From Micromonospora eburnea (lineage in GTDB: Bacteria; Actinomycetota; Actinomycetes; Mycobacteriales; Micromonosporaceae): DNA of 64,000 bases. A program made the position numbers and the translations under genes. The DNA is taken from assembly GCF_900090225.1 (NCBI RefSeq), contig NZ_FMHY01000002.1:372001-436000 (forward strand), given 5' to 3'. This document shows, one piece after another, positions 1-64,000 of this stretch; the stretch's first letter is position 1; every line of letters begins with the position of its first letter. Below the pieces are notes generated by a model. That model was given only the letters and a program-made list of their open reading frames with translations. It had not been told where the DNA came from and made no database searches.

Positions 1-508
1 GGCCGCGCAGCGTCGCGACGGCCCGGGACAGGTGAGCGGTGACAGTTCCCGCAGCGATGCCGAGCACCTGAGCGGTGGTCTCGGTGTCCAGGTCCAGGAA
101 CGCCCGCAGCGCGATCACCTGGCGCTGGCGGGCGGGCAGCCGCCGCAGCGCCGCCATGAGCGCCGCGTCCACGCCCCCGCGGTCCGGGCCGACCGCCACG
201 TCGTGCCCGGCGGACAGGGCCACCTCGCGGCGGCGGCGCCGCCAGGCCGACACCCGCACGTTCAGGGCGGTACGCACCACCCACGCCTGGGGAGCCGGGT
301 GCCGGCTGACCTTCCGCCAGGACGTCCAGGCTCTGGTGAACGCCTCTGCCACCAGGTCCTCAGCGCCCTCGCGATCGCCCGTTCCGGCCACCACCGCCCG
401 TACGCAGGCGGCTCGGTGGACCCGATAGAACTCTGCGAACTGTGCTTGCTCGTGTCCCACGTCCCGTCCACGCCTGAGCCCGTCGGCCCACTTACCTCCG
501 GCTGACAT
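1..508 (-). CDS. RNA polymerase sigma factor, sigma-70 (ECF/SigE-like), C-terminus cut by window edge
   Basis: Reading the minus strand from an ATG at 508 gives 169 residues that run off the left edge. Region 2 is recognisable around residues 25-90, with a run ending EDLVAEAFTRAWTSW. Region 4 follows after about residue 115, with LPARQRQVIALRAF and then the helix-turn-helix segment TETTAQVLGIAAGTV. This is the layout of small ECF/SigE-family sigma factors, which direct RNA polymerase to dedicated promoters. The gene is divergent from the lipoprotein pair at 791-1857. No anti-sigma gene is visible, but one could lie beyond the edge. The extreme C-terminus is missing, so a C-terminal extension cannot be judged. 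Confidence 0.85.
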   Translation of the reverse strand, partial: MSAGGKWADGLRRGRDVGHEQAQFAEFYRVHRAACVRAVVAGTGDREGAEDLVAEAFTRAWTSWRKVSRHPAPQAWVVRTALNVRVSAWRRRRREVALSAGHDVAVGPDRGGVDAALMAALRRLPARQRQVIALRAFLDLDTETTAQVLGIAAGTVTAHLSRAVATLRG

Positions 509-790
509 TCGCCCGGACAGAGTTGCGCAGGAAGGCCCCCATGCCGCCGGAAGCTACCGGCCGTGGCTCAGCACCGGGCGCCACCAGGACGCCCGGTTGG
601 ACCTGCTCGCGCCGGTGGCCGAGGAGTGGCTGGGCGACCTGCGGGACGACGACTATCGGCCGCCGCGCCCGCTACCTGCGCCGTCGCTGCTGATCACCGC
701 GGACGGTACCCGGAGGCCGATCATCGAGGCAGCAGCACGAGGTTGGTTCGCGCTATATTGCGGCGTCTGATCGATCCAAGGGGGTAACTG
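509..790. other. Intergenic stretch with a possible coding remnant
   Basis: No complete gene is seen between the sigma factor and the lipoprotein operon. One plus-strand frame, ending at a TGA at 768-770, reads like protein (for example DLLAPVAEEWLGDLRDDDY and SLLITADGTRRPIIEAAARG). It has no start codon or ribosome binding site and may be the tail of a decayed gene. AAGGGGG at about 778-784 is the ribosome binding site of the next gene. Confidence 0.35.
661..689 (+). repeat. 29-bp imperfect direct repeat, copy 1 (pair at 1959-1987)
   Basis: The first 23 bases are identical to 1959-1981, and the whole 29 bases differ at one position. The two copies are 1298 bp apart and bracket the two-lipoprotein operon. 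Both can be read as a C-terminal RRARYLRRR peptide, so they may be tails of the same ancestral coding sequence rather than a mobile-element signature. Confidence 0.6.
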
Positions 791-1360
791 GTGGGGATGC
801 TGCAACGCGTCGGTCTGGCGGCGGCTGCCGGTACGGCGCTGCTTCTGGCGGCGTGCGCCAGCCAGGGCATCCCAGCGACGGAGGCGGCACCCGCCACCAC
901 CGCACCCGCGACCACGGCGGCTGCGAAGCCTGTCGCGTCGCCTACCAGTCCGAAGGTGACGCTGCCCGACCGGTACGACCCGAAGCGGAACCCCGCCACC
1001 GACCTGAAGGCCGCCCTCGCGTTGGCGAAGGCGGACGGGAAGGCGGTGCTGATCGACTTCGGCGCGGACTGGTGCCCCGACTGTCATGTGCTGCACGAGC
1101 TGTTCGAGGCACCGGAGACCAAGCCGCTGATCGAGGAGAACTACCACCTGCTGGCGGTGGACGTCGGCGAGTTCGATCACAATCTGCAGTTCACCGCGAA
1201 GTACATCGACCTGAGCCGCAGCGGTATTCCCGCACTGGTGGTGGTGACCCCAGCGGGCAAGATCCGGGTGGCCACCAACGACGGTTCCTTCGCCAACGCC
1301 CGCAGCATGGACAGCAAGCAGGTCAACGCGTTCCTCACCAAGTGGGCACCGAAGCGTTGA
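791..1360 (+). CDS. Thioredoxin-fold lipoprotein (DsbD gamma-like)
   Basis: The 189-residue product begins at GTG 791, with AAGGGGG about 7 nt upstream. A lipoprotein signal ends at LLLAAC (Cys22), so the protein should sit on the outer face of the membrane. A Thr/Ala/Pro-rich linker leads to a thioredoxin fold with the active-site motif WCPDC (Cys95, Cys98) and a GIPAL segment carrying the expected cis-proline. The sequence around FGADWCPDC resembles the C-terminal gamma domain of DsbD. The stop overlaps the start region of the next lipoprotein, which resembles the DsbD alpha domain. Inference: the pair exchanges disulfides outside the membrane. The electron donor (CcdA or similar) is not in the window. 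Confidence 0.8.
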   Translation: MGMLQRVGLAAAAGTALLLAACASQGIPATEAAPATTAPATTAAAKPVASPTSPKVTLPDRYDPKRNPATDLKAALALAKADGKAVLIDFGADWCPDCHVLHELFEAPETKPLIEENYHLLAVDVGEFDHNLQFTAKYIDLSRSGIPALVVVTPAGKIRVATNDGSFANARSMDSKQVNAFLTKWAPKR

Positions 1361-1857
1361 CCCGTCGACGTGCCCTGGTCGCGGCGCTGGCCGGCGCGCT
1401 CCTCGCCGGGGGATGCGCCAACTCCGGCGGGCCGTCGTCCACCACCGACCGTAGTGGTCGACTGGAGGCCGGCGGCGTGACCGTCGAGGCGACGCTGACC
1501 GACGGTCCCGACGGCGGGCGGCTGCGGACGACCTTCCGCCCGCAGCGGCCCGGCTTCCATCTCTACAGCATCGACCTCCCGCCGGACGGGGTGCAGGGGC
1601 TCGGCATCCCGACGGTCGTCGCCGTCCGGGGCAGCTTGGACGCGACTGGTGCGGCGAGCGCCGACATGCCGGTCAGTAACCTGCGGATCGAGGAGCTCGA
1701 CGTCGACCTGCCCGTCTACCCGGACGGCCCGGTCACCGTCACGCTTCCTGTCCGGTCCACCGGGGACGGTCCGGCCGAGGTGGTGGTCACGTACGGCGCG
1801 TGCAGCGCGGGCACCTGCCTCCCGCCGGTACGCGAGCGTGTGATCGCCCTGACCTGA
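1342..1857 (+). CDS. Lipoprotein with DsbD N-terminal (alpha)-like domain
   Basis: The 171-residue product can start at GTG 1342 or at TTG 1357, whose TTGA overlaps the preceding stop. The GTG is preferred because it gives a positive N-region (TRRR) before the hydrophobic stretch. The signal ends in LLAGGC, a slightly weak lipobox. The mature part is beta-rich and ends with GACSAGTCLPPVRE. Its two cysteines, followed by PP, match the redox-active loop of the DsbD alpha domain (CxxxxxCxPP type). It is translationally coupled to the thioredoxin-like lipoprotein. The expected role is periplasm-like reductant shuttling. The specific partner is unknown, and there is no membrane beta domain on either chain. 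Confidence 0.7.
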   Translation: MGTEALTRRRALVAALAGALLAGGCANSGGPSSTTDRSGRLEAGGVTVEATLTDGPDGGRLRTTFRPQRPGFHLYSIDLPPDGVQGLGIPTVVAVRGSLDATGAASADMPVSNLRIEELDVDLPVYPDGPVTVTLPVRSTGDGPAEVVVTYGACSAGTCLPPVRERVIALT

Positions 1858-1958
1858 GGTCCAGCGATCTGCCCGCACACCTCGCCCTCACCGGCGGTCG
1901 AGCCACGGCGCGCGGCGGGCGCAGGGCTGTACGGCGGTTCGGGTTCCGTGACGCCGGA

Positions 1959-1987
1959 CGCCGCGCCCGCTACCTGCGCCGCCGCTG
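1959..1987 (+). repeat. 29-bp imperfect direct repeat, copy 2 (pair at 661-689)
   Basis: This is the second copy of the repeat that brackets the lipoprotein pair. It sits about 100 bp after the DsbD alpha-like gene, in a stretch (1858-2081) with no gene of its own. The reading frame through it ends RRARYLRRR-stop, as in the first copy. Confidence 0.6.
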
Positions 1988-2081
1988 ACCGTCGCCGGCT
2001 CCGCGGCCCGGCGGCCCGGGCGGGAGCCGGTGCGAGGTGGTGACACCTCGGCCTGCTCGCCCGCCCGGGCCGGTGCGCGGG

Positions 2082-3548
2082 TCAGCTGGCCGTGGTCGAG
2101 GCGGCCCGCACGTCCCGTACGTCGCTGGCGAGCCGCCCGAGTACCCAGGCCAGGGCCGGGGCGTTGGCGCCGAGTGCCTGCCGGTTGACGGTGGCGAGGG
2201 TGTCGCAGGTCTGGTGGTAGCAGTGGTCGAACATCTGCCCGGCCTCGCCGCCGAAGAGGGCCTGCTGCGCCGGCGTTTTCACGCCGAGGTTGCCGCCGTC
2301 GATTCCGCCCACCGGGATGCCGACGTCCTGGAACACCAGGTGGTCCGAGCCCACCGACTCGGGACCGGTCCGCTGGTACGGCAGCCCCCGGCGGTCGAAG
2401 TACGCCCCGAAGAGGCCGGCGATCACGTGGCTGCCGCCGGTGCCCGGATCCCAGACGAAGCGGGCGTCGTTCGGTGCGGCGATCAACTCGCCGTTGAGCA
2501 CCGCCGCGATGCGCTGCCGTTCCGCTGCTGACAGGGCGGAGACGTAGTAGCCGGAACCGACGTCGATCATCTCCTCAGCGCCCCACCAGGCGAACCGCAC
2601 CTTGTTTCGCACGGAGTGCTGCTGGTTGGCCAGGGCCAGCGCCACCTGGAGGACGGTGGCGGCCGTCGAGCCGTTGTCGTTGATGCCCGGCCCCTCGGGG
2701 ACGCTGTCGAGGTGGGCGCCGAGCAACACGACGTTGTTCGGGTCGCCGCCGGCCGTCTCGGCCAGCACGTTCACCGTCGTCCGCGGCACCGACCGACCGA
2801 CCAGGGTCAGGTGTACGCGAACCGTTCCGGCCCGCGACGCCCGGACCAGTTCCTCGCCGTCGCGCTGGGACACCGAGGCCACCGGGATCGTGAAGTCCGC
2901 CGGGTTGAACGCGAAGAACCGGTAGCTGTTCTCCGGGGAGGGGGTGGCGTAGTAGAGGAGCACCGCGCGGGCACCCAGGCCCGCGGCGACCTGCTGCTGG
3001 AGGCTGTAGCCGCAGGCGGCCCGGGCGAGTACCACGACGGATCCGGCGACGGGAAGCCCGGCGTAGTCGGCCGCGTCGCAGCCGGTACGTCCGGCGGCCG
3101 GCGACACCACCGGCGCGTCGATGCCGCTGACGGGGGTCGACGGGGCGAAACGGGTCATCAGCACCGGCGGGTCGATGACGGCCGCGCCAGAGACGGTCAG
3201 TTGCTCGGTGCTGATCTCGAAGTTGGTGTAGGGGACGGTCTGCTTCACCACCCGATAGCCGGCGGCCGTCAGCAGGCCGCTGACGTAGTCGGCGGAGCGG
3301 GTGAATCCGACCTGGTCCCAGGCCCGGTTGCCGCCGCTGCGGTCGGCGATGAGCTGGAACGCCGCCAGGTGACGGTAGACGGCATCGCCGGTGACGGCGG
3401 CGGCCAGCCGGTCGGCCAGGACCTGGTTCCCGGGCGGAACGGCGCCGGGTGCGGCCTGGGCGGCGCGGCCGGCTGGCCCGACCAGGCTGGCCGCCAACAG
3501 CAGACTCGCCAGCCCGGCGAGTCTTCGGAACGCTGTCGATCTGTGCAC
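2082..3548 (-). CDS. Secreted M28-family zinc aminopeptidase with PA domain
   Basis: 488 residues from GTG 3548, preceded by GGAGG at the right distance. A Sec signal peptide ends near residue 33 (AAQAAPG). A PA insert occupies roughly residues 130-230 and the M28 catalytic domain roughly 255-480. Metal and catalytic residues are visible: HLD (His279, Asp281), GINDNG (Asp291), WGAEE (Glu325, Glu326) and CYHQTCD (His445). The ligand usually seen as Asp in an NxDMIGSPN motif is Glu354 here (NGELIAAPN). The gene begins 15 bp after the P450 stop, on the same strand, and so is likely co-transcribed with the MRYIH pentapeptide gene. Inference: it may trim the N-terminal residues of the exported peptide. 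It could equally be a general secreted aminopeptidase. Confidence 0.85.
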   Translation of the reverse strand: MHRSTAFRRLAGLASLLLAASLVGPAGRAAQAAPGAVPPGNQVLADRLAAAVTGDAVYRHLAAFQLIADRSGGNRAWDQVGFTRSADYVSGLLTAAGYRVVKQTVPYTNFEISTEQLTVSGAAVIDPPVLMTRFAPSTPVSGIDAPVVSPAAGRTGCDAADYAGLPVAGSVVVLARAACGYSLQQQVAAGLGARAVLLYYATPSPENSYRFFAFNPADFTIPVASVSQRDGEELVRASRAGTVRVHLTLVGRSVPRTTVNVLAETAGGDPNNVVLLGAHLDSVPEGPGINDNGSTAATVLQVALALANQQHSVRNKVRFAWWGAEEMIDVGSGYYVSALSAAERQRIAAVLNGELIAAPNDARFVWDPGTGGSHVIAGLFGAYFDRRGLPYQRTGPESVGSDHLVFQDVGIPVGGIDGGNLGVKTPAQQALFGGEAGQMFDHCYHQTCDTLATVNRQALGANAPALAWVLGRLASDVRDVRAASTTAS

Positions 3549-3563
3549 GGAACCTCCGATCCT

Positions 3564-4769
3564 TCACTCCCGCCGTACGGTGACGGGCAGTTGGGCGACC
3601 CCGCGCAGGGTCGCGGTGGGTTCGTAGCTGGATGGTCCGGCCGGGGTGAATCGGATGCGGCTCGCCCGCAGCCCGTCCACCACCTCCCGCAGTTGCATGG
3701 TCGCCAGCGCGGCGCCGAGGCAGGCGTGCGCGCCGCGTCCGAAGGCGAGGTGCATGCCACGCCGCCGGCTCAGGTCCACGGCGTCGGGGGCGGCGAAAAC
3801 CGCCGGGTCACGGTTGGCCGCCGCGATGAACAGCACCAGTACGTCCCCCCGCCGGACGACCTGCGTGCCGACGGCGCATTCCGTCACGCAGACCCGGGCG
3901 TCGGCCTGGACCGGCCCGTCGAGCCGGAGCAGTTCGTCGACGAGCGGGTCCGTGTCGTGCGACGTGGCGGCACCGGCGAGCAGGGCCGGGTCCGTGACGA
4001 GCCGGACGAGCACCGCCCCGAGGAGCCGGCTGACGGATTCGTAACCGGCGTGCAGCACCGCGCGTAGCGAGTTGGCCAGCACCGCCGCCGGGACGTCCTG
4101 GCGGCGCGCGGCGGCTCGGGCCACGCCGATGAAGCCTTCCTCGTCGGCGTCCCGCAGCCAGTCGCCGACCATCCGGCTCAGTTCGGCGCGGGCCTGGTTG
4201 CCGGGCTCCGCCCGATCCGGTTCGAGGCCGGCGTCCATGCTCCGCACGATGGCGTTGGACCACTGCTCGAAGGTGGGGCCGTCGGGTGGCGGCACCCCGA
4301 GAAAGGTGGAGATCGTGCGGAGGGCGACCGGGCGGGCGAACTCACTGACCAGGTCCACGGGCTCCGTCCGGGCGGCCAGTTCGGACAGCCCGGCCGCCGC
4401 GATGTCGGCGACCTGCTGTCGCATGGCTGCCGGTGACTGTTCGTGCAGTGCCGAGACGAGCAGGTGACGAATCGCGGTGTGTTCCGGCGGATCGAGCGAC
4501 TGCACGCTCAACTGGGCTTGCGGAATTGGGATTCCCACCCGCCGAAAGTCGGAGCCGAAATGGTTGGTGTCCGCGAGCACCTGCCGGCATTCCTGATATC
4601 CGGTGACCACCCAGGAATCCAGTACGGTGTGCCAGTAAACCGGATTGATCTCCCGGAGTCTCCGATAAAACGGGTAGGGATTGGCGATCACCTCGGGCGC
4701 CAACGGTTCATAGACCGGGTCACCGGCCGCCGTTGCCACCGCTTCCGCCGCAGCGACTTCTCCCGCCAC
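3564..4769 (-). CDS. bytO: Cytochrome P450, biarylitide cross-linking type (BytO-like)
   Basis: About 401 residues from GTG 4769, which has GGGAAGGA 8 nt upstream. A TTG at 4823 is also open but lies inside a hairpin and lacks a ribosome binding site. P450 landmarks in order: HTAIR in the C helix (about 97-101), I-helix AGYES (about 241-245, with Ser where Thr is usual), ExxR as ELLR (about 279-282), NRDP, and the haem loop FGRGAHACLG with Cys near 350. The gene lies directly downstream of an 18-nt ORF encoding MRYIH. In biarylitide pathways such a P450 forms a C-C or C-N bond between the aromatic side chains of residues 3 and 5 of the pentapeptide. Assignment rests on this pairing plus P450 motifs. 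Ferredoxin partners are not nearby. Confidence 0.85.
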   Translation of the reverse strand: MAGEVAAAEAVATAAGDPVYEPLAPEVIANPYPFYRRLREINPVYWHTVLDSWVVTGYQECRQVLADTNHFGSDFRRVGIPIPQAQLSVQSLDPPEHTAIRHLLVSALHEQSPAAMRQQVADIAAAGLSELAARTEPVDLVSEFARPVALRTISTFLGVPPPDGPTFEQWSNAIVRSMDAGLEPDRAEPGNQARAELSRMVGDWLRDADEEGFIGVARAAARRQDVPAAVLANSLRAVLHAGYESVSRLLGAVLVRLVTDPALLAGAATSHDTDPLVDELLRLDGPVQADARVCVTECAVGTQVVRRGDVLVLFIAAANRDPAVFAAPDAVDLSRRRGMHLAFGRGAHACLGAALATMQLREVVDGLRASRIRFTPAGPSSYEPTATLRGVAQLPVTVRRE

Positions 4770-4809
4770 CGAAACGTCCTTCCCGAGTTGGTAGTTCGTG
4801 CAGGCAGCC

Positions 4810-4847
4810 GTCGTTGCGGCCAACCGAATTCGATTGGCCGCAACGAC
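4810..4847 (-). promoter_or_regulatory. 14-bp perfect hairpin between the pentapeptide gene and the P450
   Basis: Arms 4810-4823 and 4834-4847 are exact complements around a 10-nt loop. The hairpin lies 8 nt after the pentapeptide stop and about 40 nt before the preferred P450 start. No T-run follows, so a simple intrinsic terminator is unlikely. A stop for 3' exonuclease or an attenuator that sets the peptide-to-enzyme ratio is plausible. Confidence 0.6.
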
Positions 4848-4855
4848 CCGGCAGA

Positions 4856-4873
4856 TCAGTGGATGTAACGCAT
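4856..4873 (-). CDS. bytA: Pentapeptide RiPP precursor MRYIH (biarylitide BytA type)
   Basis: On the minus strand the codons are ATG CGT TAC ATC CAC TGA, encoding MRYIH. An excellent Shine-Dalgarno, GGAGAGGAGG at 4888-4879, ends 5 nt before the ATG, which is strong support for real translation of such a short frame. The biarylitide family uses five-residue precursors of the MRYxH or MRYxW type. A P450 joins Tyr3 to the aromatic residue 5, and the leader residues Met-Arg are removed. The P450 expected for this step starts about 85 nt downstream. The product would be a cross-linked Tyr-Ile-His tripeptide, possibly N-acetylated as in known members. The Ile at position 4 distinguishes it from the archetype with Tyr there. 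Confidence 0.88.
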   Translation of the reverse strand: MRYIH

Positions 4874-4898
4874 GATGGCCTCCTCTCCAAGCAGTTCT

Positions 4899-4922
4899 CC
4901 GTTCGTCGTTGTCGACGAACGG
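4899..4922 (-). promoter_or_regulatory. 10-bp hairpin in the leader of the pentapeptide gene
   Basis: Arms 4899-4908 and 4913-4922 pair perfectly around a 4-nt loop, 10 nt upstream of the Shine-Dalgarno. It could stabilise the short mRNA 5' end, or be an operator for an unseen regulator. Confidence 0.5.
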
Positions 4923-5471
4923 ACGTCATGGCAGGAATGTGCGCAGGCGAATAGATCGAATCCACGTCGCGGCACATCTCTGTCCCGGCGTGAGGCGGTG
5001 CCGGAAAGTTTCACTCATTGGGGCGATGCCGCCGATCGCCAACTTGCCACACGAATGCCGAAGGCGTCAACCATTGACGTTGACGACTTCGCTAACGCGC
5101 AGGTGGTGAGGCGGATGATGCCCTGTGATCACCAATTCTGATCAAGCGAGCGCGGCTTGCGCCCGATTGCGCCGGTGATCCTCGCAACCGGTTGAGCCAC
5201 GACGTGCGCCGTGCGCAGGGCGAGCTTTGATCGACGGCCGGCCGCATCGGTGTCGCCGACCGTCGGGCGGCAGGTGGTCGCAGAAGCCGGTGGCGTACGG
5301 CCGCGCCGGCGTACGTTTGGAATGCCGCTCGCGGATCTGCCGGGGCCGCAGGGGGAGTCGCTACCGGCGGGTCTCTTCCATGGGGTGCCCCGCGTCGCGT
5401 CGGCCCGCCAGTCGACGGATCACATCACGCACGGATGACCGCCCTTCGCCGGATCACGTCGAGGTGGACGA
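4923..5471. other. Gene-poor region upstream of the pentapeptide operon
   Basis: No convincing coding sequence is seen, and base composition looks less GC-rich than its neighbours up to about 5150. An inverted repeat with 7-bp arms (CGTCAAC at 5065-5071 and GTTGACG at 5079-5085) is a candidate operator. On the minus strand one arm also offers a TTGAC-like -35 element, but no good -10 follows. The promoter of the pentapeptide operon should lie somewhere here. Confidence 0.4.
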
Positions 5472-5507
5472 GGCGGCCTCCACCGGTTGCGGTCGGCGGA
5501 GGCCGCC
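5472..5507 (-). terminator. Strong stem-loop, putative terminator
   Basis: GGCGGCCTCC at 5472-5481 pairs perfectly with 5498-5507, and a further ACCG/CGGT pair lies inside. There is no T-run. It lies 50 nt beyond the small ORF at 5557-5682 on the minus strand. Confidence 0.45.
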
Positions 5508-5556
5508 CCGACCTGTTCGGGTACGGCGGCAGGGCCGCGCTGCTGGGGAGCTGCGC

Positions 5557-5682
5557 TCATTGAAAGAGCCGGCCCGGCCTCCTGGAGCGGCCCCGCTTGG
5601 TGATCATGGAATCCCTGCGCCTGCGGCGCACCATGATCGAGTTGACCTTCCGCGACAGCCCCTTGAAGATCCTGTCCTTCAT
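5557..5682 (-). CDS. Possible small, highly basic 41-residue protein
   Basis: An ATG at 5682, preceded by GGGAAGAGG, opens a 41-codon frame: MKDRIFKGLSRKVNSIM, then a run of five arginines, ending PGRLFQ. About 37 of 40 sense codons after the start end in G or C, which suggests coding, and a stem-loop lies downstream. Against this, the frame contains a short inverted repeat (GATCATGG and CCATGATC around a TGCGCC/GGCGCA pair). No family is recognised. If real it would bind nucleic acid or membrane by charge, or act as a leader peptide. Confidence 0.3.
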   Translation of the reverse strand: MKDRIFKGLSRKVNSIMVRRRRRDSMITKRGRSRRPGRLFQ

Positions 5683-5955
5683 CGCATGCCTCTTCCCGGT
5701 GCGTCAGATCGGCCTTGGCGAATCCGCGCCGAAAGGTGGCAGCGGCGCTGGGCCCGCCGGCCATGTCGCAGGCCGCGTACCCGACGAGGCGGCGGTCACT
5801 CATCAACGTCGCCTGTCTGTCCCTGTCGGCAGCGCATGCAACGCCTACGACACGAGCCACGTTGTTGTAGGTGTTGCGCCGGAGGCGTATGTCCGGGCCA
5901 CGCTCGTAAACCTCGATAGGCCGGAGTTGCCGGTCCAGCGCCTCCAGAACGGGTG
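5683..5955 (-). pseudogene. Unassigned stretch with a partly protein-like minus-strand frame
   Basis: One minus-strand frame from about 5955 to 5700 keeps moderately high G/C at third positions and reads plausibly (PVLEALDRQLRPIEVYERG, then RRLVGYAACDMAGGPS). This bias collapses near 5690, where the small basic ORF begins in another frame. The upstream end runs into a palindromic repeat and there is no good start. It may be a decayed or frameshifted gene. No family was recognised. Confidence 0.25.
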
Positions 5956-6032
5956 TGATCGACTCCAGGTGCGGCACCACGGCGGTGTCACGGCGACCGG
6001 AGACCGCGACATGCCGCAAGCGGAGTCGATCA
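5956..6032. repeat. Imperfect palindrome, dispersed family copy A
   Basis: The ends are TGATCGACTCC and its complement GGAGTCGATCA, followed inward by TGCGGCA and TGCCGCA. The centre is less perfect (GTGTCACGGCGACCGGAGAC). Related palindromes occur at 47241-47313 and 51559-51625. Together they look like a REP or MITE-like intergenic repeat that can form a long hairpin. Confidence 0.55.
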
Positions 6033-6106
6033 ACCTCGAAAGGGAGTCGATCGACCTCGAAAGGTGGTCGATCTGCCCCGAATAGGGTCGATCAGCCCTG
6101 GAAGGG
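6023..6106. repeat. 21-bp tandem repeat, four copies
   Basis: GTCGATC recurs at 6025, 6046, 6067 and 6087, giving periods of 21, 21 and 20 bp. The first two units share GAGTCGATC followed by ACCTCGAAAGG almost exactly, and the last two are degenerate. The array begins inside the right arm of the palindrome at 5956-6032 and stops at the helicase stop codon. It may have grown by duplication of that arm. Confidence 0.65.
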
Positions 6107-7786
6107 TCAGTCGAAGGAGGGGAGGGACGGGCCGAGGACGTCGTCGGCGTCGACGATGGTGTACGCGTACCCCTGCTCGGCGAGGAAGCGCTGCCGGTGG
6201 GCGGCGTACTCGGTGTCGATGGTGTCCCGGGAGACCACCGTGTAGAAGTGCGCCTGCCGGCGGTCGGCCTTCGGCCGGAGCACCCGGCCGAGCCGCTGCG
6301 CCTCCTCCTGCCGGGAGCCGAACGTGCCGGACACCTGGATCGCCACCGCCGCCTCCGGCAGGTCGATGGAGAAGTTGCCGACCTTCGAGATGACCAGGGT
6401 GCGTACCTCGCCCGAGCGGAACGCGTCGAAGAGCCGCTCCCGCTCCTTGTTGGTGGTCGAGCCCTGCACGATCGGCGCGTCCAGATACTCGCCGAGCTGG
6501 TGGAGCTGGTCGATGTAGCCGCCGATCACGAGGACCTGCTCGTCCGGGTGCCGCTCGACGAGCGCGCGAACCACCGGCAGCTTCGTCCGGGCGGTCGCCG
6601 CCATCCGGTAGCGCTCCTCCGCCTCCGCCGTCGCGTACGCCATCCGCTCGGCGTCGGTCAGCGTGACCCGTACCTCGGTGCACTCGGCCGGGGCGATCCA
6701 GCCCTGCGACTCGATGTCCTTCCACGGCGCGTCGTACCGCTTGGGGCCGATCAGGCTGAACACGTCGCCCTCGCGGCCGTCCTCGCGGACCAGGGTGGCG
6801 GTCAGACCGAGCCGGCGGCGGGCCTGAAGGTCCGCGGTGAACCGGAAGATCGGCGCGGGCAGCAGGTGCACCTCGTCGTAGATGACCAGGCCCCAGTCGC
6901 GGGCGCTGAACAGGTCCAGGTGGGTGAACGCGCCGCCGCGCCGCGAGGTGAGCACCTGGTACGTGGCGATGGTGACCGGGCGGATCTCCTTGCGCTCGCC
7001 CGAGTACTCGCCGATCTCTTCCTCGGTCAGCGAGGTGCGGGCCACCAGCTCCCGCTTCCACTGCCGGCCGGCGACCGTGTTGGTCACCAGGATCAGCGTG
7101 GTCGCCTTCGCCTCGGCCATCGCCGCCGCCCCGACCAGCGTCTTGCCGGCGCCGCAGGGCAGCACCACCACGCCCGACCCGCCGGCCCAGAACGCCTCCA
7201 CGGCCTCCCGCTGGTAGGACCGCAGGGTCCACGGCTTCACGCCGTCCTTGCCGGCCTCGGCCAGCTCGATCGGGTGCGCCTCGCCGTCCACGTAACCGGC
7301 CAGGTCCTCGGCCGGCCAGCCGAGCTTGAGCAGTGCCTGCTTGAGCCGGCCCCGCTCGGACGGGTGCACCGCGATCGTGTCGTCGTCGAGCTTCGCGCCG
7401 AGCATCCCGGCGAGCTTCTTGCTCTTGGCGACCTCGACCAGCACCACCCGGTCCAGCGCGCGTAGCACCAGCCCGTGCGCCGGGTCGTTGACGAGTTGGA
7501 GCCGGCCGTACCGGTCCATGGTCTCGGCGACGTCGACCAGCAGCGCGTGCGGCACCGGATAGCGGGAGTACTTGATCAGCGAGTCCACCACGCCCTCGGC
7601 GTCGTGGCCGGCGGCCCGGGCGTTCCACAGCCCGAGCGGGGTGAGCCGGTAGGTGTGTACGTGCTCCGGAGAGCGTTCCAGCTCGGCGAAGGGCGCGATG
7701 GCGATCCGGCACGCCTGCGCGTCGGGGTGGTCGATCTCCAACAGCAGGGTCTTGTCGGACTGCACGATCAGTGGTCCACCGCTCAC
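6107..7786 (-). CDS. XPB-type DNA repair helicase (SF2)
   Basis: 559 residues from GTG 7786, with AAAGGG about 9 nt upstream. The N-terminal half carries the XPB damage-recognition-like part. The first RecA-like domain shows Walker A PCGAGKT (about 210-216) and the DEVH box (about 305-308), and LGLTATLVREDG follows as motif III. The second RecA-like domain ends with QRLGRVLRPK (motif VI). Bacterial XPB proteins unwind DNA with 3'-5' polarity and are linked to repair and stress survival. A helicase-associated protein that commonly accompanies this helicase in actinomycetes is encoded 1.4 kb away on the same strand (9233-11701). Confidence 0.93.
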   Translation of the reverse strand: MSGGPLIVQSDKTLLLEIDHPDAQACRIAIAPFAELERSPEHVHTYRLTPLGLWNARAAGHDAEGVVDSLIKYSRYPVPHALLVDVAETMDRYGRLQLVNDPAHGLVLRALDRVVLVEVAKSKKLAGMLGAKLDDDTIAVHPSERGRLKQALLKLGWPAEDLAGYVDGEAHPIELAEAGKDGVKPWTLRSYQREAVEAFWAGGSGVVVLPCGAGKTLVGAAAMAEAKATTLILVTNTVAGRQWKRELVARTSLTEEEIGEYSGERKEIRPVTIATYQVLTSRRGGAFTHLDLFSARDWGLVIYDEVHLLPAPIFRFTADLQARRRLGLTATLVREDGREGDVFSLIGPKRYDAPWKDIESQGWIAPAECTEVRVTLTDAERMAYATAEAEERYRMAATARTKLPVVRALVERHPDEQVLVIGGYIDQLHQLGEYLDAPIVQGSTTNKERERLFDAFRSGEVRTLVISKVGNFSIDLPEAAVAIQVSGTFGSRQEEAQRLGRVLRPKADRRQAHFYTVVSRDTIDTEYAAHRQRFLAEQGYAYTIVDADDVLGPSLPSFD

Positions 7787-7961
7787 GCCAGCGCCCTTTC
7801 CCTTGCCGGATCCCCGTCGCCCGCATGCCGGCTGACCGTGCCAGAGGCGGACCATCCAGTGTTGCACGCGCGGAGGTGTCCGGAAAAAGTCATGTCCGAG
7901 AGGCAACGCGACATGGGCCTCACACGTCTACGAAGGGAACACCTGTCCAGGGGGAGGGTCC

Positions 7962-8858
7962 ATGAAGCGTGTCCGACTCACGGTTCGGGTCGTCGCCCTG
8001 GCCACGGTCGTGCTGGTCGGCGTGGGTGCGTGTGCGCTCGATGCGCAGGGCGACGGCGTCGGGGCGGCCGCCCCGACACCCGTCGGCGTGACGGAGACAG
8101 CATCGGGGGCGAGCGCGCCCGCACCCACACCGGGCCAGCCGACCGGATCCCCGTCGGCGGAGCCGATCCGGCCGGGCACACCGAAGCCCAGCGGGCCGGC
8201 CACACCGAAGCCCAGCCGGACGACGACGGCCGCCGCCGCGCCGAAGCCGAGCGCCTCCGGGTTCACCGGCTGCCCGCAGGGCGAGCACCAGCGGGCCGTG
8301 GAGGAAAGCCTCGCCAAGCTGGGTGGGTTCGGCACGGTGACCGTGGACGGGAAACAGTCCGCCGCCGACTGCGCCGCGATCAAGAAGTTCCAGCTCAGGT
8401 ACGGGATCAGCCCCGCCGCCGGCCGTGCCGGCACCACCACGTACGACGTGGCGCGGCGGCTGGCCAGCACCGACGTGAGCCGCTGCAAGGCCGGTTCCGG
8501 GCTGACCTTCTGCGTCGACCTGACCCGGCAGACCGTCTGGGCGATGCGGGACGGCAACGTGGTGATGGGCCCGACGGTCACCCGCACCGGCATGGCCGGG
8601 TACGCCACCCCGACCGGCACCTACCGGGTCGGCTGGCGGAACCGGAAGGAGTGGTCCAACCCGTACGAGGTGTGGTTGCCGTACTGGCAGCAGTTCAACG
8701 GCGGGATCGGCTTCCACGAGACCACCACGTACCTGCACAACAAGTCGATCGGTTCGCACGGCTGCGTCAACCTGCTGCACCGGGACGCGGTCCGGCTCTG
8801 GGAGCTGGGCTCGGTCGGCACCCGGGTGGTCGTCTTCGGCCACCGTCCCGGCACCTGA
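7962..8858 (+). CDS. L,D-transpeptidase lipoprotein with peptidoglycan-binding domain
   Basis: 298 residues from ATG 7962, preceded by GGGGGAGGG. A lipoprotein signal ends VGAC (Cys24), followed by a Pro/Thr/Ala-rich linker to about residue 100. A peptidoglycan-binding-like segment follows (about 103-170), then a YkuD catalytic domain (about 180-297). The catalytic motif is SHGCVN with Cys268, and an upstream His lies in GIGFHETTT. Such enzymes make 3-3 cross-links or attach proteins to peptidoglycan outside the membrane. Four cysteines outside the active site (Cys104, 137, 175, 184) might form disulfides. Confidence 0.9.
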   Translation: MKRVRLTVRVVALATVVLVGVGACALDAQGDGVGAAAPTPVGVTETASGASAPAPTPGQPTGSPSAEPIRPGTPKPSGPATPKPSRTTTAAAAPKPSASGFTGCPQGEHQRAVEESLAKLGGFGTVTVDGKQSAADCAAIKKFQLRYGISPAAGRAGTTTYDVARRLASTDVSRCKAGSGLTFCVDLTRQTVWAMRDGNVVMGPTVTRTGMAGYATPTGTYRVGWRNRKEWSNPYEVWLPYWQQFNGGIGFHETTTYLHNKSIGSHGCVNLLHRDAVRLWELGSVGTRVVVFGHRPGT

Positions 8859-8970
8859 GCCGCCCGTATCCCCGACCGACCGGCGCGGATCCGGGTTTTA
8901 TCCCCTGTCCGAGAGTCCTTTTCGGTGCCACGCTGGGAACCGGGGTCCAGTGGGGCGGGAGGGGCGGACG

Positions 8971-9207
8971 ATGGCGGTCGACCACGACGTACTTCGCGAG
9001 GAGGACCGGGCGCCGGGCGGCGAGGTCTCCACGGCGGCCCTGATCGGATACGCGATCGCCGCCGTCGGCATCCTCGGCTGGTTCCTGTTCGGGCTGCTGG
9101 TGCAGCGGCAGGGCTTCGTCGACTCGGTCGGCGAGGCGGCCGGCGCGGCGTTCGGGCTGCTGCTCGCCGTCTCGGTGGTCGAGATGATCCGGCACAACGG
9201 CCGCTGA
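8971..9207 (+). CDS. Small two-helix membrane protein
   Basis: 78 residues from ATG 8971 with GGGAGGGG 6 nt upstream. An acidic N-terminus (about 25 residues) leads to a first hydrophobic helix (ALIGYAIAAVGILGWFLFGLLV). A short loop and a second helix (GAAFGLLLAVSVVEMI) follow. No family is recognised. It ends 25 bp before the convergent gene at 9233, with a short CGGGCC/GGCCCG stem between them. Confidence 0.65.
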   Translation: MAVDHDVLREEDRAPGGEVSTAALIGYAIAAVGILGWFLFGLLVQRQGFVDSVGEAAGAAFGLLLAVSVVEMIRHNGR

Positions 9208-9232
9208 GCGGGCCGGGGCCCGACCGGCACGT

Positions 9233-11701
9233 TCATTCCTCCAGCACCGCCGCGGTGATCCGGTGCAGCGCGAAGGTGTGCATCATCTCCGTCCGTTCGT
9301 CCTCGGCGCGCAGGTAGCCCGCCCCGATCGACACCGGGCGGACCAGCCGGGACGCGGTCGCCCCGTGCGCGTCGACGTATCCCACCCAGACCAGCGCCTT
9401 GTCGCGGACCGCCTGCTGGAGCACGGCGAGCGCGTCGTTGTGCGTGTGCGCGGGCACCATGCCGATGCGCGCCGTGCCGCCCCGGACCACCGCCGGGGCC
9501 CGCCGGGCCGCCCGCGCCGCCGCGTCGCCGCGGCGGATCTGCTCCACCACCCCGAGCAGCCGGGGCAGGGGCAGCTTCGGCGAGGCCAGCGGGTCCAGGC
9601 CGCGGCTGGCGACCGGCACCCGGGCCGGCGCCCGCCGGGTCTTCGGCCGGGAGAGCACGGCCGAGCCGCTCGCATCCTCCGGCACCGGCGCGTACCCGGC
9701 GTCGCGCAGCGCGGTCAGCATCCGCCCCACCTGGTACGGGGTGACCAGCACCGTCGGAGCCAGCCGGCGGAACGCCAACTGCTCCAGCCGCCGGTCGGCC
9801 AGCACCTCGGTGAGCAGCGCCTCGTCGTCGCTGCGCACGTACCCGCCGGCGGAGCCGACCCGCAGCCCGCCGTGCTTGCGGGCCACGTCGTTCACCAGGT
9901 ACGTCAACCCCTGCGGCACCGGCGTACGCGAGCGGCGGCGGAACAGCGCGTGCAGGTCGTCGGCCGAGTAGCCGGCGTCCAGGGCACGTCGGACGCTGGC
10001 CGTGGTGACCCGGTGCACGCTCGCCCCGCCCGCCGATTCGTGCTCGGCCACCACGTCCAGCTCGGCGGCGAGCCCCGGGTCGGGCGGACCGGGCACCACC
10101 ACGGTCAGGTCGGCCTGGAGCAGGAAGTGGTCGACCGGGGCGGGCAGCAGTGCGTCCAGCGCGCGTACGGCGGTGGACGGTTCGTCCGACTCGGTGTCGG
10201 AGAGCAGCCCGAGCGGGTCCTCCGCCCGCTCGTCGGCCTCGGTCACGTCGGCCAGCAGCAGCCGCCCGTACGAGGTGAGCGCGCCGAGCCCGGTCACCCC
10301 GAGCTGGGCCGCCTCGGCCAGCACCTCGCGGTGCGCGGCCTCCCGGCCCCGGGCCCGCCGGGGCGCCCGCCAGTCCAGCGACTCCAGCACCTCGTCGGGG
10401 GTCGGGGCGGTCGCCGGTGCCAGGTCGGCCAGGACGGCGAGCACCGCGCGTCGGGCGGCCGGGGCGCCGGCCCGTTCCGCCTCGGCGGAGAGCACCGAGA
10501 TCGGTCGGTCCCGGTCGTCGCGCTGGCCGACCAGGCCCACCTGGCGGGTCATGGTCAGCCAGGCCCGGGCCAGTTGCTCCCAGCGCTGGGCCAGTGAGCC
10601 GGCCCGCCACACCTCGTACCCGCCGGTGGGCAGGATCTGCTGGTCGCCGCCGTACCGGGTGGTGGCGGTGCCGGTCAGGTCAAGTTCGCCGACCAGCCCG
10701 GCCGCGTACGCCACCTCGAACAGCAGCGCGGTGGTCGAGTCGTCCAGCCCGAGCCCCCGGGCCAGCCGGCGCAGGTCACGTACGCCGACGCCGCCGGAGC
10801 GCAGCACCGGGGCCGGTTCGGCGGCCAGGCTCTCCAGCAGCGCCTCGGTGTGGCGTACCACCTCCATGGTCTGTCCGGCCCCGGCGGAGTCCACGGCCTT
10901 CGGCTCCCGGGGCGGGCTCGCCACCACGGGCGGGTCGGTACGCAGCGGGCCGAGCGGACCGCTGTCCCGGCGCAGCAGCAGACCCACCTCGCGGGGCAGT
11001 TCGACGGCGCTGCCCCGGCCGCCCGAGACCGGGACGAGCAGCCGGTGTTCCACCAGCCAGCGGATCGGTGAGCCGGTCGGCGCGCCGCCGTTGGTCTGGT
11101 CCGGGGGAAGCTCGTCCTCGGCGCCGGTGGCGGGGGCGTCGAGCGCGCCCGGGGGCACCGTGCCGACCGGTGGCCCGGCGGCGAGCCGGTCCAGGATCGC
11201 CCGGGCCGAGGGCGGCGCGGCCAGCAGCGTGCGCCGCAGCTTCGCCGGGTCCGCGCACAGCGCCGCCGTCCGCGGGTCCAGGTCCGCCGCCGGTCGGCCC
11301 AACCCCGCCGGGTACGGGGAGACCTCGTCGACCCCGTCCACCAGGTGCAGGTCGTGCTCGGGGCCGTGCAGCAGGAAGAGCGCGCGGAGCCGGTCGACGG
11401 CGCGCCGGACGGCGGTCGGGGCGGGCGGGTGTGGGCCGGTGGTGGCCAGCGCCAGGATCGCGTCGGTGGCGGTGCCACCGCCTTCCGGATCACGGGTGAG
11501 CCGGGCGGCGTCCAGGATCTGGAGGGTGAACTGGTCCAGCCCGTCGAGGGCCCGGGCCACGGAGACCCGCGACTGGGCCCGGATGGCGAGGGCGGAGACG
11601 TCGGCCGGCACCGGTACGACGAGGTCCGGCCGCAGCTGGAGGAGGGCGGCCAGGGACTCGTCGGGAAGGGCCCGCAGACGGTCGGCGAGTGAGGTGGTCA
11701 T
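9233..11701 (-). CDS. Helicase-associated protein with C-terminal WYL-like domain
   Basis: 822 residues. It has no Walker A motif, so it is not itself a complete helicase. The N-terminal part is winged-helix-like (SLADRLRALPDESLAALLQLRPDL). The middle matches the Helicase_C_3 type region (LTVVVPGPPDP through LGVVEQIRRGDAA). The end (ALVWVGYVDAHGATASRLVRP and ERTEMMHTFALHRI) resembles a WYL ligand-sensing domain. Actinomycete genomes commonly carry this protein near the XPB helicase, as here. A role in recruiting or regulating the helicase in DNA repair is inferred from that linkage. Confidence 0.8.
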   Translation of the reverse strand: MTTSLADRLRALPDESLAALLQLRPDLVVPVPADVSALAIRAQSRVSVARALDGLDQFTLQILDAARLTRDPEGGGTATDAILALATTGPHPPAPTAVRRAVDRLRALFLLHGPEHDLHLVDGVDEVSPYPAGLGRPAADLDPRTAALCADPAKLRRTLLAAPPSARAILDRLAAGPPVGTVPPGALDAPATGAEDELPPDQTNGGAPTGSPIRWLVEHRLLVPVSGGRGSAVELPREVGLLLRRDSGPLGPLRTDPPVVASPPREPKAVDSAGAGQTMEVVRHTEALLESLAAEPAPVLRSGGVGVRDLRRLARGLGLDDSTTALLFEVAYAAGLVGELDLTGTATTRYGGDQQILPTGGYEVWRAGSLAQRWEQLARAWLTMTRQVGLVGQRDDRDRPISVLSAEAERAGAPAARRAVLAVLADLAPATAPTPDEVLESLDWRAPRRARGREAAHREVLAEAAQLGVTGLGALTSYGRLLLADVTEADERAEDPLGLLSDTESDEPSTAVRALDALLPAPVDHFLLQADLTVVVPGPPDPGLAAELDVVAEHESAGGASVHRVTTASVRRALDAGYSADDLHALFRRRSRTPVPQGLTYLVNDVARKHGGLRVGSAGGYVRSDDEALLTEVLADRRLEQLAFRRLAPTVLVTPYQVGRMLTALRDAGYAPVPEDASGSAVLSRPKTRRAPARVPVASRGLDPLASPKLPLPRLLGVVEQIRRGDAAARAARRAPAVVRGGTARIGMVPAHTHNDALAVLQQAVRDKALVWVGYVDAHGATASRLVRPVSIGAGYLRAEDERTEMMHTFALHRITAAVLEE

Positions 11702-11784
11702 CGTCGTACCACGCTAGCCCGGTCGGGGGGCGTCGCGCCCCTCGGACGTCCGGCTCGGTCAGGTTGGGCGGGTAGGTTCTCGGC

Positions 11785-12408
11785 ATGCCCTCACTGATGG
11801 TCGGTTTCGACCTTGACATGACCCTGGTCGACTCGCGCCCCGGCATCGCCGCCGCGTACCGGGCGCTGTCCGCGCGTACCGGCGTGCCGGTGGACGCGGA
11901 CGTGGTGGTGTCGCGGCTCGGCCCGCCGCTGCGTACGGAACTCGCCCACTGGTTCCCGCCGGAGCGGGTGGAGGAGGCGGTGGCCGCCTACCGCGAGCTG
12001 TACCCGGCGTACGCGATCACCCCGACCCTGCCGATGCCCGGCGCGGTGGCCGCGCTAGAGGCGGTGCACGCGCGTGGCGGGCGGGTGATGGTGGTGACCT
12101 CGAAGATCGGCCGGCTGGCGAAGCTGCACCTGGATCACCTCGGGTTGGCCGTCGACGAGCTGGCCGGGGATCTCTTCGCCGAGCAGAAGGCGACCGCGCT
12201 GCGGGAGCACGGCGCGGCCCTCTACGTCGGGGATCACGTGGCGGACATGGTGGCCGCGAAAACCGCGGGAATCCCAGGTTTGGGAGTGGCGACCGGGCCG
12301 TGTACGCAGGACGAACTGCTGGCCGCCGGAGCGCACACGGTTCTGGATGATCTCAGCGGATTCCCGGCGGCGCTGGACCGGATCATCCGGCTAGCCTTGA
12401 GGGGGTAG
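11785..12408 (+). CDS. HAD-superfamily phosphatase (phosphoglycolate phosphatase-like)
   Basis: 207 residues from ATG 11785. Motif I is DLDMTLVDS, with Met replacing the usual Gly after the second Asp. A helical cap follows, then motif II in VVTSKIGRL, the conserved Lys in EQKATAL and motif IV in YVGDHVADM. This layout is that of small-molecule phosphatases. The substrate is not determinable from sequence. It lies 28 bp upstream of the cold-shock gene. Confidence 0.8.
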   Translation: MPSLMVGFDLDMTLVDSRPGIAAAYRALSARTGVPVDADVVVSRLGPPLRTELAHWFPPERVEEAVAAYRELYPAYAITPTLPMPGAVAALEAVHARGGRVMVVTSKIGRLAKLHLDHLGLAVDELAGDLFAEQKATALREHGAALYVGDHVADMVAAKTAGIPGLGVATGPCTQDELLAAGAHTVLDDLSGFPAALDRIIRLALRG

Positions 12409-12436
12409 TTGTCTCGAGCGAAGCAGAGGTTGTCAG

Positions 12437-12823
12437 GTGCCGACGGGTCGAGTGAAGTGGTATGACGCGGCCAAGGGATACGGGTTCGTCACCAGTGATG
12501 AGGGTGGCGACGTGTTCCTGCCCAAGGGCGCGCTGCCGGCGGGCGTCACCGACCTGAAGGGCGGCCAACGGGTCGATTTCAGCGTGGTCGACAGCCGGCG
12601 CGGCGCGCAGGCGATGGGTGTGAAGCTGCTGGAGGCGCCGCCGTCCGTGGCGGAGCTGCGCCGCCGGCCGGCTGAGGAGCTGCACGGTCTGGTCGAGGAC
12701 ATGATCAAGGTGCTGGAGGCGAAGGTCCAGCCGGACCTGCGCCGGGGTCGCTTCCCCGACCGGAAGACCGCGCAGAAGATCGCTCAGCTGGTCCACGCGG
12801 TGGCGCGCGAGCTGGAGGTCTGA
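12437..12823 (+). CDS. Cold-shock domain protein with C-terminal extension
   Basis: 128 residues from GTG 12437. The first 65 residues are a cold-shock domain with the RNP1-like motif KGYGFVTSDEGGDVFL, which binds single-stranded nucleic acid. The rest (about 70-128) is a charged helical extension (AEELHGLVEDMIKVLEAKV) not found in minimal CspA proteins. Such longer forms are usual in actinomycetes. The last 40 bases overlap the 3' end of the convergent mqnD gene. Confidence 0.9.
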   Translation: MPTGRVKWYDAAKGYGFVTSDEGGDVFLPKGALPAGVTDLKGGQRVDFSVVDSRRGAQAMGVKLLEAPPSVAELRRRPAEELHGLVEDMIKVLEAKVQPDLRRGRFPDRKTAQKIAQLVHAVARELEV

Positions 12824-13623
12824 GGGACGAGCCCGGCGTCGGCGGCCCGGCCCAGCAGCGCCTCGACGGCAGCGAAGCCGGCCTCTCCCAGGTCGGCGGT
12901 GAAGTCGTTGACGTAGAGGGCGATGTGCCGGTCCACCACGTCGGGCTCCATCTCCTGGGCGTGCGCGAGGACGTAGCCTCGGCTGGCCTCCGGGTCGGCC
13001 CACGCCTGGCGTACCGACTCGCGGATCCAGGCGGCGGCCTCGACCGGGTCGACCGCGCCCTTGCGGGCCAGGATCGCGCCGAGCGGGATCGGCAGACCGG
13101 TGTCGCCCTCCCACCACTCGCCGAGGTCGACCAGCGCGGTCAGCCCGTGCCGGGGGTAGGTGAACCGGGCCTCGTGGATCACCAGCCCGGCGTCGTACCG
13201 GCCGGCGGCGACGCCCGGCATGATCTCGTGGAACGGCACCACCTCGATCCGTGCCGGCGGGCGCTCCGCCGCCCAGAGCCGGAAGAGCAGGTACGCGGTG
13301 GTCCGCTCGCCGGGCACCGCCACGGTCGCGCCGGACAGGTCGGTCCGGTCGCCCCGGGTGAGCACCAGCGGCCCGCAGCCCCGGCCCAGCGCGCCGCCGC
13401 AGGGCAGCAGGTGGTAGTCGTCGAGCAGCCAGGGTAGTGCCGCGTAGCTCACCTTCACCAGGTCGAACGCACCGCGCTCGGCCGCCGTGTTCGTCACGTC
13501 CACGTCGGCGTAGGTCACCTCGACCGGGGGCGCGCCCGGCACCCGGCCGTGCACCAGGGCATCGAAGACGAAGGTGTCGTTGGGGCAGGGGGAGATCGCC
13601 AGGGAGAGCGCCACGTCCCCCAC
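12784..13623 (-). CDS. mqnD: 1,4-dihydroxy-6-naphthoate synthase (MqnD)
   Basis: About 279 residues. The start is uncertain among three in-frame GTGs (13653, 13623, 13614), and 13623 has GACGGGG 5 nt upstream. The signature SPCPNDTF occurs near the N-terminus. GRYDAGLVIHEARFTYP and YVNDFTADLG also fit the periplasmic-binding-like fold of MqnA/MqnD. MqnD converts cyclic dehypoxanthine futalosine to dihydroxy-naphthoate in the futalosine route to menaquinone. mqnB for the same pathway lies 1.2 kb away. The 3' end overlaps the cold-shock gene by 40 bp. Confidence 0.88.
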   Translation of the reverse strand: MGDVALSLAISPCPNDTFVFDALVHGRVPGAPPVEVTYADVDVTNTAAERGAFDLVKVSYAALPWLLDDYHLLPCGGALGRGCGPLVLTRGDRTDLSGATVAVPGERTTAYLLFRLWAAERPPARIEVVPFHEIMPGVAAGRYDAGLVIHEARFTYPRHGLTALVDLGEWWEGDTGLPIPLGAILARKGAVDPVEAAAWIRESVRQAWADPEASRGYVLAHAQEMEPDVVDRHIALYVNDFTADLGEAGFAAVEALLGRAADAGLVPQTSSSRATAWTS

Positions 13624-13738
13624 CGTAACCCCGTCCCGCGGACTGCCCACCACCCCGGTCCCACCACGGCCGGTCCGTCACCGCGACACCCCGGATCACG
13701 GCTCACGGCTCACGGCGGTCCTGGCGGGTCGGAGCTTC

Positions 13739-13867
13739 ACTCGCTACAAACTTGATGACGTAGATGAATCGCGGTCGAAGGGGCTTTCGTCAGGGCTCGA
13801 TCTGGTCGCTGCCGGCTTCGAGCCGGGGCGCCGTTGAGTCGTTGACGTCATCAAGTTCGTAGCGAGT
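13739..13867. mobile_element. MITE-like element, 129 bp with 23-bp terminal inverted repeats
   Basis: ACTCGCTACAAACTTGATGA begins the left end at 13739, and 13845-13867 is its complement with one mismatch in 23. The outer flanks (GCTT on each side) extend the match with a 1-nt bulge. Inside are a perfect CCGGCT-TCG-AGCCGG stem and a GGCTCGA/TCGAGCC pair. No transposase is present and no target duplication is obvious. The element sits between mqnD and the HTH-GNAT gene, and a regulatory hairpin is an alternative. Confidence 0.55.
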
Positions 13868-13970
13868 AAGCAAGCACTTCATCCCCAGCCAGGAACGTTT
13901 TCCACAGCGTTTTCCACAGGTGGATACTCGCGGGTTGGACTGGTGTCGAGGCGCGGCCGAGCATGGGCTG

Positions 13971-14813
13971 GTGACCGACGCGGAGCCTCTGACGGATCTG
14001 GCGGCGACCCTGCGCGCGTTGCGCCGGGCGGCCGACCTCAGCCAACGGGAACTGGCCGGAAAATCCGGGGTGCCGCAGGCGACGATCGCGCGGATCGAGT
14101 CCGGGAGGTCGCCCGACCCGGGCTTCCGCACCATCGAACGTCTCGTCGGCGCCGTGGCCGGCCGGATCACGATCTCGCCCGCGGCCTCCGCTGAGCTCGA
14201 TCCGGTTGCCCAGGAGGAACTGCGGGACGCGGCGGGGCGGCACCCTCCGGCGCACCTCGAGGCCCGCGAGGTGCGCGAGCCCCGCGATTGGCCGGGCGCC
14301 TGGTGGGCGCACTGGTACAACGTCCCGCCCGAGCGTTGGCCTCCACTGCCGGCCGTGACATATGCGCTGGACCGTGACGCGCGGGATCGGCAGCGGCATC
14401 GCGATCAGGTGCGGCGGGACAGCACCGTCCGCCGGTACGTCGACCCGGCAGTCCCGTCGACCTCCTGGTGTTTCGTCGCCGAGCGGCCCGGCGGGGAACT
14501 GGTCGGCGAGCTTCGGGCACACGAGCGCAGCGTCGACCTGCTGATCGGGCATTATCCGGTCGGCCAGCGCGAGCTCGTACTCGACGGGGTGCTCGTCGCG
14601 CCGGCGTATCGTCTGATGGGCATCGGGCGTCGGCTGGTCGACGCGTTCTCGCTCGAGATGGACCGGGCCGGCATCGGCTCCGTTCACGCGGTGGCCGTCG
14701 AATGCGGTGCCATCGACTTCCTGCTCGCGTGCGGGTTCCAGCTGGAGTGCAGGCGGCCCGCCGCGTTGCTGCTGGAACGGCCGGTCAGCGGAGGGCGGCC
14801 GCCGCGGCGGTGA
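13971..14813 (+). CDS. HTH (XRE-type) - GNAT acetyltransferase fusion
   Basis: About 280 residues from GTG 13971. A frame upstream to 13920 is open but lacks support. Residues about 10-65 form an XRE helix-turn-helix (LSQRELAGKSGVPQATIARIESG). A middle part rich in Trp (WPGAWWAHWYNVPPERWPP) follows. The last 150 residues are a GNAT acetyltransferase with the acetyl-CoA loop VLVAPAYRLMGIGRRLVDA. It interrupts the menaquinone gene group and is preceded by the MITE-like element. A DNA-binding acetyltransferase resembles antitoxin or metabolic regulators. Its target is unknown. Confidence 0.75.
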   Translation: MTDAEPLTDLAATLRALRRAADLSQRELAGKSGVPQATIARIESGRSPDPGFRTIERLVGAVAGRITISPAASAELDPVAQEELRDAAGRHPPAHLEAREVREPRDWPGAWWAHWYNVPPERWPPLPAVTYALDRDARDRQRHRDQVRRDSTVRRYVDPAVPSTSWCFVAERPGGELVGELRAHERSVDLLIGHYPVGQRELVLDGVLVAPAYRLMGIGRRLVDAFSLEMDRAGIGSVHAVAVECGAIDFLLACGFQLECRRPAALLLERPVSGGRPPRR

Positions 14814-15435
14814 GGGCGGCGAACGCCTCCCGCATCCGCCAGGATCCCCGATCCCGGGGCCCGATCGGGTTGGACACCGTACGCAGCTCGGCGAAGGGCA
14901 CGCCGGCCTGCGCGGCGGCGACGGCCACGCCGTACCCCTCCATGGCCTCCGCCACCGCGTCCGGGTGCCGGGCGGCGAGGGCCGCGGTGCTCGCGGCGGT
15001 GCCGGTCACCGTGTTGACCGTGAGCACCGCGCCGACCGTGGCCGCCGGCAGGGCGGTACGCAGGGCGTCCAGCAGCCCCGGGTCGGCGGGTACGACGCTG
15101 CCGACGCCCAGCAGGTCCGCCGGCATGCCCAGCTCCTCCAGCGGGAGAAAGCCCTCCGGCGACTCGGCGCCCAGGTCGGCCGCCACGCTGCGGGTCGCCA
15201 GCACCGTGCCGCCGACCGCCACCCGGTCGACGAAACCGCCGGCGATGCCCGCGCTGACCACCGCCCGGTACGGCCGACCGGCCGCCTCGGCGAGCACGAG
15301 CAGCCGGGCGGTGGCGGCCCCGGCCACGGCGGGGCCCACCCCGACGGGCGCGACGGTGACGGTGGGGTCGGTCAGGCCCGCCCGGACCGCCTCCGCCTCG
15401 GCGGGTACGGCGGTCACCACCAGCAGTCCGGTCAC
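14785..15435 (-). CDS. mqnB: Futalosine hydrolase (MqnB)
   Basis: 216 residues from GTG 15435, whose GTGA overlaps the stop of the MFS gene, so translation is coupled. It belongs to the nucleoside phosphorylase family: VVSAGIAGGF near residue 65, AEAMEGYGVA, and the catalytic-loop segment TVSNPIGPRDRGSW. MqnB cleaves futalosine to dehypoxanthine futalosine and hypoxanthine, feeding the cyclisation and MqnD steps of menaquinone synthesis. The 3' end overlaps the convergent HTH-GNAT gene by 29 bp, which suggests that gene was added later. Confidence 0.88.
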   Translation of the reverse strand: MTGLLVVTAVPAEAEAVRAGLTDPTVTVAPVGVGPAVAGAATARLLVLAEAAGRPYRAVVSAGIAGGFVDRVAVGGTVLATRSVAADLGAESPEGFLPLEELGMPADLLGVGSVVPADPGLLDALRTALPAATVGAVLTVNTVTGTAASTAALAARHPDAVAEAMEGYGVAVAAAQAGVPFAELRTVSNPIGPRDRGSWRMREAFAALTAAAAALR

Positions 15436-17060
15436 CCGACCGGCCCCCGTGGCTCCCGCCGGTTCTCCTCGTCGAGGCCGCCCGGCCCGCCGACGGTGGA
15501 GGAGGAGGGACGGTAGATGTGAAAGCCGGGCGGCGCGAACGCCTCGTCCAGCTCGGTGGTGGGCGTACCGCCCGACGTCGGGGCCGGCGAGGTGGGGGCC
15601 GGGTCGGCCAGCTCCTCCGTCCGCTCGTCGGCCAGCTCGTCGTCGCCGAGGGACCGGCCGATCAGGCGTTCCTTGCGCAGCCGGCTGGCCACCAGCACGC
15701 CGCGTACGCCCACCAGCGCCGCGAAGCTGGCGGCGACGGTGACCCCGATCCGGCCGGTGAACGGGACGAGCCCGAGCCCGCCGCCGGCCACGAAGGCGAG
15801 CATGAGGGCGGTCTCCGAGTGGGCGAAGGAGCTGGCCCGCAGCCGCTCCGGGATCCGCTCCTGGATCGAGGCGTCGACCGCGAGCTTGGCGATCCCGCTG
15901 AACAGGGACGTCACCAGGCAGAACAACGCCACCATGGGGAGCGAGAACTTCAGCGCGGCCAGCACCGCCACCCCGGCCACGATGATCATGCCGCTGGACT
16001 GGATCGCGGTCGGCCGGTGGATACGCAGCCGGGTGCCGACCGCGGTGGCCAGGAAGGTGCCCACCGCCAGTGCGCCACCGACCAGGCCGAGTGCGCCCTG
16101 TGCGCCCAGATCCCGGCCGAAGAAGTCGGTCGTCAGGTCGCCGGCCTTGATCGCGAAGGCCAGGAAGAGCAGCAGGAAGCCGTACACGCCGCGCAGCGCC
16201 GCCGCGCCGATCACGGTGGCGATCACCAGGCGGCCGGCGGGTCGGCCCCGGCCCAGCGGGCGTTCCCCGTTCCGGCGGCGCAATGCCCGGAACGGCTGCG
16301 GCACCCGCTCCGGGGGCTCGGAATCCGCCCTCGGCGGCAGGCGCAGCGCGATCACCATGCCGACCAAAAAGATCAGCGAGGCCACCCGGAGCGACCACTG
16401 CGGCCCGAACCAGAACGCGGCCAGCCCGAGCGGGGCGACCAGGCCACCGGCCACCGTGCCGTAGACGCTCGCCCGGGCGCCCACCTGGGACAGCCCCAGG
16501 CCCTCCGGCAGCAGCCTCGGCACCGCCGCCGAGCGGGCCACCCCGTACGCCCGGGAGAGGGCGAGCACGCCGAACGCCGCCGGGTAGAGCCCGAAGCTGC
16601 CGAGGTAGTCGGAGATCAGCCAGGCGAGGAAGGCCCGGCCGAGCATGGTGGTCGCCAGCGCGTACCGGCGGCCGTGCCGGAAGTGGTCCAGCAGCGGCCC
16701 GACCACCGGGGCGAGCATGGCGAACGGCACCATGGTCACCAGCAGGTAGAGCGCGACCTTGTTGCGGGCCTCGCCGAGTGGCACGTCGAAGAAGATCGTC
16801 CCGGCCAGGCCGATGGCGATCAGGGTGTCCCCGGCGCAGGAGAGGGCGTGCAGGTCGAAGAGGCGGACCATGCCCACCTCGTTGCCGGCGCTGCGGGCCC
16901 GGGCCGATCCGGCCCGTCGGGTCATCCATCGACCGCCATGCAGCGAGCCGCGTAGCAGCAGGCGGGTGGCGCGGATGCCCGTGCCGACGGCCCGCCCGAG
17001 GGCGGACCGGCCGGAGCGGGAGGACGGCGGCATGTGTCCATCCTCGCCCATCTGATCCAC
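15432..17060 (-). CDS. MFS transporter
   Basis: Up to 542 residues with about 12 hydrophobic helices, starting after a basic cytosolic N-terminus (about 65 residues). A loop of the form GPLLDHFRHGRR between helices 2 and 3 is the MFS motif-A position. A polar, Pro/Thr-rich tail of about 60 residues ends GPVG and overlaps the mqnB start. An ATG at 17060 is taken as start, though several Met codons follow. Substrate is unknown, and the coupling to mqnB is conserved-looking but does not define it. Confidence 0.85.
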   Translation of the reverse strand: MDQMGEDGHMPPSSRSGRSALGRAVGTGIRATRLLLRGSLHGGRWMTRRAGSARARSAGNEVGMVRLFDLHALSCAGDTLIAIGLAGTIFFDVPLGEARNKVALYLLVTMVPFAMLAPVVGPLLDHFRHGRRYALATTMLGRAFLAWLISDYLGSFGLYPAAFGVLALSRAYGVARSAAVPRLLPEGLGLSQVGARASVYGTVAGGLVAPLGLAAFWFGPQWSLRVASLIFLVGMVIALRLPPRADSEPPERVPQPFRALRRRNGERPLGRGRPAGRLVIATVIGAAALRGVYGFLLLFLAFAIKAGDLTTDFFGRDLGAQGALGLVGGALAVGTFLATAVGTRLRIHRPTAIQSSGMIIVAGVAVLAALKFSLPMVALFCLVTSLFSGIAKLAVDASIQERIPERLRASSFAHSETALMLAFVAGGGLGLVPFTGRIGVTVAASFAALVGVRGVLVASRLRKERLIGRSLGDDELADERTEELADPAPTSPAPTSGGTPTTELDEAFAPPGFHIYRPSSSTVGGPGGLDEENRREPRGPVG

Positions 17061-17136
17061 GCGCGCTCCGCCACCCGGTAGAACGACTCCGGGGAGTGCC
17101 TGTCAGTCGACCGTGGGCATGGGGAACAATGGGCAG

Positions 17137-17958
17137 GTGACCAGGCCCGCCTCCGCCCGCGCTCCCCGGCTCGACCAGGTGTGCGCCGCCGCCGTCGAGG
17201 TGGCCCGCGCCGCCATCACCGAGGTGGACCCCGCCGACGTCGGCGAGCACCTCCAGGCCGTCGCCGAGGGCGACCGGCTCGTCACCCACTACTTCGAGTG
17301 CCGGCTGGCGGGCTACCGCGGCTGGCGCTGGGCCGTGACGGTGACCCGGGTGCCGCGCAGCCGGCACGTCACGATCTGCGACACGGTCCTGCTGCCGGGC
17401 CCCGACGCGCTGCTCGCCCCCGGCTGGGTGCCGTGGCAGGAGCGGCTCAAGCCGGGCGACCTCGGCCCGGGCGACCTGCTGCCGACCCCGCCGGACGACG
17501 AGCGCCTCGCCCCGGGCTATGTGCTCTCCGACGACCCGGCGGTTGAGGAGACCGCGTGGGAGCTGGGCCTGGGCCGTCCCCGGGTGCTGTCCCGGGAGGG
17601 GCGCTCAGAGGCCGCCCAGCGCTGGTACGACGGCGACCACGGCCCGGATGCCGCGATCTCGGTGGCCGCGCCGGCCGCCGCCCGCTGCGGCACCTGCGGC
17701 TTCTATCTGCCGCTCGCCGGCGCGCTGCGGCAGTCCTTCGGCGCCTGCGGCAATTTCTACGCCCCGGACGACGGCCGGGTGGTGAGCGCCGACCACGGCT
17801 GTGGCGCGCACTCGGAGACGTTGGCCGAGACGGCCGAGACCCCGGTCGACGAGCTGCCCACGGTCTACGACGACAGCGCGGTCGAGGCGATGTCGGTAAG
17901 CCGGGCCCCGGGCTCGGTGGAGGCGGCCGAGCCGGCCGAGCCGTACGGCCACCCCTGA
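17137..17958 (+). CDS. DUF3027 family protein
   Basis: About 273 residues. GTG 17137 is preferred, and GTG 17113 or ATG 17119 are alternatives. The conserved core includes VTHYFECRLAGYRGWRWAVTV and LLPGPDALLAPGWVPWQERL. A cysteine cluster (CGTCGFYLPL, then GACGNFYAP and HGCGAHSE) could bind a metal. DUF3027 is an actinobacterial family of unknown function, usually beside DUF2530 and cold-shock genes as here. It diverges from the MFS gene. Confidence 0.85.
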   Translation: MTRPASARAPRLDQVCAAAVEVARAAITEVDPADVGEHLQAVAEGDRLVTHYFECRLAGYRGWRWAVTVTRVPRSRHVTICDTVLLPGPDALLAPGWVPWQERLKPGDLGPGDLLPTPPDDERLAPGYVLSDDPAVEETAWELGLGRPRVLSREGRSEAAQRWYDGDHGPDAAISVAAPAAARCGTCGFYLPLAGALRQSFGACGNFYAPDDGRVVSADHGCGAHSETLAETAETPVDELPTVYDDSAVEAMSVSRAPGSVEAAEPAEPYGHP

Positions 17959-17975
17959 CGGTCGCTGCGACCGAC

Positions 17976-18015
17976 GGTCAGCCACGGCGGGCGGCGGTCA
18001 GCCACGGCGGGCGGC
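17976..18015. repeat. 20-bp tandem duplication at a stop codon
   Basis: GGTCAGCCACGGCGGGCGGC occurs twice without a gap. On the minus strand each unit carries the same ARRG-stop ending, so the DUF2530 gene has a duplicated stop region. Confidence 0.7.
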
Positions 18016-18258
18016 GGCCTCCCGGCGGCGGCGCCGGTTGGCGTCGTGCCGCATCATCACGGCGAGACCGGGAAAGCCCCACAGGAAACCGGCCAGGCAG
18101 GTCCAGAGCCAGTTCTGATGCCCGTGCTCGGTGAGCCAGCCGCGGAAGAAGACCAGCAGCACCAGCCCGACCACCGCCCAGGCGATCAGCCCGGCGACGG
18201 CGAACGGCACCATCGGTGGGTCGAGCGGCTCGGGCCGCGGCGGTTGCTCCTGGGACAC
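17998..18258 (-). CDS. DUF2530 family membrane protein
   Basis: About 86 residues with two transmembrane helices (VPFAVAGLIAWAVVGLVLLVFF and WTCLAGFLWGFPGLAVMM), a short connector and an Arg-rich C-terminus. The start may be GTG 18258: a TATGCT box lies 7-12 nt upstream, which suggests a leaderless message, and GTG 18264 is the alternative. Members of this family are small actinobacterial membrane proteins of unknown function. It converges on DUF3027 and diverges from MarR. Confidence 0.8.
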   Translation of the reverse strand: MSQEQPPRPEPLDPPMVPFAVAGLIAWAVVGLVLLVFFRGWLTEHGHQNWLWTCLAGFLWGFPGLAVMMRHDANRRRRREAAARRG

Positions 18259-18465
18259 GGGCACAGCATACGGGCGTGCGCACGCCCGTGGTGATCAGGT
18301 TGGCCAGGGGTAACGCCCTTGACATCCACCCCCTGTTGTACGTCGTGGCGTTGTTGTTCATCCTGTACTTCCCGCGCGGGCCGATCGAGTCCGTGGTGTT
18401 CCCACGCGGGACAAAACGATCTTCTGGTGAGTCTGGTCATATCGCATGTCGTTAGCCAGGCTTAT

Positions 18466-18480
18466 TAGTTAAGCTAACTA
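18466..18480. promoter_or_regulatory. Palindrome at the marR start, likely autoregulatory operator
   Basis: TAGTTA-AGC-TAACTA lies 2 nt before the GTG start of the MarR gene. This AT-rich dyad is typical of a MarR-family site, and binding here would block its own transcription. Confidence 0.6.
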
Positions 18481-18482
18481 GT

Positions 18483-18932
18483 GTGACGGAGCGGACGGTG
18501 ACGGCGAAACGCGTGCCACCGGCGCAGCTGGCCCCCCAGCTGCGTGATGCGATCACCCGACTCAACCGACGGGTCCGACAGGCCCGCCCGGTCGGCGACC
18601 TGACGGTCACCCAGGTCTCGGCGCTCACCAGCCTCAACCTGGCCGGTGCCCTGACGCCCCGGGAGCTGGCCGACGTCGAGCGGGTGCAGCCGCCCACGAT
18701 GACCAAGATCGTCGCGAAGCTGGAGGAGCGCGGCCTCGTGCAGCGCACCCCCCACCCGACCGACGGCCGGCAGGTCATCCTCGCGGCGACCGAGGGAGGG
18801 CGGGCCGTGCTCGAACAGTTCGAGCGGGCCCGCAACGAGTGGCTGGCCGACCGGCTGGCCGCGCTCACCGAGGAGGAACGCGACACGCTGCGGCGGGCCG
18901 CCAACATCCTCCAGGGGATCGCTCGCGCCTGA
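18483..18932 (+). CDS. MarR family transcriptional regulator
   Basis: 149 residues from GTG 18483. No Shine-Dalgarno precedes it, so the transcript may be leaderless. The winged helix is visible: LTPRELADVERVQPPTMTKIVAKLEERGLVQR, followed by the wing PTDGRQVILAATEGGR. Helices at both ends should form the dimer interface. A palindrome overlaps its promoter region. It is 72 bp upstream of an MFS exporter gene on the same strand, and MarR proteins often repress such neighbours. Confidence 0.9.
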   Translation: MTERTVTAKRVPPAQLAPQLRDAITRLNRRVRQARPVGDLTVTQVSALTSLNLAGALTPRELADVERVQPPTMTKIVAKLEERGLVQRTPHPTDGRQVILAATEGGRAVLEQFERARNEWLADRLAALTEEERDTLRRAANILQGIARA

Positions 18933-19004
18933 GCCACGACGCGTCGTGCTCTCCGCCCCGTCCGGCGTGGATGAGGCGTACCGACGCGAGGAGGCGCACC
19001 AAGA

Positions 19005-20291
19005 GTGCGGGCGAAGTTGAGCACGATGTTCCAGTCCCTACGAGTCCGAAACTACCGGCTCTTCGCCACCGGACAGCTGATCAAGTTGATCGGCGTCTGG
19101 ATGATGTTCATCGCCCAGGACTGGCTCGTCCTTGAGCTCAGCGACAATTCCGCCACCGCGCTCGGCGTGGTCACCGCGTTGCAGTTCACCCCCGTACTGC
19201 TGCTGACGCTGCTCTCCGGCCGGCTCGCCGACCGGTACGACAAGCGGATGCTGCTCTTCGTCGCCAACGCGTTCTGGACCGCGCTGGCGCTGGTGATGAG
19301 CCTGCTGGTGATCACCGGGCTGGTGCAGCTCTGGCACGTCTTCACGTTCGCCCTCCTGCTCGGCGTCGCCAACGCGGTGGAGACCCCCGTCCGGCAGGCG
19401 TTCGTCTCCGAGCTGGTCGGCGTGCCGCTGCTGCCCAACGCGCTCTCGCTCAACGCGGCCACCTTCAACTCGGCCCGGATAGTCGGCCCGGCCACCGCCG
19501 GTCTGGCCATCGCCGCCTTCGACGTCGGGCCGGTCTTCCTGTTCAGCGCACTCAGCTCGATCGCGCCGCTGGTCAACGTGGTCCGGATGCGTACCTCCGA
19601 GCTGCACCGCAAGGACCTGCCGCCGGCCGGCGAGCGCGACCAGGCCCGGGTGGTGGACGGCCTGCGGTACGTCGGGCGCCGGCCGGACATCCTGCTGCCG
19701 ATGGCGCTGATGTCGGTGATCGGGATGAGCCTGTTCAACTTCCAGCTCACCCTCGCCGCGCTGGCCAAGACCGTGTTCAACACCGGTGCCGCCTCGTTCG
19801 GCCTGTTCAGCACCGCGCTCGCGGTCGGCGCGCTGATCGGTGCCCTGGCCGGCACCGGGCGGCGCAGCCGCCCGTCCGTCTGGCTGGTGCTCGGTGCGGC
19901 GGTCGGCTGCGCCGCGTTCGGCACCCTGGTCGGGCTCGCCCCGGCGTACTGGCTGGTGGTGGCGTTGCTGCTGCCGACCGGGTTCTTCATGGTCTTCTTC
20001 GCCCAGGCCGCCAACCAACGGGTTCAGCTCAGCGTCGACGCCGCCTTCCGGGGTCGGGTGATGGCGCTCTGGGTGCTGGTCTTCCTCGGCACCAACCCGG
20101 TCGGTGCGCCGATCATCGGTTGGGTGGCCGAGACCTTCGGCGCCGGGGCGAGTATCTGGATCGGTGGCCTGATCTCGCTCGCCGCCGCGCTCCTCGCGCT
20201 CACCTGGCAGCTGCGCCGCTCCGGTGCCCGGCTGCGGATGCGGGTGCTGCCCATGCCCCGTTTCTACGTGGTGTCGCCCGGCGCCGAATGA
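19005..20291 (+). CDS. MFS transporter (drug-efflux type)
   Basis: 428 residues from GTG 19005 with GAGGAGG about 9-10 nt upstream. Around 12 helices are seen, with the motif-A-like loop GRLADRYDKRMLLF and the sequence VETPVRQAFVSELVG typical of the MFS-3/enterobactin-exporter group. It is in the same direction as the MarR gene and probably under its control. Likely exports a toxic or antibiotic-like compound, but the substrate is unknown. Confidence 0.88.
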   Translation: MRAKLSTMFQSLRVRNYRLFATGQLIKLIGVWMMFIAQDWLVLELSDNSATALGVVTALQFTPVLLLTLLSGRLADRYDKRMLLFVANAFWTALALVMSLLVITGLVQLWHVFTFALLLGVANAVETPVRQAFVSELVGVPLLPNALSLNAATFNSARIVGPATAGLAIAAFDVGPVFLFSALSSIAPLVNVVRMRTSELHRKDLPPAGERDQARVVDGLRYVGRRPDILLPMALMSVIGMSLFNFQLTLAALAKTVFNTGAASFGLFSTALAVGALIGALAGTGRRSRPSVWLVLGAAVGCAAFGTLVGLAPAYWLVVALLLPTGFFMVFFAQAANQRVQLSVDAAFRGRVMALWVLVFLGTNPVGAPIIGWVAETFGAGASIWIGGLISLAAALLALTWQLRRSGARLRMRVLPMPRFYVVSPGAE

Positions 20292-20303
20292 CCCGATAAC
20301 CAT

Positions 20304-20345
20304 CGCCGAGGACCGGTTTCCCGCCCCGGGGACCGGTCCTCGGCG
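20304..20345 (+). terminator. Terminator hairpin after the MFS gene
   Basis: Arms 20304-20316 and 20333-20345 (CGCCGAGGACCGG and complement) pair perfectly, 13 bp, without a T-run. Confidence 0.7.
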
Positions 20346-20411
20346 TATTCGTAGATGCCCGATCCGCCCATTCGGGTGGCGGGCCGCGACGATGGGCCTT
20401 AGCGTCGGTAC

Positions 20412-20915
20412 GTGGCGCGGGGACTACTGTTGGTGCTGGCAATCCTCGCTGTTTGCTGCCTTCCCGCCGTCTTCGCGCTGATCTTCTGCGCCGACGAGAT
20501 CCTCGACCGGGTGGTCTGCAAGTGGGCCGAATGGCGCGAACAGCGGCGGGAACGGCGTACCATCGCCCGGCTGGACCGGGCCCTTGAGGCAGACGCCCTC
20601 ACCCGCGACATCGACCTCACCGAGCTCGACCGGGCGGACCGGCGTCCTCTGCAACAGCTCGCCACCGATCTGCGCCGGCTCGGCGGCCACCGGCTCGCCG
20701 CCGCCGACCGCTCCGTGGTGTGGCACGGCGCGGTCATCGACGCGTACGACGAGCGGCTGCGCGCCGCCTGCCGAGCGCTGGGCATCACCGAGCACCTGGC
20801 TGAGCTGGACGGTGTGGACCGGGAGATCGAGCGGGTACGGGTGGAGGGGCAGTTGCACGCCGCCGGGCTCACCCTGCCCGCCGCCCGCCCCGGTCACCAC
20901 CAGCGGCACCGCTGA
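20412..20915 (+). CDS. Membrane-anchored hypothetical protein
   Basis: 167 residues from GTG 20412. One N-terminal membrane helix (LLLVLAILAVCCLPAVFALIF) is followed by a charged helical cytosolic region rich in Arg, Glu and Asp. GHRLAAADRSVVWHGAVIDAYDERL is a likely conserved segment of actinobacterial proteins of unknown function. It is 14 bp upstream of thpR and probably co-transcribed. Confidence 0.7.
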   Translation: MARGLLLVLAILAVCCLPAVFALIFCADEILDRVVCKWAEWREQRRERRTIARLDRALEADALTRDIDLTELDRADRRPLQQLATDLRRLGGHRLAAADRSVVWHGAVIDAYDERLRAACRALGITEHLAELDGVDREIERVRVEGQLHAAGLTLPAARPGHHQRHR

Positions 20916-20929
20916 CCGGGCGACCTCCG

Positions 20930-21508
20930 GTGCGGCTCTTCGTCGCGGTCTATCCACCCCGGCCGGCGATCGACGACCTCGCCGCCCAGGTGGCCCGGCT
21001 GCGGATCGGGGCCGCCTCCGCCGCCGGCACCAACGTCCGGCTGGCCGACCCGGCCAACGCCCACCTCACCCTGGCCTTCCTCGGCGACGTGCCCGAGGAC
21101 CGGCTGGTCGACGTGGAGAGCGCGCTCGGCCTGGCCGCCGAGACGTTCCGGGGCGGCCGGGACAGCTCGCCGCGGCTCCGGCTCGGGGGCGGGGGCAGCT
21201 TCGGGCGGGGCCGGTTCACCGTGCTCTGGGTGGACGTCCAGGGCGACGTCGAGGGGCTGGCGGTGCTGGTCCGGCTGATCCGGTTCGGGTTGCGCCGCGC
21301 CGAGCTGCCGCACGACGAGAAGCCGTTCCGGGCCCACCTGACCATCGCCCGCCCCGGCGACCGGGTCGACCGTGCCGACGTGCTGGCCGATCGGGAGATC
21401 CTGCACGCCTACCTCGGCCCCGAGTGGCCGGCGGCGGAGCTGGTGCTGGTCCGCAGCCACCCGGGCCCCCGCCCCACCTACGACCGCCTGGCCGCCTGGC
21501 CGATCTGA
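20930..21508 (+). CDS. thpR: RNA 2',3'-cyclic phosphodiesterase (ThpR/LigT family)
   Basis: 192 residues from GTG 20930. The two HxTx motifs of the 2H phosphoesterase fold are present: AHLTLAFLG near residue 44 and AHLTIARPG near residue 133. The family opens RNA 2',3'-cyclic phosphates, and the name reflects homology to proteins first found as tRNA ligases. It follows the membrane-anchored gene closely. Confidence 0.88.
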   Translation: MRLFVAVYPPRPAIDDLAAQVARLRIGAASAAGTNVRLADPANAHLTLAFLGDVPEDRLVDVESALGLAAETFRGGRDSSPRLRLGGGGSFGRGRFTVLWVDVQGDVEGLAVLVRLIRFGLRRAELPHDEKPFRAHLTIARPGDRVDRADVLADREILHAYLGPEWPAAELVLVRSHPGPRPTYDRLAAWPI

Positions 21509-21524
21509 CCGGACCAGCTCCGCC

Positions 21525-22511
21525 TCACCAGGCCCAGGCCTCGGGGCCGGGGCCGCCGTTGCCGAGGGGCGGGAAGAGTTCGTCGAGGCGTGCCAGGGTC
21601 GCCTCGTCGAGGTCGACCTCCAGCGCGGTGAGGTTCCGGTCGAGCTGGTCCACGGTGCGCGGGCCGACGATCGGGGCGGTCACGCCCGGCCGGGAGAGCA
21701 GCCAGGCCAGCGCCACGTCGGCCGGGTCGTGGCCCAGGTCGGCGCAGAGCTTCTCGTACGCCTCGATGGTGGGGCGGTGCGCGGCGAGCGCGTCGGCCGA
21801 TCGGCCGCTGGCGCTGCGGGCCGCGCCGCCCTCGGCCATCTTGCGGATGACGCCGGAGAGCAGGCCGCCGTGCAGCGGCGACCAGGGGATGACGCCCAGC
21901 CCGTGATGCTGCGCGGCCGGAATCACCTCAAGCTCGACGTACCGGGTCATCAGGTTGTAGATGCACTGCTCGGAGACGAGGCCGAGGAAGTTGCGCCGGC
22001 CCGCCGCGGCCTGCGCCTGGGCGATGTGCCAACCGGCGAAGTTGGACGATCCAACGTAGATCACCTTGCCCTGCGCGACCAGGGTCTCCATGGCCTGCCA
22101 GATCTCCTCCCACGGCGTGGCCCGGGAGATGTGGTGCATCTGGTAAAGGTCGATGGTGTCGGTCTGGAGCCGGCGCAGCGAATCCTCACAGGCCCGGATG
22201 ATGTGCCGGGCGCTGAGGCCCTGGTCGTTGGGCCACTCGCCCATCCTGCCGTACACCTTGGTGGCCAGGACGACCTTGTCGCGGCGCCCGCCGCCCTGGG
22301 CGAGCCAGCGGCCGATGATCCGCTCGGTGACGCCCTCGCCGAGCTTCCAGCCATAGACGTTCGCGGTGTCGAAAAAGTTGATGCCGTGTTCCAGCGCCCG
22401 ATCCATGATGGCGAAGCTGTCCGGCTCGTCGGTCTGCGGCCCGAAGTTCATGGTGCCGAGGCAGAGCCGGCTCACCGAGAGACCGGTACGTCCCAGGTTC
22501 GTGTATTCCAT
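21525..22511 (-). CDS. Aldo/keto reductase
   Basis: 328 residues. The fold signature GINFFDTANVYG contributes the catalytic Asp and Tyr, VVLATKVYG the Lys and DLYQMHHIS the His. The NADP-binding end appears as LSRPGVTAPIVGPRT. It is of the YajO/Tas-like type (TGLSVSRLCLGTMNFG at the N-terminus). It reduces carbonyl compounds with NADPH, and the physiological substrate cannot be told. It stands alone, convergent with thpR and upstream-adjacent to sepH. Confidence 0.9.
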   Translation of the reverse strand: MEYTNLGRTGLSVSRLCLGTMNFGPQTDEPDSFAIMDRALEHGINFFDTANVYGWKLGEGVTERIIGRWLAQGGGRRDKVVLATKVYGRMGEWPNDQGLSARHIIRACEDSLRRLQTDTIDLYQMHHISRATPWEEIWQAMETLVAQGKVIYVGSSNFAGWHIAQAQAAAGRRNFLGLVSEQCIYNLMTRYVELEVIPAAQHHGLGVIPWSPLHGGLLSGVIRKMAEGGAARSASGRSADALAAHRPTIEAYEKLCADLGHDPADVALAWLLSRPGVTAPIVGPRTVDQLDRNLTALEVDLDEATLARLDELFPPLGNGGPGPEAWAW

Positions 22512-22550
22512 GGGTTCACCCTGGCACGCCAGGACTTCGAGTGCCTACGG

Positions 22551-23636
22551 TCAGGACGACTCGCGGGCCGCCGGGCCGCTGCCGAACAGGACATCGTCCC
22601 AGCTCGGCAGCCGCTTGCGCGGCTTGCCGCCGGCCTCGGCGGACTCGCTGCCGCCGCCGGCTGCCGCCGCCGCGCCGGTGCGACGCGGCCGGAGCACGGC
22701 CAGCGATGGTACGGCTGGGACCTCCTTCGGCGCGTCCGAGTCGTCGTCGAACGCGGACCCGGGGCCGCCACCGAGCAGCGCTGCCGCGCCCCCGCTGACC
22801 GGGCGCTGACGGGGTGCCTCCGGCCCGGCCAGCGCAGCCGGGGTGCGTGGTTCGAGCCCGCGACCGGAGGTCGAGCCGAGCGGCCGGTCCAGCGACGCGA
22901 GCAGGGCGTCCCGGCCGGCGCGGATCGGGTCCCGCCCCGGGCGGGCGTGCTCGGCGGGCGTCGGCAGGCCGTGCCCGCCCCGGCTCGGCTCGCCGCGCGA
23001 CGGGCCGGGCAGCGCGTGACCGCCCCGCTCCGGTGCCGGCTCCTGGCCGAGGATCGGCGTCGGCCGCTCGGCGCAGAGATATTGCGCCATGTCGTCGTGC
23101 GGGGCGACGTGCTGCCGGGTCTTGTCGAGGTCCCAGACCGCCTGGGCGGTGGCCTTGCCCGACGGCCAGGTGGCGATGATCCGCCAGGTGCCGTCGTCCC
23201 GCCGGTACGCGTCCCAGGAGATCTTCTCGGTGTCGATCCCGTGCTGGGCCAGCCGGCCGTTGACCACCTCGGCCAGCGGGGTCGGCTTCTCCGCGCCCTT
23301 GAGTCGGGTCCGCCGGGCGTGCTGGGCGAGCATGGCCCGCTCCTGGAGCACCGGGCCCGCGTAGCGCAGGACGCGGTCGACCGGGACGCCGGCGATCCGG
23401 GCGACGTCCTCAGCGGACTCGCCGGCGCGGATGCGGGCCTGGATGTCCCGCGGAGAGAGGGAGGGCGTCGGGTCGGCGGCACTCGGCACCACCGCGAGGG
23501 GTGCCGACCCGGGCTCGGCGTGCAGCGCCCCGGTGACGCGTTCGTCGATGGGCAGGGCGAGCAGACGCCCGACCTCGTCGGCGAGCACCATAGCCTGGCC
23601 GTCCTCGGAGAGGGCGACGAAGCGTACTGGGCGCAT
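22551..23636 (-). CDS. sepH: Cell division protein SepH
   Basis: 361 residues. The N-terminal DUF3071 domain is seen (MRPVRFVALSEDGQAMVLADE), with an embedded helix-turn-helix around residues 60-85 (SPRDIQARIRAGESAEDVARIAGVP). SYLGT-like P450 or nuclease motifs are absent. The second half is disordered and Pro/Gly/Arg-rich. SepH binds FtsZ and promotes its assembly at division sites in actinomycetes. Two Leu/Val-rich repeats are not obvious. The gene stands alone. Confidence 0.88.
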   Translation of the reverse strand: MRPVRFVALSEDGQAMVLADEVGRLLALPIDERVTGALHAEPGSAPLAVVPSAADPTPSLSPRDIQARIRAGESAEDVARIAGVPVDRVLRYAGPVLQERAMLAQHARRTRLKGAEKPTPLAEVVNGRLAQHGIDTEKISWDAYRRDDGTWRIIATWPSGKATAQAVWDLDKTRQHVAPHDDMAQYLCAERPTPILGQEPAPERGGHALPGPSRGEPSRGGHGLPTPAEHARPGRDPIRAGRDALLASLDRPLGSTSGRGLEPRTPAALAGPEAPRQRPVSGGAAALLGGGPGSAFDDDSDAPKEVPAVPSLAVLRPRRTGAAAAAGGGSESAEAGGKPRKRLPSWDDVLFGSGPAARESS

Positions 23637-23775
23637 GTGCTTGCCTCCGTCCCGCTTCGCTGGCCGTCACGCCACGAGCCGGCCACCCGGGCGTCTCGCA
23701 CCACCGTACGCTCATCTACCCCAAGGTGGGGGATGCGACACCCGGCATGTCGCGACTGAGCTGCGGCGATGATCA

Positions 23776-23813
23776 CGGTGGGTGGTCGCGGAAGCAGCGA
23801 CGACCACCCACCG
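23776..23813 (-). terminator. Terminator hairpin after serC
   Basis: Arms 23776-23788 and 23801-23813 (CGGTGGGTGGTCG and complement) form a perfect 13-bp stem, 11 nt beyond the serC stop. Confidence 0.7.
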
Positions 23814-23824
23814 TCACCGAGTGA

Positions 23825-25075
<1,251 letters not shown>

Positions 25076-25252
25076 TCATCCTCGCACCCGCGCGACCCGC
25101 CCCGGCGGCTGGTCCCGCCCTCTGAGGTGAGGCGTCGAACACATCCCCGCCGCGCAGGATCCGCGCACTCTTCGGGAACGTGCTGGCTCCGGGCTGCGTG
25201 AGGGGACACCTGCGGTGAGGTTTGTGCGGATCTCGCGTCGGGCGGAAAAGCG

Positions 25253-25284
25253 CGAGCCCCGCCCGGGGGACCGGGCGGGGCTCG
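25253..25284 (-). terminator. Terminator hairpin after citA
   Basis: Arms 25253-25266 and 25271-25284 pair perfectly over 14 bp around GGGA. On the minus strand it is followed by CGCTTTTCC, a short T-run. Confidence 0.8.
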
Positions 25285-25298
25285 ACGGGCGTGGGATG

Positions 25299-26405
25299 TC
25301 AGACGCCGTGCGGGATGGCGTCCCAGCCGTCGACCTGCTGCGGCTTGCGCGGGCCGTGGCCGACGTACCGGGCCGACGGGCGGACCAGCCGCTGGAGCTT
25401 CTTCTGCTCCAGGATGTGCGCCGACCAGCCGCCCATCCGGGCGCAGGTGAACATCGAGGTGAACATGTGCGCCGGCACCTCGGCGAAGTCCAGCACCACG
25501 GCCGACCAGAACTCGACGTTGGTGGCGAGCACCCGGTCCGGGCGGCGGGCCTGCAACTCGGCCAGAGCCGCCCGCTCCAGCGCCTCGGCGACCTCGAAGC
25601 GCGGCGCCCCCAGCTCCTTGGCGGTGCGCCGGAGCACCCGGGCGCGCGGGTCCTCGGCCCGGTAGACCCGGTGGCCGAAGCCCATCAGGCGCTCGCCCCG
25701 GTCGAGCACGCCCCGGACGTACCCCTCGGCGTCGCCGCTGCGCTCGACGGCCTCCAGCATGCTGAGCACGCGCGACGGCGCGCCGCCGTGCAGCGGGCCG
25801 GAGAGCGCGCCGATGCCGGAGGAGATGCAGGCGGCGGCGTCGGCGCCGGTGGAGGCGACGATCCGGGCGGTGAAGGTGGAGGCGTTCAGGCCGTGCTCGG
25901 CGGCCGAGATGAAGTAGGCGTCGACGGCCTTCACGTGCCGCGGGTCGGGCTCACCCCGCCAGCGCTTCATGAACCGCTCGACGATCGTCTCGGCCTTGTC
26001 GATCTCCTTCTGCGGCACGGCCGGCAGGCCCAGGCCGCGGGCGGACTGGGCGACGAAGGAGAGCGCGGTCACGGAGACCCGGGCGAGGTCCTCGCGGGCC
26101 TGCTCGTCGGCGATGTCGAGGAGCTGGTTGAGCCCCCAGTACGGGGCGAGCATGGCGACCGCGGACTGCACGTCGACGCGGATGTCGCCGGAGTGCACCG
26201 GCACCGGGAACGGCTCGGCCGGCGGCAGGCCCGGGCCGAAGCGCCCGTCGACCAGCAGCGCCCAGACGTTGCCGAAGGAGACCTGACCGATCAGATCCTC
26301 GATGTCCACGCCGCGATAGCGCAGTGCGCCACCCTCGCGGTCCGGTTCGGCGATCTCGGTCTCGAAGGCTACGACGCCCTCCAGGCCCGGTTTGAAGTCG
26401 GACAT
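25299..26405 (-). CDS. citA: Citrate synthase 2
   Basis: 368 residues. The catalytic histidines are visible in ISAAEHGLNAS, GPLHGGAPSRVL and GFGHRVYRAEDPRA. The position usually occupied by the catalytic Asp reads NVEFWSAVVL, so Glu replaces it, as in CitA-type actinobacterial enzymes. MGGWSAHILEQ fits the C-terminal substrate-binding helix. It condenses oxaloacetate and acetyl-CoA. Diverges from pdxH. Confidence 0.92.
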   Translation of the reverse strand: MSDFKPGLEGVVAFETEIAEPDREGGALRYRGVDIEDLIGQVSFGNVWALLVDGRFGPGLPPAEPFPVPVHSGDIRVDVQSAVAMLAPYWGLNQLLDIADEQAREDLARVSVTALSFVAQSARGLGLPAVPQKEIDKAETIVERFMKRWRGEPDPRHVKAVDAYFISAAEHGLNASTFTARIVASTGADAAACISSGIGALSGPLHGGAPSRVLSMLEAVERSGDAEGYVRGVLDRGERLMGFGHRVYRAEDPRARVLRRTAKELGAPRFEVAEALERAALAELQARRPDRVLATNVEFWSAVVLDFAEVPAHMFTSMFTCARMGGWSAHILEQKKLQRLVRPSARYVGHGPRKPQQVDGWDAIPHGV

Positions 26406-26645
26406 GTCGTCTCCTGGCTTCCGGCGGTGCGCCCGCGCGGGCTCAGCCGAACCCAGCGCCCCAGCGACCCTCAGGGATGTGTTCGTGCCATCTTGCCTGC
26501 TGAGTAACTGAGTGCGCGACCCACCGCGACTGTGCTACACGCGACATCCCCATCGCTGGACAGGCGCACGGCCTCGACCAGACTGGTCGGTGGGGCGTGG
26601 CCAGCGTCGGGGGACGTGGCCGCCCCGACGAAAGGGACGTGGAGA

Positions 26646-27305
26646 GTGACGGGCGACACACCGACCCCGGCTGCCATGCGCAACGAATACGCAGCCGACC
26701 TGGGCCTTTCCGAATCGGATCTCGCGCCGGACTGGCACACCCAGTTCGCCCGCTGGTTCGCCGACGCGGTGGCGTATCCCCTCCCCGAGCCGAACGCGAT
26801 GGTGCTGGGCACGGCCGACGCCGACGGTCGCCCGAGCGGCCGGACCGTGCTGCTCAAGGGGTACGACTCGGAAGGCTTCGTCCTCTACACCAACCACGAC
26901 TCGCGCAAGGGCGTCGAGCTGACCGCCAACCCGTGGGCCAGCCTGGTGTTCCCCTGGTTCCCCATGCAGCGCCAGGTGGTGGTCACCGGCCGGGTGGTGA
27001 GGGTCGACCGGGCCGAGACCGAGGCGTACTTCGCCAGCCGACCGCGTGGCTCCCAGCTCGGCGCGTGGGCCAGCACCCAGTCCCGGGTCATCCCGGACCG
27101 GGCCGCGCTGGACGCGGCGTACCGGGCGGCCGCCGAGCGCTTCGTCGCCGTCGAGCCGGTCCCCGTGCCGCCACACTGGGGCGGGTTCCGGGTGCTCCCC
27201 GAGACGGTGGAGTTCTGGCAGGGCCGGGCCAGCCGGCTGCACGACCGGTTGCGGTTCCGGCACACCGACGGCGGCACCTGGGTCATCGAGCGGCTGGCCC
27301 CGTGA
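26646..27305 (+). CDS. pdxH: Pyridoxine/pyridoxamine 5'-phosphate oxidase
   Basis: 219 residues from GTG 26646, with GAAAGGGAC about 8 nt upstream. The FMN-binding elements [24 protein letters not shown] and [16 protein letters not shown] are well conserved, as is the C-terminal [13 protein letters not shown]. It oxidises PNP or PMP to pyridoxal 5'-phosphate in vitamin B6 salvage. Its stop overlaps the start of the following MFS gene (GTGA). Confidence 0.93.
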
Positions 27306-28588
27306 CCGGGGTGAAGGAGGCCCGGCCGCGCGAACCGCGCCGCTGGGCGATCGACCTGCGTCCACTGGGCGTGCCCGCGTACCGGCGGGTGTGGCTCGGC
27401 AACGGCGTGGCGATGTTCGGCTTCCAGCTCACCGCGGTCGCCGTACCGGTGGAGATTTTCGGGCTGACCGGCGGCTCGTTCTGGGTCGGCCTGCTCGGCG
27501 TGGCCGGGTTCCTGCCGCTGCTGCTCTTCGGGCTCTGGGGCGGGGCGGTCGCCGACGCCCGGGACCGGCGTCAGGTCCTGCTGGCCGCCGGCGGGCTGCT
27601 CTGGGCGTCGACCCTGGGCCTGTTGGCCCAGTCGCTGTTCGGGGTGGGCAACCCGGGGCTGCTGCTCGCCCTGGTGGCGGTGCAGTCGACCGCGTTCGCG
27701 ATCACCTCGCCGGCCCGTAGCGCGATCCTGCCGCGCCTGGTGCCGGACGAGCTGGTTCCGGCGGCGAGCACGCTGAACTTCACCACGTTCACCGCGGCCG
27801 CCGTCTTCGGGCCCCTCACGGCCGGCCTGATCTTCGCCACCTGGCGCGCCGAGGTCGGGCTGCCGATCGCGTACGCGGTGGACGCGCTGCTGTTCACCGT
27901 CTCGCTCTGGGCCACCCTGCGGCTGCCGGCGATGCCACCGGAGCCGGACCCGACGGGCGACGGCACCCCGCGGAAGGCGGGACTGGCCAGCATCGTGGAC
28001 GGCTTTCGCTACCTGGCCACCACGCCGGTGCTGCTGCTGTCGTTCGCCATCGACCTGATCGCGATGATCCTGGCCATGCCCCGGGCGCTCTTTCCCGAGG
28101 TGGCGCAGGACCGGCTGGGCGGTGGTGGCGCGATCGGCTGGCTCTACAGCGCCATCGCGATCGGCGCGATGCTGGGCGGCCTGACCTCCGGCTGGATCGG
28201 CCGCCTGCGGCGGCAGGGGCTGGCGCTGGTGCTGGCCGTGGTGGGCTGGGGCATCGCGATCGCCCTGGCCGGGCTGGCCCGCCAGCTCTGGCTGGTGGTG
28301 CTGCTGCTCGGCCTCGCCGGGGCCGCCGACCTGGTCAGTTCGGTGCTGCGGCAGTCGATGCTGCTGGTGTACGCGCCGGACCGGATGCGCGGCCGGCTCC
28401 AGGGCGTGAACACCGTGGTGGTCGCGGGTGGTCCCCGCTTGGGCGATTTGCGGGCCGGCACCATGGCGGCCGGCTTCGGTGCCGGCGTCGCCTGGGTCGG
28501 CGGTGGCCTCGTCGCGGCCGTACTCGCCGTGCTGCTGGTGGTGGCCTTCCCGGCCCTGATCCGCTACCGCTCGGCCACCCGCCCCTGA
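27302..28588 (+). CDS. MFS transporter
   Basis: 428 residues from GTG 27302, overlapping pdxH by 4 nt, so translation is coupled. Twelve helices are seen with the loop [16 protein letters not shown] at the motif-A position and [19 protein letters not shown] as the MFS-3 signature. The group is drug- or siderophore-efflux-like. Its link with pdxH may be transport of a vitamer, but that is not shown by the sequence. Confidence 0.85.
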
Positions 28589-28642
28589 CCGTCCGCCCCG
28601 GGCCCTCCCCCCGTGCTCCCGCGCTCCTGCCCCGGGGTAGGT

Positions 28643-28696
28643 GTTAGGAAGGGGCCCTTGCTATCGCCAGGCGTTAAAAGGGGGCCCTTCCTTTCA
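28643..28696. repeat. GGGGCCCTT repeat, imperfect palindrome
   Basis: GTTAGGAAGGGGCCCTTG and TTAAAAGGGGGCCCTTCC lie about 12 nt apart and are near-complements. The type, with GTTA and GGGGCCC, resembles extragenic repeats familiar from Micromonospora and Salinispora. It may also end the MFS transcript. Confidence 0.5.
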
Positions 28697-28714
28697 TCTA
28701 CTAAGGTCGCCAAC

Positions 28715-29640
28715 ATGGAGAACGGGGTGAATCCCTCGCCGTCGGGGCACAGTGGAGCATCTCGGCGGACGGGCACGAGGCCGTCGTCGTCGAGGTGGGC
28801 GGCGGGCTGCGGGCGTATCGGCACGATGAGGTGGACTACCTCGACGGGTACGAGGCCGACGAGATCTGCCCCGGCTCGGCCGGGCAGGTGCTTGCCCCGT
28901 GGCCGAACCGGATCCGGGACGGCGCGTACGCCTTCGGGGGCCGGACGTTACAGCTCGACCTGACCGAGCCGGCCCGGAACAACGCCATCCACGGCCTGGT
29001 CAACTGGGTGTCCTGGCAGCTGGTCGAGCGGACGCCGGAGACCATCACGCTCGGCTACGACCTGCCGCCGACCCCGGGCTACCCGTGGGCGTTGCGGCTG
29101 CGTACCCGGTGGAGTGTCGGGGCGGGCGGGCTGCGCGCCGAGCACGAGGTGACGAACCTGACCGACGAGGCGGCGCCGTTCGGCTTCTCGGTGCACCCCT
29201 ACCTCCGGCTGCCGAAGGCCGGCGTGGACGAGCTGTCGCTGCGGGTGCCGGGGCGGATCCGGATGCTGCTGGACGGCCGGCTGCTCCCGGTGGGCGCGAC
29301 CCGGGTCACCGGCAGCGAGTACGACTTCACCGAGCCCCGCCCGATCGGCGACGCGGTGCTCGACCTGGCCTTCGGGGACATCGTCCGGGACGGCGACGGT
29401 CGGTCGAGCGTGACCCTCGCCGCGCCGGACGGTTCGGCGGTGCACGTCTGGGCCGGCCCCGAGTTCGGCTGGTGGCAGGTCTTCACCGGGGACACCCTCA
29501 CCGGCGAGCGGCACCGCCGCTCGGTCGCGATCGAGCCGATGACCTGCCCGGCGGACGCTTTCCGCTCGGGCAAGGACCTGATCGTGCTGGCCCCCGGCGA
29601 GACCTGGCGGGGCGCCTGGGGCATCCGGCCCGGAGCCTGA
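28715..29640 (+). CDS. Aldose 1-epimerase family protein, apparent frameshift near the N-terminus
   Basis: The family body from GTG 28795 is 281 residues: WPNRIRDGAYAFGG, NAIHGLVNW, a catalytic-region His in GFSVHPYLRL, and the catalytic Glu context near SVAIEPMTCP. Upstream, the correct frame (SISADGHEAVVVEVG) has no start. The ATG at 28715, with AAGG 8 nt before it, is in a different frame (MENGVNPSPSG). One more G in the run at 28744-28747 would join them as PSPSGAQWSISADG, as in homologues. So this is either a sequencing/homopolymer error or a true frameshift. It interconverts sugar anomers, and the sugar is unknown. Confidence 0.8.
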
Positions 29641-29642
29641 GC

Positions 29643-30245
29643 GTGGAGTTCGCCGAGGTCGTCCGGCGCCGCCGGATGGTACGCAACTACGACCCCGACC
29701 GGCCGGTCCCGCCCGAGGTGGTGGACCGGTTGCTGGAGCATGCGGTCCGGGCCCCCTCGGCGGGCTTCGCCCAGGGTTGGGGCTTCCTGGTGTTGGAGGA
29801 GCCGGCGGACCGGGAGCGGTTCTGGGCCGCGGCCACCCCGGGCGGGGGTGGCCGGGAGCGCTGGCTGGCCGGGATGCGCCGCGCTCCGCTGATCGTCGTG
29901 CCGCACGCGAACCGCTCCGCCTACCTGGACCGGTACGCCGAGCCGGACAAGGGCTGGACGGATCGCGCCGAGGACCGCTGGCCGGTGCCCTACTGGTACG
30001 TGGACACCGGCTTCGCCGCGCTGCTGATGCTGCTCACCGCCGTGGACGAGGGGCTGGGCGCCTGCTTCTTCGGCATCCCACCGCAGCGGATCGGGGCGTA
30101 CCGGGAGGCGTTCGGGGTGCCGGCGGAATTCCACCCGATCGGCGCGGTCACCATCGGTTACCGCGCACCCGACCACCGGTCACCGTCGCTGCGTCGTGGC
30201 CGGCGGCCGGTCGACGAGGTGGTCCGGCGGGGCCGCTGGAGTTGA
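29643..30245 (+). CDS. Nitroreductase-family protein
   Basis: 200 residues from GTG 29643, 2 nt after the epimerase stop. The N-terminal FMN-binding signature is RRRMVRNYDPDRPVP, followed by the helix RAPSAGFAQGW. LMLLTAVDEGLGACFFGIP matches the FMN-contacting second half. This is an NADH/NADPH flavin reductase-like fold. The substrate may be nitro compounds or, as in some relatives, a coenzyme F420 product. It is probably co-transcribed with the epimerase. Confidence 0.78.
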   Translation: MEFAEVVRRRRMVRNYDPDRPVPPEVVDRLLEHAVRAPSAGFAQGWGFLVLEEPADRERFWAAATPGGGGRERWLAGMRRAPLIVVPHANRSAYLDRYAEPDKGWTDRAEDRWPVPYWYVDTGFAALLMLLTAVDEGLGACFFGIPPQRIGAYREAFGVPAEFHPIGAVTIGYRAPDHRSPSLRRGRRPVDEVVRRGRWS

Positions 30246-30425
30246 CGGCGGGTTTGTCCGGGCCGGTCGGGGCATCGGCGGTAGGAAAACCGACATGAGG
30301 GAGTAAAACGCAATGTGGCCGCTGCGGCTAGGCTGGCACGGACATCATCAGCCGTTCCGCGTGGCGTCTCGCCCTGACCCGGCCGGGCGCCGAGGCGGGC
30401 CGCGCCAGGGGGAGGGGAGCGCGCC

Positions 30426-30731
30426 GTGATCTTCAGAGCGGTCCGGGACGGGCGTCCCTACCCGGAGCACAACCTCACGCTCAAGCAGTGGGCCGAGATC
30501 CCGCCGCGTCCGCTGCGGCTGGACCAGCTCATCACCACGAAGCGGGAGCTGGCGCTGGACAAGCTCCTCGCCGAGGACTCCACCTTCTATGGCGACCTCT
30601 TCCCGCATGTGGTGCAGTGGAACGGCGGCCTCTACCTGGAGGACGGTCTGCACCGGGCGTTGCGTGCGGCGTTGCAGCAGCGCAACCAGATCCACGCCCG
30701 GGTGCTGGTGCTCAGCCCGCAGGGCGAGTGA
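30426..30731 (+). CDS. Conserved hypothetical, ParB-like fragment
   Basis: 101 residues from GTG 30426 with GGAGGGGAGC 3-12 nt upstream. GLYLEDGLHRALRAALQQR resembles the DGxHRxxA loop of ParB-type nucleotide-binding proteins. The protein begins MIFRAVRDGRPYPEHNLTLKQWAEIPP and is well conserved in actinomycetes as a protein of unknown function. A ParB-like CTPase or nuclease role is only an analogy. Confidence 0.6.
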   Translation: MIFRAVRDGRPYPEHNLTLKQWAEIPPRPLRLDQLITTKRELALDKLLAEDSTFYGDLFPHVVQWNGGLYLEDGLHRALRAALQQRNQIHARVLVLSPQGE

Positions 30732-30762
30732 CGTCCTGCTGAGCCTTCGTTAAGGTGGCGGC

Positions 30763-31923
30763 ATGACCCCTCTCGACCTGCTGGACATCGACGCGTCGCT
30801 GGGCGAGGAGGAGCGGCAGATCCGCGCCGTCGTGCGCCAGCTCGTCGACGACCGGGTACGCCCGCACGTCGCCGGCTGGTACGAGGACGGCCGAGTGCCG
30901 GCCCGCGAGCTGGCCCGCGAGTTCGGCAAGCTCGGCCTGCTCGGCATGCACCTGACCGGGTACGGCTGCGCCGGCGCGCCGGCGGTCGCGTACGGGCTGG
31001 CCTGCCTGGAGCTGGAGGCCGGCGACTCCGGCATCCGCTCGCTGGTCTCGGTGCAGGGTTCGCTGGCCATGTACGCCATCTGGCGCTACGGCAGCGAGGA
31101 GCAGAAGCAGCGCTGGCTGCCCGCGATGGCGGCTGGCGAGGCGATCGGCTGCTTCGGGCTGACCGAGCCCGATCACGGCTCCGATCCGGCCTCGATGGCC
31201 ACCCGGGCCCGCCGGGACGGCGACGACTGGATCCTCGACGGCGGCAAGATGTGGATCACCAACGCGCCGGTCGCCGACGTCGGGGTGATCTGGGCGCGCA
31301 CCGACGAGGGCGTGCGAGGTTTTCTCGTGCCGATGGACACCCCCGGGGTGGCCACGCAGGAAATCCGCCGGAAGATGTCGCTCCGCGCGTCACTGACCGG
31401 CGAGATCGTCCTCGACGGCGTCCGGCTCCCGGCGGACGCCCGGCTACCCGAGGCGACCGGGTTGAAGGCGCCGCTGAGCTGCCTCACCGAGGCCCGGTAC
31501 GGCATCGTCTGGGGCGCGCTCGGCGCGGCCCGCGACTGCCTGGAGACCGCCCTGTCGTACGCGACCACCCGGACCCAGTTCGGCCGGCCGCTCGCGGGCT
31601 TCCAGCTCACCCAGGCCAAGCTCGCCGACATGGCCGTCGAGTGGAACAAGGGGCTGCTGCTGGCGCTGCACCTGGGTCGGCTCGCCGACGCCGGGCGGCT
31701 GCGCCCCGAGCAGGTCAGCGTGGGCAAGCTGAACAACGTACGGGAGGCCCTGGCCATCGCCCGGCAGTGCCGGACGATCCTCGGCGCCAACGGGATCTCC
31801 GGCGAATACCCGATCATGCGGCACGCCGACAACCTGGAGAGCGTGCTGACCTACGAGGGCACCTCGGAGATCCACCAACTGGTTGTCGGGCAGCGGCTGA
31901 CCGGGCTCTCTGCCTTCGCCTGA
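30763..31923 (+). CDS. Acyl-CoA dehydrogenase, glutaryl-CoA dehydrogenase-like
   Basis: 386 residues. The FAD-binding signature CFGLTEPDHGSDPASM and the second half (VWGALGAARDCLETALSYATTRTQFGRPLAGFQLTQAKLADM) are clear. The catalytic Glu is in LTYEGTSEIHQL, in the position used by glutaryl-CoA and related dehydrogenases. It oxidises an acyl-CoA and, if a true glutaryl-CoA enzyme, also decarboxylates. No electron-transfer flavoprotein genes lie nearby. Confidence 0.87.
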   Translation: MTPLDLLDIDASLGEEERQIRAVVRQLVDDRVRPHVAGWYEDGRVPARELAREFGKLGLLGMHLTGYGCAGAPAVAYGLACLELEAGDSGIRSLVSVQGSLAMYAIWRYGSEEQKQRWLPAMAAGEAIGCFGLTEPDHGSDPASMATRARRDGDDWILDGGKMWITNAPVADVGVIWARTDEGVRGFLVPMDTPGVATQEIRRKMSLRASLTGEIVLDGVRLPADARLPEATGLKAPLSCLTEARYGIVWGALGAARDCLETALSYATTRTQFGRPLAGFQLTQAKLADMAVEWNKGLLLALHLGRLADAGRLRPEQVSVGKLNNVREALAIARQCRTILGANGISGEYPIMRHADNLESVLTYEGTSEIHQLVVGQRLTGLSAFA

Positions 31924-32022
31924 CCTGCGGTTTTCCCATCTGCCGCCGGTCGGCGAGCGGGTGTCGTACGGGGGCCTTACCGTCATCTTCAGGCGCAGTG
32001 TCTGACGAGGACGGTGAGGGCG

Positions 32023-32787
32023 ATGGCCCGCGACGGTGACATCAACGAGCCCACCATGGAGTTCCCCGGTCACCCGGCCGGCGACCCCGGCCAGCCCCGG
32101 TCCGACGTCACACCCGACCCGGGGCCGGGCGCCCCGGCGTCGGTGGGTGGCCCGGTTCGCGGCCTGCTCTGGGTGCTCGGCGCGGCCGCGCTGGTCGTGG
32201 TGGCGCTGCTCGGCGTGCAGGCGAGCGGGATCCTGCCGGATTTCCGCAACCCGTTCGCCAGGGAGCAGACCGACCGCAGTCAGCCGACGCTGCTCAGGTC
32301 GATCCGCGACCTCAGCCGGTACGTCGCGGCCGAGGGCGACTTCCAGGTGGTGATCGACCTGCAGAACGACCGGCGGAACGTGCCGGACTTCCTGCTCAAC
32401 GAGCGGACCCTCTTCGTGGGGGCGGGGCGGGTCGAGGCGTACGTCGACTTCTCGAAGATCGCCGATGGGGCCGTGGTGGAGTCGGCCGACAAGAAGTCGG
32501 TGGAGATCAAGCTGCCCGCCCCGCAGCTCGGCGAGACCGACCTCGACATGTCGAAGAGTTACGTCTTCGCCCAGCAGCGTGGCCTGCTCAACCGGCTCAA
32601 CGACCTGGTGGCCGGTGACCCCAACCGTCAGCAGCAGGTCTACCGGCTGGCCGAGGACCGGATCACCGCCGCCGCCCGGGACAGCGGGCTCGCCGCGCGG
32701 GCCGAGGAGAACACCCGCAAGATGCTGGAGGGCCTGCTCCGCTCCCTCGGCTACGAGAAGGTGACCGTCACCTACACGGCCCCCTGA
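32023..32787 (+). CDS. DUF4230 domain protein, membrane-anchored
   Basis: About 254 residues. ATG 32023 is chosen, and GTG 32014 also has a fair ribosome binding site. A Pro-rich N-terminal stretch leads to one membrane helix (LLWVLGAAALVVVALLGVQA). The exported part has the DUF4230 pattern (LRSIRDLSRYVAAEGDFQVVIDLQ and LAPQLGETDLDMSKS-type region). Function is unknown; the family is widespread in actinomycetes. Confidence 0.78.
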   Translation: MARDGDINEPTMEFPGHPAGDPGQPRSDVTPDPGPGAPASVGGPVRGLLWVLGAAALVVVALLGVQASGILPDFRNPFAREQTDRSQPTLLRSIRDLSRYVAAEGDFQVVIDLQNDRRNVPDFLLNERTLFVGAGRVEAYVDFSKIADGAVVESADKKSVEIKLPAPQLGETDLDMSKSYVFAQQRGLLNRLNDLVAGDPNRQQQVYRLAEDRITAAARDSGLAARAEENTRKMLEGLLRSLGYEKVTVTYTAP

Positions 32788-32803
32788 CATCGTCGGCAGT
32801 TTC

Positions 32804-32848
32804 GGGGGAAGTGCTGCTTCAGCGGCGAGTGGAGGCAGCACTTTCCCC
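32804..32848. terminator. Hairpin between DUF4230 and PspC genes
   Basis: Arms 32804-32817 and 32835-32848 (GGGGGAAGTGCTGC and complement, one mismatch) form a stem that can serve both convergent genes. Confidence 0.65.
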
Positions 32849-32875
32849 GATGTCGCGCCCGGGCGGGTTGGTGGG

Positions 32876-33061
32876 TCAGTACTCGTTGGGCATCAGGATC
32901 CACAGCACCAGATAGATGATCACCTGGGTGCCGGGCAGCAGTAGGGACAGCAGGAACAGCAGCCGGACCAGGTTGGCCGACAGGCCGAACCGCTGGGCCA
33001 GGCCGGCGCAGACCCCGGCGACCATGCGCCCCTGGCGGGGGCGGACCAGTTTGCGACTCAT
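32876..33061 (-). CDS. PspC domain membrane protein
   Basis: 61 residues from ATG 33061. Starts MSRKLVRPRQGRMVAGVCAG, the classic PspC N-terminal pattern, then two hydrophobic helices (VRLLFLLSLLLPG and VIIYLVLWILM). The family acts in envelope-stress sensing in some bacteria. The gene is isolated here. Confidence 0.88.
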   Translation of the reverse strand: MSRKLVRPRQGRMVAGVCAGLAQRFGLSANLVRLLFLLSLLLPGTQVIIYLVLWILMPNEY

Positions 33062-33197
33062 CGTCGTACTCCCACTCTGCGGCGATCCGCCGCGCTGACT
33101 CCAGGTTAGGAACGGCAGCACCCCCCGCCCTCGCCCCCGAGGATGATCGCCAGCCCCCGCACCCGTAGGTGCTTACCCCCGCCGGGTCACGCCGGGG

Positions 33198-33276
33198 CAA
33201 GATCGTGCTCGATCCTGGATCGAGTGGCCTCCCGGTCGCTCCGAGGCCACTACTTCCCGGATCGAGCACGATCTTG
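33198..33276. repeat. 34-bp imperfect palindrome in a 416-bp non-coding gap
   Basis: Arms 33198-33231 and 33243-33276 match at 30 of 34 positions, with an 11-nt centre. The stretch 33062-33477 holds no gene. Such long palindromes (GATCGTGCTCGATCC and complement) may be extragenic repeats; copies elsewhere in the genome cannot be checked here. A terminator role is possible but the flanking genes (PspC minus strand, sdaA plus strand) are divergent. Confidence 0.6.
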
Positions 33277-33477
33277 GCGCGGGAGACGGGCGCGGGGAGA
33301 CGGACGCGGGGCGCGGGGGAGGGCGGGTGTGCCGGGCTGGGAGCAGGTTCTGACCTGGGCAGGTAGGCTCGCCGGTCGGGCGCCCACACCCCGGGTGCCG
33401 CCCGCCGCCCCGGACCGGGAGCGGCACATCCCGGGCCGGACCCGTACGACGGGTACGACGGCGAGGAAAGTGCAGCC

Positions 33478-34848
<1,371 letters not shown>

Positions 34849-34912
34849 ACCCGATGGGGTGACCCGGCGTGTACCGGTGCCGAAGGCGGGTGGCGCGGGC
34901 GAGGATGGGACG

Positions 34913-35740
34913 GTGACGACAGGCGTCGCCGCGCTCTGGTCGGCCCGCAACTCGCTGCGCATCCTGGTCAAGCGGGACCTCGCGGTGAAGTACCAGCAGT
35001 CCGTGTTGGGCTACCTATGGTCGCTCATCGAGCCGCTCGGCATGGGCCTGATCTACTGGTTCGTCTTCGGGGTGCTCTATTCCGGGGCCACCCGCCGGCA
35101 CCTGGGCGAGGCCGCCGGGTCGTACCCGCTGTTCCTGATCACCGGGATCTTCGCCTGGATGTGGGCCAGCTCGGCGCTCAACGAGGCGACGAACGCGCTG
35201 ACCGGGCAGGCCCGGCTGATCACCACGATGAACGTGCCCCGGCAGGTCTTCCCGATCGGCCGGGTCACCGGTCGCTTCGCCGAGTACGCCGCCGGCCTGC
35301 CCATCCTGGCCGGCATCGCGGCGATCTACGCGGCGCACGGGAAGATCCACGTCGGCTGGACCCTGCTCGCCCTGCCGCTGGCCGTGTCGGTGCAGTTCGT
35401 CCTGCTGGCCGGGGTCGCGCTGCTGCTGTCGGCGTTCAACGTGCTGATGCGCGACATCGAGCGTTTCATGCGGCTGATCATCCGGGTGCTGTTCTACGCC
35501 ACCCCGATCATCTACCCGCTCGGTCTGGTACGGGACTCCGGCATGCCGGCCTGGGTCAAGTTCGGTTACGAGCTGAACCCGCTGGTCGGCATCTTCCAGC
35601 TGCACCACTCGATCTGGTACCCGGACGAGTTCCCCGACGCCCGGCTGCTCGCCGTCACCGTGCTGGACAGCCTGCTGGTGCTGGCGGTCGGCTGGTGGTC
35701 GTTCCGCCGGCTGGAACCGGCCGTGCTCAAGGAACTCTGA
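34913..35740 (+). CDS. ABC-2 type permease for surface polysaccharide or teichoic acid export
   Basis: 275 residues from GTG 34913, with GAGGATGGGACG upstream (GTG 34859 is an open alternative). Six or so helices are seen. The N-terminal RNSLRILVKRDLAVKYQQSVLGYLW is typical of TagG/Wzm permeases. It forms a membrane channel with the next-encoded ATPase. The stop (TGA 35738-35740) touches the next ATG. Confidence 0.85.
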   Translation: MTTGVAALWSARNSLRILVKRDLAVKYQQSVLGYLWSLIEPLGMGLIYWFVFGVLYSGATRRHLGEAAGSYPLFLITGIFAWMWASSALNEATNALTGQARLITTMNVPRQVFPIGRVTGRFAEYAAGLPILAGIAAIYAAHGKIHVGWTLLALPLAVSVQFVLLAGVALLLSAFNVLMRDIERFMRLIIRVLFYATPIIYPLGLVRDSGMPAWVKFGYELNPLVGIFQLHHSIWYPDEFPDARLLAVTVLDSLLVLAVGWWSFRRLEPAVLKEL

Positions 35741-36484
35741 ATGACGGCGATCATCGAGGCGGAGGGGCTCGGCATCCGGTTCGTCCGCAACCGGCGCCGG
35801 CAGCTCCGGCTGCGGGAGCTGTTGATCCATCGGGGCGGGCGGAACAGCACCGCCGGCCAGTTCTGGCCGCTGCGGGACGTGTCCTTCCGGGTCGAGCCCG
35901 GCGAGACGGTCGGGGTGATCGGTCGTAACGGCACCGGCAAGAGCACCCTGCTGCGGTTGATCGCCGGGGTGCTGATCCCCGACGAGGGCCGGATCCGGGT
36001 ACGCGGGGCGGTGGCTCCGCTGCTGGAGCTCTCCGCCGGTTTCTCCAACGACCTGACCGGCCGGGAGAACCTGTACCTGGTGGGCGGGCTGCACGGGCTG
36101 CCGACGGCGTACCTGCGGCGGCACTTCGACGAGATCGTCTCGTTCGCCGGGGAGCAGGTCGAACGCTCCATCGACACCTCGGTCCGGCACTACTCCTCCG
36201 GGATGAAGGTGCGGCTCGGTTTCGCGGTCATCGCCCACCTGCCGCATCCGATCCTGTTGGTGGACGAGGTGACCGCGGTCGGGGACGCGGAGTTCCGCGC
36301 GAAGTGCTATGCGACCATCGAGCGACTTCTCGCGGAAGGGCGCACGCTCGTGCTGGTGTCACACAACGAAAAGGACCTCACCCGGTTCTGCCGTCGAGGG
36401 CTCTACCTCGACGGCGGGCGGCTGACCGTGGACGGGACGATCGACGAGGCGCTGCACGCGTACGCCAGCGCCGCGCAGCGGTGA
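35741..36484 (+). CDS. ABC ATP-binding protein, TagH/Wzt-type
   Basis: 247 residues from ATG 35741. Walker A GRNGTGKST (61-69), an ABC signature YSSGM (about 151) and Walker B ILLVDE are visible. LTGRENLYLVGGLHG is typical of exporters for teichoic acids and O-antigens. There is no C-terminal carbohydrate-binding extension, so it is the short form. It powers the permease upstream; its stop overlaps the next start (GTGA). Confidence 0.9.
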   Translation: MTAIIEAEGLGIRFVRNRRRQLRLRELLIHRGGRNSTAGQFWPLRDVSFRVEPGETVGVIGRNGTGKSTLLRLIAGVLIPDEGRIRVRGAVAPLLELSAGFSNDLTGRENLYLVGGLHGLPTAYLRRHFDEIVSFAGEQVERSIDTSVRHYSSGMKVRLGFAVIAHLPHPILLVDEVTAVGDAEFRAKCYATIERLLAEGRTLVLVSHNEKDLTRFCRRGLYLDGGRLTVDGTIDEALHAYASAAQR

Positions 36485-38442
36485 CGCTCGCGATCGTGCT
36501 CGCCGCCGACCCGGCCGCGAGCCTGACCACCCGTGCCGGGGAACGACTGGTCGACCGGCTCGTCGGGCAGTGGCGACGGGCCGGCGCGAGCGACGTGCGG
36601 GTGGCCGGCGACCTGACCGAGCTGGCCGAGCTGGTGGCCGGCGCGACCGGCCCGGTGCTGGTCAGCGGGGCCGACCTGGTGGCGCACACGGCCGTACTCC
36701 GACACCTGGCGACCAGCCCGGTGGGGCCGACGCTGGCCCTGGTGCTCACCGATCCGCCCGCGCCGGGGCAGGCGTCGGTCCGTGAGGAGCGCGGCCAGGT
36801 GGTGGCGGTCGGCGACCCGGCGGACGCGACCGGGGTCTTCGGCGGCGCGCTGCGGGTCGGCGCGGCCGACCTGCCGGCCCTTGCCGCCGCGGCCGAGACG
36901 GCCGCCGCCGCGCCGAGCGGGCCGGCGACCGCCGCGGTGGACCGGCTCTTCGCCGAACTCGCGGCGTGCGGCACGCTGACCTTCGCGCACCGGGTACGCC
37001 TGCTCGTGGCGCACCGGGCCGGCACCCCCGCCGAGGCGGACGCCGCCGAGGCGGCCGTGGCCGCGGTCGATGAGGACCGGGCCGAGCTGCGGCTTTCGGT
37101 GAAGGAGCGGGACGACTTCTTCACCACGTTCTTCGTCAGCACCTGGTCGGTGTACGTGACGAAGGCCGCCGCCCGGCTGCGGCTCAGCCCGACGGCGGTG
37201 ACCATGATCTCGGTGGCCTTCGCGGTGGCCGCCGCGCTGCTGTTCGGGGCCGGCGGGCGGCCCGCGCTGGCCGCCGGGGCGGTCCTGCTCTACCTGGGCT
37301 TCGTGCTCGACTGCGTGGACGGGCAGTTGGCCCGCTACACCCGACAGTTCAGCGCCTGGGGCGGCTGGCTGGACACCATGGCCGACCGGGCCAAGGAATA
37401 CGTCGTCTACGCCGGCCTCGGCTACGGCGCGACGCACGCCGGCTTCCGCTACGGCTGGGCCCTGGCGATCGCCGCGATGACGTTGCAGACCGTGCGGCAC
37501 ATGACCGACACCTGGTACGGCGTGCTGCACGACGAGGCGGCCCGGCGGCCCCGCCCGGCGACCGGGGGGGCCGGGGGCATCGGCGGGCGGCTGAACGCCG
37601 CCTCGACGAAGGTGCAGGCGGACACCGGCTCGGTGTCGTACTGGCTGAAGCGGACGGTGGTCTTCCCGATCGGCGAGCGGTGGGCGCTGATGGCGCTGAC
37701 CGCCGCGCTCTTCGGCCCGCTGGTGGCGCTCTGCGCGGTGCTGGTCTGGGGGACGCTGGCGTTCGCGTACACCGGGGGGTTGCGGACGTTGCGGGCGCGG
37801 TGGATGCGGGTGCCGGTGGTGGCCACCGTCGACGCGACGCTGCACCGCGACGACGGGCCGCTGGCCCGGGGGGTGCCGGCGGTCCGCCGGCCCGGCCCGC
37901 TGGCGCTGGCGGTGCTCGGTGCGCTCAGCGCGGTGGCCCTGCTGCTCTGGGCGCTGGCCACCGTGCACGCCGGCGACCGGTTGCCGGGCTGGGTGGTGCC
38001 GCTGGCGGTGCTGGTGCTGCTGGTCGCCGCGCTCGGCGCGCGGGCGTCGCACGACGGTCCGCTGGACTGGCTGGTCCCGGCCGCGCTGCGGGCCGGGGAG
38101 TATCTCTTCGCCATCGCCGTCGGGGTGGCCGGCCGGGCGCCCGCCTGGCTGATCTTCGGGTACGTCTTCGTGCTCACCCTGCACCACTACGACCTGACCG
38201 CCCGGCTGGAGAAGCGGCAGACGGCCCCGCCGCTGCACCCCGCCACGCTCGGCTGGGACGTACGGTCGGTGCTGCTGGCGGTGGCGACATTCGCGGGATT
38301 TGCCAGTATCGGGCTGATTACACTCGGTGCGTACCTTCTCGTGGTTTTCGTCGCGAGCGTGGTCCTCGCCTGGGTGGTCCTGCCGGCCCGCGCCCCACGG
38401 ACGCCGGTCCCGGTCGGTGGGGGTGAGCGCTCGCCGGGCTGA
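36481..38442 (+). CDS. CDP-alcohol phosphotransferase fusion with DUF5941-type C-terminus
   Basis: 653 residues from GTG 36481, translationally coupled to the ATPase. Residues about 1-190 resemble a degenerate nucleotidyltransferase (TLAIVLAADPAASL). The middle holds the CDP-alcohol phosphatidyltransferase motif DCVDGQLARYTRQFSAWGGW, continuing LDTMADRAKE, with its four aspartates. Several membrane helices follow, and the C-terminal 200 residues resemble DUF5941. The enzyme transfers a phospho-alcohol from a CDP carrier, as in anionic lipid or glycopolymer anchor synthesis. The donor and acceptor are unknown. Context points to a teichoic-acid-like polymer. Confidence 0.82.
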   Translation: MTLAIVLAADPAASLTTRAGERLVDRLVGQWRRAGASDVRVAGDLTELAELVAGATGPVLVSGADLVAHTAVLRHLATSPVGPTLALVLTDPPAPGQASVREERGQVVAVGDPADATGVFGGALRVGAADLPALAAAAETAAAAPSGPATAAVDRLFAELAACGTLTFAHRVRLLVAHRAGTPAEADAAEAAVAAVDEDRAELRLSVKERDDFFTTFFVSTWSVYVTKAAARLRLSPTAVTMISVAFAVAAALLFGAGGRPALAAGAVLLYLGFVLDCVDGQLARYTRQFSAWGGWLDTMADRAKEYVVYAGLGYGATHAGFRYGWALAIAAMTLQTVRHMTDTWYGVLHDEAARRPRPATGGAGGIGGRLNAASTKVQADTGSVSYWLKRTVVFPIGERWALMALTAALFGPLVALCAVLVWGTLAFAYTGGLRTLRARWMRVPVVATVDATLHRDDGPLARGVPAVRRPGPLALAVLGALSAVALLLWALATVHAGDRLPGWVVPLAVLVLLVAALGARASHDGPLDWLVPAALRAGEYLFAIAVGVAGRAPAWLIFGYVFVLTLHHYDLTARLEKRQTAPPLHPATLGWDVRSVLLAVATFAGFASIGLITLGAYLLVVFVASVVLAWVVLPARAPRTPVPVGGGERSPG

Positions 38443-38458
38443 CGGAGGGCCGGCCGGG

Positions 38459-40648
38459 ATGACCCTGATCAGCTTCGTCGTACCGGCCTTCGAGGTGCAG
38501 GGCTACCTGCGGGAGTGCCTCGACTCGATCCTCGGCCAGCCGTACGGCGACCTGGAGGTGATCGGGGTCGACGACGCCTCCCCGGACGGCAGTGGCGAGA
38601 TCCTGGCCGAGTACGCGGACCGCGACCCCCGGGTCCGTCCGGTCCGGCTCACCGAGAACGGGGGGCTCGGTCCGGCCCGCAACGTCGGGCTGGACCGAGC
38701 CGTCGGCGAGTACGTCTGGTTCGTCGACGGCGACGACTGGCTGGTCCCCGGCTGCCTGCCGCACGTGGCGAGCCGGCTGGTCGCCACCCGCCCGGACGTG
38801 CTGATCGTGGACCACGTCCGGGCGTTCTGGAACAACGTGGGCACCCGCAGCGTCATGCCCGAGGTGTTCCCGCGGCCACCCGGCGCGGAGACGTTCCGGC
38901 TGCGGGACCGCCCCGAGACCCTGCGGCTGCTGCACACCGCCTGGAACCGGGTGGTCCGGCGGGAGTTCCTGATCGAGCGGGGGCTGCGCTTCGAACCCGG
39001 CTGGTACGAGGACGTCTCGTTCAGCTACCCGGTGCTGATGGCCGCGGAGCGGATCGGCGTGCTGGACCGGATCTGCCTGAACTACCGGCAACGCCGGACC
39101 GGGGCGATCACCCGTACCCGGGGGGACCGGCACTTCGAGGTGTTCGCCCAGTGGCACCGGGTGTTCCGGCTGATGGACCGGTGGGGGCCGACGGTGGCCG
39201 CGCTCCGCCCCGGGATCTTCGAGCGGATGATCTGGCACTACCTGACCGTGCTCGGCAACGGTGAACGGATCGCCCCCGAACTGCGGCCCGCGTTCTTCGC
39301 CCAGATGCACGACGACTACGTACGCTTCCTGCCGCCCGAGGGCTACCCGGTGCCGCCCGGATTGGACGGGGTGAAGCACCGGCTGGTGGCGGCCGGGCGC
39401 TGGCGGACGTTCCGCGCACTCCGCGCCGCCCACCAGACCGAGGAGCACGCCCGCCGCTCGGTCCGGCGGGTCCGGCGGCGGGTGCTGCCGGTGGCCCGGC
39501 AGGCCGCTCGTGGGACCCGGGACGCCGTGCTGGGCGAGTACTACCGGGCCGAGCTGCGCCGGCCGCTCGACCCGACCCTCGCCGTCTACGCCGCGTACTG
39601 GTACCGGGGGTACGCCTGCAACCCGGCCGCGATCTACGCAGCCGCCCGTCGGCTGGCCCCTCAGGTGCGGGGGGTGTGGATCGTCCGGCGGGACCGGGTC
39701 GCCAGCCTCCCATCCGGCGTCGAGTACGTGGTCGCCGGCACCCGGGACTACTACCGGGTGCTGGCCCGGGCCCGCTGGCTGGTCAACAACGTCAACTTTC
39801 CGGATCACGTACGCAAGCGGGCCGGTTCGGTGCACCTCCAGACCCACCACGGCACGCCCGTCAAGGTGATGGGGCTGGACCAGCAGCGGTATCCGCTCGG
39901 CGCGGTGGGCATGGACTTCGCCCGGCTGCTGCGCCGGGTGGACCGGTGGGACTACAGCGTCACCTCGAACAGCTTCTCGACGCAGATGTGGGAGCGGGCG
40001 TATCCGGCCGGGTTCACCGCGCTGGAGGTCGGCTATCCGCGTAACGACCGGCTGGCGCTGGCCACCCCGGAGCAGTGCCGCCAGGCCCGGGTGGAGCTGG
40101 GCATCGGCCCCGACGAGACGGTGGTGTTGTACGCGCCGACGCACCGGGAGCACCTGCCCGGCTGGCGGCCGCCGTTCGACCCGGACCGGATGCGCGAGGT
40201 GCTCGGCCCGTCCGGGCGGGTGCTGGTACGCAGCCACTACTTCCACGACCGGGACCGGCGGCCCAGTGGCCCGGTGAGCGACGGGGTGCTGGATGTGAGC
40301 GCCCACGAGCGGGTGGAGGACCTGTACCTCGCCGCGGACGTACTGGTCACCGACTACTCCTCGGCCATGTTCGACTACGCCGTGCTGGACCGGCCGATCG
40401 TCGTCTACGCCCCGGACTGGGACGCGTACCGGGTGACCCGGGGCGTCTATTTCGACCTGGTCGCGGAGCCGCCGGGCGCGGTGGCCCTCGATTTTCCCGC
40501 CCTGCTCGACGCGTTCCGTTCCGGCGCGTTCCGGGCGGAACCGGCCGAGCAGGCCCGACAGCGGTTCCGGGCCCGGTTCTGCGCGCTCGACGACGGGCAC
40601 GCCGCCGAGCGGGTGGTTCGCCGGGTTTTCCTCGGCGAGCCGGCCTGA
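38459..40648 (+). CDS. Two-domain GT2 glycosyltransferase - CDP-glycerol polymerase
   Basis: 729 residues from ATG 38459 with GGAGGG 9 nt upstream. Residues about 1-250 are a GT-A fold (SFVVPAFEVQGYLRECLDSI and YVWFVDGDDW with the metal-binding DGDD). The C-terminal half is a CDP-glycerol glycerophosphotransferase (HLQTHHGTPVKVMG, VLYAPTHREHL and LVTDYSSAMFDYAVLDRPIVVY). Such fusions build phospho-linked glycopolymers (teichoic-acid type). With the upstream ABC exporter and phosphotransferase it forms a polymer assembly and export unit. Confidence 0.88.
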   Translation: MTLISFVVPAFEVQGYLRECLDSILGQPYGDLEVIGVDDASPDGSGEILAEYADRDPRVRPVRLTENGGLGPARNVGLDRAVGEYVWFVDGDDWLVPGCLPHVASRLVATRPDVLIVDHVRAFWNNVGTRSVMPEVFPRPPGAETFRLRDRPETLRLLHTAWNRVVRREFLIERGLRFEPGWYEDVSFSYPVLMAAERIGVLDRICLNYRQRRTGAITRTRGDRHFEVFAQWHRVFRLMDRWGPTVAALRPGIFERMIWHYLTVLGNGERIAPELRPAFFAQMHDDYVRFLPPEGYPVPPGLDGVKHRLVAAGRWRTFRALRAAHQTEEHARRSVRRVRRRVLPVARQAARGTRDAVLGEYYRAELRRPLDPTLAVYAAYWYRGYACNPAAIYAAARRLAPQVRGVWIVRRDRVASLPSGVEYVVAGTRDYYRVLARARWLVNNVNFPDHVRKRAGSVHLQTHHGTPVKVMGLDQQRYPLGAVGMDFARLLRRVDRWDYSVTSNSFSTQMWERAYPAGFTALEVGYPRNDRLALATPEQCRQARVELGIGPDETVVLYAPTHREHLPGWRPPFDPDRMREVLGPSGRVLVRSHYFHDRDRRPSGPVSDGVLDVSAHERVEDLYLAADVLVTDYSSAMFDYAVLDRPIVVYAPDWDAYRVTRGVYFDLVAEPPGAVALDFPALLDAFRSGAFRAEPAEQARQRFRARFCALDDGHAAERVVRRVFLGEPA

Positions 40649-40794
40649 AACCGCTTCCGGCTGGCGACGGGCTGCCGGGACCGCCTTAATTGGGCTGTCA
40701 CGAGCCGAACATGGCACGTTTACCCGATGTGCTTGTTCGATGATGTTGGTCACAGTCATCTGCGGGTTTCGGCCGAGAGCTGGGGAGGGAGACG

Positions 40795-42099
40795 GTGACC
40801 ACCGTCGCGCTCAAGGATGTCACCAAGGTGTTCCAGGACGGGACAGTCGCGGTCGACACCATCAATCTGGACGTCAACGACGGCGAGTTCATGGTGCTGC
40901 TCGGCCCCTCCGGCTGCGGCAAGTCCACCGTGCTCCGAATGGTCGCCGGGCTGGAGGACCCGAGCACCGGCGCGGTCCTGCTCGACGGCGAGGTCGCCAA
41001 CGACCTGCCGCCCCGGGATCGGCGGATCGCCATGGTCTTCCAGGACTTCGCCCTCTATCCGCACATGACCGTCGGTGACAACATCGGTTTCCCGCTGCGG
41101 TTGGCCGGGATCGAGCCGGGCCCGCGCGGGGAACGGGTCCACGACGTGGCCGGTGCCCTCGGCATCGGCGACGTACTCGGCCGCAAGCCCAGCCAGCTCT
41201 CCGGCGGCCAGCGGCAGCGGGTGGCGATGGGCCGGGCGATCGTGCGCCGCCCCGGGCTGTTCCTGATGGACGAGCCGCTCTCCAACCTGGACAGCGGCCT
41301 CCGTGCCGAGCTGCGTGCCGAGATCTCCGGCCTGACGCGCGAACTGGGCGTCACCACCATCTACGTCACGCACGACCAGGCCGAGGCGCTGACCATGGCC
41401 GACCGGGTCGCCATCATGCGCAAGGGCGTGCTCCAGGACGTCGGCACGCCCACCCAGGTGTACGGCCGGCCCGCCACCCTCTACGTCGCCGCGTTCCTCG
41501 GCAGCCCGCGGATGAACCTGCTGGAGGCGTCGGTCTACGTCCACCTCGACCGGTACGTGGCGCTCAACCTCGGAGAGCAGGCGCTCTACCTGCCCTGGGA
41601 CGACATCCGTAGCCGTGCCGTGGCGCACTACCACGGCGAGCGGATCGTGGTCGGGATGCGGGCGGAGGCGCTCACCCCGGTCGCCCCGGATTCCCCCGGC
41701 CACGTGCTCCAGGGGCGGATCCGTTACCTGGAGCACCACGGCCACGAGTCGCTGGCCTTCCTCGACATCGGCGCCACCGCGATCCTGGTGGACGAGATGG
41801 GCACCCCGATGGAGAACATGGAGCCCGGCCAGCGCGGGCTGCGCCGCTTCGGCCAGGTCATGCAGCGGTTCACCGGGCGGGGCGCGGAGGCGTCGGAGGC
41901 CGTGGCCGCCGGTGGCGGCAACCGGACCAGCGTGCTCTCCGACCCCGGCCGCCATCACCGCCGTCCGGCGGAGCTGGCCGTCCGGCTCGCCCCGTACCCG
42001 GCGGTGTCGGCGGGCCACCCGCTGGCCATCCAGGTGCGGATGGACGCCCTGCACTTCTTCGACGAGCGCGGCGACCGGATCGATGTCGGCTGGCGCTGA
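40795..42099 (+). CDS. ABC ATP-binding protein, sugar importer type (UgpC/MsmX-like)
   Basis: 434 residues from GTG 40795 with GGGGAGGGAG just upstream. Walker A GPSGCGKST, signature LSGGQRQRVA and Walker B LFLMDEPLSNLD are perfect. The last 180 residues are the OB/TOBE regulatory region, longer than average. No permease or binding protein is nearby, so it may serve importers encoded elsewhere, as UgpC-like ATPases often do. It precedes the disaccharide-phosphorylase genes by 1.6 kb. Confidence 0.9.
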   Translation: MTTVALKDVTKVFQDGTVAVDTINLDVNDGEFMVLLGPSGCGKSTVLRMVAGLEDPSTGAVLLDGEVANDLPPRDRRIAMVFQDFALYPHMTVGDNIGFPLRLAGIEPGPRGERVHDVAGALGIGDVLGRKPSQLSGGQRQRVAMGRAIVRRPGLFLMDEPLSNLDSGLRAELRAEISGLTRELGVTTIYVTHDQAEALTMADRVAIMRKGVLQDVGTPTQVYGRPATLYVAAFLGSPRMNLLEASVYVHLDRYVALNLGEQALYLPWDDIRSRAVAHYHGERIVVGMRAEALTPVAPDSPGHVLQGRIRYLEHHGHESLAFLDIGATAILVDEMGTPMENMEPGQRGLRRFGQVMQRFTGRGAEASEAVAAGGGNRTSVLSDPGRHHRRPAELAVRLAPYPAVSAGHPLAIQVRMDALHFFDERGDRIDVGWR

Positions 42100-42106
42100 A
42101 CGAGTG

Positions 42107-42141
42107 CGGCCCGGCCGGTGATCTCGTCACCGGCCGGGCCG
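42107..42141. terminator. Bidirectional terminator hairpin
   Basis: Arms 42107-42121 and 42127-42141 (CGGCCCGGCCGGTGA and complement) form a perfect 15-bp stem between two convergent genes. Confidence 0.8.
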
Positions 42142-42157
42142 TGTTCGGGCTCTCCGG

Positions 42158-42994
42158 TCAGTTGCCGGCGGCCAGGTCGCCCAGGCCCTCCAGCATCTCG
42201 GCGAAGTCGGCCGTCTCCGCCGGTGGCGGCGTCTCGATGTTGACCGGCTTGCCGTAGTCGGTGTAGTCGATGGTCAGGTCGCTCGTCGTGCCCATGACCA
42301 TGTGCACCCGGCGCGGCTGGTACTGCTCGTCGACCCAGAGGTCGAGCTTGATCTCCTTGACCCCCTGCTTAACCAGTTCCTTCTCGACGCCCTCGCGCAG
42401 CTTGGCGTCGACCTGGCCGAGGTAGTTCGCCACCGGCGTGGTGACGGTGTAGTGGACGGTGGGCGCCCCGTTCACCGTCTCCTCACCGACGACGGTGACT
42501 CCCTCGGTGGCGAGCAACGTCTTGACCTGCTTGGTCGGGTCCATGTCGTCGAACTGCTTGGTGAAGTCCATCCCCGCCTCGGCACCGGCGGAGGACAGGT
42601 CCAGCTTCATCCAGCGCTTCCCGTTCAGGTCCGCGCGGCTCTCCTCGGGGATCTCGATGTAGAACGCGCCGCCGATCATGCGGACGGTGGTCGGGGTGCC
42701 GTCAGGCCCCGCCGTCTTCATCTCGGCCTTCACCGGGTCGCGCATGTCCACGACACCCTGCATCGAGATCTTCTGGCCGGCCGTCGTGCCCTCCATCGTC
42801 AAGGTCACGGATTCGGCCCTGTCGGAGGCGTCGACCACCTTCTGCAACGAACCCTTCAGATCGCTGGCGAGCAGCGCGAGCACGCTCGGCTTCTCGGGCG
42901 CGTCAGACGAACCTGGCTTGGATCCGCAGGCGGTCACCGCCAGTGCGGTGAGCGCGGAGACGGTGAGGACGGCGGATTTCTTCCACAGCGACAC
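42158..42994 (-). CDS. Lipoprotein of the LppX/LprAFG type
   Basis: 278 residues from GTG 42994, preceded by GAAAGAAG. A lipobox LAVTAC follows a typical signal. The body has the LppX/LprG pattern: SDLKGSLQKVVDASDRAESVTLTMEGT and FDDMDPTKQVKTLLA. In mycobacteria relatives carry lipids or lipoglycans across the cell wall. Ligand here is unknown. The gene stands alone and is convergent with the ABC ATPase. Confidence 0.82.
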   Translation of the reverse strand: MSLWKKSAVLTVSALTALAVTACGSKPGSSDAPEKPSVLALLASDLKGSLQKVVDASDRAESVTLTMEGTTAGQKISMQGVVDMRDPVKAEMKTAGPDGTPTTVRMIGGAFYIEIPEESRADLNGKRWMKLDLSSAGAEAGMDFTKQFDDMDPTKQVKTLLATEGVTVVGEETVNGAPTVHYTVTTPVANYLGQVDAKLREGVEKELVKQGVKEIKLDLWVDEQYQPRRVHMVMGTTSDLTIDYTDYGKPVNIETPPPAETADFAEMLEGLGDLAAGN

Positions 42995-43205
42995 GTGGCA
43001 GCTTCTTTCCCCGAAGGAGTTTGGGCCTCTCGCCCCGACAGATGGATGACACGCTATCCCAACCGGTCCACCTCGCCGGGAGGTCCGGGCCTGGCCACCA
43101 GGGCGCCCTGAGGAGTGCGGGGCACCCGGCTGACGCGCAGGGAGTGGATCAGTGCGCGAATCACCTGGCCTTGCCCCGCTGGTTACCGGCGAGTAGCGTG
43201 CGGGG

Positions 43206-43673
43206 ATGTCCGTCGACTCTCGCCAGGTGGCAGCCGGTCTGCTGGAGGCCGTGCCATTCGCCCGCACGCTCGGAATCGAATTCGTCGAGGTCGCTCCCGA
43301 GGCCGAGGGTGGGGTGCGGGCCGTCGTCCGGCTCCCCGACGCCGTCGAGCACCGCAACCACGTCGGCGGCCCGCACGCCGGGGCCATGTTCACCCTCGGG
43401 GAGACCGCCTCCGGAGCAGTGGTGCTCGCCGCGTTCGGGCACGTCCTCGACCGGGCGGTGCCGCTGGCCGTGACCGCCACGATCGCGTACCGGAAGGTGG
43501 CCCTCGGGCCGGTGCTGGCCACCGCCCGACTGGGCTGTACCCCGGCGGAGGTGCTCGCCGAGCTGGACGCCGGGCGGCGGCCGGAGTTCCCGGTCGAGGT
43601 GGAGATCGGCACCGAGGACGGGGTCACCACCTCGACGATGACGGTGACCTGGACGCTTCGCCCGAACCGCTGA
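43206..43673 (+). CDS. Hotdog-fold (PaaI/DUF4442-like) protein
   Basis: 155 residues from ATG 43206. HRNHVGGPHAGAMFTLGETASGAVVLAAFG is the hotdog helix region, and TATIAYRKVALGP is the following strand. The family holds acyl-CoA thioesterases, but no catalytic assignment is safe. It sits 48 bp before the sugar phosphorylase operon and may be read with it. Confidence 0.75.
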   Translation: MSVDSRQVAAGLLEAVPFARTLGIEFVEVAPEAEGGVRAVVRLPDAVEHRNHVGGPHAGAMFTLGETASGAVVLAAFGHVLDRAVPLAVTATIAYRKVALGPVLATARLGCTPAEVLAELDAGRRPEFPVEVEIGTEDGVTTSTMTVTWTLRPNR

Positions 43674-43720
43674 GGCCCGAATCGGGTTTGCCCGGCCCGT
43701 CCGCTGGATAGGGTCGTAAC

Positions 43721-44470
43721 GTGCTGGGTCTACCCGCTCACGTGACCGCCTGCCTCTTCGATCTGGACGGTGTGCTGACGCAGACCGCCAAGGTGCACAA
43801 CGGCGCCTGGACCGAGACGTTCAACGCGTTCCTCGCCGACCGCGCGGCGGCCACCGGCGAGCCGTTCCGCCCGTTCGACCCCGGCCCCGACTACAACCGG
43901 TACGTGGACGGTAAGGCGCGCGCCGACGGGGTGCGCTCCTTCCTGGCCTCCCGCGGGATCAGCCTGCCCGAGGGCACGCCGGACGACCCACCGGAGGCGG
44001 ACACGGTCAACGGGGTGGGCAACCGCAAGAACGTGGTCCTGCTCCAGCGGCTCCAGAGCGACGGGGTCGACGTCTACCAGGGTTCGGTGCGCTACCTGGA
44101 GGCGGCGGCGCGCGTCGGGCTCCGCCGGGCGGTCGTCTCGGCCAGCGCCAACGCCCAGGCCGTGGTCGAGGCGGCCGGGCTGGACCGGCTGCTGGAGGCC
44201 CGGGTGGACGGGCTGGTCGCCCACGAGCGGGGGCTGCGCGGCAAGCCGTACCCGGACACCTTCCTGGCCGGCGCGGAACTGCTCGGGGTGGCGCCGGCGA
44301 AGGCCGCCGTCTTCGAGGACGCTCTCGCCGGGGTGGCCGCCGGAAAGGCCGGCGATTTCGGGTACGTGGTGGGCGTCGACCGGGTCGGCCAGGCCGACGA
44401 CCTGCGCTCGCACGGCGCCGACGTGGTGGTGACCGACCTGGCCGAGCTGATGACGGAGCCGGCCCGATGA
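43721..44470 (+). CDS. pgmB: Beta-phosphoglucomutase (HAD)
   Basis: 249 residues from GTG 43721. Motif I is [14 protein letters not shown], with the nucleophile and acid/base Asp. The cap has [23 protein letters not shown] as in beta-PGM enzymes. [19 protein letters not shown] and [15 protein letters not shown] follow. It converts beta-glucose 1-phosphate to glucose 6-phosphate. Its stop overlaps the phosphorylase ATG (ATGA), so the two are translated together. Confidence 0.9.
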
Positions 44471-46839
44471 TCCGGGAACGGGCCTATCCGGTCGAGCCCT
44501 GGCACGTCCGCGAGACGCGGCTCGACATGGACGTGCTGGCCCAGTCCGAGTCGGTGTTCGCCCTCTCCAACGGCCACGTAGGGCTGCGCGGCAACCTGGA
44601 CGAGGGTGAGCCGCACGGCCTGCCCGGCACCTACCTCAACTCCTTCTACGAACTGCGGCCCCTGCCGTACGCGGAGGCCGGCTTCGGCTTCCCCGAGTCC
44701 GGCCAGACCATCGTCAACGTCACCAACGGCAAGCTGATCCGGCTGCTCGTCGACGACGAACCGCTCGACGTCCGGTACGGCGAACTCCTCTCCCACGAGC
44801 GGGTCCTCGACCTGCGGGCCGGCACCCTGCACCGGGAGCTGCACTGGCGCTCGCCGGCCGGGCGGGAGGTCAAGGTTCGCAGCACCCGACTGGTGTCGTT
44901 CACCCAGCGTACGGTCGCCATGATCAGCTATGAGGTCGAGCCGGTCGACGGGCCGCTGCGGCTGATCCTCCAGTCCGAGCTGGTGGCCAACGAGACCCTG
45001 CCGCCGCAGAGCCGCGACCCGCGGGTGGCCGCCGTGCTGGAGTCGCCGTTGCAGGCCGAGGAGGAGCTGACCACCGCCGACGGTGGGCTGCTGATCCACC
45101 GGACCAAGGTGAGTGGACTGCGGGTCGCCGTCGCGATGGCGCACGAGGTGCACGGCCCCGAACGCACCACGATCTCCTCCGAGGGGTACGAGGACTGGGT
45201 CCGTACCACGATCGGCGGGGTGCTCAAGCCCGGCCAGACGCTGCGGGTGATCAAGTACCTGACGTACGGCTGGTCCAGCCGGCGGTCGCTGCCGGCGATG
45301 CGCGACCAGGCCGGCGCGGCCCTCGCCGCCGCCCGCCTGGACGGCTGGGACGGCCTGCGCCGGGCGCAGCGGGAGTATCTGGACGAGTTCTGGGACGCCT
45401 CCGACGTGCGGGTGGAGGGCGACCCGGAGGTGCAGCAGGCCGTCCGGTTCGGGCTGTTCCACGTGCTCCAGGCCGGCGCCCGGGCGGAACGCCGGCCGAT
45501 CTCCGCCAAGGGGCTCACCGGCCCGGGTTACGACGGGCACGCGTTCTGGGACACCGAGATGTTCGTGCTGCCCGTGCTCACCTACACGCAGCCGAACGCG
45601 GTACGCGACGCGCTCTACTGGCGCCACTCGACGCTGCCGCAGGCGCACGACCGGGCCCGGACGCTGAACCTGCGGGGTGCCGCCTTCCCGTGGCGGACCA
45701 TCGAGGGCCCGGAGTCGTCGGCGTACTGGCCGGCGGGCACCGCGGCGTTCCACATCGCCGCCGACGTCGCCGACGCGGTACGGCGGTATCTGCTCGCCAC
45801 CGAGGACGAGACGCTGGAGCGGGAGATCGGCCTGGAGCTGTTCGTGGAGACCGCCCGGCTCTGGCGGTCGCTGGGCCATCACGACCGGGACGGGCAGTTC
45901 CACATCGACGGGGTGACCGGCCCGGACGAGTACACCGCGGTCAAGAACGACAACATCTACACCAACCTGATGGCGCAGCGGAACCTGCTGACCGCCGCCG
46001 ACTGCGCGATGCGCCTGCGGGATCAGGCGCTCAACCTCGGGGTCACCGAGGAGGAGGCGGCCGCCTGGCGGGACGCCGCGCGCTCCATGCACATCCCGTA
46101 CGACGAGGACCTCGGGGTGCACCAGCAGGTGGACGGGTTCACCCGGTTGCAGGAGTGGGACTTCGAGCACACCCCGCCGGAGAAGTACCCGCTGTTGCTG
46201 CACTACCCGTACTTCGACCTCTATCGAAAACAGGTCGTCAAGCAGGCCGACCTGGTGCTGGCCATGCACTGGCGGGGTGACGCGTTCAGCGGCCCGCAGA
46301 AGATGCGCAACTTCCTCTACTACGAGCGGCGGACCGTCCGGGACTCCTCGCTCTCCGCCTGCACGCAGGCGGTGATGGCGGCCGAGGTGGGCCACCCCGA
46401 GCTGGCGCACCGCTATCTGCGCGAGGCCGCGCTGATGGACCTGCACGACCTGAACGAGAACACCCGGGACGGGGTGCACATGGCCTCGCTGGCGGGTGCC
46501 TGGATCGCCCTGATCGCCGGCTTCGGTGGCCTACGCGACCACGAGGGCATCCTGTCCTTCTCGCCACGGCTGTCCAGCCGGCTGAGCCGCCTGGAGTTCT
46601 CGCTCCAGTGGCGCTCCATGCACCTGCGGGTCGACGTCCGGCCGCATCAGACGACGTACTCGTTGCGGCACGGTGGGCCGGACACCGTGCTGGAGCTGCG
46701 GCACCACGGCGAGCCGATCCGGGTCACCTGCGACCAGCCGGTCACGGTGCCGGTGCCGCCGGCCGATCCGACCGGCCCGTCGCCGGAGCAACCGCCGGGC
46801 CGGGCGCCCCTGCTGCACCTGCCGGAGGGCACCAGCTGA
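44467..46839 (+). CDS. Glycoside hydrolase family 65 disaccharide phosphorylase
   Basis: 790 residues. The general acid Glu is in [27 protein letters not shown] and the C-terminal loop [26 protein letters not shown] fit GH65. Trehalose- or maltose-type phosphorylases of this family split a disaccharide with phosphate to give beta-glucose 1-phosphate and a sugar. The coupled beta-phosphoglucomutase then feeds glycolysis. The exact disaccharide (maltose, trehalose, kojibiose or nigerose) cannot be told. Length is typical. Confidence 0.9.
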
Positions 46840-46917
46840 GCCTGCGCCGTCGTGCGGCGAGACCGGCCCGGCATGCGTCGTCGCGGTCGGCGGCGGCCCC
46901 AGCGCCGTGTCGAGCCG

Positions 46918-46951
46918 AGCCGGCCCGGCCCTGGTCAGGGCCGGGCCGGCT
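46918..46951. terminator. Terminator hairpin after the phosphorylase
   Basis: Arms 46918-46933 and 46936-46951 are perfectly complementary over 16 bp around two bases. It lies between two convergent genes. Confidence 0.8.
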
Positions 46952-46961
46952 GGTCGAAGGG

Positions 46962-47141
46962 TCAGAACTGGCGGCCGTTGGACGGTCGCCCCTCGGCGTC
47001 GCGGGGCGCCATCGCCCTCGGGTCGTCGGCGGTGCGCGCCTGCGCCGCTTCGTCCGCCCAGTCCCGGGAGCGCTCGGCGTCCTGTTCGCGGCGTTCCCGG
47101 TCGGCGTTCTGCTGCCGGGACCTGTTCTGCTGCTGGGCCAT
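46962..47141 (-). CDS. Small hydrophilic hypothetical protein
   Basis: 59 residues from ATG 47141 with GAGGATCGTC just upstream. The product is MAQQQNRSRQQNADRERREQ and onward: very polar, rich in Gln, Arg, Asp and Ala, with no cysteine and probably disordered. No family is recognised. Confidence 0.55.
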   Translation of the reverse strand: MAQQQNRSRQQNADRERREQDAERSRDWADEAAQARTADDPRAMAPRDAEGRPSNGRQF

Positions 47142-47240
47142 GACGATCCTCGCGATCCGTCCGGGGCGCGGCTGCGCCGGTCCGTGGGTCACCTCGCGCC
47201 TTCCCGATCGGCCCGGCGGCAAACGGCGGCGCCCGGCCGG

Positions 47241-47313
47241 TCAACTTCGTGTGCCGCACATTGCGGTCTCCGAGGCACGGGAGACCGCAATGCGGCGCAC
47301 CCGGACTTGATCA
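47241..47313. repeat. Imperfect palindrome, dispersed family copy B
   Basis: ATTGCGGTCTCC (47260-47271) and its exact complement (47280-47291) flank an 8-nt centre. Outer arms GTGTGCCGCAC and GCGGCGCACC are near-complementary, and the right end is TTGATCA. It resembles copies A (5956-6032) and C (51559-51625). Confidence 0.55.
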
Positions 47314-47375
47314 TCTGTCCGGCGTGCGAGGGCTGGGGGAGGTGAGCCGGGGGTGGGCGGGGGTATGCCGAGGGC

Positions 47376-48035
47376 ATGGAGACGCGTGGGGTGACGATTC
47401 CAGTGGTCGAGGGCGGGCTGGCCGCGGACGTGCTCATGCCGGCCGGCGCGACCGGCGCGGTGCTCTTCGCGCACGGCAGCGGCAGTTCCCGGCACAGCCC
47501 GCGCAACGTGGCCGTCGCGCACCAGCTCAACGCCCGGTCGCTGGCCACCGTGCTGGTCGACCTGCTCACCCCCGACGAGGACATGCTGGACGCCCGGACC
47601 GCCGAGCTGCGCTTCGACATCGGGATGCTCGCCGAGCGGCTGGCCGCCATCGTCGACTGGATGGGCGGCGATCCGGCGCTGGGCCCGCTGCCGGTCGGCC
47701 TCTTCGGGGCCAGCACCGGCGCGGCGGCGGCCCTGGTGGCGGCGGCCGCCCGGCCCGACCGGGTGGCCGCGGTGGTCTCCCGCGGCGGTCGGCCCGACCT
47801 GGCCGGCAACGCCCTGTCGGCGGTACGCGCCCCGACGTTGCTGCTGGTCGGCGGCCTCGACGAGGAAGTGATCGTGCTCAACGAGCAGGCCCGGGCCGAG
47901 CTGGGCGAGGTGGCCGAGCTGCGGATCGTCCCCGGTGCCACCCACCTCTTCGAGGAGCCCGGCACCCTCGACCAGGTGGCCGACCAGGCCGGCACCTGGT
48001 TCACCACCCACCTGCGTACTCCCCACCCGGCCTGA
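47376..48035 (+). CDS. Alpha/beta hydrolase (dienelactone hydrolase-like)
   Basis: 219 residues from ATG 47376. VLFAHGSGSSRHSPRN forms the oxyanion region, GASTGAAA the nucleophile elbow (Ser), GGLDEEVIVLNEQA the Asp and GATHLFEEPG the His. The catalytic triad is complete. Small esterase-type enzymes of this kind are of unknown substrate. It is 75 bp before the small antitoxin-like gene. Confidence 0.82.
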   Translation: METRGVTIPVVEGGLAADVLMPAGATGAVLFAHGSGSSRHSPRNVAVAHQLNARSLATVLVDLLTPDEDMLDARTAELRFDIGMLAERLAAIVDWMGGDPALGPLPVGLFGASTGAAAALVAAAARPDRVAAVVSRGGRPDLAGNALSAVRAPTLLLVGGLDEEVIVLNEQARAELGEVAELRIVPGATHLFEEPGTLDQVADQAGTWFTTHLRTPHPA

Positions 48036-48110
48036 CCCTCGTGCCGATCATGGAGCGGTTTGTGCTCGCCATGCCCGGGAAGGCCAAGCGTGAGGAAGGG
48101 AGATCCGGCC

Positions 48111-48293
48111 ATGAGCGACTTCATGAAGAAGGCCGAGCAGTTCGGCGAACAGCATCCCAAGCAGGCCGACCAGGGCATTCAGAAGGCCGGCCAGGAGGTC
48201 GACCAGCGCACTGGCGACCGGTACGACAAGCAGGTCCAGAAGGGCGAGCAGGAGGCTCAGCAGCGGATCGACCAGGGCAACCGCAACCGCTGA
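48111..48293 (+). CDS. MT0933-like small antitoxin-family protein
   Basis: 60 residues from ATG 48111, with GGGAGA upstream. MSDFMKKAEQFGEQHPKQADQGIQKAGQEV is the pattern of the Rv0909/MT0933 family, described as antitoxin of a polyketide-cyclase-fold toxin in mycobacteria. No such toxin lies beside it, so it may be an orphan or act in stress. Confidence 0.7.
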   Translation: MSDFMKKAEQFGEQHPKQADQGIQKAGQEVDQRTGDRYDKQVQKGEQEAQQRIDQGNRNR

Positions 48294-48419
48294 CCGCGCC
48301 GCGCTCCCGGGTCGTCCCAGGTGGGCGACCCGGGAGAGGCGTGTCCGGATCTCCTGCCGCCGGCCGGGCGGATTACCGCCGGACATCGCGCCGGCCAGCC
48401 CGGCGACGGTACCGGGCGA

Positions 48420-49325
48420 TCACCAGCCCGGGTAGCGGACCCCGTTGACGTTCACCCGCAGGCTGAACAGTGAGCTGGAGGCGCAGATGTAGAGGTGGTT
48501 GCGCTTCGGGCCGCCGAAGGTGAAGTTCGCGACGACCTCGGGGAGGCGCAGCTTGCCCAGCAGGGTGCCGTCCGGGTCGAAGCAGTGCAGCCCGTCGTAC
48601 GCGGCGACCCAGACCCGGCCCGCGTCGTCAAGACGTACGCCGTCGAAGCTGCCGGCGTCGCAGGTGGCGAAGACCTCATCGCCGCGCAGCGTGCCGCTCT
48701 CGGTCACCCGGAACCGGCGCAGGTGCTTCGCCCGGGTGTCGACCACGTAGAGCTGAGACTCGTCGGGGCTGAACGCCAGGCCGTTGGGCTGCCCGAAGTC
48801 GTCGGCGACGAGGTGCACCTCGCCGTCGTGCGGGTCGACCCGGTAGACATGGTTGCCGTCGATCTCGCGCTCCGCGCGGTTGCCCTCGTAGTCGCTGTCG
48901 ATGCCGTAGCTGGGGTCGGTGAACCAGATCGACCCGTCGGAGCGCTCGACGACGTCGTTCGGGCTGTTGAGCCGCCGGCCCCGCCAGCGCTCGGCCAGCA
49001 CCGTGTCGGTGCCGTCCGCCTCGGTGCGGGTGACCCGCCGCCGGCCCTGCTCGCAGCTCACCAGCCGGCCCCGTCGGTCGACGGTGTGCCCGTTGGCGTA
49101 GCCGGCCGGCTGACGGAACACCCCGACCGCGCCGGTGGTCTCGTCCCAGCGCAACAGCCGGTCGTTGGGGATGTCGCTGAAGACCAGAAATCGTCCGGCG
49201 GGGAACCAGGCCGGGCCCTCCAGCCAGCGGCCCCCGGTCCAGAGGCACTCCGTCCACTCGTCGCCGTTGACCCGACGGAACCGTTCGTCGAGCACCTCGA
49301 ACCGGGTCCTGAACCGGTCGACCAT
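48420..49325 (-). CDS. SMP-30/gluconolactonase-like protein
   Basis: 301 residues. The beta-propeller metal ligands are seen in RWLEGPAWFPAGR (Glu), NSPNDVVERSDGSIWFTDP (Asn), GQPNGLAFSPDESQLYVVDT (Asn) and DGVRLDDAGRVWVA (Asp). Such enzymes hydrolyse sugar lactones. It lies divergent from an Lrp-type regulator 99 bp away, which may control it. Confidence 0.87.
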   Translation of the reverse strand: MVDRFRTRFEVLDERFRRVNGDEWTECLWTGGRWLEGPAWFPAGRFLVFSDIPNDRLLRWDETTGAVGVFRQPAGYANGHTVDRRGRLVSCEQGRRRVTRTEADGTDTVLAERWRGRRLNSPNDVVERSDGSIWFTDPSYGIDSDYEGNRAEREIDGNHVYRVDPHDGEVHLVADDFGQPNGLAFSPDESQLYVVDTRAKHLRRFRVTESGTLRGDEVFATCDAGSFDGVRLDDAGRVWVAAYDGLHCFDPDGTLLGKLRLPEVVANFTFGGPKRNHLYICASSSLFSLRVNVNGVRYPGW

Positions 49326-49424
49326 GACCGCCTCCGTTCGTGACTGGGATTCGGAATCAAGCTAACATGACCGAACCAGGATCAGGCTAGGCGTAATCTT
49401 CCGAACAATTTACGGAGGCGGGAA

Positions 49425-49880
49425 GTGGATGAGATAGACCGGAGGCTGCTCGCCGCGCTGCAACGCGACGCCACCCAGTCGTACGCCACGCTGGCGGGCA
49501 CGGTCGGCCTCTCCACCGGCGCGGTGCACGACCGGGTACGCAAGTTGCGTGAGCAGCAGGTGATCCGGCGGACCACGGTGGACGTCGACCCGGGCGCCGT
49601 CGGCCGGGGCGTGCTGGCGTTCGTGCTGGTGGAGGCGAACGAGTGGATGGGCGACCAGCCCACCCACGACGCCCTGGCCGCGCTGCCCGAGGTGGAGGAG
49701 GCACACGTCATCGCCGGCCCCGCCTCGCTGCTGGTCAAGATCCGGGTCGGTACGCCCGAGCAGCTCCAGGCCAGCCTGCGCCGGCTGTTCCAGGTGGAGG
49801 GCGTCACCGGCACACAGACCGTGGTGGTGCTGGAGAGCTTCTTCGAGCGCCCGCTCGACCCGCACCCGCCGACTGCCTGA
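49425..49880 (+). CDS. Lrp/AsnC family transcriptional regulator
   Basis: 151 residues from GTG 49425, preceded by GGAGGCGGG. The winged helix is visible (LAALQRDATQSYATLAGTVGLSTGAVHDRVRKLREQ), then the RAM ligand-binding domain (VEEAHVIAGPASLLVKIRVGT). It regulates its own and nearby genes in response to amino acids or similar ligands. The AT-richer divergent spacer towards the SMP-30 gene is the probable control region. Confidence 0.9.
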   Translation: MDEIDRRLLAALQRDATQSYATLAGTVGLSTGAVHDRVRKLREQQVIRRTTVDVDPGAVGRGVLAFVLVEANEWMGDQPTHDALAALPEVEEAHVIAGPASLLVKIRVGTPEQLQASLRRLFQVEGVTGTQTVVVLESFFERPLDPHPPTA

Positions 49881-49888
49881 TCCGGCGG

Positions 49889-50545
49889 CTACCGCAGCAG
49901 GGCGGGCAGCTCGCCGAGGGTGGCGAGCATCTGCCCTTCCCAGGCGGGATCGGTGTCGTGGTGCTCGGTGGTCCGGATCACCGTCATGCCGACCGCCGCC
50001 GCCCCGGCCAGTTCGCCGTCCGCGCCGTCGCCGACGAAGACGCAGTCGGTGGGGTCGACGCCCAGCCGTTCGGCCGCCGTACGGTAGATCGCCGGGTCGG
50101 GCTTGGCCATCCCGACGGTGCAGGAGAAGACCGCCTCGTCGAAGCGGCGGGCCAGTGCGCTGGTGTGCCACGCCTCGGCGGTCTCGGCGGTGGCGTTGCT
50201 GATCAGGCCGAGCGGGTGGCCGTCGGCGCGTAACGCGTCCAGCAGGGCGAGGGTCTTCGGCGCGACACCGTCCAGCAGTCGGGCGGCCAACTCCCGGCGG
50301 TGTGCGGCGGCGCGGGCCACCTGTTCCTCGGTCGGCGTCCCGCCGAGTCGCCGGGCGAGGATCCGTACGGTCTCGGCCACGTCCCAGCCGAGCATCCGGT
50401 CCCGCCAGGTGGCGTGGTACGCGGAGACCAGCGCGGCCGGTTCCACCCCCACCATCAGTGCCATCTCGCCGACCACCCGGTCCCGTTCGGGGTTCGCCCC
50501 GTCGATGAGGGTGTGGAAGAGGTCGAAGATCACCGGCCGCGGCAT
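49889..50545 (-). CDS. HAD-superfamily hydrolase, haloacid dehalogenase-like type
   Basis: 218 residues. Motif I reads FDLFHTLIDG: the nucleophile Asp is present, but Phe takes the place of the usual second Asp acid/base, as in haloacid dehalogenase-like enzymes with a bulky residue there. SNATAETAEAWHT, VGMAKPDPAIYRTAAERLG and FVGDGADGELAGAAAVG complete the fold. Substrate is unknown. Convergent with the Lrp gene. Confidence 0.82.
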   Translation of the reverse strand: MPRPVIFDLFHTLIDGANPERDRVVGEMALMVGVEPAALVSAYHATWRDRMLGWDVAETVRILARRLGGTPTEEQVARAAAHRRELAARLLDGVAPKTLALLDALRADGHPLGLISNATAETAEAWHTSALARRFDEAVFSCTVGMAKPDPAIYRTAAERLGVDPTDCVFVGDGADGELAGAAAVGMTVIRTTEHHDTDPAWEGQMLATLGELPALLR

Positions 50546-50564
50546 GCCACATGCTAACGACGGC

Positions 50565-50600
50565 GAGGGCCGGCCTCCCCGGGTGGGGAGACCGGCCCTC
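50565..50600 (-). terminator. Terminator hairpin after the C39-like peptidase gene
   Basis: Arms 50565-50580 and 50585-50600 (GAGGGCCGGCCTCCCC and complement, one mismatch) form a 16-bp stem, 12 nt beyond the peptidase stop. Confidence 0.75.
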
Positions 50601-50611
50601 GTGGCGCTCGG

Positions 50612-51268
50612 TCAGGAGCTGTAACCGCGGCTGGCGATCCAGTTGGCCAGGTCGGTCACGTTCATCCAGTACGTCGGCTCGCCCGGGCTGGCCGGGTCGG
50701 CGATCAGTACCGTCTTGCCGTCGTCCTTGTACTCGACCACCGTCAGGTAGTGGCCCGTGTAGCTGTGGGCCACCCCGTCGACGTCCAGGGCGGTACCGAT
50801 GATGTTGGCAACGACCGGGCGGCCCTGGTCGACCGCGGCCTTGACGTCGGTCCGCAGCTGCTCGACCTGGTCCTTGGTGGCCGCGTTGTCCCGGATCTCG
50901 GTGGTCTTGTACTTGCCGTCGGTGTACTGGTTGAGCACCCGGGTGATGTCCAGGGCGGAGTCGGTGCCGTTCACCGTGGTGCCCAGCTTCTGGGCCAGCT
51001 CGTCCTGGTTGACCTGCTTACCCTCGGCCGACAGTGCGATCCGGGTCGCGGCCGGCCCGCAGTAGTAGAAGTTCGGCTGGGCCTGGTACTGGTAGCCGGT
51101 GCGGCGGTCGCCCTTGCCGCTGCCCTTGTCGGCGGACGCCGACTTGGCCGACTTTGCCGGCTTGACGGCCGGAGCGGCGTGCGCGGCCACGGCGGGGCCC
51201 GCGACCACGCCGCCGGACATGACGAGACCGGCGACGGAGAGCATGCTCCTGCGGAAGATCTGGTTCAT
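50612..51268 (-). CDS. Secreted C39-like peptidase
   Basis: 218 residues from ATG 51268. A Sec signal peptide ends near AHAAPAVK, and a Lys/Ala-rich linker follows. The C39-type papain-like fold shows the nucleophile in NFYYCGPAATRIAL and a His in HSYTGHYLTVVEY, with ADPASPGEPTYWMNVTDL near the end. It is a stand-alone secreted domain. Its substrate is unknown. Confidence 0.85.
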   Translation of the reverse strand: MNQIFRRSMLSVAGLVMSGGVVAGPAVAAHAAPAVKPAKSAKSASADKGSGKGDRRTGYQYQAQPNFYYCGPAATRIALSAEGKQVNQDELAQKLGTTVNGTDSALDITRVLNQYTDGKYKTTEIRDNAATKDQVEQLRTDVKAAVDQGRPVVANIIGTALDVDGVAHSYTGHYLTVVEYKDDGKTVLIADPASPGEPTYWMNVTDLANWIASRGYSS

Positions 51269-51651
51269 CGAGGCTCCATTCGGGGGTTGACGTCCGGATA
51301 CGCGGACGCGGCACCGGGAGTGGCGCTCGGGCACTGCAACGACCGCCACGGACGGGCCCATTCCGCCCGTCGAGCCGTCGTGCTCGTGTACGAGAAGTGG
51401 AACCAGCGGGGTGCGGCGGTGATTTCCGCAGGTCGCATGGCCCCGGTCACCCCGAAAACGGGAATCGTGATGAAAAGGCCCAGATCGCCCGACGCCCCCA
51501 CTCCCACACGAACCAGATATTCACCGCAGGTGGCGCACCCGTCCTGCGGGAGGCGACGCCAGATGCGGCAAGTCGTGGTCTTCCGGAGCCCGGATACAGC
51601 CACCTGCCGCACCGGGAGTGGATCATGCGTTCGGCGGGCGGTGGCGGGCGA
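51269..51651. other. Non-coding region upstream of the C39-like peptidase gene
   Basis: No gene is seen here. It holds a short GACGGGC/GCCCGTC dyad near 51350 and the palindrome copy C at its end. The promoter of the peptidase (minus strand) must lie here. Confidence 0.4.
51559..51625. repeat. Imperfect palindrome, dispersed family copy C
   Basis: TGCGGCA (51564-51570) and TGCCGCA (51605-51611) flank a centre of about 34 nt that pairs only partly. The right end GGAGTGGATCA resembles the ends of copy A, while the left outer arm is degenerate. Confidence 0.45.
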
Positions 51652-51993
51652 TCACGACAGGGGGCGGCGTAGCCGGTCCGGGCCCGGTGGGACGGGCGCG
51701 CGATCGGGCGGCCCGGGACGCTCCGCGCGCCGCCGGGCGGCCAGCCGGCCCAGGTAGAACAGGGCACCGGCCAGCACGCCCATGTCGTCCAGATAGATCG
51801 GGTCGGGGAGCAGGTCCACCGGGAGGATCGCGTAGATCAGCGCGCCGTAGAACGCCACCTTCCCGCCGGCCCCCAGCGTGCCGAGCAGCCGGCGGGCCCG
51901 AATCACCCGGACGGCGAGCAGCACGGCGCCGACCAGCGTCGCCAGCGCGACGAGAGCGGCGAGCACGACCAGGACCCAGGTCTCACGGGACAC
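51652..51993 (-). CDS. DUF1232 (YkvA-like) membrane protein
   Basis: 113 residues from GTG 51993. One N-terminal helix (WVLVVLAALVALATLVGAVLLAV) and the DUF1232 core AFYGALIYAILPVDLLPDPIYLDDMGVLAGALFYL are seen. A Pro/Arg-rich tail follows. The function of the family is unknown. Confidence 0.82.
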   Translation of the reverse strand: MSRETWVLVVLAALVALATLVGAVLLAVRVIRARRLLGTLGAGGKVAFYGALIYAILPVDLLPDPIYLDDMGVLAGALFYLGRLAARRRAERPGPPDRAPVPPGPDRLRRPLS

Positions 51994-52062
51994 AGCGCCA
52001 CGCTAACCGAGCCGGGCCAGTTCCGCCGGGTACCGGCACGCCGGCCCGGCCCGCTGTCGGTG

Positions 52063-52881
52063 TCAGTACACCGGCACGGCCGCCCGTCCCCGGGCCGGCG
52101 GCGCGATCTCGCGGGTGATGTCGGCCTGGCCGGCCGGCAGTTCCCGGGTGGCCTCCGGCCCGACGAGATCCACGATGGACAGCGCCGACTGCGTCTCGGG
52201 TGCGGGCTGGGTCGCCGCGTACGCCTCGTCGCGCAGGCTCCGCGCCGCGACAGCGGCCAGCTCGGCGGCCTGCCAGGCGGCCTGCTCCCGCTCCCGGGCG
52301 GCCTGCTGCCGGGCGCGCAGGTTGTCCCGGACCAGCCGGCGCAGCAGCAGTTCCTGCTCCACCGGGTGCCGGCGAGGGTCCCAGCCCTGGTGCCCGAGGA
52401 TGTCGCTGAGCTGCTGCACGGTGATCTCCTTACGCCACTGCGCGTCCAGCGCGGCCCGGTGCAGCCAGCGCTCCCGGTCCGCGTACTCGGCGGGCGTCCG
52501 GGCGGTACGCGGCAGGGGCAGCGCGGCAGCGGCGGCCAGCCGTCGGACGTCCTCCTCGGCCGCCTCGTACGCCTGCCACGCCTCCTCGACCTCCTCCTGG
52601 GCGGCCAGCCACTCGGCCCGTCGCCGCTCGGCGGTGGCTGCCGCGCGGGTCGCGGCCACCTCGACCTCCTGCGCGTACCGGGCCCGCTCGCGGGTCTCCT
52701 CGGCCAGTTCCAGGCTGCTCGGCCTGGCCGCCTCGGTGATCCGGTCGCCGAACACCGGCCGGAACCGGCCCGGGCGGACGACCAGCGCGGCGACGACGAT
52801 CGCCGCCACGGCAATCAGGGCCAGCCAGATCCCGGCGGCCTGGGGAACATCGGGCAGGACGGTGGAGAAGACGGTCTGCAT
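52063..52881 (-). CDS. Membrane-anchored coiled-coil hypothetical protein
   Basis: 272 residues from ATG 52881 with GAGG 8 nt upstream. One helix (IWLALIAVAAIVVAALVV) is followed by about 200 charged residues rich in Ala, Glu and Arg with coiled-coil character (EVEVAATRAAATAERRRAEW). No family is recognised. The short C-terminal part includes SIVDLVGPEATRELPAGQ. Confidence 0.68.
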   Translation of the reverse strand: MQTVFSTVLPDVPQAAGIWLALIAVAAIVVAALVVRPGRFRPVFGDRITEAARPSSLELAEETRERARYAQEVEVAATRAAATAERRRAEWLAAQEEVEEAWQAYEAAEEDVRRLAAAAALPLPRTARTPAEYADRERWLHRAALDAQWRKEITVQQLSDILGHQGWDPRRHPVEQELLLRRLVRDNLRARQQAAREREQAAWQAAELAAVAARSLRDEAYAATQPAPETQSALSIVDLVGPEATRELPAGQADITREIAPPARGRAAVPVY

Positions 52882-53040
52882 CACCAGCACCTCGTGGTGG
52901 AACGGTCGGACTCAGGGTCTGGGGCCCGCTGGGCGGGCAGCGGATCGCCGTGGGCGCGCCGGGGCGCGAAGGCACCGCTGGGGCCGTACCCGATGGCACG
53001 GCGAGGAACGCACCGGAGGCCGCGCGGGCGGCCGGCGTGC

Positions 53041-53508
53041 TCAGCCGCGCGGCGGGCCGCGGCGGGCGATCGACTCCCGGCCGGGATCGGCGGCCGGGAC
53101 CACGACGGCGGTCGCGGGCGGTGCCGCGACGTCGTGGTCGGCGTGCCGCGACGGTATGCCGGGCACCGGCGACACGGACGCCGAACGCGGCTGCCCAGCG
53201 GTGGCCTCGGCGGCCGGCGCGGCGAGCCGGACCTCGGCGGCCGACGCGCCGCCGGCCGCGCGCGTGGGCCGGACGATCGGCGCGGCGGCGGCATCGGGGG
53301 CCGTGACCAGCAACCCGTCGAACGCGACGGAGGCCGCCCGCAGGCCGGTGACCTCAACCGGCCGAAGTGGGCCGACGGTGGCGGGCGCGGCGGCCAGCCC
53401 GTTGAGCCCGACGACGAGTGCCAGGGCGGTCACCGCCACCCGGGTCAGCTTCCGCAGGGTGCGCAGCGTCGCAGCCCAGAGGGAGGGGGCGAACGCTACG
53501 GGCAGCAC
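53041..53508 (-). CDS. Hypothetical secreted protein, low complexity
   Basis: 155 residues from GTG 53508. A basic N-terminus and a hydrophobic stretch (VAVTALALVVGLNGLAAAPA) look like a signal or single membrane anchor. The rest is Ala/Pro/Val-rich. No family is recognised, and codon bias is the main support. Confidence 0.5.
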   Translation of the reverse strand: MLPVAFAPSLWAATLRTLRKLTRVAVTALALVVGLNGLAAAPATVGPLRPVEVTGLRAASVAFDGLLVTAPDAAAAPIVRPTRAAGGASAAEVRLAAPAAEATAGQPRSASVSPVPGIPSRHADHDVAAPPATAVVVPAADPGRESIARRGPPRG

Positions 53509-53611
53509 CAGTCCAACTTATCCGGCGGAACCGCGTGGTGCAGCTCGACAAGTGCGCGGGCGACGTGACTCGCCCCACCCTCCGCCCTGGACGGACAGCG
53601 TTCGTACGAGG

Positions 53612-53647
53612 CGGCCCACCCGGTGCCCCAAGCCACCGGGTGGGCCG
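53612..53647 (-). terminator. Terminator hairpin after the FtsX-like permease gene
   Basis: Arms 53612-53625 and 53634-53647 (CGGCCCACCCGGTG and complement) form a perfect 14-bp stem 7 nt past the stop. Confidence 0.8.
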
Positions 53648-53653
53648 TCGCAG

Positions 53654-56002
53654 TCACTCGAACCGCAACCCGTCCGGACGGGTCAGCCGCCAGAGCACCG
53701 GCAGGCTCGCCAGGGTCACCAGCAACACCACCGCGGCACCGAGCCCGACGCCGAGCCCCACCACCGGCCAGCTCACCACCACCGGTCCGCCCACCATCTT
53801 GAGCAGGGCCGCCCCCATCGCCACCCCGATGCCGGTGGCGAGCACCAGCCCGGCCAGCACCGGCACCCCGGTCTGCCCCAGCACCGACCAGCCGAGCGTG
53901 CTCCGAGGCGTCCCGACGGCGACCAGCGCGGCGAGCAGCCGGCGGCGCTCCCGGAGCTGCTCCAGGACGCCGACCAGCATGCTCACCCCGATCAGCAGCA
54001 GGGTGACCACCGCGCCGCCGAGCAGCCCACGCCGGACGTTGACGAACTGCGAGTTCTCCCGTACCGAGTTCAGCGCGTTCACCGAGGCGAACAGGTCCAG
54101 CCCGGCCACGTCGGCGCGGACCCGTTCCATCGCCTCCGGATCGTGCGGATCCAGGCTGAGCAGCGCATGGGCCGATACCCCGGACCGTGGCAGGGACGGC
54201 ATCGCCCCCGAGGTGACCAACAGTCCGGCGTGCCGCGCCCCCATCGGGTCGTCGCGTACCGGGACGGTCCGGGCGTTCGCCGGTACCTGCCAGGTCGCGA
54301 TGCCGTCGCCGAAGCTCAGCCGGGCACCAGGACCGATGCCGGTGATCGGGCCGATGCCGGCTTCGGGGTCGTTCGGCCGGACCAGGAAGACGTCACCGTC
54401 GGTGCAGGACCCGAGGTCGCCGTACTCGGCCAGCGCCGCGCAATCACCGACCAGCACCTCGGCGAGGCGGTGCTCGGATTCGTCCTCCCTGCCGGGGACG
54501 GTCTGCGGGACCGCCGTCAGATGCAGGGTGCCGATGCTGCGCGTCACCGCGGGAATGGCCGCGATCTGTGCCAGGGTCCTTCCGGGCTCCGGCGGGTTGT
54601 ACAGCGAGACGGCAACCTGGGCCCGGGACAGGTCCTGGCCGGTGGTCTCCCGGAACTCGTGCTGCACGCCGGCCACCAGCATCTGCAGCCCGATGGTGCC
54701 GGCCACCGCCACGGCCACCCCGCTGACCAGCCGGGCCGAGGCGGCACTGTCGAGCTGGAGTCGCCGTACCGCGAGCTGCCAGGGCGGCGGGCCGCCGCGC
54801 AGCCGGCGTACCAGGATGTCGACCAGCCAGGGCAGCAGGGTGACCGTGCCGACGAGCAGCAGCACCGCGCCGGCCGCGACCTGGGCGTCGGTCCGGGTGG
54901 AGCTGGCGGCCCGGACGTCGGCGAGTGGACTGAGCAGCGCGAGCCCGGCGAGGGGCAGCAGCAACCGCCACCACAGCCGGCGCCGGACCGGGGTAGCCCG
55001 GCGGCTGACCCCCAACGGCGTGACGAGCACACCGCGCAGGGCCAGCAGCGCCACCCCGGCGGCGAGCAATGGCACGGCCAACGCCACCAGCGCCACCAGC
55101 CACGGCACCGGGCGCAGGTCGCCTGGAAAGACGCTGATGCCGTACCACGAGACCACCAGTGCCAGTTGGCGGCCGGCGAGGAAGAGCACCCCGCCGACGG
55201 CGAGCCCGAACAGGGCAGCGGTGCCGGCCTCCCCGGCGGCGATCCGGCGGACCATGCCGGCGTCGGCCCCGAGCAGCCGGAGCGCGGCGAGCCGACGGTC
55301 GCGCTGCTCGCCGCCGAAGCGGACGGCCGCCCCGAGGAACACCACGATCGGCAGCAACAGCACCACGAAGACCACCACGACGAGCAGCCACAGCACTGGG
55401 CCGAACTCCTCCTCCGAGCCGACCCCGCCGAAGTGGTCCAGGCGTATGGCGCGCTCGGGCGTCAGATCGTCGCGGCCCAGATAGAAGGCCAGCTCGTGGG
55501 GGCCGGAGAGGCCGTCGGGAGCGATCGTGCCGGTGACCCGGGCCCCGCCCAGGCGGGGGGCGAGCAGCGGTCCGTCCGGCGAGTCGAGCAGGGCACGCAG
55601 CTCCGGTGAGACCACCGCCTCGCCGTCGCGGGGAAAAGCAGCCAGCCCGGGTGGCAGCGGCGCGTCCGGCCCCTCCGGGTGGAGGATCCGCCCCCGCACA
55701 TAGCGGTCGCGGAAGTCGGTGTCGGCCCAGGCAACCAGCAGCGTGTTCGCCGCCGCCGACAACTCAGGCCCGTTACGCATGTCGGACCGGGCTGCGGTCC
55801 GGTCGCCACGGGCGTCGATCGCACCGGGCACCGCCGCGGCGAGCAGCAGCATCGCGACCCCGACACCCACGCCGAGTGTGGTCAACAGGGTTCGCGTCCA
55901 ACCCTCCCGCCCGCCGGTGCGGGCCATCCGGGCCCCCATCAGCAGGTCGCCCAGCCCGGCCCGCAATCGGCCGCCGGGCCGTCGGAACTCCACGCCGGTC
56001 AC
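53654..56002 (-). CDS. FtsX-like ABC transporter permease
   Basis: 782 residues from GTG 56002, overlapping the ATPase stop by 4 nt. An N-terminal helix, a large extracellular domain, then helices in the first FtsX region (GPVLWLLVVVVFVVLLLPIVVFLG), and a second extracellular domain with Cys pairs (VGDCAALAEYGDLGSC). A final FtsX region ends LVTLASLPVLWRLTRPDGLRFE. It is the MacB/LolC-like class that couples ATP use to an extracellular domain rather than to solute transport. With the PadR-controlled ATPase it likely confers resistance or envelope response. Confidence 0.85.
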   Translation of the reverse strand: MTGVEFRRPGGRLRAGLGDLLMGARMARTGGREGWTRTLLTTLGVGVGVAMLLLAAAVPGAIDARGDRTAARSDMRNGPELSAAANTLLVAWADTDFRDRYVRGRILHPEGPDAPLPPGLAAFPRDGEAVVSPELRALLDSPDGPLLAPRLGGARVTGTIAPDGLSGPHELAFYLGRDDLTPERAIRLDHFGGVGSEEEFGPVLWLLVVVVFVVLLLPIVVFLGAAVRFGGEQRDRRLAALRLLGADAGMVRRIAAGEAGTAALFGLAVGGVLFLAGRQLALVVSWYGISVFPGDLRPVPWLVALVALAVPLLAAGVALLALRGVLVTPLGVSRRATPVRRRLWWRLLLPLAGLALLSPLADVRAASSTRTDAQVAAGAVLLLVGTVTLLPWLVDILVRRLRGGPPPWQLAVRRLQLDSAASARLVSGVAVAVAGTIGLQMLVAGVQHEFRETTGQDLSRAQVAVSLYNPPEPGRTLAQIAAIPAVTRSIGTLHLTAVPQTVPGREDESEHRLAEVLVGDCAALAEYGDLGSCTDGDVFLVRPNDPEAGIGPITGIGPGARLSFGDGIATWQVPANARTVPVRDDPMGARHAGLLVTSGAMPSLPRSGVSAHALLSLDPHDPEAMERVRADVAGLDLFASVNALNSVRENSQFVNVRRGLLGGAVVTLLLIGVSMLVGVLEQLRERRRLLAALVAVGTPRSTLGWSVLGQTGVPVLAGLVLATGIGVAMGAALLKMVGGPVVVSWPVVGLGVGLGAAVVLLVTLASLPVLWRLTRPDGLRFE

Positions 56003-56682
56003 GCCACCTGCTCCAGGCTGCGGGCCCGGCCGTCGCGGACCACGACCTCCCGATCGGAGTACGCCGCCACCCGCGGTTCGTGGGTCACCAACAGGACGGC
56101 CACGCCGGCCCCCCGGGCCGCGTCGGCGAGCAGGCGCATCACCCGCTCGCCGTTGAGTGAGTCCAGGGCGCCGGTGGGCTCGTCGGCGAAGACGACCCGA
56201 GGGCCGGTGACCAGCGCGCGGGCCACCGCCACCCGCTGGCCCTGGCCGCCGGAGATCTCGCCCGGGCGCTTGCCGGCGACGTCGGTCACCTCCAGCCGGT
56301 CCAGCCACTCGGTGGCCCGCCGTTCCGCCTCGCGGCGGGGTACGCGTTCCAGGCGCAGCGGCAGCGCGACGTTCTCCAGGCAGGTCAGCTCCGGTACGAG
56401 CTGCCCGAACTGGAACACGAAGCCGAACTCCCGGCGGCGCAGCGCGCTGCGGGCCGGATCGGAGAGGCTGGTCAACTCGATGCCCCGGTAGTGCACCTGA
56501 CCCTGGTCCGGGCGCACGATGCCGGCCAGGCAGTGCAGCAGCGTGGACTTGCCCGACCCGGACGGGCCCATCAGCGCCACCACCTCGCCGGCGCGTACGG
56601 ACACCGAGGCGCCGGCGAGGGCCTGGGTCGGGCCGAAGGACTTGTGCAGGTCCGTTCCGGTCAGCAGGGCGTCGCCGGTCAT
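55999..56682 (-). CDS. ABC ATP-binding protein (MacB/LolD-like)
   Basis: 227 residues from ATG 56682. Walker A GPSGSGKST, the signature ISGGQGQRVAVARAL and Walker B VVFADEPTGALDS are clear. The GIELTSLSDPARSALRRREFGFVFQ stretch is typical of the MacB/LolD group. Works with the FtsX-like permease whose start overlaps its stop. Its ATG touches the PadR stop. Confidence 0.92.
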   Translation of the reverse strand: MTGDALLTGTDLHKSFGPTQALAGASVSVRAGEVVALMGPSGSGKSTLLHCLAGIVRPDQGQVHYRGIELTSLSDPARSALRRREFGFVFQFGQLVPELTCLENVALPLRLERVPRREAERRATEWLDRLEVTDVAGKRPGEISGGQGQRVAVARALVTGPRVVFADEPTGALDSLNGERVMRLLADAARGAGVAVLLVTHEPRVAAYSDREVVVRDGRARSLEQVA

Positions 56683-57203
56683 CAGCGGATCTCCTTCGCC
56701 AGCTCGTCGAGGCGGGCGGTGGTCAGTTCCAGCCAGCGCAGGTCCGCCTCCAGGTGGAAGAGCGCGTGGTCGCAGATGAGCTGGTCGGCCAGGTCGCCGT
56801 CGGCCTTGCGCCGGGTCAGCTCGCGCATCAGCCGCAGGTGCTCGGCCCGTTGGGTGTCCAGCAGGTCGGCGGCGGGGCGGCCGGTGAGCAGCGCGAGCAC
56901 CACCTTGGTGTAGAGGACGTTCTGCAGGTAGGGCTCGGGCTTCTCGGGCTGGGACAGCCAGCGCTGGACGTCGGTCACGCCCGCCTCGGTGATCGCGTAC
57001 CGCTTGCGCTCGGGGCCCTCGCCGGGCTCGACCGAGTCCACCTCGACGAGGCCGTTACGGAGCAGTCGGGACAGCGTGGAGTAGACCTGGCCGAAATGTA
57101 GCGGCCGGCTGTGTCCGAAGCGCTCGTCGTACGCCCGCTTGAGGTCGTAGCCGTGTCTTGGGCTGGATTCCAGCAGCCCGAGGAAGGTGTGTCCGATCGA
57201 CAT
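56682..57203 (-). CDS. PadR family transcriptional regulator
   Basis: 173 residues from ATG 57203. The winged helix (FLGLLESSPRHGYDLKRAYDERF, then HFGQVYSTLSRLLRNGLVEVD) and the wing GPERKRYAITEAGV are typical. The C-terminal helix mediates dimerisation. No Shine-Dalgarno precedes the start, and a TATAGT box lies 7-12 nt upstream, so the message is probably leaderless. A nested palindrome covers the promoter; a PadR protein usually represses its own operon and is released by a ligand or drug. Confidence 0.92.
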   Translation of the reverse strand: MSIGHTFLGLLESSPRHGYDLKRAYDERFGHSRPLHFGQVYSTLSRLLRNGLVEVDSVEPGEGPERKRYAITEAGVTDVQRWLSQPEKPEPYLQNVLYTKVVLALLTGRPAADLLDTQRAEHLRLMRELTRRKADGDLADQLICDHALFHLEADLRWLELTTARLDELAKEIR

Positions 57204-57212
57204 GGCGTGGAC

Positions 57213-57245
57213 TATACACAGCAGGTATACCTGATGTGTATACCT
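57213..57245 (-). promoter_or_regulatory. PadR operator and promoter, nested palindromes
   Basis: GGTATACC (57224-57231) is a perfect palindrome flanked symmetrically by TATACACA (57213-57220) and TGTGTATA (57235-57242). AGGTATAC/GTATACCT (57223-57230 and 57238-57245) gives a second dyad. The minus-strand TATAGT box overlaps, so bound PadR would block RNA polymerase. Confidence 0.72.
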
Positions 57246-57258
57246 GGGTACGCAAACG

Positions 57259-57304
57259 CGGACGGCGCGACGACCCCTCCGGTGAGGGCTCGCCGCGCCG
57301 TCCG
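57259..57304 (-). terminator. Terminator hairpin after the ESX-region gene
   Basis: Arms 57259-57269 and 57294-57304 (CGGACGGCGCG and complement) form a perfect 11-bp stem, 12 nt beyond the stop of the gene at 57316-58584. Confidence 0.7.
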
Positions 57305-57315
57305 TCAGCGTGCGA

Positions 57316-58584
57316 TCAGTCGGTGCCGAGCACCGGCGGCGGCGCCGACCGGCCGTCGCCCCAGACCATCTCGTCCTCGGTCAGCCAGGTGAGCCGTTCC
57401 TCCGACTCGTCCTCGGCGTGCTGGCCACGCCCGCCCAACACGCCGTTGCGCCCGGCCATCGCGGGACGCGCGTTCGTGCCGCGGCCGCCGTTGGACTTGC
57501 CACCGTCCGTCTCCACCACGATGCCTCGCCCGGCGGCGAGCCGCCCGGTGCCGGCCGCCGCCCGGTTCTCCAGGCCGGACATCGCGCCGGGCCGGCCGGC
57601 GGTCGGCACGCCCGCGCTGGCCAGCGAGCCGGTGCCGCCCACCACGCCCAGCGGCCCGTAGGGGCCTCCGCCCGGAGAGACGGTCGCGGTGGTGCCGCCG
57701 ATGCTGGTGAGGCCGGTGACCGCCGGGCCGGTGGTCACCGGGGCGGCCCCGGCGAGCGAGGTGCCGGCGGGCTCGACCACGCCGACGGAACCGATGGTGC
57801 CCGGGTTACCCGTGCCCGGGTTACCCATTCCCGGGCTGCCGGTGCCCGGGCCGCCGGGACCGGCGCCGACCACCGTGCCGCTGCCCGGGGCCGTGTGGTG
57901 GACGCCGGACGTGGTCGCGGTGGCCCCCGGGATGAGGCCGGGCGTGCCGGAGGTCGGCCCGGACGAGGGCGTGGCCACCGACGGGCCGTTGCGCAGCGTC
58001 GGGTCGCTCGGGTCGGAGTGGCCCGGCAGGCGACGGTCGGGCGGCTCGGGGATGACGACCCGTCCGTAGGCGGAGAAGTCGTATCCCTCGGCCAGGTTGG
58101 CGACGACCTGCACCATCCGCTGGTGCGCCTTCTCCTGCTCGGCCTTGTCCTGCTCGTGGCCGACGATGCCACCGATCACGGCGCCCGTGAGGCCGCCCAC
58201 CAGGAAGCCCTTGCCGGCACCGGAGATCAACTTGTCGTTGTCGTCGGTCTCCTCCGGGCTCTCCGCCTTGGACTGGGCGGTGCGCAGCTCGGTGGCCATC
58301 ATGTCGAGGGCCTGCCGGATGCCGGCCATGCCGTGGGCGAGGTTGCCGGAATAGTCGACGACCAGGTTCAACCGCTGGTGGAACTCCCGGGCGGCGTCGC
58401 CCGTCCAGGTCTTGGCCAGCGCGTCCAGGTCGCCGGTCAGATCCCGGCTGAGGCCCTCCAGGGTGTCCTTCAGCGAGCTCCACTGGGCGCCGAGCCCGTC
58501 GATCTGCTTCGGGTCACCCGCGGTGACGCCCTGGTAGAGCTCCTTGTGGCTGACGTGTGCGTAGCGGCTGGTGTACTCAGACAC
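57316..58584 (-). CDS. WXG100-like protein with Gly/Pro-rich C-terminal region (ESX-associated)
   Basis: 422 residues from GTG 58584. The N-terminal 110 residues form a helical hairpin (QWSSLKDTLEGLSRDLTGDL, then the WxG turn in TWTGDAAREF), as in WXG100/ESX substrates. A glycine-zipper stretch (GFLVGGLTGAVIGGIVG) follows, then about 240 residues rich in Gly, Pro, Ser and Thr, including GNPGT repeats. The tail ends LTWLTEDEMVWGDG, a conserved-looking motif. It lies next to the T7SS genes and is probably secreted by or part of that machine. Confidence 0.78.
   Translation of the reverse strand: MSEYTSRYAHVSHKELYQGVTAGDPKQIDGLGAQWSSLKDTLEGLSRDLTGDLDALAKTWTGDAAREFHQRLNLVVDYSGNLAHGMAGIRQALDMMATELRTAQSKAESPEETDDNDKLISGAGKGFLVGGLTGAVIGGIVGHEQDKAEQEKAHQRMVQVVANLAEGYDFSAYGRVVIPEPPDRRLPGHSDPSDPTLRNGPSVATPSSGPTSGTPGLIPGATATTSGVHHTAPGSGTVVGAGPGGPGTGSPGMGNPGTGNPGTIGSVGVVEPAGTSLAGAAPVTTGPAVTGLTSIGGTTATVSPGGGPYGPLGVVGGTGSLASAGVPTAGRPGAMSGLENRAAAGTGRLAAGRGIVVETDGGKSNGGRGTNARPAMAGRNGVLGGRGQHAEDESEERLTWLTEDEMVWGDGRSAPPPVLGTD
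57797..57856 (-). repeat. 15-bp tandem repeats in the ESX-associated gene
   Basis: Four units of 15 bp: two identical copies of GTGCCCGGGTTACCC, then two variants. On the coding strand they encode a Gly-x-Pro-Gly-x type repeat (GNPGT). Confidence 0.75.
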
Positions 58585-58951
58585 GCGGATCAGCTCCCTT
58601 CGCCGGCTTCATCGCGTCGCTCAGCCCGGAGAGCGCGGCGATGATGTCGGCCGCGGCGGCCGCGTTGCGCGCCTCGGCGGTCCGGTAGTTGGTCATGATC
58701 GTCTGGGTCGCCTTCTTGGCGGCCACGATCGCGCGGTGCAGCCGCTCGGCGTGGTCGACGTAGCTCGCGTGGGTTTCCGAGTAGCGGCGGGCGTTGGCGT
58801 TCGCGTCGGTGAACGTGCCCAGCGCCGGCGGCCGGCACTGCATCTCGGTGTTGAGCTTCTTCAGCACCGCCTCGGCCTCGCTCAACCGCCGCTCGAGCCG
58901 CTGGTGAAAGTCCTCCAAGGACAGTACGTCAACTGTCGTGCGCCCGGTCAT
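58577..58951 (-). CDS. Small helical ESX-associated protein
   Basis: 124 residues from ATG 58951. It overlaps the following gene by 8 nt. The product is helical (LSLEDFHQRLERRLSEAEAVLKKLNTEMQ) with no Trp and no WxG turn, a little longer than a WXG100 protein. Position and helical make-up suggest a WXG-like partner or chaperone of the protein at 57316-58584. Confidence 0.68.
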   Translation of the reverse strand: MTGRTTVDVLSLEDFHQRLERRLSEAEAVLKKLNTEMQCRPPALGTFTDANANARRYSETHASYVDHAERLHRAIVAAKKATQTIMTNYRTAEARNAAAAADIIAALSGLSDAMKPAKGADPRV

Positions 58952-59061
58952 GACTGCATCCCCGTAGTCATCGTCGAGATTCGTTGGCCACGCTCAGGTT
59001 AGTCGACCGGAGCCGCGCCGGGCGACCCGCGGCCGGCCGCGCTCCAGATCGGACCGTCGGG

Positions 59062-60549
59062 TCAGCCGCCCTGGGTCCCCGTCGTCTCCGTGTCATCCGA
59101 ACCGGCCGTCGTGCCGGACGAACCAGCCGCCGTGTCGGACGAGCCGGACGATCTGGTGCTCGGGTCGAAGTGGGCCATGGCGTCCTCACGGGCCAGGGTC
59201 GGCCCGATCGGCACCAGCGCCAGCAGTGAGGCGGGCACCGCCAGCGGGGTCACCTCCCCGTAGCCGAGCGCCGCCTTCGCGCCGGGCCCGAGCGGGTAGC
59301 GAACCCCCTGCGCGGTGATCAGGTAGACCGTGGCGCCGGCCGCCGCCTTCCCGCTCTCACCCGCTGTCGCCTGCACCAGCACGCCCTTGCCGCCCGGCAG
59401 CAGCACGCTCTCCGCGGTACGCACGGCGTCCCGGCTTCCTTGCCGGGCGGTCACCCCGGCCGCCGCGGTCAGCTCGGTCGGCGGCTGGTCGAAGATCTCC
59501 AGTGTGGTGACCGGTGGCTGCCCGGACCCACCCTTCCGGTAGGTGGCGCACAGCACGGTCCGCCCGGGCTGCACCTCGTGCATGGTGGGCAGCTTCTCCG
59601 GCAGCCCCGCGGGCTCCAGCCGCTGATCGGTGAGGAACTGGCCGGCCTGGTTCGGCGTGAGGTCGGTTACCTTGCCGCCGCCGCCGAGCAGCAGCAGCGC
59701 GGTCATCTCGGTGATCGTCACCAGTCCTTGCCGGGTCAGCACGTAGTACTGCTCGGCGGCCCGGAAGACCTGCCCGACCCGGGCCGGGCGGTCGCCCACC
59801 GTCAGCGGGCTGGAGCCGTCCTCCCCGTCGATCGTCGGCTTCCGCAGCTCCGGCCCGACCGGCACCGCGTTGAGCAACTGCTGCCCGACGGCGAGCGGCG
59901 TCGCGCTGGCCATCTTCAACGCCACCAGCGCCTTCTGGTCGCCGACGATACGCAGCCGCGCGCCGTTCGTGAGCAGGTACCGCTTGCCGTCCGCCCGGAC
60001 CAGCACCGCCCGATCGGTGAGCGGGGTGCCGCCCGACAGCGGCCGGTCGACCACCAGCCGGGTGGTGGAGCGCTGAGGGTCAGCCGGATCGGGCACGTCA
60101 CAGACCGACCAGGGCAGCTCGACCAGCGACTTCCGGTCCGGCACGTCGTCCGGGGCGCCGACGATGCCCACCGCCCGGCCCCGCGGCCGGTCCTTGATCG
60201 ACGCCTGGGAAACGGTCCGCACCGTCGGGTCGGCCTCGTCGAGGATCAGCCGGGCCGAGGCGTAGTTGAGGGTCGGGTACAGCACCCCCTCCGTGTAGAC
60301 GTACGTGGCACCGGTCTCCCGCTCGATCACCAGCGTGTTCGACTCCAGTGGCGCGGCGTTGCCGGTGAGCTGCCCGTACGCGCCGGCGCCGCCGAGCACG
60401 ACGGCAGCGGCGATCACGCTGCCGAACACCGCCATGCCGAGCCGGCGCATCGGCAGGTCGTTGGTCTCCGGGTCGCCGGAGAGCAGTGCGGAGACGATGC
60501 GGCGGGTGACGAAGCGGTACGCCTGCACCTGATCGCGGCGGGTCCGCAT
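59062..60549 (-). CDS. eccB: Type VII secretion protein EccB
   Basis: 495 residues. The EccB pattern is clear: RTRRDQVQAYRFVTRRIVSALL before a single membrane helix (GMAVFGSVIAAAVVLGGAGAYG), then a large extracellular domain. VYTEGVLYPTLNYASARLIL and GRAVGIVGAPDDVP are recognisable. EccB is a core membrane subunit of the ESX translocon and an ATPase-like domain faces outward. The Thr/Ser/Gly tail (SSGSSDTAAGSSGTTAG) is disordered. Diverges from eccE. Confidence 0.9.
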   Translation of the reverse strand: MRTRRDQVQAYRFVTRRIVSALLSGDPETNDLPMRRLGMAVFGSVIAAAVVLGGAGAYGQLTGNAAPLESNTLVIERETGATYVYTEGVLYPTLNYASARLILDEADPTVRTVSQASIKDRPRGRAVGIVGAPDDVPDRKSLVELPWSVCDVPDPADPQRSTTRLVVDRPLSGGTPLTDRAVLVRADGKRYLLTNGARLRIVGDQKALVALKMASATPLAVGQQLLNAVPVGPELRKPTIDGEDGSSPLTVGDRPARVGQVFRAAEQYYVLTRQGLVTITEMTALLLLGGGGKVTDLTPNQAGQFLTDQRLEPAGLPEKLPTMHEVQPGRTVLCATYRKGGSGQPPVTTLEIFDQPPTELTAAAGVTARQGSRDAVRTAESVLLPGGKGVLVQATAGESGKAAAGATVYLITAQGVRYPLGPGAKAALGYGEVTPLAVPASLLALVPIGPTLAREDAMAHFDPSTRSSGSSDTAAGSSGTTAGSDDTETTGTQGG

Positions 60550-60712
60550 GACTAAACCTCCGGCGGGGGTGGGTCCGCGACGATCAGGTCCGAAACTCCG
60601 CCGCGGGCTTCCCTACGATAAGGGGCCGTCGACGGTTCACCGGGACCCCGCCCGCCCCCGGCGACGCACCGACCCGTCGGATGCCCAGGATGTCCAGAAG
60701 GGACGCTCACCG

Positions 60713-61885
60713 ATGACCCAGGTCCAGGCGCCATCCGGTCGTACGGCCATCGCCCCCGCCGTCCCGCCGGACCGACCGATCACCCCGGCCGACCGGCGTC
60801 GACGCGGCCGGCTCGGCCCGGTCGTCGTCGGTCAGCTCGTGGTGCTCGAGTGCGCCGCGCTGGCCGTCTGGTTCGCCACCTCCGGTCCGGTCTGGGTGCT
60901 CGGCGTCGTCGCCGGGCTGGCCGTGGTGGCGGTCTTCGCCGCCTTCGGCCGTCGGGGCGGCCGCTGGTGGTACGAGGACCTGCTGCTGCGCCGCCGGCTA
61001 CGCCGCCGCCGGGAGCGGGCCCGGGGAGCGGCGCCGGCCGGCGACCCGAGGCTCGGCGCGCTCGCCCCGGAGCTGACCGTCATCGAGCTGACCGATCGCG
61101 GCACCCGGCTCGGCATCGGTCAGGACGAGCGGGGCTGGTTCGCGGCCGTCGCGCTGACCGGCCGCCCCGGCGCGCCCGCCGGCTCCGTCGAGGCGGCGAT
61201 GGTGGACCGCGCCCTCGCGGTGCTCGCCGACTTCACCGGGCCGGTCACCCAGACCCAGGTCGTGTCACACACCCTGGTCTGGTACCCGGCGCCGGGCGCG
61301 CCGCCGGCCGCCCACCGCACGGTCTGGGTGGCGCTGCGGCTCTCGGTCTCCGACGCCCGGGCCGAGACGGTGAGCCGGGGCGGCGGGCTGCGCGGCGTGC
61401 ACCGCACCGTCGCGGCGGGGGTCGGCCGGCTCGGCAAGGCGCTGAACGCCGCCGGCCTCAGCCACCGCGTCCTGAGCCGCGACGAGCTGCACGCGGCGGT
61501 GGTCTCCGGGGCCGGGCTCGACCTGGCACCCGAGTCGCCGGTGGAGAGCTGGACCAGCCTGCGCGGCGGCGGCTGGACGCAGCGCTGCCTGGCGCTGCGG
61601 GTACGCCCCAACGGCTCGCTGGGCGCACTGGTGGACGCGGTCACGTCGACCTCGGCGCCGTCGCACACCGTCTCGGCGGTGGTGCTCCCCAACGGGCGTC
61701 GGGTGCCGCCGCTGCTGCGGGTGGCGGCGATGGACAGCCACGCCGAGGCGCTGGTGAAGGCCATCCGGGACGTGGCCGGCCGGTCCGGTGTGCCGGCCCG
61801 CCCGCTGGACGGGCAGCACGGTCCGGGCGTCTACGCGACCGCGCCGGTGGCGACCGCGATGGGCACGGTCACGGTCGAAGGTTGA
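60713..61885 (+). CDS. eccE: Type VII secretion protein EccE
   Basis: 390 residues from ATG 60713, with AGAAGGGAC about 10 nt upstream. Two membrane helices (VVVGQLVVLECAALAVWFA and VWVLGVVAGLAVVAVFAAF) precede the cytosolic EccE domain (PELTVIELTDRGTRLGIGQDERGWFAAVAL). The final region is [19 protein letters not shown]. It is a peripheral component of the ESX complex. Its 3' end overlaps the convergent eccD end by 17 bp. Confidence 0.82.
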   Translation: MTQVQAPSGRTAIAPAVPPDRPITPADRRRRGRLGPVVVGQLVVLECAALAVWFATSGPVWVLGVVAGLAVVAVFAAFGRRGGRWWYEDLLLRRRLRRRRERARGAAPAGDPRLGALAPELTVIELTDRGTRLGIGQDERGWFAAVALTGRPGAPAGSVEAAMVDRALAVLADFTGPVTQTQVVSHTLVWYPAPGAPPAAHRTVWVALRLSVSDARAETVSRGGGLRGVHRTVAAGVGRLGKALNAAGLSHRVLSRDELHAAVVSGAGLDLAPESPVESWTSLRGGGWTQRCLALRVRPNGSLGALVDAVTSTSAPSHTVSAVVLPNGRRVPPLLRVAAMDSHAEALVKAIRDVAGRSGVPARPLDGQHGPGVYATAPVATAMGTVTVEG

Positions 61886-63266
61886 CGATCCAGCCGTACG
61901 CGCCGCACACCCAGACGGTCAGCGGCACCAGGGCGACGATCAGCAGGATCTCGACGATGTCGAGGGTACGTCCCCAGACCGGCGAGATCCGCTTGCCCGC
62001 CACGCTGAGGCCGTAGATCAGGCTGATCACCGCCGCCAGCAGCAGGCCGCCGAGGATCATCCCGAGCCGGAGCGGAAGCGTCGCGGTGCCGAAGGTGGCC
62101 GCGGCGGCCAGCCCCAGGCCGACGGTGCCGGCGAGCAGCACCGGGGTGCGCTGGGCCCGGCCGATGAACGGGCGGGCCCGCAGCAGCGACAGCAGGGCCA
62201 GGACCAGGCAGAGCAGCACCGCCGGCAGCCGGCCGTTGCCGGCGAGCACCACCTGGCCGCCGAGCACCAGCAGCGCGACCGTCCACAGCAGGCCGGTGAG
62301 GAACGCGTCGGCCCGCTCGCTGTTGCGCAGCACGCGCGGCCCGTCGACCGACTCGGTGTCGGACTTCAGGTCGTCCGGGCCGGTCGGGATCGACGGCACC
62401 GGCAGCCGGGCCAGCCGGTAGGCGAACATCGGCAGCATCGGCAGGGCGGCGAACGCGACAGTGGCGATCACCGCCGCGGCCGCCGCCGCGCCGATCTCGA
62501 AGACCAGGCAGAGCACCGCACCGAAGCCGACGGCCGCGCCCACCGTGACCGCGCCGAGGAACAGCGGCAGCCGGTCGCCGACCGCGAGCGCGGCCACCGC
62601 GCCGAAGAGCACCACCGCGGTCCCGGCCAGCAGCACGTGCGGGCTGGCCAGTTCGGCCAGCTTGCGATCCCCGGCGAGGACCAGCAGGCCACCGATCGCC
62701 GCGTAGCCGAGGCCGCCCATGGCCAGCGCCGCGCCGGTGCGGCTGTCGCCGACCGCGCGGGACAGCACCGCGGCGCTCACCAGCAGGGCGAGCGAGACCA
62801 CGAGGGCGGCCAGCGCGCCGGGCAACTGCGGCGGACCCGCGAAGAGCGCCGCCGCCGCGCCGCCGGCCAGGGCCACCCCGGCGAAGAGCACGGCGAACGC
62901 GCGGGTGGTGCCGACCTGCCAGGTGCCGGGGCGCTGGTTGGTGGCGCTGGCGACCGCGTCCACCACGTCGTCGAAGACGATCTCAGGGGCGGCGCCGGCC
63001 CGGGGGTTGAAGTAGAGCACCTCGCCGTCGCGCACGCCGAGCTGGGCCGCGGTACGGCCACCGTCCAGCGGCTGCCCGCCGAGCCGGGACAGGCTCCACC
63101 CGCCGTGCCGCACGCCCTCGTCGGCGAGGTCCTCGCCGGCGTACCGCAGCAGGGTGGGAAGCAGGTCGGCCAGTGGAACATCCGACGGCAGCGCCAGGTC
63201 CATCCTGGTCCGCGGCGCCACGATGGTGATCCGGCTCAGCCCGCCGGTCGCCGCCTTCGTCGCCAC
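61869..63266 (-). CDS. eccD: Type VII secretion integral membrane protein EccD
   Basis: 465 residues. An N-terminal ubiquitin-like (YukD) domain ([30 protein letters not shown]) leads into about 11 membrane helices. EccD forms the membrane pore of the ESX core complex. Diverges from eccC, and both starts sit in a 170-bp region that holds their promoters. Confidence 0.92.
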
Positions 63267-63435
63267 TGTGGCCTCCTTGTGCTCGCCTACGATCCACCTG
63301 GCCGATGGTGTCGCCCCCCATGGGTCCGCGACGCCTTCGGGAGATTACCTACGATGGCTGTCGCACAGGTTGCCCACCCGACGCCTCGGGTGCGTGGCAG
63401 ACCGCAATCAGGGCCGCTTCTGGGGAGGAGATGCC

Positions 63436-64000
63436 GTGAGCACGGTGGTGTTCCGCCGGCTTCCGCGTCAACCGGGGCCCGCGCTGCCGCGCGGCGAGGT
63501 GCTGCTGGAGTCTCCGCCTGAGCTGCCCGAGCAGCAGCAGCGCGGGATGGGCCAGGTGTTGATGATCCTGCCGATGCTGTGCGGGGTCGGCGCCATGGCG
63601 TTCCTCTACGCCGGGCGCGGCGGCGGCATGATGACGTACGTCGCCGGTGGCCTTTTCGGTGTGTCGATGCTGGGCATGGCGATCGGCACCCTCGGCAGCG
63701 GCAACAACAACAAGGCCGAGTTGAACGCCGAACGGCGTGACTACATGCGCTACCTGGCCCAGATGCGTAAGCGCACCCGCCGGGCCGCCGAGCAGCAGCG
63801 CGCCGCGATGACCTGGCGGCACCCGGAGCCGGACGCGCTCTGGTCGATCGCCTCCTCGCGCCGGCTCTGGGAGCGGCGGATCACCGAGGACGACTTCGGC
63901 GAGACCCGGATCGCGCTCGGCCCGCAGCGGCTGGCGGTGGAGATCGTGCCGCCGGAGACCAAGCCGGTGGAGGACCTGGAGCCGATGAGCGCCATCGCGC
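63436..64000 (+). CDS. eccC: Type VII secretion ATPase EccC, N-terminal part, cut by window edge
   Basis: Reads 188 codons from GTG 63436, with GGGGAGGAG 5 nt upstream, and has no stop. Two membrane helices ([21 protein letters not shown] and [19 protein letters not shown]) follow the family N-terminal segment [20 protein letters not shown]. The cytosolic part starts [32 protein letters not shown]. This is the EccC N-terminus, which leads to three FtsK-type ATPase domains beyond the window. EccC drives ESX substrate recognition and translocation. Confidence 0.92.

Follow-up and report, generated by a model that had tools for sequence, protein, structure and literature searches.

A Biarylitide Locus of Micromonospora eburnea in Which an M28 Aminopeptidase Gene Follows the Pentapeptide and P450 Genes

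The founding paper on biarylitides is reportedly that of Zdouc et al. The closest described system to the locus considered here is that of Micromonospora sp. MW-13, whose cytochrome P450 (P450Blt) cross-links the pentapeptide MRYLH (PMC10929621, PMC12951456) through a C-N link (PMC12951456). The link made by SavB is reported as C-C and is said to match the original YYH compound (PMC9113118, PMC13417212), and RufO of rufomycin biosynthesis is 41.6% identical to P450Blt (PMC12186263). The relevant part of a 2026 paper describes the characterized biarylitides as having no dedicated protease; the enzyme that removes the leader of actinobacterial biarylitides, as well as the purpose of these compounds, is stated as open (PMC12951456, PMC13417212). 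The locus described below lies in a 64-kb stretch of M. eburnea DNA, referred to as the window. A sequence-only reading of the window had given an interpretation of the precursor and P450 genes that is supported here, but it missed the M28 aminopeptidase gene, the conserved hairpin, and the occurrence of MRYIH in other genomes.

Precursor gene, P450, and relatives

All features of the locus are on the minus strand. The bytA-type precursor gene occupies positions 4856 to 4873 and reads ATG CGT TAC ATC CAC TGA, encoding MRYIH, with a Shine-Dalgarno sequence AGGAGG (4879 to 4884) placed 5 bases (CCATC) before the ATG; both had been claimed before and were found on reading the sequence. The precursor has the biarylitide features of five residues, aromatic side chains at positions 3 and 5, and a ribosome-binding site. 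Among the 45 pentapeptide open reading frames (ORFs) of any sequence in the window (ATG, GTG, or TTG start, both strands), two have a Shine-Dalgarno match of at least 5/6, and MRYIH is the only one to combine Tyr3 with His, Trp, or Tyr at position 5. The MRYIH DNA pattern has a single site in the 7.19-Mb genome, at this locus, and its backwards control has none. The first larger gene to lie upstream and share this orientation encodes an XPB-type helicase (6107 to 7906) about 1.2 kb from the pentapeptide gene; given this gap, the pentapeptide, P450, and M28 aminopeptidase genes look like one unit of three. A consensus scan of positions 1800 to 6100 returned 0 promoter-like and 0 terminator-like sites, so that the stretch yielded no consensus promoter and no T-tailed terminator. 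The XPB-type helicase, an L,D-transpeptidase, and a second Helicase_C_3 protein beside the locus (6107 to 11701) seem unrelated to it.

The P450 gene, of the bytO/P450Blt type (3564 to 4769, 401 amino acids), ends with a stop codon at 3566 to 3564, and its most likely start is GTG 4769, which has a GGAAGG-type ribosome site upstream; a longer frame from TTG 4823 is possible, and its start would fall inside the hairpin. In line with the earlier description of an intact P450 in the same direction, the protein matches PF00067 (6.8e-14, Pfam), and the haem motif FGRGAHACLG, ELLR, and the I-helix motif AGYES are readable in the translation. It is 74% identical to P450Blt of MW-13 (structures 8U2M, 8U3N, and 8UKZ), and the 12 other P450 matches in the same genome are 27 to 39% identical. 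The two enzymes agree at H240, E244, S245, V175, and V293 (H234, E238, S239, V169, and V287 in P450Blt), and A237 is also kept (residues named in PMC10929621 and PMC12186263; offset six). Asp169, Val240, Ala289, and Ile74 of RufO correspond to Val175, Ser245, Val293, and Ile80 here, one of the four being RufO-like (Ile80) and three Blt-like. No match to NO synthase (PF02898) was found in the genome, two of 14 control genomes being positive. P450Blt-like residues together with the missing NO synthase match make cross-linking, likely through C-N, the expected reaction, and the enzyme would likely join Tyr3 to His5 of MRYIH. The 74% identity and the three Blt-like positions assign the locus to the biarylitides, and by every feature that can be tested in sequence it is a biarylitide locus of a known kind; the same assignment in the sequence-only reading is thus supported, the pairing with a precursor also being kept in relatives.

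A P450 profile search of 354 Micromonosporaceae genomes found 36 with a match at 1e-60, seven of them with at least 600 bits, and a contig scan with P450 alignment A1 gave 34 loci. An earlier contig scan with a single P450 protein yielded 73 stretches that matched a pattern, of which none was confirmed, and a plasmid search with the P450 returned 221 records, all below 60% identity, of which the Bacillus arachidis match alone was opened. We define as close those loci with a P450 at least 60% identical, one per organism; 15 were examined, namely, the window, MW-13, M. rubida, M. olivasterospora, M. okii, Phytohabitans flavus, an Actinoplanes, Streptomyces palmae, S. albus, S. qinglanensis, S. 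sp. AA1529, S. reniochalinae, S. diacarni, Streptacidiphilus fuscans, and the Streptomyces genome G452. A pentapeptide ORF with a ribosome-binding site lies upstream of the P450 in all 15, encoding MRYxH in 14 (one with a GTG start) and MRYIY in one; the sequence-only reading thus withstands the refuting condition that it had set, P450 homologues of relatives without a preceding MRYxH or MRYxW frame. MRYIH itself occurs in five of them (the window, P. flavus, S. qinglanensis, S. sp. AA1529, and S. reniochalinae); it belongs, as a conservative member, to a series already described and is not special to this genome. A literature search for the MRYIH sequence returned none, and it is absent from the main text, as distinct from the supplement, of a 277-cluster survey (PMC13417212). 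In more distant loci, the pentapeptide gene can also sit after the P450.

The MRYIY pentapeptide of G452 (locus L116, position 3008) belongs to a locus of the P450Blt type that has both the hairpin and the M28 peptidase, and a Tyr-Ile-Tyr ring made from it would resemble K-13/OF4949 in outline. S. palmae (L062, 7747 to 7912) encodes MRYLH three times, in 74-nt repeats, with one hairpin behind the third copy, and Actinomadura sp. J1-007 has two MRYRH genes, with Arg at position 4, between P450 and M28 peptidase (L076, 9203 to 9301). On the Bacillus arachidis plasmid, an MNYNH gene (L092, 6210 to 6227) follows a 37% identical P450; a 13-bp hairpin is present, and an IS6 transposase and ATP-grasp genes are encoded nearby. 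O-methyltransferases of one family (PF00891), possible tailoring enzymes, are found near three loci (L065, 9306 to 10364; L023, 11399 to 12403; L076, 5566 to 6279).

Aminopeptidase gene and its pairing with the P450

The aminopeptidase gene (2082 to 3548) starts 15 nt after the P450 stop at GTG 3548, which is preceded by GGAGG, and it encodes a 488-residue protein of the M28 family with the M28 fold and a PA domain, whose residues 1 to 36 resemble a signal peptide. The other M28 matches of the genome are at most 42% identical to it. H279, D291, E325, and E326 are kept in 118 of 118 aligned relatives and H445 in 116; the remaining ligand place holds Glu354 here and in 96 of the 118, Asp being present in 22. 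These five residues and the 354 place would correspond to the M28 metal ligands and catalytic Glu. In a midpoint-rooted tree of the 118 proteins, the Glu354 type is not a clade, since its common ancestor holds all 118, while the 26 P450-paired peptidases (equal-sized contigs) go back to an ancestor that holds 92 proteins, none of the Asp type; Glu354 was accordingly rejected as proof that the enzyme acts on biarylitides.

A relative of this peptidase is encoded 3' of the P450 on the same strand in 13 of the 15 close loci, MW-13 included, and the pairing spans three genera (Micromonospora, Phytohabitans, and Streptomyces). It is absent after the P450 in Actinoplanes (L104) and Streptacidiphilus (L065) and in a 58% identical Amycolatopsis locus; the Streptacidiphilus genome has no peptidase match at 1e-40. 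In a comparison of the flanks, for which alone ORF-caller gene lists were used (the caller chose wrong frames in several high-GC places, e.g., L058/L103), P450 and peptidase were the sole gene families present throughout. The MW-13 and M. rubida flanks have two upstream families in common, and five Streptomyces loci share other flank families (dihydroxyacetone-kinase-type genes). In Phytohabitans flavus (L103, 9619 to 16762), about 2.5 kb separates P450 and peptidase, and one ORF downstream combines an Asp/Asn beta-hydroxylase domain with an MFS transporter.

Because a start from the P450 could bias this count, a second search was begun from the peptidase. At 1e-100 it is found in 7 of the 354 Micromonosporaceae genomes, in 8 places, 6 of which follow a P450Blt-type P450, five closely and the Phytohabitans one at 2.5 kb. 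M. rubida carries an additional intact copy (L102, 9150 to 13191; 62% identical). Only a P450 remnant of about 50 residues precedes it, at a distance of 2.6 kb, and no pentapeptide was found there; a second weak match there to the P450 C-terminal part, in another frame, overlaps the remnant and was not counted. This is perhaps a decayed biarylitide locus, and the intact copy indicates that the peptidase can stand without the pathway. In G313, a peptidase about 50% identical (49 to 51%) lies 3.2 kb from a biarylitide-like P450 of 38% identity (L101, 8824 to 14596); it was not counted as a pair, no pentapeptide being found there. Among 392 Streptomyces genomes, a group centered on one of the positive genomes, 3 have the peptidase at 1e-100 (two known beforehand), and these are also the 3 with the P450 at 1e-120. 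Altogether, in 9 of 10 peptidase genomes the gene lies 15 nt to 2.5 kb after a P450Blt-type P450, corresponding to a hypergeometric value of 5e-19 that ignores relatedness (9 shared of 10 and 10 among 746 genomes). The P450 and peptidase distance matrices correlate with an r of 0.96 over 14 loci (12 close loci, L076, and L101; 0.96 also without the latter two), a value reached in 0 of 10,000 permutations. Among the matches listed, peptidases at least 59% identical are on contigs equal in size to that of a listed P450 in at least 21 of 42 cases (the window's included), those of 45 to 58% in at least 5 of 52, and those below 45% in 0 of 26, the paired counts being lower bounds because both lists show one contig per cluster; for one pair in the group of at least 59% identity, the shared contig measures just 2,944 bases.

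Hairpin between the precursor and P450 genes

Between the precursor and P450 genes lies a hairpin of 17 bp with a 4-base loop (4810 to 4847), supported by folding and covariation, which starts 9 nt after the bytA stop. The fold of 4780 to 4873 has a z score of -3.9, and 0 of 200 shuffles are as stable. In an alignment of 14 loci (the 15 close loci less G452, the Actinoplanes row being kept although misaligned at the hairpin), pairing is present in 92.9% of 196 cells versus 33.0 to 41.5% with one arm slid, and 34 cells are changed on both sides versus 1 to 10. Counted by pair, 14 form and 8 have a change on both sides, for which the control is weak, as sliding by +1 gives 7 and 3 of 500 shuffles reach 8. 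The best Rfam match of the hairpin, mir-8515 with 25.5 bits against a gathering score of 100, was taken as chance.

To follow the hairpin across relatives, the 60 nt downstream of the last pentapeptide copy were scored for their best stem, which was compared with the top 1% of its own locus in 46 loci, i.e., 45 with a pentapeptide plus L116, many Streptomyces ones being near relatives; 8 of 53 loci scanned had no pentapeptide by the scan rules and were left out. The hairpin is in the top 1% in all 16 loci with a P450 at least 57% identical (the 15 close loci and Amycolatopsis), where it starts 9 to 22 nt after the pentapeptide stop. Where the pentapeptide gene precedes the P450, 18 of 19 loci have the hairpin in the top 1%; where it comes after, 7 of 27 do. 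The idea that it belongs to every biarylitide gene was rejected, as among the latter loci only 3 of 21 Streptomyces MKYWH ones show it at this level. In S. palmae and Actinomadura sp. J1-007, the hairpin follows the last pentapeptide copy only, which fits a border element better than an aid to the translation of each copy. No T run follows it in the window, and it is likely a partial terminator or stability element that keeps enzyme expression below that of the precursor. A predicted fold of the 90-bp bytAO spacer in myxarylin, beside a terminator, appears in a supplement legend (PMC8708641), and our literature search found no mention of the conservation of such a spacer fold. The hairpin offers a second handle for mining genomes for a gene too small for gene callers, as well as a testable case in which a six-codon message would exceed that of the enzyme behind it.

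Proposed maturation and comparison with known systems

The sequences themselves show the order of the genes, the families to which P450 and peptidase belong, the co-occurrence of the two, and a covarying hairpin; the cross-link, the trimming, its place, and the role of the hairpin are predictions. Our main reading, to which we give a probability of roughly 0.6, is that of a three-gene biarylitide locus, in which the MRYIH pentapeptide is cross-linked between Tyr3 and His5 by the P450 and a secreted-type M28 aminopeptidase removes Met and Arg. The hairpin would yield more precursor message than enzyme message, and a P450Blt-type P450 would then cross-link Tyr3 to His5 of MRYIH. Since the N terminus of the peptidase is of the signal type, trimming would be extracytoplasmic and follow the exit of the cross-linked pentapeptide from the cell; Met and then Arg would be removed, and the reaction would stop at Tyr because this residue is held in the ring. 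The expected product is a cross-linked Tyr-Ile-His, probably with a C-N link as for P450Blt, with an [M+H]+ of about 430.2, or 472.2 if N-acetylated, as calculated by hand from generally known residue masses. A precedent is the aminopeptidase RufB, which acts on the nitrated MRYLH of rufomycin (PMC12186263).

The points that count against a dedicated peptidase are the two close loci and the 58% identical Amycolatopsis locus without it, the M. rubida copy without an intact pathway, the Glu at the ligand place, and the production of mature biarylitide YYH from bytAO alone in Streptomyces coelicolor (PMC9113118), from which it follows that a general peptidase can do the trimming. The same S. coelicolor result and the two peptidase-free loci suit a scavenger, secreted and merely traveling with the P450 while general cell peptidases trim the pentapeptide; we consider this possible though unlikely, as the peptidase is kept in 13 of 15 loci and three genera, diverges congruently with the P450, and belongs to a subfamily nearly absent elsewhere in the 746 genomes searched. 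Somewhat less likely still, the enzyme could be the target of the biarylitide, an immunity partner, or a product-controlled enzyme to which the cross-linked tripeptide binds. This reading draws on the same co-occurrence, on the intact M. rubida peptidase without an intact P450 beside it, on the inhibition of aminopeptidase B by OF4949 and of angiotensin converting enzyme by K-13, from a Micromonospora, two similar cross-linked tripeptides whose cross-links have been compared with those of P450Blt products (PMC10929621), and on the statement that the biological function of biarylitides is unknown (PMC13417212); against it, an aminopeptidase is just what the removal of two N-terminal residues needs. 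In a bolder combination, for which we see a slim chance, the peptidase would trim outside the cell and then be held by the ring of Tyr-Ile-His, which would remain in the active site as a tight product inhibitor, while the hairpin would let ribosomes on the pentapeptide gene set P450 and peptidase levels. If so, cells would have in the biarylitides of this clade their own, self-made regulators of aminopeptidase activity outside the cell, and this would be the missing biological role of these compounds.

The two remaining readings concern the P450 and the pentapeptide. A tyrosine-nitrating, RufO-like P450 whose product would be processed by the aminopeptidase, freeing 3-nitrotyrosine for another pathway, would parallel RufO, which acts on MRYLH before RufB does (PMC12186263), and Ile80 is RufO-like as one of four compared positions; such nitration was rejected because no other position of the four is RufO-like and because the genome has no NO synthase match, two of 14 control genomes being positive, and with Blt-like V175, S245, and V293 and with 74% identity to P450Blt against 41.6% between RufO and P450Blt (PMC12186263), it appears very improbable. 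The covarying hairpin 9 to 22 nt past the stop in 16 P450-clade loci could also suggest that MRYIH is a regulatory leader peptide rather than a precursor, its translation controlling the hairpin and hence the P450 gene. A hairpin that close would lie within the footprint of a ribosome on the stop codon. However, a peptide of the MRYxH type is the demonstrated substrate of a close relative of this P450, the pentapeptide can also sit after the P450, and S. palmae and Actinomadura sp. J1-007 have the hairpin after the last of several copies only; a leader peptide is, in our estimate, nearly negligible.

Among the described systems, the MW-13 P450Blt/MRYLH locus (L022/L060) has the same order as the window locus: MRYxH with Shine-Dalgarno sequence, hairpin, P450 (74% identical), and M28 aminopeptidase (75%). 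It differs in Leu instead of Ile at position 4 and in its other flanking genes. A recurrent peptidase gene beside the much-studied MW-13 P450 means that trimming and purpose become testable with two purified proteins and one synthetic peptide. Our literature search found no discussion of an M28 peptidase at biarylitide loci; Table S1 of PMC13417212 (coclustered genes), which was outside its scope, may list it. Compared with the M28 enzymes SGAP (Streptomyces griseus aminopeptidase) and PaAP (Pseudomonas aeruginosa), the locus peptidase has Glu354, where more distant relatives have Asp, and its type, unlike them, adjoins biarylitide P450s.

The bytAO locus of Planomonospora (YYH, YFH) and savAB of Saccharothrix (YVH) likewise consist of an 18-base precursor gene and a P450 (PMC9113118, PMC13417212), but they are described as two genes, or with an amidinotransferase and a hydroxylase, and the parts of those papers that describe them mention no peptidase. 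In myxarylin maturation, cross-linking likewise comes before leader removal (PMC12951456); however, the candidate trimmer there, the prolyl oligopeptidase ProTM32, belongs to a different family of the serine proteases and comes from a Streptomyces locus adjoining a biarylitide-like cluster (PMC12951456), whereas a metallo-aminopeptidase is encoded here, and no methyltransferase stands directly in the row at the window locus. In rufomycin biosynthesis, too, an MRYLH substrate passes from a P450 (RufO) to an aminopeptidase (RufB) (PMC12186263), but the P450 reaction is nitration with an NO synthase. Among biarylitides, the built-in peptidase gene makes the M. eburnea locus a variant.
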